Source of the DNA: Patescibacteria group bacterium
Lineage (GTDB): Bacteria > Patescibacteriota > Gracilibacteria > Absconditabacterales > Absconditicoccaceae
Reading direction: 5' to 3'
Assembly: GCA_022705745.1 (NCBI GenBank)
Contig: JAKJDW010000011.1
Location: forward strand, 1 to 33,969
DNA length: 33,969 bases
In this document: positions 1-33,969 of the stretch, piece after piece
Layout: the number at the start of each line of letters is the position of its first letter
Position numbering within the stretch: the first letter of the stretch is position 1
The notes under the pieces: model-generated
What the model was told of the DNA's origin: nothing
Databases searched by the model: none
The model's input: the letters and a program-made list of their open reading frames with translations, nothing else
Made by a program: the position numbers and the translations under genes

Positions 1-309
1 CTTAAGGGGGGGTTGGGGGATGATTTAAGATAAGCAAGGGGGTTGGGGGATTTGTCCACAAGTGGGAAAAGTTGTTGGAAATAAATAGAAATCCTTCCCC
101 AACGGGGAAGTTGTTCTATCGTAGTTGGGGGTAAAACCCCCACCTAGTCCCTCATAAATTCGGGACATTCATCCTCCCCAAGGGGAGGAATTTTATCCCC
201 GTCATTTCCCAAATCCACCTATACAGCCCCCTTAGCAAGGGGGGTAGGGGGGATTTGTGATAAATGAAGATTATTTAATCCCCCTTAATCCCCCTTACTA
301 AGGGGGATT
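1..309. repeat. cluster of GC-rich palindromic repeats
   Basis: No gene is visible here. Two repeat types recur elsewhere in the window. Type A (about 91-192) begins with a CCTTCCCC/GGGGAAG hairpin, runs through TTGGGGGTAAAACCCCCA and ends with a CCTCCCC/GGGGAGG hairpin; other copies lie at 22751-22890 and, inverted, at 18001-18129. Type B (about 226-309) is built from CCCCCTT..AAGGGGG hairpins around the spacer GTGATAAATGA; other copies are at 31811-31970 (inverted) and 33804-33892. Bases 1-60 look like a partial type B. The G+C content is far above that of the flanking genes. Function is unknown; they resemble intergenic REP/MITE-like elements. Confidence 0.7.
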
Positions 310-361
310 GGCCATCAACTTGTAACTTTCCACTTTGCAACTGGGTGGTAAGGAAAATAAG

Positions 362-390
362 AAAAAAAGTCGATTGAAAAAGCAATCAAC
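362..390 (-). terminator. intrinsic terminator of the 362-536 RNA
   Basis: On the minus strand an 8-bp stem GTTGATTG/CAATCGAC with loop CTTTTT is followed by seven T. Confidence 0.75.
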
Positions 391-536
391 TCTCTACAAA
401 ATCCCAACCTCTATGTTGGGTAGCCCATATCCTGGGCAATATGCTTGTCCCAAAACAAAGGAATAGTGCGTCAGACCAACTTACAATTATAAAGATTTTT
501 ATTTAGACGCTCACTACTCCCTAGTTTGTTACGAGC
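362..536 (-). ncRNA. unidentified structured RNA (about 175 nt)
   Basis: A transcription unit without a plausible ORF. It has a good promoter (-35 TTGACC, -10 TATAAT, 16-nt spacer at 543-570) and ends in a rho-independent terminator at 362-390. Between them the minus strand folds well by eye. A long 5' arm pairs 506-530 with 451-472 (AACAAA/UUUGUU, GGAGUAGUG/CACUAUUCC and CGUC/GACG with small bulges). Two further hairpins follow, GCCCA/UGGGC (423-437) and CCCAAC/GUUGGG (403-420). The 5' end also shows partial complementarity to the segment just before the terminator. The size matches 6S RNA, but three arms do not match the single long 6S hairpin. I see no RNase P, tmRNA or SRP signature. The extent of the RNA is inferred from promoter and terminator. 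Confidence 0.6.
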
Positions 537-542
537 AAATGA

Positions 543-570
543 ATTATATACATTTCATAAAAAAGGTCAA
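543..570 (-). promoter_or_regulatory. sigma70-type promoter of the structured RNA
   Basis: On the minus strand, TTGACC at 570-565, a 16-nt spacer, and TATAAT at 548-543. The predicted start is near 536. Confidence 0.7.
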
Positions 571-593
571 GTTAATTTTTAGTACTTTTTTAG

Positions 594-746
594 ATTGTTG
601 TTCAAGAAGTTCTTAAGGAATTTATAAACTTAGCCTCTTTAGAAGCTTGCATTTACACAGCAAATCCCTATGATGAAAAACGTAAAATTTATAAGTATTG
701 ATTATATAGATGAAGATTTATATTTTTAATTTTTTATTCCACAGCT
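594..746 (+). other. open in-frame stretch upstream of the 747 gene, possible gene remnant
   Basis: The frame of the next gene stays open from 594, after a TAG, but contains no ATG, GTG or TTG start before 747. It would read QEVLKEFINLASLEA then NPYDEKRKIYKYG. This faintly recalls the helical C-terminal part of PD-(D/E)XK transposase-like proteins, but the match is too weak to assign. It is either leader sequence or the tail of a decayed gene fused in frame. Confidence 0.25.
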
Positions 747-2249
747 ATGCAAGATATAAAAATTCGAGAAGAAAAAATGAGAGAAGTTATAAAAAACAGA
801 TCACGAAAGGATTTTCTGAAATATTTAACTTCATGGAAATCTTTTGTTTTTTATAAAAGGGATGATTTTATTACATTATACCCAGATGTATGAAGGACAG
901 GTCCTCTAGTTTCTGGTAATGATTATGAAAAAGAAAGAGTTGATTTTGAAAAATATTGAAAAGAATATGATTTTAGTAAAAATTTCTTCTTAAATTATCA
1001 GGATATTTTTACAAAAATTCCCACCCTTAGATTAAGAAAATTTTTACCGTATGAAAATTCAGAATATATAGATTCTTGATGATACGGGACTAAGAATTGT
1101 TATTTAAGTATAGGGGCTTTCAGCGACTGCGAAAATGTACTTTATAGCTTTGAAGTTAAGGAAAAATGTACTAATGTATATAATTCAGTTATGGTATGGA
1201 ATTGATGTAATAATGTTTTTACTTCTATATGAATAATTAATTCATATAATATCTTTTATTCAAAGTTTATTACTGATTCACATAATTTACGGTTTTGCAC
1301 TAATATGCTTGGTTGTTATGAATGCATTAATTGCAATTGATTACAAAATCAAAGCTATCATATCAATAATATAGGATATAGCAAACAAGAGTATTTACAA
1401 AAAAAAGAAGAAATATTAAGAGATAAAAAAAAGTTTTATACTAAATTTATACAATTATCTTCTGATTGAAATAATATTGAATCAAAAAATATTAAATGAT
1501 CTTTTAATGTAAAGTGTGAAAATATAGAAAATTGATATTTCAATTATAATATTCATGAATGACGTAATCTGATTTTAACATGATCAGCAAATTGAAATAA
1601 AGAAGTATATAATACTTTTGTCAGTTGAGCACCCAACATGGATTATGCTTATCATTGTATAGATGCCTGATGAGGTGACTATATATACAATTCTGACCGG
1701 ATTATTACCTCATCTCATCTATATTATTGTTCTAATATCGAAAATTGTAGTTATTGTTTATGATGTATTTGACTTAAAAACAAGTCTTTCTGTATTCTTA
1801 ATAAACAATATACCAAAGAAGAATGGTTTGAATTAGCAAATAAAATATTCCAACAAATGGAGTCTGATAATATCTTGGGAGATTATTTCCCATGATGGCT
1901 AAATCCATTTTACTTCAACGATACCGCAGCATATCTTATTGATGATACTTTTACTAAAGAAGAAGTAAGTAAAGAATGATATCTTTGGAGAGATGATGTA
2001 ATTAAAGTTGATATTCCTGAGTGATCTCAAATTGTTAAGTCTAAAGATCTCGATCAATTTCAATGATATAATTCAGAGTGAAAATGGGAAATTAATAAAG
2101 ATATCCTTAAAAAAGTAATTCAAGATGAAAAGTGAAATGTCTATAGAATTGTACCAATGGAGTTAGAATTCCTACAAAAGTATGGACTTCCATTGCCAGA
2201 AATTCATTGGCTTGAAAGAATTAAATTGGGATTTAAGTTTAGTTGTTAA
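747..2249 (+). CDS. CPR-type Cys-rich conserved hypothetical protein
   Basis: 500 aa with many in-frame TGA codons. The N-terminal ~110 residues are charged and aromatic. Residues ~115-345 are rich in Cys, Asn and Tyr with regularly spaced motifs such as NCYLSIGAFSDCENV, LGCYECINCNGLQN and NCSYCLGCIGLKNKSFCILN, suggesting a repetitive beta or metal-binding fold. The sequence NKQYTKEEW at ~352 opens a C-terminal region containing DYFPGWLNPFYFNDTAAYL. From memory this layout (FCILNKQYTKEE, then FP..L.PF.YN.T.A) is that of a widespread family of uncharacterised proteins in candidate-phyla bacteria. In those a C-terminal zinc ribbon often follows; I do not see one here, so the tail may be shortened. 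No signal peptide or membrane segment. Function unknown. ATG 747 was chosen because no other start lies upstream in frame. Confidence 0.75.
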
Positions 2250-2540
2250 GATTTTAGATTATACAATATGTTAGTAGAAAAGATTTTTTCAAATACTGGT
2301 AAAAAGTTAAATATTTTTCAAAAAAATAAGAAAAAAGAGTTAGTGAAGCCTATTTCAATGTAGAATTACTTAAAACAACTCTTTATTAATTCTAAAATAG
2401 TAACAAGCTATTGACTTTTTATATAAAATAAATAATATTCATGTCAATATATCAAATGTTATTGACATTTTATATTATTTAATATAGATGGTATCTATAC
2501 ATGTATTATATGAGAACTTTAATTTATAATTAATATATTT
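2250..2540. other. AT-rich intergenic region with possible promoter
   Basis: No convincing gene. A 31-codon ORF (2268-2363, starting MLVEKIFSNTGKK) is possible but unsupported. TTGACA at 2462-2467 with TATAGA at 2483-2488 (15-nt spacer) could be the promoter of the 2541 gene. Confidence 0.4.
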
Positions 2541-3608
2541 ATGTTTAATAAGCCATGAGATATGTTTCATGAACATATTTGATCAGATGGTGTATACCCA
2601 CAAGAAGATATTTGAAATCTTTTCAAATTAAATTCTTATGGTAAAGAAAAATTGGATCCATTTAAAAAAAAAGAAATTTGTGATTCTATCGCAAATGAAT
2701 TTTGTGATTTTTTTGTATCACGTTGATATGCATTAGAAAAACCAGTTTCTATTAATTCCTGAATAGATGAGAGTGTTTTGTTTATTGGTGCACCGACTAG
2801 TGTTTTAAAACCGTATTTAGTAAGTTGAACTATACCCAATAAGTGAATATGTATGCAACAACCATCCTTTAGAACACACAATGCTAAACGTTTAAAGGAT
2901 GAAAATCCTATTAAGTGGTGATCAACCTTTACTGGCTTTTCGACCATGTCTAATTATGCAGATAGAGAAAATTTATTAAAAGATACTATAGATTTTTTTC
3001 TTGATATTCTAAAAATTCCATTGTCTAATATAGCAATCAACATTAGTTCTAGAGATGTCGATTTATTACATTTGTTAGATGTAGTTTGAAATAAAATTCC
3101 TTTGTTTGTAGATACTAAACCACTACAATACTATAATCATAAATATTGATTAGAAGATATTATATGAAGAAATTTTAATATTGTACTGAAGGATGAAAAG
3201 ACATGATCATTTAATGATGTTGGTAATTATATAGTAATTGAAAACTCAGAAAAGAAATATGGAATTGAATCATGATATGGGAATAGTTCTATTATGAAAG
3301 AAATCTATTGATTGGATCATATATTAGACACTTCTCTTTTATCTAATTTTATCCAATGAAACTCTGTTAATCATAGAAAATTACAAGATTCTATAATCGT
3401 TTCTTTCGTAATGTGTCATATGGGAATAATACCAAGAAGACATGATACAAAATGAAGAATTTTTAAGAGGTATCTTTCTTGAATAAAATATAATCAAGAA
3501 AAATTAAATATAAATTTTCAGGAATTGGAAAACATATTGAAATCGTTTGAACAACAAGAATACTGATATGTTAAATATGCAGATATTATATTAGACTATT
3601 TAGAATAA
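2541..3608 (+). CDS. alanyl-tRNA synthetase-like class II catalytic-domain protein
   Basis: 355 aa. The core resembles the AlaRS aminoacylation domain: an FCDFFVSRGY helix (~56-66), then SVLFIGAPTSVLKPYL, then MQQPSFRTHN (105-114) at the place of AlaRS motif 2, followed by TFTGFSTMSNYADRENLLKD where AlaRS has its FFEMLGNFSFGDYFK-type segment. GIESGYGNSSIMKEIYGLDH (~241) and the C-terminal IIPRRHDTKGRIFKRYLSG resemble the AlaRS segments before and at GRGYVLRRLIRR. There is no editing or C-Ala domain, and at 355 aa it is far shorter than a full AlaRS (about 870 aa). It is therefore not the housekeeping enzyme unless the editing part is encoded separately. It could be an amino-acid-activating paralogue. 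Assignment rests on motif memory; the substrate is unknown. Confidence 0.5.
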
Positions 3609-3705
3609 TGCTTTTTTAGTGAATTTAAGCTAATTATATTTTTTGTCCACAAAAAAAGTAATTTAATTCTATTCATTTTTTAAAAATAAACTTAATTGTA
3701 GAAAT

Positions 3706-4119
3706 TTATACATTTTGTCCACAAATTTTTTTTAACATTAAACTCTTATCATATTTTTGTTGGGTATGGTTAGTTGGTCGAGTATCAAGTCCATCGTTTG
3801 AAAACCTAGGTAATATATGAATATGAAAATGAAAAACAGATTGTTGAGCGTCTGTTCCACTAGCATTAAAAATATTTATTCCCGTCGCTGAAATATTTTT
3901 TTTATATTGAATAGATAGTTTTTTAACAACAGAAATTATTTTTTTTAGAACATGTGTTTCAATATCAAATATATCTTTGTAATGTTGTTTAGGTATAACT
4001 AGGGTGTGGCCATAAACTTCCATATCTTTTGCTAAAATAGCCAAAACAAATTCATTTTCATATACAATATACGCAGGAACCTCCTTTTTTATAATTTTAC
4101 AAAATATACAATCTTTCAT
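3706..4119 (-). CDS. HIT family nucleotide hydrolase/transferase
   Basis: 137 aa. The N-terminal CIFCKIIKKEVPAYIVYE is the typical start of histidine-triad proteins, with CxxC as in zinc-containing HINT members. GHTLVIPKQH (~42-51) and the catalytic triad HFHIHILPRF (~97-106) complete the fold. Such proteins hydrolyse AMP-linked phosphoramidates or dinucleoside polyphosphates. Length is usual for the family. It is transcribed opposite to both neighbours. All five glycine codons are GGA or GGC and none is TGA, unlike neighbouring genes, which may mean recent arrival or simply chance. Confidence 0.9.
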   Translation of the reverse strand: MKDCIFCKIIKKEVPAYIVYENEFVLAILAKDMEVYGHTLVIPKQHYKDIFDIETHVLKKIISVVKKLSIQYKKNISATGINIFNASGTDAQQSVFHFHIHILPRFSNDGLDTRPTNHTQQKYDKSLMLKKICGQNV

Positions 4120-4232
4120 ATTTTAAATATTAAAAAATAATAAAAATACCTTTCATCTTTATATAGATATTTAATTTAAAAATACAAACTTTATTTACTA
4201 TAAAGAGAAATATAAAAAAATACAACTTACTC

Positions 4233-4260
4233 TTGACATAATTGAGTATATCTGTATATT
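4233..4260 (+). promoter_or_regulatory. promoter of the asparaginase/gatB-aspS unit
   Basis: TTGACA (4233-4238), a 16-nt spacer, TATATT (4255-4260). The expected start near 4267 gives a leader of about 30 nt to the ATG at 4297. Confidence 0.7.
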
Positions 4261-4296
4261 GTTTTTGTGATTTTTATTTTCTTCCTCAACAACAGA

Positions 4297-5478
4297 ATGA
4301 ATAAATTAGATGGTATGCAAAATTTTACACAAGATGATAAAAAAATTCAAATTGTTTACACTTGATGAACTTTTCTTTCAACCGAATCAGAAGATGGTAG
4401 TAGGGCTATTTGAAATATTGATGAAAAATTACCAGCAGTGCTTACAGCTACTATGGATGAACTCAAAAAAATATTTAATATTGAGGAAACTGAAATTTAT
4501 AAGATAGATAGTTCAGATTTATCTTTAGATCATCTATATAAATTGAAGAACTTTATAGAAACCTCAGAAGAAAAAAATAAAAATTCTATATCAGATTATA
4601 TAATTGTACATGGTACAGATACTATGGAATATACGGCAAGTTATTTATCATTGGCATTTCCTAACTTTGAAAAAAATATTATTTTAACTGGATCTATGAT
4701 TCCAGTTGGATCAAAAAATTCAGATGCAATTCCAAATCTTTTTAAATCTCTTGTGCTAAGTGGGGAAAAAAAACCTGGAGTTTCAGTGGTTTTTGGAGAT
4801 AAGTGTATAAAATGAATCAATGCATCTAAGCAAGATTCTGTATGAGTTAACGCATTTGACTCAATAAGTTCTCCACCCCAATATACAATTATTACAAATC
4901 CAGATGGTCATGAAAATGTATCTAATGGTAAAGAGTATGTCTTTCAGTGAAATAGGTATGTGATTAAAGAAAATGTAGACACAGAAAATCAATTATTAAG
5001 GAATAATGACCATTATCCTAAAGAGTTAGCAAGAGAATTGTTAGATACACTTAATTCTAACATAGATATAATAACACTATTCCCTGGATATAACTATGAT
5101 AATTTTGACTCATATATAGATAGAGGGATAGAATGATTAATAATTAAGTGATATTGAGATGGAAATGTTCCACAGGACAAGAAATTCTATGAGAAATTGA
5201 AAAAATTAAAAGATAGTTGAATTCTGGTAATTTTAGAGACCCAAGTTCCTAATGGAAAATTGTTACATAATTATGAAGGAGCAAGAAACCTACTTGATAA
5301 TGGTTTGGCAATATCTGCTGGAAACTTATCTCATTCAACAGTTGTAATTAAATTAATGTTGGCTCTTTGAGACAAAAATAAAAAAATAACTGAAGGCAAA
5401 TTTGTTTCTAATGAAGAAGCTCTTGAATATACTAAACAAATTTTTAAAACAGATTTTGCTTGAGAATATTCCAAATAA
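4297..5478 (+). CDS. type I L-asparaginase / GatD-like amidohydrolase
   Basis: 393 aa. It shows all the landmarks of the asparaginase family: TGGTF (residues 22-26, Thr25 the likely nucleophile), HGTDTMEYTA (105-114) with the second Thr-Asp pair, LTGSMIPVGSKNSDA (130-144), and Lys178 in INASKQD. The GG of TGGT is written TGA TGA. Known family members hydrolyse Asn to Asp plus ammonia; archaeal GatD uses the same fold to feed ammonia to GatE. It lacks the ~80-residue N-terminal domain of archaeal GatD, which favours plain asparaginase. Yet it lies only 43 bp upstream of a GatB-AspRS fusion and shares its promoter, so a GatD-like role in Asn-tRNA synthesis deserves consideration. No signal peptide is seen, so it is cytoplasmic. 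Confidence 0.88.
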
Positions 5479-5521
5479 GTGGGCATTAAAATAAGTTAAT
5501 TTAATTTATAAATAAATTATC

Positions 5522-8500
5522 ATGAAATTAAATATAAATAAACAACTACAAGAACTCTGATTGGAGCTTGTTATATGACTTGAAACGCATGTTACCGTTA
5601 CTGATACAAAAACTAAACTATTTTGTTCTTGTCTAAATGATACCGAGTCAGCACCTAACACAAATATTTGTCCTACTTGTACAGGAAAGGATACTTCTTC
5701 GCCTCAGGTAAATTTAGATGTTGTCAAAAGTGCCACCTTTTTATCAAATGCTTTGTGATGAAAACTTGCAAACACCTTATCATTTGATAGAAAACATTAT
5801 TCTTATCCAGATTTACCAAAATGATACCAAATCACTCAATACCGTGATCCAATTTCCCAGTGAGGAGTTGTTCCTTTTATTAGACCTGATTGAACTGAAT
5901 GAAAAGTGGATATTGATCATTTTCATATAGAAGAAGATCCAGCTAAATTAACTTATTTAAAAAATTGAAAAATTGATCTTGATTTTAATAGATCTGGAAA
6001 ACCACTTTTTGAAGTAGTAACCACACCTTCAATTCATTCTATTGAAGATGCTATCTTATATATGGAACAACTTCAAAAAATTGCTAGATATACTTGAGTT
6101 TCAGATGCTGATATGGAGAAAGGACATTTCAAATCAGATGTGAGTTTATCACTTAGAAAAGCTGGGACAAACGACCTTAACCCAAGAACAGAAATTAAAA
6201 ACCTAAACTCTTTCAAGTTCGCTTTACAAGCATTACAGTTGGAAGTAGAAGAGCAGTTAAATATTCGGAAAAACACCAAAGCTCCGCAAAAACAACAGCA
6301 AACAAAGTGATGGAGAGAAGATAAACTAGCTTTGGAGGTAATGAGAGAAAAAGAAACTGAAGCAGATTATAATTATATTCCAGAGCCGAATATTCCAGAA
6401 AGAGATATTACAGACATTGTTTCTGAAAAAATAGATTTTGAATTTTTACCTTATCAGGTAGAAAAACAGCTGATGGATTCTGGATTAAGCTATCAAGAGG
6501 CAGTTTTTTTCTCAGCAGATCTTGATAAAATTATTGCTCTTTATGCATTATCTGATGATAAAGGACTCTATGATACAGCAAAACTTTTAATCAATCTGCC
6601 TCAATCTGTTCGATACGATAATACAGTTTCTTTGTCCATAATTAAAAAGGTTTTTGCTCTCTTTTCTCAAAACAAATATTTTGATCAAACACTTTTGAAA
6701 ATTGTTCTTGATTATCTAAGTAAGGATCCTGATTTTGATTTTGAGCAGTTTATTGATGAAAAAACTCACTTAACTGATGATCTTAAAGAGGCTATTCGTA
6801 AAGTGGTGGCTAAAAATCCTAATAAATCAGTTGGTTCTATTATTGGACAAATGATACAAAAAAATATTTTGCCACAATATTTTTCTCGTTCACTTATTTT
6901 GGAATTTATAGAAAGTCTTTGAACTAATGCAGATCAAACTGAAAGTAGAGAGAGAAAGAGAGGAGTGAGGACTACTGCAGAAAAGAATTACGAATACAAT
7001 TTTGATACTTTTTTGAAACCCTACAGAACTCATTCACTATCAGAAATATCCAATAGTTTAGAAAATCAGAAAATTACTACTTCTTGATGGATTCAATCTA
7101 TTCGTGATCATGGAGATCTGGTTTTTATAGATCTTCGCTGTGAAGGAGAAATTTTGCAAATTCAAATTGATAAAAAATCTGACATCAATTTAGATGAAAT
7201 CACTCGTTGGGCGGATGAAAGCGTAATTAAGGTAGAATGAACACTTATCAAAAGATCTCCAGATGATATCAATGAGCGTTTGAGGTTAGGAATCATTGAG
7301 CTAAAAGCAGATAAAATAGAATTGCTTTCAGGCTCTCAGAATACTCCTTTTGAAGTTCCACAATCTCATAAAGTAAACGAAAACCTAAGGATGACCTATA
7401 GGTATTTGGATCTCAGAAATCCTCGTATTCTGGAAAATGTTATCAAAAGACATGAAGTTACTCAGTATATCAGGAGTTTTTTTGATCAAAGATGATTTCT
7501 ACATGTTGATACTCCTATCTTGGGAAAACCAAGTGATGAAGGATCTAGAGAGTTTTATATTCCTAGTAGATTGCATCCTTCTAGTTTTTATACCTTACCT
7601 CAAGCACCTCAACAACTTAAACAATTACTTATGTGATCTGGAGTAGATAAGTACTATCAAATTGCGAGATGTTTTCGTGATGAAGATCCAAAATGAGATA
7701 GACAGCCAGAATTTACACAAGTAGATATGGAGATGGCTTATATCCAAGAAGAAGATATTATTTCTTTGATTACTGAGCTTGTATTGTGAATTATAAAAGA
7801 AAACTATCCTCATAAAAAACTTATTACTAAAACTATTCCTCACTATGATTATAATTATATTATGGAGCATTATAGCACTGATAAACCAGATTTGAGATAC
7901 TGACTCAAAATGTATACACTTACGGATATGGTCAAGGATTGTGGATTTGATGTTTTTGCAAATGTTGTTGCAAAATGATGAATTGTAAAAGCTATGCTTG
8001 TAGAATGATGAAAGAAAATGTTTAGTAAAAAATATCTTGATCTTACTCTCAAAGAATTTACCCAACAACTTGGATGATGAGGTTTAGCAAACTTTCATGT
8101 ATGATGAGAAGCTAATTTTGTAGAAGAAAAACTTGGAAAAGAACTTGTTGCAAAAATTATTGGAAAAACTGGAGCAAAAGAATGAGATACTTTACTATTC
8201 GTAGCAGACCAAGAATCAACAGCTCATCAAATCCTTTCACAAACCAGACAAAAAATAGCTAAAGATTACAAATTATACAAGGAAGATGACATTTCACTTT
8301 TACGAGTAAGAAACTTTCCAATGTTTGAAAAGACAGATGAAGGAAAACGAAAATTTACTCATAATCCTTTTTCTATGCCAAAAATAGAGTGTTTAAAAGA
8401 TTTTATGGAAGGGAAAAATATCCAAGATATTTTAGCGCAACAATACGACATTGTAATGAACTGAAATGAGATATGAGGCTGATCTATCAGAGCTCACTTA

Positions 8501-8746
8501 CCAGAGTTCTTACAACAAACATATAAAATTATGGGCTATACCCCAGAAGAGACTCAAAAAAGTGTAGGACATATGCTAGAAGCTTTCAAATTCTGATTTC
8601 CACCTCATGGATGATTGGCTTTAGGATTAGATAGAATTCTGATGATCCTCCAATGACATGATACGATTCGTGAAGTTATTCCTTTCCCAAAAACAGGAGA
8701 TGGAAAAGATTTACTTATGGGAGCTCCTGCACCAAGAAGTAGTTAA
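5522..8746 (+). CDS. GatB-AspRS fusion: amidotransferase subunit B joined to aspartyl-tRNA synthetase
   Basis: One frame of 1074 codons with no TAA or TAG. Residues 1-~476 are GatB: VIGLETHV (17-24), a Cys cluster at 35, 37, 50 and 53, the [18 protein letters not shown] core, [29 protein letters not shown], and a YqeY-like tail with [12 protein letters not shown]. After a charged linker, AspRS begins at about residue 501 (YRTHSLSEI). It has the anticodon-binding OB fold ([18 protein letters not shown]), motif 2 ([20 protein letters not shown], ~716-735), a bacterial GAD domain (~800-900) and motif 3 ([14 protein letters not shown], ~1030-1043). Each half has close to normal length. His530 in RDHG occupies the position that is His in nondiscriminating bacterial AspRS and Leu in E. 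coli AspRS. The expected job is charging Asp onto tRNA(Asn) and amidating it. GatA and GatC are not in the window. Confidence 0.93.
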
Positions 8747-8846
8747 ATTTGTAATAAATAATTATGATATATTTTTTTTAAAAAACACTGTTTTTGTAAG
8801 AAATATATTTTTACATCACATCATTTTGGGCATAATTAAAGATTTT

Positions 8847-9196
8847 GGGTGGCTATTTTGAAAGAAATTCATCTATTAACTTAAGTTTTCTATGTTTTTT
8901 TAATCATCTATGTAATCATACTTTTTGTTTCATATGTGAAAATACCGATTCTAGGGAATTTGTTATTTTAGGAATATCTATTTCTCATTCATATTTTTCA
9001 AATGTATATAAATATAATAAATTATTTTTTAAACTTTTGTAAGCTTTTCTGGTCCTTATACCTTTGTTTTCCTCTTTTAAATCAATCTTTTTTGATCCTA
9101 TTTGATCAACATTTTTTACAAATTTTATAATACATTTATAAAAAAACAGTAGATAAAGTAATTAACTTCTACTGTTTCCTATCATTTTAGCCACCC
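8847..9196 (-). mobile_element. decayed insertion sequence with terminal inverted repeats
   Basis: The ends are inverted repeats: GGGTGGCTATTTTG at 8847-8860 and, on the other strand, GGGTGGCTAAAATG at 9196-9183, with the first nine bases identical. Inside lies a broken transposase on the minus strand. A hairpin (AACAGTAGA/TCTACTGTT, about 9146-9178) sits between the right end and the transposase start, as often seen shielding transposases from outside transcription. I could not identify a clean target-site duplication. At ~350 bp it is far shorter than an active element, so it cannot move on its own. Confidence 0.7.
8853..9135 (-). pseudogene. internally deleted transposase (zinc-ribbon, IS1595/IS1-like)
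   Basis: The N-terminal piece reads MYYKICKKCGSNRIKKDG then FKRGKQRYK, an InsA-type zinc ribbon whose second CxxC is missing. The C-terminal piece, in a different frame, reads GIRTRKAYKSLKNNLLYL then TNSLESVFSHMKQKVGLHRG and ends LKLIDEFLSK and TAG. This is the conserved end of DDE transposases in which TNxLEGxFSxLK carries the catalytic Glu. The two pieces overlap near 9060-9075. The whole DDE core between them is deleted, so the gene is dead. Confidence 0.7.
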
Positions 9197-9309
9197 GTTT
9201 TTTTTAATTATGCCTCATTTTGCCATTCAATATATTTTCTTTTCTTGCTTTTTCGTACTAATTTCTTAAACCTAAAAGCGTAATATTTTTGTTTTTTGTA
9301 AAAACTACT

Positions 9310-10935
9310 ATGAATATATCTATATGATTTTCGTGACCAGCTGGATCTTGAGTAAATACAGCTGGATTATTGCTTTGAGAGCTACTTTCCCAAAAGGGCT
9401 TTAATATTCTTGCTGATAAGGAATATGTTTCAATTATTAAAGGTGGTAACAACTGCTTTTTTTTATATATCACTGATAAAGATACACCTTATATCTCCAA
9501 AACAATAGACTTATTTTTTGCTTTTGATGATTATGCAATTACAAAAAACGAAAAAATCTATGCTCTAAAAAATATTCTAAATATAAAAACTTTCGCAAAA
9601 AAACACAAAAATATTTTTGCCTTTTGAACTTCGTTAAAAGCTTTGTGAATTTCAAAAGAAGAGGGGATTATTCTTTTAGAAAAAACTTTTTCACAAGCGG
9701 TTTTAGATGAAAATAAGGAAGAATTGTTAGCTTGATATGAGTATTTTGATACTGTTCAACTTAATTTCGAAATAGATTTAGATTTTTCTAAAAATATTTG
9801 ACCTCAAAAATTGTTTATGTTTGGAAATGAATTGATTGCAAAATGAGCGATAGATAGTTGATTGGAATTTTATTCTGCATATCCAATGACTCCTGCATCA
9901 AGTATTATTGATATTATCGTTAAATATCCAGAAAAAGTAACATTTTTTCAATGAGAAGATGAAATCGCGGTTGGTATGTCTATGTTGTGAGCAAAGTTTG
10001 CTGGTAAGAGAGCTATGTGCTGAACTTCTGGATGATGATTTGCTTTGATGTCAGAGGGTATTTCATTCTCAAATCAAGCAGAAATATGATGAGTCTATGT
10101 TCTTTCACAAAGAGATGGTCCAAGTACAGGAACTCCAACTTTTACAGCACAAGGAGATTTGTTTTATGCAATGAATGCTTCATTTGGAGATACTCAACCA
10201 ATAGTTTATGCACCATCGAAATTTGAGGAATTATATACAGATATATGAAAAGCGCTAAATTGGTCTGATATTTATCAGCATCCTGTTATATTTTTGTTGG
10301 ATAAACAACTTTCTGAGTCATATAAATCTATTGCTACAGACTTGCAAGCTGAGCCGATAGATCGTGGAATAATCGCAGAATCCAAACAAAACGATGAGTA
10401 TTTGAGATATAAGCTTACTGATACTGGTATTTCTCCTTATGCTGTTCCAGGTCAAGAAAATACAACATTTATTGCAACATCATATGAACATACAGAATCA
10501 TGAGAAACAAATGAAGATCCAGTTATCAAATGACAGCAGATGGAAAAGAGAATGAAAAAATTACAAACATTCGTTCAAAAAGAATTTAATGAATCTTTTT
10601 ATGGATATGAAATAATCAATCCAAATGCAAAAAAGTTTTATGTAACACGAGGTATGAATCGTTATTCAATAGAGTATGCAATTCAAAACAAAGCGGACTG
10701 GTGACTTATTGTCATAAAATCATTCCAGCCATTTGATAAAAGATTGAAAAAATTCTTCCAAGAAAAAAAAGATAATATAGAAAAACTCGTTTTTGTAGAG
10801 ATGAATTATTTGGGACAAATGCAACAAGTTGTGATGCGCGAATGCAATTTACTAGATGATTCTTGGCAGTGAAAGATTTCTCATATAAGAAAGAATTGAC
10901 TTTACCCTTTCTTTTATGAGGAAATAACGGACTAG
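9310..10935 (+). CDS. korA: 2-oxoacid:ferredoxin oxidoreductase, gamma-alpha fused subunit
   Basis: 541 aa. Residues 1-~165 are the gamma domain (GFSGPAGSGVNTAGLLLGELL at the start). Residues ~180-400 are the pyrimidine-binding alpha domain: SAYPMTPASSIIDI, FFQGEDEIAVGMSMLGAKFA, GTSGGGFALMSEGISF and SQRDGPSTGTPTFTAQGDL. The C-terminal part (FYVTRGMNRYSIEYA, VIKSFQPFDKRL) is the transketolase-C-like domain. Gamma fused to alpha is the KorA arrangement of 2-oxoglutarate-type enzymes; the exact substrate (2-oxoglutarate, pyruvate or other 2-oxoacid) cannot be read from sequence. The enzyme oxidatively decarboxylates a 2-oxoacid to acyl-CoA and reduces ferredoxin. The beta subunit is korB at 11911, separated by a repeat-flanked DUF559 gene. 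ATG 9310 is chosen because it begins directly at the glycine-rich loop. Many glycines are TGA. Confidence 0.9.
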
Positions 10936-10976
10936 ATAGATTCAAAATAGAGTTGATTTAACAGAAATTGTTGCCT

Positions 10977-11208
10977 CCCTTTTGTAATAAAGGAATTGTT
11001 CTGAAGAAGGAGGACAATACTTATTGTCTCCCTTTCGTAAAGGGAGTTGCTCTCCCCGATTTATCGGGGTAGTGGGATTTATTTACATCCTCCACCCCGC
11101 TCGCCCGCTTAAACAGCTGGGCAGAATTGCGGGGCTAAAGAAGGAGGACAGTATTTGTTGTCTCCCTTCCGCGAAAGGAATTGTTCTGAAGAAGAACAAT
11201 ATTAGAGA
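10977..11208 (+). repeat. type C palindromic repeat block, left of DUF559 gene
   Basis: Modules in order: TCCCTTTxGTAAAGGGAG hairpin, GTTGCTCTCCCCG..CGGGG, GTGGGATTTATTTACATCC, TCCACCCCGC..GCGGGG and AAAGAAGGAGGACA, partly doubled. The same modules in the same order and orientation recur at 11641-11832, on the other side of the DUF559 gene. An inverted, shorter copy is at about 18185-18290. No gene is seen between korA and the endonuclease. Confidence 0.75.
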
Positions 11209-11260
11209 GATTTGAAACAGAAAAGAAAAAAGATTAGAGAAATTTATTTAAAAATTGAAA

Positions 11261-11683
11261 ATGATACTATATTACAATCCTAAAAATAAAAAATATGCTA
11301 AGCAAAATAGAAAACAATGTTTTATGACAGAAGCAGAAGGAAAAATATGGAATTTAGTTTTAAAAAAAGATCAGACTGGATATAGGTTTTTAAGGCAAAA
11401 GCCTATTGGTAATTATATTTTAGACTTTTATTGTGCAAAACTTAAGTTGTGAATAGAAATAGATGATAAAAGTCATGATCGAAAATGAGAACAAGATGAA
11501 ATTAGAACACAGTATTTGAATAAATTATGAATTAAGATTTTAAGGTATAGAAATGATAATATTTATTACCAATTAGATTCAGTTATTATAGATTTGAATA
11601 CAAGATTAAAAGAAAGAGAAAATGAGCTTTTGTTAACTAATTGTCTTCCTTCTAACGAGGGGAACTGTTCTGAAGAAGGATAA
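11261..11683 (+). CDS. DUF559 endonuclease-domain protein (Vsr-like PD-(D/E)XK fold)
   Basis: 140 aa. Motifs of the DUF559 family: TEAEGKIWNLV (23-33), GYRFLRQKPIGNYILDFYC (40-58) with Asp55, and LGIEIDDKSH (63-72) with the Glu66-Ile-Asp68 active-site pair; then a helical region with RTQYLNKLGIKILRYRN. The fold is that of very-short-patch-repair-like nucleases; no activity has been firmly assigned to most members. It sits between two direct copies of a palindromic repeat block, splitting korA from korB, and its last ~14 codons run into the right-hand repeat. It has three TGA glycine codons, so it is adapted to this genetic code. ATG 11261 is preferred to a TTG two codons earlier. The gene looks like cargo, or the engine, of a repeat-flanked mobile unit. 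Confidence 0.88.
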
Positions 11684-11832
11684 CACTAATTGTCTCCCTT
11701 TCGTAAAGGGAGTTGTTCTCCCCGTCCCGCCCCGCAATACTGCGGGGCTACGGTGCGGGGTAGAGGGATTTGTTTACATCCTCCACCCCCGCAGAATTGC
11801 GGGGTCCCCCTCCTTCTAAAGAAGGAGGACAG
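11641..11832 (+). repeat. type C palindromic repeat block, right of DUF559 gene
   Basis: Direct repeat of the 10977-11208 block: the segment TTGTCTCCCTTTCGTAAAGG is identical in both, followed by a CCCCGC..GCGGGG hairpin, GAGGGATTTGTTTACATCC, CCACCCCCGC and TAAAGAAGGAGGACAGAATT. It begins inside the 3' end of the DUF559 gene. Confidence 0.75.
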
Positions 11833-11910
11833 AATTGGATTGTTTATTCTATATCTTAAAGAGAGAGAACAAAAGATGAAAAAAATTTTATCATATATAA
11901 ATATAATAAA

Positions 11911-12513
11911 ATGAGAACAGGACTTATAAAATTCCAACGATGTCCATGATGTGGTAATTTCATTATCCATCTTGCGATCAAACAAGCTTTAGCGGAATTA
12001 AAAATACCAAAACACAAAACTGTAGTAGTTACATGAATTTGATGTAGTGGGAAAATGAGTCAGTATGTGGATTGATATTGAGCGGAAACTCTTCACGGAA
12101 GAGGGATTCCTTTTGCTACTGGAGTCAAGCTAGCCAACCCTGATTTGACTGTCATTTCAGTTTCATGAGATTGAGATACTTATTGAATTGGACTTGGGCA
12201 TCTGCTTCATTCTGCTAGAAAGGATATCAATATTGTGCATATAGTTGCTGATAATGAAAATTATGCTTTGACTACAGGTCAAGCTTCTCCGACAACACCA
12301 AAAAATATAAAAACAAAATCTACTCCAGATTGAAATACTATATCTCCATTTGATCCATTGAAATTAACAGAGTCTGCCGGTTGTAAATTAAATATTTCTG
12401 CTAATGATAGAGATTTGCCTTGATTGAAAAAAGCGATAATGGACTGAATCCAACATAAAGGTTTTGCGCATATAAATGTTAAACAAACTTGTCCAAGTTT
12501 CAAAAAATGGTAG
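11911..12513 (+). CDS. korB: 2-oxoacid:ferredoxin oxidoreductase beta subunit (short)
   Basis: 200 aa. CPGCGNF (11-17), Cys45 in IGCSGK and Cys194 in KQTCPSF provide the four Cys of the expected 4Fe-4S cluster. GDGDTYGIGLGH (86-97) followed by Asn at ~115 and 117 is the thiamine diphosphate/Mg motif. It pairs with KorA at 9310. The protein stops at a TAG six residues after Cys194, whereas beta subunits are usually about 80 residues longer. Beyond the TAG the frame stays open for 32 codons and includes NEYHLDDERF, reminiscent of the usual C-terminal tail. The catalytic part is complete, so the protein may still function. Confidence 0.87.
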
Positions 12514-12527
12514 AAGTTAAAATTGAT

Positions 12528-12555
12528 TTGACCTTTAAAAGGAAATGAGTATCAT
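12528..12555 (+). promoter_or_regulatory. putative promoter of the coiled-coil gene pair
   Basis: TTGACC (12528-12533), 16-nt spacer, TATCAT (12550-12555), located just after korB and 41 nt before the ATG at 12597. Confidence 0.5.
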
Positions 12556-12596
12556 CTAGATGATGAAAGGTTTTTATTCTTTAATCCAAAAAAAGA

Positions 12597-13475
12597 ATGA
12601 ACAACAAATTAAGACAAGGACTTATAATTTCTACAATAGTTACACTAGGTCTACTTGGTCAGGTCAAGGAAGCAATAGCTCAGACATTGAACGATAAGAA
12701 TATTGATAAAACAGAAGAATTGGCGAGGGTAACTGATAATACAGCTAGTGCAATTAGTGCAAATTTTGATTTAGATAGAAGTTCACCAGATGTATCAGCT
12801 GTAAAACAGTTTTTTATGGAATGAGATATTTTAACAAATGATGAAAAAAAAGATTTTATCAAATTACGAGATAAAATATCCAAAAATGATGCACGAATAT
12901 TTTATGAAAGACAAATGCAGAGAGCATTAAATTGAACATATACAAATGAAGAAGCGAAAATGTTTATTGGTGCTTTAATGGACCAAGCACAAGAAACAGC
13001 ACGGTGAAAAACAGAACATGAAAAAGTTAACCAAAAAAAAATATATCAATATATATTTTCTCAAATGTTAAGACAAATAACATCAGAAATTAACTTAGCA
13101 CAATCAGAAGCAAGGTTAAAACAATCAATAAAAGAAGGGGAACAATTAAAAGCTGAAGGGGAACAATTAAAAGCTGAAGGGGAACAATTAAAAGCTGAAG
13201 GGGAACAATTAAAAGCTGAGATAATTGAATTGAAGGCTGAAGGAGAAAAATTGAAGGCTGAAGGAGAAAAATTGAAGGCTGAAGGAGAAAAATTGAAACA
13301 AGATGAAGAAGAACTGAGAGGATTAAAGCGGACTTTAATGGATGTGGAAGAGGTTTTTAAAAATTATCTAAAGATAGAAGGAGAAAAATTGGAACAAGAT
13401 AAAGAAAAATTAGACGAAAAAATTGAATCTTTAAACAAGGTAGAAAAAACTTTTGAAAATCAAAAGAAAGAATAA
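12597..13475 (+). CDS. secreted coiled-coil repeat protein, copy 1
   Basis: 292 aa. The N-terminus is a signal peptide: MNNKLRQ, a hydrophobic stretch GLIISTIVTLGLLG, and a likely cut after AIA (residue 28). A globular region follows (~30-155). Then, from about residue 175, come seven-residue repeats: GEQLKAE four times and GEKLKAE three times, followed by charged coiled coil to the end. The protein should be exported and elongated. No known family is recognised. The first 228 nt differ at only three positions from the next gene, after which the two diverge abruptly. In the repeats Gly is GGG or GGA, whereas the matching residue in copy 2 is TGA. Confidence 0.85.
13131..13300 (+). repeat. 21-bp coding tandem repeats (GEQLKAE)
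   Basis: Heptad-encoding units of the form GAAGGGGAACAATTAAAAGC, then a GAAGGAGAAAAATTGAAGGC variant, inside the 12597 gene. Confidence 0.9.
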
Positions 13476-13505
13476 ACTAAAAAATTTTAATTCTTCAAAA
13501 AAAGA

Positions 13506-14183
13506 ATGAACAACAAACTAAGACAAGGACTTATAATTTCTACAATAGTTACACTAGGTCTACTTGGTCAGGTCAAGGAAGCAATAGCTCAGACATTGAA
13601 CGATAAGAATATTGATAAAACAGAAGAATTGGCGAGGGTAACTGATAATACAGCTAGTGCAATTAGTGCAAATTTTGATTTAGATAGAAGTTCACCAGAT
13701 GTATCGGCTGTAAAACAGTTTTTTATGGGATGAGATATTCTGAATGATGAAGAGAAAAAAGATTTTGAGATGTTACGAAATAGTGTTATACAAAGCGATG
13801 TTCGACCTATTTATGAAAGACAAATATTAAAGTTTTTTAATCCAGTTTTTACGGAAGAAGAGAAAAAAATGTTTATTATATTATTGCTTGATCCCAACCA
13901 AAATACACAATTATGACAAAAAGAATTTTCCAAGCTCAACAATAAGAAATCTTATAAAAGTATACATACACAATCCATAAGGAGTGTAAACACATCTATA
14001 GAATTAGCACAATCAACAGAGAAATTAGAACAATTGAAAAAAGAATGAGAACAATTGAAAAAAGAATGAGAACAATTGAAAAAAGAATGAGAACAATTGA
14101 AAAAAGAATGAGAACAATTGAAGTCATTAAAGCAAACTTTAGAAAATATGAAAAAAGTTTTTGAAGAAAATCAAGAAAAATAA
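13506..14183 (+). CDS. secreted coiled-coil repeat protein, copy 2
   Basis: 225 aa, tandem paralogue of the 12597 gene, with the same signal peptide and the same first ~76 residues. The middle is related but diverged (copy 1 FYERQMQRALNGTYTNEEAKMF; copy 2 YERQILKFFNPVFTEEEKKM). The C-terminus has GEQLKKE heptads in which each Gly is encoded by TGA. Alignment of these TGA codons with GGG/GGA in copy 1 is direct internal evidence that TGA means glycine here. It is separated from copy 1 by 30 bp and ends just before a strong hairpin terminator. Function unknown; surface or envelope location is inferred. Confidence 0.85.
14029..14120 (+). repeat. 21-bp coding tandem repeats with TGA codons (GEQLKKE)
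   Basis: Units of AAAAAAGAATGAGAACAATT(G) repeated four times or more inside the 13506 gene, each carrying an in-frame TGA. Confidence 0.9.
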
Positions 14184-14200
14184 ATTGTAGAGAGAATACT

Positions 14201-14239
14201 AAAAAAAAATATTTGTTTTTTTGACAAATATTTTTTTTT
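14201..14239. terminator. strong hairpin terminator
   Basis: A perfect 16-bp stem (14201-14216 with 14224-14239), loop TTTTTTG, A-run on one side and T-run on the other, so it could act in both directions. It overlaps the -35 of the following promoter. Confidence 0.85.
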
Positions 14240-14248
14240 AATTATAAT
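14221..14248 (+). promoter_or_regulatory. promoter of the 14282 gene
   Basis: TTGACA (14221-14226), 16-nt spacer, TATAAT (14243-14248): both boxes are consensus. The start would fall near 14255, which rules out the GTG at 14255 as start codon and favours ATG 14282. The -35 is part of the preceding terminator stem. Confidence 0.8.
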
Positions 14249-14281
14249 TAGATTGTGAATTATATTTTACAATATAATATA

Positions 14282-16468
14282 ATGTTTCAAATGATAGAGT
14301 TTGATAATGATAGATATGAAAAATCTTGTCTAGAAAAATCTAATGAGATAGAAGGGCATAATAATGTAGATATGATCGATGCTACAGAGGTTTCTGATAT
14401 TCGACAAGAAATTTGGAAAGTTGTAGATAAAAAACAGTTCAATAGCATGATAGATGACTTATCTAAAGAAACTAGATTTAAAATTTTTTCAAGGGATAAT
14501 GTGAATGAAATATGAATGGAGATTTTGAAACAATTATGGAAAGAGGAAAATAATGTTTTTAGTGAACAATTTATATATTATTATATAGAAAATGATATAG
14601 CCACATACTTGGAAAATATAAAAAATTCAATAACAAATGATAACAGTCAAGGACAAGAAGAAGCTAATCAAGGACAAGAAGAAGCTAATCAAGGACAAGA
14701 AGAAGCTAATCAAGGACAAGAAGAAGCTAATCAAGGACAAGAAGATAGCAATGAAGAAAACTTAAGAGAAATTAAAAATTTGTTTGAATGACTTGAAAAA
14801 TTATATAATTGATTATCTCCAGACTTAAAGTGAAGAGCAAAGCTAGATGCTGAGTTAAAAAACAAACTAGATGGTAAAGTAGATGCCGAACAATTTTCAC
14901 AATATTTATTTGCATTCAATAAGATCCAAGAGAAGCAAACTAGGTGAGAAGAATTGAATGAAAGTGAAAAATGATTTTTAGAATGATTTAAGGGTTTGAC
15001 AGTTAGTTTAGGCATAGAAATCGCGATTGCTATTCCCATAAATTCAGAAAGACCTAAAACTGTTGAAAAAAAATTGGTAGTTCGTCCAACATCTTTGGAA
15101 AATATTGCTAATTCTGATGCTATTTTAGAGAATAAAAGAACAAAAGGGTTTGTAGCTAAAAGATTAGAAAACTCAAGTAGTGGAAAAGTCAGTCTAAGTT
15201 TGGACAATGAAAAAGATTTATCAAGGTTACCTAAGTATGCAGTTAAAAAATTCAAAGAAGTTTTTCTTAGAAATAAAGATCTTTTTGATAAATATAAAGA
15301 TTTTATTAATGATGATTGAACACTAAAAAATTCAGATGATACTCTTCTTACTGCAATTAAAGAATATATTGCACAATATGAAGAAGAAAAGAAAAAAGAT
15401 ATATTAAGAAAAATCCATGAAAGGGCGATGATAGGTTGTTTTAGGGGATTGACGACATATTTTGATATCAATAGTATCAATCAAGAAAATTTCATAAAGG
15501 ATATAAAATTAAATATAAACGATGATATTACTGTTGATGAAAAGAATAAATTGTATATTAGATGAAGCATTAAATGAAAAAATATATGAATTTATTATAA
15601 TATGGATGATTGAACAGTAGAGATGGACGATTTTCTAGCGGAAGATGGAGAATGAAATTTATTTGTTTGAGCAAATCATTGAAAAAGAGAAAAATTAGCT
15701 TTTACACTACCGACATACGATAGTTTAGTTGATAAGTGATGACAAATAGATTTTTCAGGAATATTGAAAAAGAATGATAGAGAAAAAGATATTGAAGAAC
15801 AGATTGATAAATCTCTTGATAGAACAATGGATAGTAGTTTCAAAAATGAGAATATAAATAAATTTATTGTCTGAAAACATATGGAGGAGTATGTAGCAGA
15901 ACAAGAAATATTAGATCATATATTCCAAAACCGACTTACTTGAGCGAATTACGATCCTAATTTAGATTTTAGGCAAAGAGATATAAAAATTGAGAAATCT
16001 AATAATCCTAATCAACATAAACTTTTATCTATAATTAACAATACTATAGAAGCTCAAAAAACTCCGAACGGTTTACAAAGATTTAGACAAGCTATAGATG
16101 AGTTTAGTAATTTAGTGGAAAAAGCTAAAGATCCTATGAAAAGTAATAGGACTGATTGTCCAGTTTTCAATAGGTTATTTAATTTTAGGAAGATGAACAA
16201 GTGAAAAAGCAGGTTTGAAAATAATAGAAAAACAAATTATCAAACTTACTTTGAATTTATGTCTATATGATGAGATAGTCACCTAAGAATTGATTTAAAT
16301 TTACTTGAAAAAGCTAATAAAGAATTAACGAAAAAGGGAGGCTCTCTTAAGAATATAAATAATCCAATTATTCAAGAAAAAATTTCAGAGTATGTTGAGC
16401 CAACAGCTGATGCCTATCTTGAATGACAATTAGAAGCGTGGGATTTAGGAGAACAGAATGTTGTATAG
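14282..16468 (+). CDS. large uncharacterised protein with QGQEEAN repeats
   Basis: 728 aa, no family recognised. Residues 1-120 are acidic and helical. About 123-157 hold five copies of QGQEEAN, the last degenerate, encoded by 21-bp tandem repeats. Then a long charged, Asn/Lys/Asp-rich region follows without signal peptide; the weakly hydrophobic stretch around residue 240 (LTVSLGIEIAIAIPI) is too short to be a clear membrane segment. Many TGA codons occur throughout. It stands alone between its own promoter and its own terminator, directly after the two secreted coiled-coil genes. Lineage-specific protein; no function can be proposed. Confidence 0.8.
14648..14752 (+). repeat. 21-bp tandem repeat (QGQEEAN)
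   Basis: Four near-perfect copies of CAAGGACAAGAAGAAGCTAA(T) and a fifth altered copy, in frame inside the 14282 gene. Copy number changes would alter protein length without shifting frame. Confidence 0.92.
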
Positions 16469-16495
16469 TATAATAAATGTCTATAAATAATAGTT

Positions 16496-16523
16496 AACAC
16501 ACAAAAATACTTGTGTGTTTTTT
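16496..16523 (+). terminator. intrinsic terminator after the 14282 gene
   Basis: Stem AACACACAA/TTGTGTGTT (16496-16504, 16511-16519), loop AAATAC, then a T-run. Confidence 0.85.
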
Positions 16524-16632
16524 ATTTGAAAACAAAAACCTATTCATTATACTCGGATGTGTTGAGTAGCAAGTTTGTAAAGTAATAAATACTTTCCAGA
16601 CTTTATAGGTTTTTATCTTTTAATCAATTCCT

Positions 16633-17859
16633 ATGTTTCAAGTAAAATACTCTAGTGGACTTAGATGAGAAGTGACCATTTGAGCTAGCAAAAATGCATC
16701 ATTACCAATCATCTCTGCAAATTATCTTTTGGATAATAAGGTAAAACTAACAAACAAACCATGAATTGTAGATGTTCAAGTATTAGAAGAAATCTTTGAA
16801 GAAGCTAAATCTAAATCAACAGATTTTTTCGATTTAACTATGGAAAAAGCTACCAAGGTTAGAGCATCAATTTTACTTATTCCATACGGATTATGTAGAT
16901 ACAAAAAAGTAAAATTTATTGGAAGTGGCGGATGTAATATTTGAAAAAGACCTTTGGACACATTTGATGATTGACTGGTACAAGCTGGTATCAAAATTAC
17001 TAATGGCGATTTCAAAACTTATGAGATTTTTACAAAACCAAAGAAAAACATTGTGATGCAGGAGTTTTCTGTGACAGCAATAGAAACCTTACTTACATAC
17101 TTAGCTTTTGCTGATAATTTCGATTATGATATCAATATTTACCAAGTAGCGATTGAGCCACATGTTAGAAATCTTATCAAATTTTTGAACAATGCTGGGG
17201 CAAATATCACATTAAATGTAGATCATAGTATTGTAGTTAAACCATCCAAAATCCAAATCAAAAACCATGAATTCACTATTATCCCAGATTATATCGCAGC
17301 ATGAACATATTTCGCTATTTGAGCATGAGCAGATGATAGTGAAATTACTATCAAAAATGTGGATGTGGATGATTTATCTTCTATGTATAGCATAGCAAAC
17401 AGAATTTGAATAGATTTTAAAATAATAGATAAACATACTATCAGAGTAAATTCATTTAATAAAAAAAACTATAAAGCTATTAAATTGGAAACTAGGATTT
17501 ATCCAGGATTCCCTACTGACCTACAATCAATATTTGGTACATTGCTTACACAGGCCAATTGAGTGTCCAAGATATTTGAAACTCTTTTTGAATGAAGATT
17601 TGGTTATTTAAGCGAACTAGAAAATTTATGAGCAAAAGTAGAAATATTAAACCCTCATCAAGCGATAGTTATTTGACCAGTTAAATTAAAATGATGATAT
17701 GTGACTTCTACAGATCTTAGATGATGATGAGCTATGGTACTAGCTTGAATTATGGCTAAATGAACAACAAATATCATGAACGAAAACATTATTCTGAGAT
17801 GATACGATAATATTGTAGAAAACCTTCAAAATATTTGAGTAGATATTGTACATATTTAG
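16633..17859 (+). CDS. murA: UDP-N-acetylglucosamine 1-carboxyvinyltransferase
   Basis: 408 aa, slightly shorter than typical MurA (about 418). It transfers enolpyruvate from PEP to UDP-GlcNAc, the first committed step of peptidoglycan synthesis, in the cytoplasm. GASKNASLPI (17-26) matches the substrate-binding Lys-Asn pair, and GSGGCNIGKRPLD (97-109) holds the catalytic Cys101 loop. ETRIYPGFPTDLQ, FETLFEGRFGYLSELENLGA and TSTDLRGGGAMVLAG are the usual C-terminal motifs, the last with Gly-Gly-Gly written TGA TGA TGA. A small AAAGTA/TACTTT inverted repeat lies upstream at 16579-16595. Downstream is a repeat cluster, so it is probably monocistronic. Confidence 0.96.
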
Positions 17860-18461
17860 GAAATAAGCTCGCCCCAGCTCCACCACGTAGTAACTACGTA
17901 GTTTAGCGGGGTTAACTTTGTTCACGATAAAATGATGAATGCTCACGGTGTTCGCGATAAAATGTTAAAATGATAAAATGATAAATTGATAAAAGAAAAA
18001 ATTCCTCCCTAGGGGGAGGATGTTCTCCCCGCAGTACTGCGGGGTAGGTGGGGGTTTTTCTTTCCAGTAATTCCTGACAACCCCAACCCCCAACTATGAT
18101 AGAACAACTTCCCCCGAGGGAAGGATTCCTTGTTTTCGTGTGCTCACTTCGTTCGCTTAGTCGAAATGACATGCTGTTCATAAATCCCTCTACCCCGCAC
18201 CCTTGGTCCTACGGGGTCGCGCCTGCAAAGGTGGAGAGAATCTTAAATCCTACTACACTAGAGCAACTCCCTTTGAAAAAGGGAGACAGTGTTTTTGTTT
18301 CTACTACTTATGTCTTGCCCGCCTAGCGGGGTGAATGATGAAATGATGAAACGATGTAGGGGCGCTTATCAACCGCCCGTTGTTATAGCAAAAGAACATT
18401 TTCATTATAATAACGGGAGTAATCATTTCTATATTCTGATTTTATAAATTTTTGAATTTTA
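17860..18461. repeat. repeat cluster between murA and UPF0489 gene
   Basis: No gene. It contains a GTAACTACGTAG palindrome, short ATAAAATGAT-type tandem repeats (about 17928-17995), an inverted type A element (18001-18129), an inverted partial type C element (about 18185-18290) and a hairpin CCCGTTGTTAT/ATAATAACGGG (18376-18417) just before the next gene. The segment GTGCTCACTTCGTTCGCTTA within it is GC-rich and unlike the genes. Confidence 0.7.
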
Positions 18462-19022
18462 ATGCCAAAACAATATCCAACCCCAATCAAAGAGTGAACT
18501 ATTGATGATGTGAGACTATGATCTCATATTGTTTTTGAGGAAGTAGATGAAAAATGAATTTTGCATCAATGTACTTGATTGGAATATATAGTAAAAATCA
18601 AACCAAATATTGTTGTTGTAGATAATCACGACCGTGTTTTAGAATTTCGAGAAAAATGATTACCCGTGATACATATTGACCAACATACAGATATGAAACC
18701 AGTTTGACCAGAATGAGTAAATGTTGGAAATTTTCTTCGTCATGCATTGGATACTTGATTAATTCCTACTGTTAAGCAAGTGAATACTGAGTATACTTTA
18801 ACGACATTAGATTTATGAGTTTTTGATTTTGAAAATTGAGTGATTCTTGATATAGATCTAGATTTTTGGCATCCAGATATGAGTATAGAAAATTATCAAA
18901 AAACTATAGATATTACAAAAAAATTAATAAAAAAGAGTAGAGTAGTGACAATAGCTACTTCTCCCTATTTTCTAGACCAAAATTTAGCTCTAAAACTCTT
19001 AAAAGATATACTAATTAGTTAA
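18462..19022 (+). CDS. UPF0489 family protein
   Basis: 186 aa. The motifs VVVDNHDRVLEF, VIHIDQHTDMK, NVGNFLRHAL, VILDIDLDFW and IATSPYFLDQ fit the UPF0489 family (related in outline to arginase-like metallohydrolases; conserved Asp and His residues probably bind metal). The function of the family is not established. The frame starts at ATG 18462 directly after a repeat cluster and ends against another one (19023 onward). Confidence 0.75.
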
Positions 19023-19237
19023 AAGTTACAAGTTGCAAGTTACAAGCCTGCCCCGCCATGTAGCCCCGCCCCGCAATACTGCGGGGCGTGGCGGGGCGTG
19101 GCGGGGTTTATAAAGTTGCAAGTTAAAAAGTTTATAAAGTTATTAATACTTTACGAACTCCTTTCCGTAATCCTATTCCGTAGCCCCGTAGTTCTAAGGG
19201 GAACTTACAGGAACGGGGGGTAGGTTTTCCAACTTCA
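19023..19237. repeat. short intergenic repeats
   Basis: AAGTTACAAGTTGCAAGTTACAAG-like direct repeats (similar ones at 31778-31806 and 33770-33803) flank a GC-rich CCCCGC..GCGGGG palindrome with doubled GGGGCGTGGC. No gene seen. Confidence 0.65.
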
Positions 19238-21133
<1,896 letters not shown>

Positions 21134-21222
21134 CAACACATAAATTAAAATCTAAAAAATATTTTTTAATCATATATAAAGTTGTAAATTGATATGTTTT
21201 GTGATTATTATCCTTATTTGGT

Positions 21223-22503
21223 CTAAATATCATCATCGTCATCAAAGTCGGACAAATATTCTTGATAAGAATAATCTATTTCTTCCTCCTCATCTTCTTC
21301 TATTTTTTTGACCCTTTTTCATTTCTTCCTTTTTCACATTTTTTCCATTTCTTCTATTTTGGCAATATCATCTTCAATTCCCAGTATTTTCAGCAATCAT
21401 TCATGGTCTTTTAGTTTTTGGATAACTTTTTGTTCTATTTGTCTTACTCTTTCTCTAGTCACATCAAATTCCTCTCATACTTGTTCTAGGGTATATCTTG
21501 GTCAATCTATTCCATATCTCATTTTAATAATTTTTGACTCTCTATCATCCAGCATAGAAAGAATCGTATCCAAATTATGTCTTAATGCATTTTTTTCTGC
21601 AAATTGATCAGGTCTGAGTGTGTTGCCATCTTCTATAATATCAGCCAAAGTGTCCCTTCATTCATCTCCTATTTCTCTATCCAATGATACATTTCAGAAT
21701 ATAACTTCCTCTAACTTTTTAATTTTTTTCATAGGAAAATCCAGTTCTTTTCAAATTTCTTTACTAGTTGGTTCCCTACCAAATTTTTGAAATAACAATT
21801 GATATGTTTTATTGTAGCTGTTTATTTCATCTATTAGATGAACAGGTATTCTTACATTTTTTGTCATATCAGCAATAGCTTTTGTAATACTTTGTTTTAT
21901 CCACCAAGTAGCATAAGTGCTAAATTTAAATTCTTTATCAGGATCAAATTTTTCAATAGCCTTTATCAATCAAATATTCCCCTCCTGTATTAGATCAGAA
22001 AAACTCAATCTACTACCAAAATATTTTTTAGCAATACTAATAACTAATCTTAAATTGGATTCTATCAATACTTTTTTTGCTTCTTCATCTCATTTTTTAA
22101 TTTTTCTAGCTATGTCTCTTTCTTCTTCTCAAGTTAGTAGGGGGATTTTGGATATATCGTTGAAATATAGTTTTATAAAATCTTTAAATTGTTTGTCGTT
22201 AGTTCTATGTGTAGTTTCATACAATTCTATCTTTCCTAACTTACTTTTTTCTACCAAGGCTTGTGCCTCCTTTTCCAAGATTTCTTCGATAGTCAAAACT
22301 TTTATACTTAATTTTTCTGCTAATTCATAAAATTTCTCCAATAATTTAGAACTCATATCCATGTCATCAATCTCGGAAATAATATCCTCTTCATTTACAG
22401 TTCAAGAGGTAAATCATTTATTTAACAGTAATTGTAATGGTTTTGTTAATTCTGTAATATCATCTTCAAGTTTTTCTCGTAATTGTTGTTTAATTTTTGA
22501 CAT
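21223..22503 (-). CDS. rpoD: primary RNA polymerase sigma factor (sigma70)
   Basis: 426 aa. Region 1.2/2 is recognisable from [20 protein letters not shown], then [34 protein letters not shown], and the -10-recognition segment [19 protein letters not shown]. Region 3 follows [12 protein letters not shown]. Region 4, which reads the -35 box, contains [19 protein letters not shown] and [18 protein letters not shown]. The C-terminus carries an unusual acidic tail ending DFDDDDDI beyond region 4. Region 1.1 is short. Its presence agrees with the TTGACA/TATAAT promoters visible in the window. Confidence 0.96.
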
Positions 22504-22537
22504 ACAGTAGCCGATTATTAATAATAAAACAAAATAT

Positions 22538-22565
22538 TTGACAAATACATTTTTTTATATATAAT
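22538..22565 (+). promoter_or_regulatory. consensus promoter divergent from rpoD
   Basis: TTGACA (22538-22543), 16-nt spacer, TATAAT (22560-22565), pointing away from rpoD toward a terminator only ~50 nt beyond the predicted start. Confidence 0.7.
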
Positions 22566-22571
22566 ATAAAC

Positions 22572-22642
22572 TGTGTGATGGAGCTCTAGCAACAGTTGTT
22601 AAGTTTACAAAAGCATTCTAATAGAAATATTAGAATGTTTTT
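22572..22642 (+). ncRNA. putative small RNA (about 70 nt)
   Basis: A consensus promoter is followed within 70 nt by a clear intrinsic terminator. The only ORF is the three-codon ATG GAG CTC TAG. No RNA family is recognised. It may be a stand-alone sRNA or an attenuated leader for the ruvA region. Confidence 0.4.
22613..22642 (+). terminator. intrinsic terminator
   Basis: Stem CATTCTAAT/ATTAGAATG with a 6-nt loop and a T-run. Confidence 0.8.
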
Positions 22643-23000
22643 TAATTAATCTACAAGACTTTATACAAATTTTTACCCATATATCAACACAAAAATACTT
22701 GAAAAAATATAAAAATTAGCTATTGTAAAGTTGAAAACTTTAAGAATGAAAAAATTCTTCCCTTGGGGGAAGCTGTTCTAGTGCTGCGCCCCGCCCCGTA
22801 GGACTACGGGGCGGGGTAGTTGGGGGTAAAACCCCCACCTAGTCCCTCATAAATTCGGGACACCACATCCTCCCCCGAGGGAGGGATTCTAATTGAAATC
22901 CTTACGAAACCCCGTTCTACTCGTCTTGTAAGCTTTGTAGGACTACGGGGCGGGTGGTAGGGAATACAAACTTTACACACTTTACACACATATTCCTACA
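22643..23000. repeat. intergenic region with type A repeat
   Basis: No gene. A type A palindromic element fills 22751-22890, with an added CCCCGCCCCG..CGGGGCGGGG hairpin; GTTGGGGGTAAAACCCCCAC, CTAGTCCCTCATAAATTCGG and the terminal hairpins match the copy at 91-192. A further partial CGGGGCGGG unit lies at 22947-22955. Confidence 0.7.
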
Positions 23001-23552
23001 ATGTTACACATAATCAATTGAGAAATAAAAAAATATTGAAAACAAACTTTTATTCAAAATTCAACTTTTTGAATAGAAGTTTCATATTTTTGAACCAAAA
23101 AAAAATGAGATTTTTTTCTATATCCCTATCTAGATGACAATAAAAAAACTATAAACTACTTCGCTTTTGACACAGTAGAGCAAAAAAGTACATTTGAGGA
23201 CTTGTTCAAAATTAGTGGCATTTGACCTAAAACAGCTTTCCAAATAGTACAGTTTCCAAGAGAAAAATTAAATACTGCAATTCAAACATTAGATTCTAAA
23301 TTATTGCAATCTATACCAGGTATTTGACCAAAATCAGCCAAAAAAATATTGTTAGAATTAAAATGAAATTTTGATTTTGAGGATCTTGCAAAAATGGATA
23401 TTGATCAAAAATTATACAAAAGTATCGTATCTTCCCTAAGATGATTTGGTTATGATACTAGTTCTATCAAAGAAACATTACAAAAATATGATTGAAAAAT
23501 TACAAAAAATAATATGGCAGAAGTTATAAAACGAGTTATTTCTAAAATGTAA
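23001..23552 (+). CDS. ruvA: Holliday junction helicase subunit RuvA
   Basis: 183 aa, near the usual 190-200. The N-terminal OB-fold domain (1-~62) begins MLHIINGEI. Two helix-hairpin-helix motifs follow, SGIGPKTAFQI (~72-82) and PGIGPKSAKKILLELKG (~106-122). The small C-terminal domain that contacts RuvB is at ~135-183 (SSLRGFGYD, IKRVISKM). RuvA binds four-way junctions and directs RuvB branch migration. ruvC is also in the window (31999) but far away; ruvB was not seen. Confidence 0.95.
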
Positions 23553-23557
23553 AATTA

Positions 23558-23585
23558 TTGATTTTTAGTTAAATTATACTATATT
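23558..23585 (+). promoter_or_regulatory. putative hicBA promoter
   Basis: TTGATT (23558-23563), 16-nt spacer, TATATT (23580-23585), directly after the ruvA stop and 34 nt before the hicB start. Confidence 0.5.
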
Positions 23586-23619
23586 ATTACATAATATTTA
23601 TTATATAAACAATAAACTA

Positions 23620-23829
23620 ATGAAAAAAAAGTTAAATATAGCTATTTGGCAAGAGTGAGATATGTTTGTAACGAGAGTATTAGAAAATAACATAAGTTCA
23701 TTTTGATACACTAAAGAAGAAGCATTAAAAAAAACACACGAGGCAATAGAATTATATTATGAATCTGAAAAAATAGATAATGATTACTTGATTAAAAACT
23801 TATCTTTACAAGAGTATAGTTTTGCATAA
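23620..23829 (+). CDS. hicB: HicB-like antitoxin
   Basis: 69 aa. It has the partial RNase H-like HicB fold: a strand pair LNIAIWQEGDMFVTRV, then FGYTKEEALKKTHEAIELYY, where HicB proteins carry the G.T.EEAL..l.Eai..y signature. There is no visible C-terminal DNA-binding domain, so autoregulation may work through the short form. Its stop overlaps the start of the hicA gene by one base (TAATG), indicating translational coupling. Antitoxin before toxin reverses the commonest hicAB order. Confidence 0.75.
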
Positions 23830-24050
23830 TGCCCAAAGTATATAAAGCCACACAAATATATAAAATGCTTATATCTTTGTGATTTGAAAAAATTTCACAA
23901 AAATGATCTCATATGAAATTAAAAAACAAAAAGTGAGTGATTGTAATATTACCAATTCACAATAAGGATATACCATATTGAACATTTTTATCAATACTAT
24001 CACAATGAAATATTTCTATTGATCACGCAAAAGATATATTGGGAAAATAA
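23829..24050 (+). CDS. hicA: HicA-like mRNA interferase toxin
   Basis: 73 aa. LISLGFEKISQKGSHMKLK (~15-33) contains the GSH segment with the catalytic His of HicA, and ILPIHNKDIPYGTFLSILSQ matches the VP.H...l..GTL..Il motif. HicA is a small dsRBD-like RNase that degrades mRNA until neutralised by HicB. The glycine of GSH is a TGA codon, so the toxin would be truncated if translated with the standard code. The LepA GTPase-domain gene follows after 26 bp on the same strand. Confidence 0.8.
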
Positions 24051-24076
24051 TAATTTAGATAAATTAGTATAAATTG

Positions 24077-24610
24077 ATGAAAATTAGAAATTTTTGTATT
24101 ATAGCACATATAGACCATTGAAAATCTACTTTGGCGGACAGAATGCTGGAAATTACTAGTACAATCAGAAAATCAAATAAAAATCAAGTATTGGATCGCA
24201 TGGATTTAGAACAAGAAAGATGAATTACAATCAAACTAACTCCAGTTAGAATGCAGCGAAAATGATATGAATTAAATATGATTGATACTCCAGGTCATGT
24301 AGATTTTCAGTATGAAGTGTCTCGTTCTCTAGCTGCAGTAGAATGAGCAATTTTGTTAGTAGATTCAAGTCAATGAATTCAGGCACAGACACTTTCTACT
24401 CTTTATCAAGCGATAGATCAAAACTTAGAAATTATTCCAGTTCTAAATAAAATAGATTTACCAGCAGCAAATCCTGAAAGAGTAGCACAAGAAATAGAAA
24501 ATGTTATTTGAATTCCCAAAGAAGAAATATTTCTTGTTTCATGAAAGACAGGGGAGTGAGTAGAGGCTGTTTTAGATGCTATTATTTCCAAAATCCCAGA
24601 GCCAAAATAA
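24077..24610 (+). CDS. lepA: LepA/EF4 GTPase domain only (N-terminal half of split lepA)
   Basis: 177 aa; full LepA is about 600. All five G motifs are present: [14 protein letters not shown] (G1), ERGITIK (G2), DTPGHVDF (G3), NKID (G4) and SGKTGEGV (G5, where LepA normally has SAKTG). The frame ends SKIPEPK and TAA, exactly where LepA passes from the G domain into domain II. Domains II to C-terminal are encoded on the opposite strand at 25515-27431. Both breakpoints fall at the domain boundary and both halves keep their conserved residues, so the pair probably works as a two-chain protein; that is inference. LepA is a ribosome-associated GTPase implicated in initiation and 30S assembly. Several G-motif glycines are TGA. 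Confidence 0.92.
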
Positions 24611-24933
24611 AATCTTTCAAGATAATTTTAAAATAACAAATAAATCTGATTTTTTAGTTTCAGATACATACGAATACTATTAGAATTCGAATACTATCAA
24701 AATTCCACAAAAAAGTTTAATTTTCTATTGCAAAAATAAATGTTGTGACTATATAGTACTTATATTTAAATACCATAGAGGCACAAATTAAAATATATAG
24801 ATTAAATATTAGAATCAAAACACCATATCGAATTCAAAATATCAAATTTGTCATAATGTTGACAAGTCCTATATCTTTTGAATACATATAGAATTCCGAA
24901 TCAATATTTTATATGATTAAATATTCAATCAAA
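24611..24933. other. AT-rich intergenic region with short repeats
   Basis: No gene. The hexamer-like words GAATTC, GAATAC and AAAATTC recur (GAATACTAT twice; GAATTCGAATACTATCAAAA), together suggesting a degenerate repeat. A possible nitroreductase promoter is TTGACA at 24859-24864 with TACATA at 24883-24888 (18-nt spacer). Confidence 0.4.
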
Positions 24934-25440
24934 ATGCAAACACTTGAAGCAATAAAAACTCGTAGATCTGTTAGGAGTTATTCTGATACCCAAAAACTTA
25001 CACCAGAACAGATAGCTGAAGTAGTTGAGTATTGATTATATGCTCCATCAGCCCACAATCAACAGGCACGAAAGTTTTTTATCGTCACAAAACAGAAAGA
25101 TTTAGATTTTTTAGGTGAGTTAATGCAATGGTGAAAGATGATTCCCAAATCATCATGAGTTGTTTTAGCTTGTTTTGATGATAGTAAGCTAAAAAGTCCA
25201 GATTTTATTCAACAAGATATGTGAGCTAGTATTCAAAATATTTTATTGGCAATACATGATAAGTGATATTGAGCTGTTTGGGTATGAACATATCCTCGTG
25301 AAAAGGTGCTTGATGAAATAAAAAAATATTTTGATTTTCCAACAAATATAATTCCTTTTGCAATATTGGCTATATGAGTACCAAACGAGGAACTTATGCC
25401 CAAAAATCTAAAAGTTGATTGAAAAATAGAAATTTTATAG
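24934..25440 (+). CDS. nitroreductase family protein
   Basis: 168 aa. TLEAIKTRRSVRSY at the start is the FMN-contacting signature of the nitroreductase fold. YAPSAHNQQARKFFIV (~32-47), ASIQNILLAIHDKGYGAVWVG and IIPFAILAIGVPNEE continue the family pattern. These are FMN enzymes using NAD(P)H to reduce nitro compounds, quinones or flavins; the substrate cannot be told. ATG 24934 gives the usual N-terminus; an in-frame ATG at 24913 would add seven residues. The gene lies between the two halves of lepA. Confidence 0.88.
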
Positions 25441-25514
25441 ATTATTTTTTTTGATTTGAGTTATTCTGAATTTTCATAGCCTATTTTAGGATAGATGTTT
25501 TAAGCAAATAAAAA

Positions 25515-27431
25515 TTACTTCGTTACCATTTTGATAAATACATCTGATGGAACATTCACGCTTCACATAGCTTTCATTTTCTTTTTTCATTCTTTCTGTT
25601 TTTGAAGTAACTTTCTTTTACGAGAGATATCTCAACCATAACATTTTGCTATTACATCTTTTTTAAGAGCTGAAATATTTTCTCTAGCTATCATTTTGTT
25701 TCAAATCCCAGCTTGGATTGGGATTACAAACATATGTCTTGGAATTAACTCTTTTAATTTTTTTACTATATCTCTTCATTGATATGCTGAATTATCTTTG
25801 TGTATAATCATAGATAATGCTTCTATTTTTTCTCAATTTAAGTAAATATCTAATTTTACTAAATCTGATTTTTGATATCTTTTGAACTCGTAATTCATCG
25901 TTGCATATCACTTTGTAGCTGATTTTAACCTATCATAAAAGTCTACAATAATTTCTCACATTGGGAGTAAATATTTTCGTACAACTCTAGTTTGATCTAT
26001 ATGCTCCATGTTTTGCATTTCTCACCTATAAGATTGACACAAACTCATAATCTCTCCTGTATATTCTTGCGGTCAAACTATTTCTACTTCTCAAATTGGC
26101 TCATAAATTTCATCTATTATTCATTGTTCTTTTATATCTGATCAGGCTTTTACAATCATTCGTAATTTTAAAATACTTCAATACTTTTCTATAATTTCTC
26201 AAATAGAAAAATCTTTTGTTTGATCGACCTCTTCTTGGGATATTCAATTAATTAACAATATCGGTCTATAATATCATGTTTTAGCTAATTCTGTCACATT
26301 TACTCAAGATTTTATTTTATCCAAAGCTGGAGTTTTTGATTTTACTAGATAAACTACTGTAGGAGTGGTGAAAATAGTTTCTAAATCAAACTCTCTAGAT
26401 AATCTTTCTTTGATAATATCCATATGCAACATTCATAGAAAACCACACCTAAATCATAATCATAATGCTTTGGAATCTTCCATAGAATATTCAATAGAAC
26501 TATCATTCAATGATAACTTTTCTAAACTATCTTTTAACTTATCGTAATCTGGTGTTTCAATAGGATAAACTCCAGCATAAACAAATGGTTTAGATTTTTT
26601 GAACCCAGGTATAGATAAGGATTGCAGAAGATTGTGAAAATTTTCAGAAGATTTAGAGATTAAAGAAGATTGGGAAGCTGGTTTTTCATAATTTTTTTGA
26701 AATCTTCTGTATAATAAAGATTTTCATCAAAAATCTATAACTAATCAATCATTTATATTTACATTATTAAGATAAGTTCTAATTTGTTTAAAGCAATTTT
26801 TATCAATAAATCATATTGATTTTAACTCTACTACCACTTTGTCATCAATTACTAAATCAATGAATCATTTTCAAACATTTTCTCATTCAAATGAGATTTT
26901 TATCGGTACTTCATCCTTTACTGTATGTCATTTTTTTTGTAAAGATTTTATGATGGCATTTTTATAAACATTTTCTCTCATTCATCATCATAATTCTCTG
27001 TGTATTTTCATACAAGTTCAAATAATATCATAAGTTAATGCATTAATTTCAGAAGATTTGGAGATTGCAGAGGATTTAGGGATTGCAGAAGATTGGGGGA
27101 TTGTTGCGTTTTTTTGCTTCTCAAAATCTTCTGCAAATTTTTTAACTTTCTGATAATCCCCTATGATTGTATCTCATATTTGAGCATCACGAACTGATTT
27201 TAGTCATGTAACTATATATCATATTTGTCATTTTGTAAGTTGAGAATCTTTTGTATATTCTGGTGAAAAATATCCAACTTCAGTAGCTTGTAATGAGATT
27301 TCAGAGTGAATTAAATATAAATTATCTCATGTTTTGAAACTTCATTGGATAATTTTTACATAGGCTACAACTCATTTATATGGATCATAAACACAATCAA
27401 AAATCAAAGCTTTTGAAATGTTTTCTAACAT
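25515..27431 (-). CDS. lepA: LepA/EF4 domains II-V plus C-terminal domain, with inserted GxxExxY domain
   Basis: 638 aa in one frame. It opens [20 protein letters not shown], the LepA domain II start, without any G domain. Residues ~128-250 are a foreign GxxExxY domain: GGGMRENVY has the signature Gly150..Glu153..Tyr156, and [17 protein letters not shown] holds the PD-(D/E)XK-like Asp192 and Glu202-Leu-Lys204. Its GGG is TGA TGA TGA. Flanking linkers [15 protein letters not shown] and [10 protein letters not shown] come from DNA repeats. LepA resumes at [15 protein letters not shown] (~273) and runs through [20 protein letters not shown] to the signature [20 protein letters not shown] and MVTK. 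In E. coli LepA, GDT and LPGFKK are separated by only about ten residues, so the insert occupies a loop between domains II and III. Its partner G domain is at 24077. Confidence 0.93.
26640..27101 (-). mobile_element. in-frame GxxExxY insertion inside lepA, with flanking direct repeats
   Basis: A ~460-bp segment bounded on the plus strand by TTTCAGAAGATTTAGAGATT (26642-26661) and by TTTCAGAAGATTTGGAGATT (27047-27066), each followed by a related AGAAGATTGGG segment. The 27047 side has one extra 18-bp unit (GCAGAGGATTTAGGGATT). Another related unit, GGATTGCAGAAGATTG, is at 26619-26634. The 18-bp unit is six codons and contains no stop in the coding frame, so any copy number stays in frame. The segment encodes a complete GxxExxY domain. 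Interpretation as a mobile insertion is inference from the repeats and from its absence in other LepA proteins. Confidence 0.75.
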
Positions 27432-27610
27432 AGAACGATTTTTCTTATTAAAAATAAATTCATCAATGTAAGATTATTACTGAAATTTTATAAATATTCA
27501 ATATTTTTAGGTTATTTTAGCAAAAAAAGGAGCTTAGATGAAGTAATTGTCAAAGTTTTGTACTACATTAATTTATATTGAAGAAGAAATCTATTGTTTT
27601 TAGTTTTTTA
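27432..27610. other. intergenic region upstream of lepA C-terminal gene
   Basis: No gene. On the minus strand TTGAAT, 16 nt and TAATAA (about 27474-27501) could be a promoter for the lepA half; two in-frame TAA codons 45-50 nt upstream of ATG 27431 exclude a longer N-terminus containing the G domain. Confidence 0.35.
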
Positions 27611-29053
27611 TTATTTTTTAATTAAATTATTTATTAATCAATTTTGATCAATATCGATTAATACATACTTATTTCTTGCTATAAATATTATTGGTTTATC
27701 TTCGTACCATTGAATATTATTATCAAAATTTTTGCTTAAATCTTTTTGTTCAATTAAAATTACATCAGCACCACAATCTATCAAGTCCTCTAATAAATTT
27801 ATTTTTTCTTTTCAATGAACACTTACAATATTAATATATCAGCCAGATTTGTAGTTTTCTAAATTTTTACAATCTTCATTCTTTCTATTTCTAAAATCAT
27901 ATCAATGGAAAGCAATCTTTATTCCACGAATATTTTTTTCTAAAATAATATTGTTTGCATTTCACTTGTTTCCAAAGTAACCGTAATTATCATTCAATTC
28001 AATATTTTCTGACAAATCCAAATTTATTATATTAAATCATAGTTCTGATAAGGTTTTTAATTTACTTGATAAGCCAGAATAAGAATTTTCTAATGTAAAT
28101 CCGAGAAAATCAATTCAAAATCACTTTCTATGTACATTATGTTTTGGATTGTTTTTTATGTTTCATAATTGATAAAAGTCCCTCATATGATTCACCAATT
28201 CTTCATTATTTAATGATAATAGATCACTTAAAGAACTTCAAAAAAATCATATTGTTATTCAATTGTTATTTTCTTTTTCATCTCCATATAAATACCATTG
28301 TCTGGAAGTATTATCATATCATAGGTCTTTATTGTTTATTACACTACTGGAATCTCTAAATACAAAATTTGGAAATTGGTTTTTTTCAGAAGCCCAAAGA
28401 TTAGTTAGATACAAGCAAGTAGGGCAGTCAACTTCTATGTTTTTGTAATCATCTTTATCCAAACTATTTTGTATTACATACTTGGTTTTAATATCGTGTA
28501 AGTTTGCCCAATCTTCACTCACATAATGAGAAAAATCTACAGAAGCTAGTACCAATAAGTCTCATTTTTTTTCTAACTTTTTGAATTCTTCCAAAATATT
28601 ATTCATTCTTCCAAAATCTCTTCATTTTATTTTGGCTAAATACAAATTAGAATCCGGAAAATATTTTTTGATATACGGAAACTGTTCTCATAAACCATGT
28701 TCTTTTATGTGTTTTTTATATTTTCGTCCATTTCATTCATAAACTCATTTTACATTCAAGCATGTGTTTTTATAACACATATCTTTGTCAATATTGTTGA
28801 GTTTTAGATTATTGTTTTTTAATGCGTAAAAATGATCAGGACTTATTATTAATATGTTAATTTTTTTCCCAGAAAGCTGATAAGTATCTTGAATATTCTT
28901 ATACTGTCTGTGTACCACTTGTTCTTGAATAGTAAAATGTGGAACTACAGCAAAATTGATATGATATTTTTTTTTGTTCCATAAAAACAATACAAAAATC
29001 AACAAATACACTAGGCATAGTACAATAAATCTAATAATCTTTTTTTTTGTCAT
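27611..29053 (-). CDS. membrane-anchored Memo/CapA-like protein
   Basis: 480 aa. A single N-terminal membrane segment (IIRFIVLCLVYLLIFVLFLW, ~6-25) would anchor it with the body outside. Residues ~35-300 resemble the Memo (AmmeMemoRadiSam system protein B) fold: VVPHFTIQEQVVHRQY, NILIISPDHFYAL, LVLASVDFSHYVSEDW and TIGFFG. The C-terminal ~150 residues (IKIAFHGYDFRN, NIVSVHGKEK, LIDCGADVILIEQKDL) look like a degenerate CapA/PgsA-type metallophosphatase domain. The start codon ATG follows the stop of the upstream DUF3160 gene by one base (TAATATG), so the two are translationally coupled. No AmmeMemoRadiSam radical-SAM partner is nearby. The role is unknown; envelope location is inferred. Confidence 0.65.
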
Positions 29054-29054
29054 A

Positions 29055-31607
29055 TTATTTATGTTCAAGAAGTTTTTCCATAGGAATAGTATATATGGCT
29101 TTGTGGTTTAATGTATCATATCATTTTTGCCGATCATCATCTGTATATCTTCATTGTTCCCTAGCTATAGGCTCGTCGCTATCATAAAACTCATAAGTAC
29201 TATATACTGGTCATACAACAGCTCTAGCTCAGTTAGCATCTTTTACATTTACAATCATCAAATATGGTCTTCATGTAGCAATGTATAAAGGTCCATTATT
29301 TTCTGAAGTAAATATATCTGCTATCAAAGCGGATATAAAATCATTATCTCAGTCTATAACCTTTTTAGGATATAATATGTTTATAATATCATCATAATAT
29401 AATCTTAATTTTTCAAAATCTTCATCACTTATTAGCTCATTTTGACTTTGTTTGATAGCGATATCTCTTATAAATAATAAGAATTTTGCATACTCTAAAT
29501 ATGCTTCATCATTAGAGAAAAAATCTTTAGTATCATTTGTTAATTTTAATATAGAATCTATCAAGTCTATGTTTGGTTCTACATATCATTTTGGTACTGG
29601 TAAATCTGGAGGAGTTATCATTATAGAACATTCACCTCCTCACCCTCATCATAATTCAGCATAAGCTTGTTTTACATACAATATAGTATCATGTTTCAAT
29701 TCAGAATAATTTCATTGGAAAGTATTTAATTTTTTATATTGGTACAATGGGTCTTGCATGAAATAAGGTAGATTTGGATCAGTAAGTGCGAATAACCAAG
29801 ATAAAGAATTCAACCATTGATGGTAAGTAGAAGTATTGAAATCAAATTCATTTAGTTCGTTTGTGATTTCGCTTTTAGCTTGATTATATCAATCAATTTG
29901 TTCTTGTTGTACATTATATTTTGTTTTAGCTCTTTCCATCCATAAATCTACAACATCTCTGATAATACCAGTATTTATCAATGCATCAGGTACTATAAAA
30001 GTTGTTTGTAAGTTTGGCTTATATGCAAATTCTACTTCTGCACTACCAGCAGTCATCTTATCAAAAATAAAACTATCTATAGTGAACTTTTCACCAAAGA
30101 ACACAAATCATGCTGTTTCATCTTTAGCTTGAGATTCAGTAACTTCTCATCTTGTTTCTGTTTTATAATGAGTTGATATTATTTTTTGTGGTTTTAATTT
30201 TTGTAATTCTTCTTGATGAGTTTCATTTATTCAAGCTATTATATCTTTGTCAGTATTCCATGAATTCTTTTTTATGTATGATTGTATGTCGTTAACATTT
30301 ACATCATCATCCTGTCATATTAATTTTCCTATAAAATCATATAATTTATTGAAGTTTGATAATTCATCATTTTTTATGTTGTTTATCATTATGAGTGATA
30401 TTTTTGCTTGTTCAATATCTCTAAAATATAATTTTTCTCTCATAAATCGTTTCATCCCCATAAAGTATATTTTCAAAAGACTGCTATCTGTATAATGTCA
30501 TCTAGGAGTAAATTGAGTATAATCTTGTTCTATAAATATCTTTTTATCTACATTAAGTCATAAAGCGCTAAGCATTGGATCTTCAGCTCTATTTGATGTA
30601 GCTTTTAATACTTCATTTAGAGCAGATTTTACTGCTGATTGATATTCTGCTGGAATTTTGTCTTGTATTGTATCCAATCTAGCTAAAATTATATTATGTA
30701 AATCTTCTGTTTCTATATCTTTTCACATATTTCATCAGTAAAAATCTTGATTATTCATTTTTTCTTCGATTGCTGTTTCAATTATATTTTGTGGAACTAA
30801 TATAGAGTATGGTATGGCCCAATATGCAACAGAGAAAGCATAATAAGGAGTTAGTTCTTTATTTTTATTTGTTTGATATAAATCTACAAATTTAGAGAAC
30901 ATTTTTTCTGATAAGTTTTGCATAGTATTTCTAGCAACACTTTCTTCATAGTACCTCAAAGAATTAGAAAATATTTTATGATAAAAATGTAATAACATAT
31001 CACTTGTAATTAATACTGTGTGATAAGGATATCTTTGGTAAGGAAGTTTGTTTCATCATATCATTTGATAATACAATCATCGTTCTTCTTGCTCCAATAC
31101 TCAAAATTCAGAAGACCATAAATTTCGTCTGTCTCACGGATTAAACACAATCCATCAATGTTTGTCTAGGAATTTCAATTGATTGTCATCTAGCTGAAAT
31201 CCCAATCCATATCAATCATATTTTCATGATAATTCTATATTACCTTTTTTTATTTGATCCATAGATACTTGTTTTTCAAAAGTTCAGTTCATATCAAATA
31301 ATGTAATTTCTTCACATTCAGAAAAATCCCATCATTCTACTTCCAACACTTCTTTTCAAACTTTTTTGTTCCATGTTTCATGGAATCAATCCCAGAAATA
31401 GTTGAGATTTTTTGTTTCTTTAGTTGAAGGTTTTTCCATTTTCCAACTAAACTTGTATTTTTGTAGCTTGTCAGATAAGGAAGAAAATCCAGAATTTGTA
31501 ATTTGTGTATCTACTTCCGTGTCTATCTGGTTGTTGTCCCCATTTTGACTACATCCAAAAATAAAAATACCTGCAAGTAAAAGAGAAATTAAAGTAATTT
31601 TTTTCAT
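29055..31607 (-). CDS. DUF3160 family lipoprotein
   Basis: 850 aa. MKKITLISLLLAGIFIFGC is a lipoprotein signal with the modified Cys at 19, followed by a Ser/Thr/Asn-rich spacer. The body matches the DUF3160 family: WIVFNPGDRRNLWSSEFGVL, HTVLITSDMLLHFYHKIF, PYYAFSVAYWAIPYSIL, DYTQFTPRGHYTDSSLLKIY with RGHYT, GFVFFGEKFTIDSFIFDKM, and ARAVVGPVYSTYEFYDS. The family is found in Bacteria and Archaea, often as envelope proteins, with no known activity. A GGGGG run (~642) includes TGA codons. ATG 31607 gives a standard lipoprotein signal; an in-frame ATG four codons upstream (31619) is less likely. It forms a coupled operon with the Memo-like gene. Confidence 0.85.
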
Positions 31608-31998
31608 TTCCAAAAACATTAGAATATAAAAATAAATTCAAATTTATTTATTACTACTCAATAATTATACTTTTCATCACATTAATCAATAGTAATTGAT
31701 GATAAATTTACAAATTTTACGGATAATATTTTTATTTATCTTGAATAGATCCTTAAATTCAATATTGTATTTGCAAGCGTTACAAGTTAAAAGTTACAAG
31801 TTGATAGTAGTCCCCCTTAACAAGGGGGATTAAGGGGGATTTTAGACTCATGAATGGATTCTAACTCCCTTAACTCACTCATTTACGGAGAACTCTGCAA
31901 ACAAGGGGGATTAAATAGAAACCTTCATTTATAAAAAAATCCCCCCTTTCCCCCCTTATTAAGGGGGGCTATAAGTTTACAAACCTTACCACTTCCCA
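31608..31998. repeat. repeat-filled region between DUF3160 gene and ruvC
   Basis: A -10-like TATAAT on the minus strand (31669-31664) probably belongs to the DUF3160 promoter. AGTTAAAAGTTACAAGTTGA-type repeats (31778-31806) adjoin an inverted type B palindromic element (31811-31970). TTGAATAGATCC at 31741-31752 duplicates the start of ruvC (32007-32018). No gene. Confidence 0.6.
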
Positions 31999-32469
31999 AT
32001 GATACTTTGAATAGATCCCTGAATTAAAAAGCTTTGATATGCTCTTATCCAACCTGATTTGAAAATTATAGATGCAGGTATTTTGGAATTAGAGCAACAA
32101 AAGTTTGATAGAATTCAACAGTATCAAAGAATTTTGGAAATAACTAATTTTTTTGAAGATTTATTCAAAAAACATAAAATTCAAAAAGTTGTAATGGAAA
32201 AATACTTTATTACCTCGTTCAACCTAAAAAATGCTGAATTTATTTATGGTATGAGATGATCAATTCTTAGCTTGGTTTTAAAAAATAATATCAAAATAGA
32301 GGAGTATACTCCAATTGAATTGAAAAAAAGAGTTACTGGAAATGCAAAAGCAGACAAACAGTTAGTACAAAAATTTATTACAAAATATTTCAAATTAAAG
32401 GATATCCCAGAATTTCATGATACAGCAGATGCGTTGGGATTAGCTTTTATTGGCACAAAAACAAATTAA
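31999..32469 (+). CDS. ruvC: Holliday junction resolvase RuvC
   Basis: 156 aa, the usual size. ILGIDPGIKKLGYALI at the N-terminus carries the first catalytic Asp (IDPG, both glycines TGA). VVMEKYFITSFNLKNA has the catalytic Glu, and EFHDTADALGLA holds the last acidic pair. RuvC nicks Holliday junctions symmetrically. The start ATG 31999 comes only 29 bp after a type B palindromic element. The stop TAA (32467-32469) overlaps the stop of the convergent map gene (32466-32468) within TTAA. Confidence 0.93.
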
Positions 32470-33239
32470 ACTATTCCTGAAAGTATTTCATATCCATTTT
32501 CTGTAATTAAGACCATATATTCCCAATGAGATCCTATATCTCATTTTTTACAATACAAATTCCAATTATTATCTCATTTTAAAACTACCTCGCTACTTTC
32601 TATCGCAGTAATGGGCTCAAAACAAACTACCATTCATGGTTGAAATTTTATGTTTTTACTTTCCGGATGTGGTCGATTGTAAATATTTGGTTTTTCATGT
32701 ACCTTTACTCCTACTCCATGTCCAGTTAAAGATTTAATTATGTTAAATCACTTATTTTTCACGATATTATAAACTTCTCTTGAATAATCATAACTAAATT
32801 TTCATGGTCAAACTTTTTCTAAGGCTAGATCTAAGGCATTTTTTGTTACCATAGTTAATTCATGGGCAAGAGGATTAGCCATTTCTCATCATATTACTAC
32901 AGCAAAAGCACTATCAGATACTCATCATTTATATATTATTCCACAATCTACTTTCAAAAGATCTCCATTTTTCAAAACATAATCATCTGGTATTCCATGA
33001 ACAACACAATCATTTACCGACAAACATAAATTTGCAGGAAAACCATTATATCATTTAAAAGCTCATTTTAAATTATTTTTATCTATAAAATTTTGAGCTA
33101 TATTTTCCAAGTCCATCAAAGTTATCCCAGCCTTACAGTTATCTTTGATTAAATACAAAAGTTCATTTAAATACTGCCCAGATTTACGAATATTTTCTAT
33201 CTGTTCTTTAGTTTTTATAATAATTTCCCCCTTCGCCAT
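32466..33239 (-). CDS. map: methionine aminopeptidase, type I
   Basis: 257 aa. It removes the initiator Met from nascent proteins. The five metal ligands are visible: two Asp in [18 protein letters not shown], His in [10 protein letters not shown], Glu in MVVCFEPI and Glu in [26 protein letters not shown] carries the substrate-site His. It starts at ATG 33239; the GAKGEII-like N-terminus ([20 protein letters not shown]) is standard. It is followed downstream by convergent ruvC. dut lies 77 bp upstream on the same strand, possibly in the same transcript. Confidence 0.95.
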
Positions 33240-33316
33240 ATTTGACAAATTTAATTAATATAAATACACATTTCTATCTCTTGCCTATCAATAAGTAGCT
33301 TTATTTTTTTATTTTT

Positions 33317-33739
33317 TTACTTCCCACTTGAGCCAAATCCTCACTCATTTCTTTCTGTCTCATCTAAATTTTCCACTTCTACCCATTTTACATAATGACA
33401 TTTTTCTATTATCAGTTGAGCTATTTTATCTCATTTGTTTACAACAAAATCATCTTCTCCAAAGTTTATTAAAATTATTCAAATATCTCATCTATATCCA
33501 CTATCTATTACTCATGCCAAAACATCAATTCCATGCTTGTAAGCTAAACCACTACGAGGAGCAATCCTAGCATAAAATCATTCTGGGATAGCACAAACAA
33601 TATTTGTTTTAAATAATTTTCTTTCTCGTTTTTTCAAAACATAATCTTCAGTAGAAAAAAGATCATATCCAGCATCAGTAGCAGTATTTTGAGTAGGAAC
33701 TATTGCATCATCACTTATTCTTTTAAACTTTATTTCCAT
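33317..33739 (-). CDS. dut: deoxyuridine 5'-triphosphate nucleotidohydrolase
   Basis: 140 aa, typical of trimeric dUTPase. All motifs are present: TDAGYDLFS (motif 1), APRSGLAYKHGIDVLAGVID (motifs 2-3, with catalytic Asp in GVID), SGYRGDIGIILIN, GDKIAQLII (motif 4) and the flexible C-terminal RNEGGFGSSGK (motif 5). It hydrolyses dUTP to dUMP, keeping uracil out of DNA and feeding thymidylate synthesis. Confidence 0.96.
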
Positions 33740-33969
33740 CTTTGAATATAATTTAGATAATAAATAGTTTGTAAAGTTACAAGTTATAAAGTTACAAGTT
33801 ACACCCCCCCTTAATAAGGGGGGTAGGGGGGATTTTGTGATAAATGAGAGTTTTTATTTAATCCCCCTTAATCCCCCTTGTTAAGGGGGACTTGTACAAG
33901 TTACTTAATTCGGTAACAAATTTTTTGTAAAATTAAAAGGAGATTGTCATTCTAAGGATCAATGTGCTC
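33740..33969. repeat. repeat region at window end
   Basis: AAGTTACAAGTTATAAAGTTACAAG-like short repeats (33770-33803), then a type B element (33804-33892) sharing TTTGTGATAAATGA and the CCCCCTTAATCCCCCTT tail with the copy at 226-309. No gene visible after it. Confidence 0.65.

Follow-up and report, generated by a model that had tools for sequence, protein, structure and literature searches.

The korA-korB locus and its palindromic modules

The window, the whole 33,969-nucleotide stretch of DNA analyzed here, is one entire contig of a 1.06-Mb genome of the Gracilibacteria type that is 94% complete and reads UGA as glycine (code 25). On the forward strand, a korA-like gene for a 2-oxoacid:ferredoxin oxidoreductase subunit (9310–10935; Pfam POR_N 1e-38 and POR 9e-11, code 25) precedes a korB-like gene for a TPP enzyme subunit (11911–12513; Pfam TPP_enzyme_C 1e-30). 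As the original prediction had stated, the end of korA at 10935 and the start of korB at 11911 leave 975 bp between them, and this interval holds a DUF559 gene on the same strand (11261–11683, 140 amino acids; Pfam E = 2e-27, code 25) for a Vsr/EDxHD-like nuclease, recognized by alignment, an AF2 model and PDB entries 3hrl and 3r3p. An Rfam scan of the window gave no match, and PADLOC returned nothing beyond weak matches to methyl-directed restriction enzymes.

To compare occupied with empty sites, korB and its upstream gene were examined across relatives. The view that korA and korB are normally adjacent was borne out: 15 relatives carry the two genes on a single stretch, their gaps measure −8 to 121 bp apart from one of 455 bp, and DUF559 is absent from all of them. 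The 455-bp gap, in G014, holds a different insert (L133), an ORF recognized by eye as resembling S23/four-helix intervening-sequence proteins and flanked by ATGATGAATGATGAATG-type repeats, perhaps a second gene-repeat partnership at the same hot spot. Palindromes of other families (GTCATTGCGAGC-like) occupy the gaps of G020, G001 and G016. Across the korA-korB gaps and a loop of mnmA, unrelated palindromic elements (GTCATTGCGAGC, GTCATTCTGAGC and GTCATTCCGGC types), some of them in frame, were seen at L131, L132, L134, L135, L284 and L302, so that several repeat families use these same sites. The korA-korB gap is thus itself an insertion hot spot.

The DUF559 gene had been described as bounded by two same-orientation copies of one block. 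A left block (10968–11213) and a right block (11641–11832) do match directly (67 bp at 88%, 34 bp at 94%, plus shorter pieces), but each is a mosaic of modules. On the left, sequence inspection and a terminus scan showed a short degenerate solo module with no assigned strand (10968–11017; TTGCCTCCC...GGAGGACAA), a complete, gene-less, MITE-like solo element of 128 bp on the plus strand (11024–11151; TTGTCTCCC...GGGATTTATTTACATCC...GGAGGACAG) with ends as in the G014 unit described below, and the degenerate left end of the DUF559 unit (11158–11213, plus strand; TTGTCTCCCTTCCGCGAAAGG...AGAGAGATTT), the last also supported by comparison with the G014 unit. On the right, a degenerate plus-strand module (11641–11685; sequence and terminus scan) begins before the DUF559 stop codon at 11681–11683, confirming that the right block starts within the 3′ end of the gene. 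It is followed by a complete 143-bp solo element (11690–11832, plus strand; G014 unit comparison and terminus scan) with the same ends (TTGTCTCCC...GGAGGACAG) as 11024–11151, which is the probable source of the unit's outer right end. The two complete elements have in common the ends TTGTCTCCCTTTCGTAAAGGGAG...GGGATTT-n-TTTACATCC...GAAGGAGGACAG and fold with RNA parameters at −52 kcal/mol (11024–11151) and −75 kcal/mol (11690–11832). The direct blocks are real, but they are neighboring solo copies, and the unit's own ends are inverted.

Elsewhere in the window, the nuclease-free copy that had been noted near 18185–18290 exists but is degenerate and in opposite orientation (18175–18305, minus strand; two inverted matches). 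Simple-type triplex-motif pairs with no gene and no assigned strand lie at 226–307 (hairpin outwards; motif scan) and at 31810–31968 and 33804–33890 (motif scan and repeat matches). The strict motif scan made no call within 10936–11910 itself; the copies there have the hairpin arms and the GGGATTT third arm, with a small extra hairpin between them. Solo copies proved to be numerous genome-wide: the 975-bp insert used as query gave 53 matches, the locus itself included, and the strict motif gave 94, a count inflated by nested matches, versus 0 for a reversed control pattern. The window also contains two tandem genes (12597–14183), 94% identical over their first 287 nt, with differing, coiled-coil-looking in-frame arrays of 21-bp repeats (13133–13318 and 14000–14143), a third 21-bp array at 14647–14751, and a 47-nt exact repeat with hairpin potential (GTAGTTGGGGGTAAAACCCCCACCTAGTCCCTCATAAATTCGGGACA) at 121–167 and 22816–22862.

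A discrete unit, its gene-less copies and its insertion sites

The boundaries of the unit were given by G014, in which an alignment of two DUF559 copies at unrelated places runs for ∼520 bp at 94% identity, starting at TTGTCTCCCTTTGTAAAGGGAG and finishing at CCTCCTTTACAAAGGAGGACAA. The alignment ends exactly at the palindromic TTGTC...GACAA ends and the flanks are unrelated; these copies define a discrete unit bounded by palindromes. No target-site duplication was evident by eye at these two sites. In the tree, their nearest relative is the window korA-korB copy (71% protein identity). Similarly, the cyanobacterial DUF559 pairs L216/L217 (one genome) and L171/L176 (across genera) have in common nothing beyond the gene, the palindromic ends and a short surrounding stretch. 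Together with the empty korA-korB sites and the co-occurrence of gene and repeat, the G014 unit supports the predicted repeat-endonuclease mobile unit.

Solo units without the gene recur dozens of times, and gene-bearing and gene-less copies have the same inverted ends, as an IS and its MITEs do. Solo elements consist of the ends of the unit joined with the gene omitted. Within the unit the gene is central, between GGGATTT and AAATCC, a position that fits either the gene's insertion into an unbroken palindrome or its deletion from one; solo elements may derive from the unit or be ancestral to it.

Mobility extends further than had been proposed, since units of this kind enter genes in frame as well. 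In the window genome, DUF559 lies in frame within tgt and, at a contig end, within sufB; in relatives it is found in frame within mnmA (four genera), elp3 (twice, at different sites), leuS, fmt, prmC and ribE, host genes that were named from conserved sequence as read rather than by profile. Gene-less units likewise occur in frame inside genes of relatives. Comparing one genome per species, we found that the mnmA loop after TGHYAR carries DUF559 in G016, is empty in G434 and G435 of the same genus, has a copy that shares this design but lacks the gene in G004, G426 and G430, and carries other palindromes in G428 and G431. This loop is occupied in four genera, partly by distant DUF559 copies, and many other sites are occupied too. 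The tgt gene carries DUF559 in the window genome and is empty in same-genus G001, and in G412 and G416 it apparently contains palindrome-coded peptides. Where tgt or mnmA is interrupted, the search for that gene returned just one match in the genome, indicating that the interrupted enzymes are presumably functional. Unit copies thus occur at different sites, sister species lack them at the corresponding positions, and many gene-less copies exist alongside them.

The repeat family and its association with DUF559

DUF559 flanks often carry a pyrimidine arm, a short spacer and a hairpin with an arm repeating the first (140 loci). The typical form is GATCCCCCC-TAA-CCCCCCTTnnnnAAGGGGGG in Cyanobacteria and ACCTCTCCC-TAA-CCCTCTCCnnnGGAGAGGG in non-cyanobacterial loci. 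The hairpin faces outward at both flanks of 46 loci; it faces inward at 5, and 27 loci lack such a motif at the threshold used. A hairpin and third arm with a spacer of ∼3 nt (TTA/CCG) were seen at most DUF559 loci across phyla, and the end types vary from a simple hairpin-TTA-arm in Cyanobacteria to the form with an extra small hairpin in the window unit. Motif-flanked DUF559 genes were found in Patescibacteria, Cyanobacteria, Deinococcus, Proteobacteria (E. coli K-12 ycjD) and others. At eight further loci (Neisseria, Deinococcus, Azospirillum, Sphingomonas, Sinorhizobium, Photobacterium, Pseudanabaena and Synechocystis), a related palindrome was seen by eye on at least one side in every case, less typical in Sinorhizobium. 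In one Synechocystis sp. B12 plasmid (L346), a DUF559 gene with inverted motif ends adjoins or sits within a BREX pglX frame.

This design is that of the BoxC, PIT or G+C-rich intrastrand triplex motif. These repeats were already recognized in the 1990s and are present in over 260 genomes; E. coli K-12 has 23 copies and Microcystis 443. By their loop they are divided into type A (TTA) and type B (CCG) (PMC4666352). Triplex formation in vitro was shown for TM_ECO; the motifs were linked to local instability without any enzyme, and Holder et al. (2015) never found a mobility gene near them (PMC4666352). In the open-access literature, we found no paper linking DUF559 with palindromic repeats. One correction to the original prediction is that the repeat design was known before. 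In E. coli K-12, a type A motif (TCCCCTCGCCCCTCTGGGGAGAGGGTTAGGGTGAGGGGA) lies ∼170 bp beyond ycjD, and the YcjD product ends ...RRSPSP because the gene runs into such a palindrome; the E. coli BoxC repeats apparently belong to the same nuclease-repeat pairing.

The association was evident both beside the gene and genome-wide. Hairpin scores of at least 12 were reached by 52% of DUF559 flanks compared with 5% of in-locus windows (p = 6e-41). Flank scores were above those of random windows (p = 6e-41 and 5e-40) and of similar-size gene flanks (p = 2e-15 and 5e-17; both-sided odds ratios 9 and 22). Both flanks scored at least 10 for 30/60 DUF559 genes versus 32/309 similar-size genes (p = 2e-11) and, in other phyla, for 44/74 versus 10/160 (p = 2e-18). 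These flank tests use loci that also suggested the idea, whereas the genome counts depend on those loci via the choice of pattern alone, and the whole-genome count is the strong test.

A first hairpin-plus-arm detector with no pyrimidine rule did not separate genomes with DUF559 from those without (p = 0.12). The pyrimidine rule, taken from the loci, was then added; separation was obtained and was confirmed by an independent whole-genome pattern count. The strict motif has a density of 172 per 100 kb close to DUF559 (up to 300 bp away), compared with 3.6 in the rest of those genomes, 0.15 in genomes lacking DUF559 and 0 in shuffled sequence. Density is thus 48-fold higher beside the gene than elsewhere in the same genomes and, away from the gene, 24-fold higher than in DUF559-less genomes; the regional density test reached just p of about 0.01–0.02 because events are few. 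Motif counts are upper bounds, since matches nest, and the gene's own flanks add one or a few per genome.

Among 380 Patescibacteria, the motif was present in 53/73 genomes with DUF559 versus 24/307 without (odds ratio 31, p = 2e-29), and at least 10 matches were found in 22/73 versus 4/307. Stratification by family, which partly controls for species relatedness, left an odds ratio of 11 (p = 5e-5). Of 116 Cyanobacteria, 50/60 with DUF559 and 20/56 without had the motif (odds ratio 9, p = 1e-7); the association holds in small and large genomes separately at low copy thresholds, and in small genomes it fails at ten or more matches. Four cyanobacterial genomes (G494, G548, G545 and G524) have 104–753 motif matches, 753 in G494 and 208 in G548, and no strong DUF559 match. 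Here the gene may have been lost, missed by assembly or unneeded, and pseudogenes or another mobilizer are conceivable.

The nuclease, its possible role and related systems

The conserved residues of DUF559 in the alignment are E26, Q46, D55, E66, D68, H72, D79 and R82. Among 45 sequences D55, H72 and D79 are invariant and E26 is nearly so, which fits the EDxHD family name. An AlphaFold2 model built from these sequences (pLDDT 91) best matched 3hrl, a Neisseria endonuclease-like protein (TM(target) 0.89), among solved structures, followed by 3r3p, the catalytic domain of homing endonuclease I-Bth0305I (0.69–0.70), which a sequence profile also recovers (E = 6e-5); Vsr was a weaker structural match than either. 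DUF559 is accordingly predicted to be a nuclease with the EDxHD homing endonuclease fold, of the PD-(D/E)XK/Vsr type. A cyanobacterial DUF559 gene has already been placed under EDxHD (PMC9403480). When Legionella was evolved experimentally, mutation and recombination had hot spots in three repeated segments containing a transposase and DUF559 (PMC12308824).

In a quick tree with many weak branches, the four DUF559 copies of the window genome are placed at four separate points, an elp3 copy of another genus is the sister of its sufB copy with high support, and cyanobacterial and WOR-3 copies nest among Gracilibacteria. The copies follow neither species nor host gene, which suggests that they moved horizontally. 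A phage origin was considered and is unsupported, just three weak phage relatives having been found.

With a probability of about two in three, the korA-korB insert is a selfish nuclease-repeat element. Its discrete unit and ends, mobility over evolutionary time, fold and co-occurrence with the repeat are established; DUF559 itself would catalyze the spread, although it could be a passenger. In the unit, DUF559 is surrounded by two end structures in inverted orientation, both made of a G+C-rich hairpin with a third pyrimidine/purine arm. In this model, DUF559 may recognize and cut either an empty target or the end structure, the latter probably while it is extruded or single-stranded at a replication fork. 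Repair from a copy would then spread the unit. Solo copies would be internal-deletion derivatives mobilized in trans, like MITEs by an IS. Insertions are tolerated between genes and, since translation can pass through the palindromes without meeting a stop, also as in-frame additions to loops of conserved enzymes.

Unrelated machinery, such as replication slippage or another transposase, might instead move the repeats with DUF559 as cargo. The ends look structure-prone and copyable by replication, some genomes have hundreds of motif matches without a strong DUF559 match, and enzyme-free instability of the motifs has been reported (PMC4666352). We consider this unlikely: the recurring gene between the ends is DUF559 in many phyla, its presence predicts motif number even within families, and no Y1 transposase was found in the window genome.

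Somewhat less likely still is strict homing, in which DUF559 cuts existing solo repeats and the gene alone is copied in, the repeats spreading otherwise. The I-Bth0305I fold, the resemblance of the unit to a solo element with the gene at its center (GGGATTT | AAATCC) and the L100 gene, which splits an otherwise continuous palindrome, would suit it, but it leaves unexplained both the dependence of motif numbers on DUF559 and the complete ends common to the two G014 copies at 94% identity.

That DUF559 is a host repair or anti-instability nuclease, processing triplex or hairpin ends and needed by motif-full genomes, is very improbable. It would agree with the Vsr-like fold and with Caulobacter VsrA, a DUF559 Vsr-like enzyme interpreted as a mismatch-repair enzyme and able to cause double-strand breaks (PMC12907096). 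However, the gene travels together with its repeats, the pair enters conserved genes in frame, and sister species differ in whether they carry it; such behavior is selfish, not housekeeping. An ordinary spacer of chance neighbors with hairpins as terminators, common as hairpins are near gene ends, was rejected by the gene-flank controls with similar-size genes, the 46:5 orientation bias, the unit boundaries and the in-frame intragenic copies.

The selfish element has a wider form, which we advance tentatively and short of favoring it: DUF559 may be the transposition enzyme of a new mobile-element class with triplex-forming inverted ends, of which the BoxC/PIT/triplex-motif repeats of E. coli, Cyanobacteria, Neisseria and Patescibacteria would be non-autonomous derivatives. 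A small, widespread nuclease family of unknown function at the same loci in many phyla is a direct candidate for the mobilizer, and the pairing points to a missing mover for a family of orphan repeats that is among the most widespread in bacteria. If true, this class places a nuclease domain in frame in tRNA-modifying and translation enzymes, affecting annotation and protein evolution in Patescibacteria.

Such an element would work like a REP/RAYT pair or a homing endonuclease, without the RAYT enzyme, intron or intein. Like REP/REPIN sequences with RAYT (TnpA-REP), it combines short palindromes in inverted pairs and many gene-less copies with a single dedicated, palindrome-flanked gene present in one to few copies per genome. 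RAYT, however, is an HUH/Y1 enzyme, whereas DUF559 has a PD-(D/E)XK/Vsr-type fold; the Y1 transposase domain PF01797 was not found in the 94%-complete window genome, and no GTAG tag was seen. EDxHD homing endonucleases (I-Bth0305I, PDB 3r3p) have the same fold, conserved acidic and histidine residues, and presence or absence at conserved sites, but DUF559 lies outside any group I intron or intein and its unit is bounded by palindromic repeats, which are dispersed in gene-less form too. In IS/MITE pairs, too, gene-less derivatives carry the inverted ends of the autonomous unit, but the DUF559 unit has no known transposase, and no target-site duplication was evident by eye at its two G014 sites. 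Rickettsia palindromic elements are palindromes in frame within conserved genes; they carry no gene and are likened here by description. A further likeness is to BoxC/PIT/TM_ECO, which are dispersed, sometimes in inverted pairs, have a hairpin and third strand separated by TTA or CCG, and are abundant in E. coli, Cyanobacteria and Neisseria. Those repeats were described without a nearby mobility gene, whereas here, with an additional small hairpin in each end of the window copies, the motif ends a unit with a dedicated nuclease gene.
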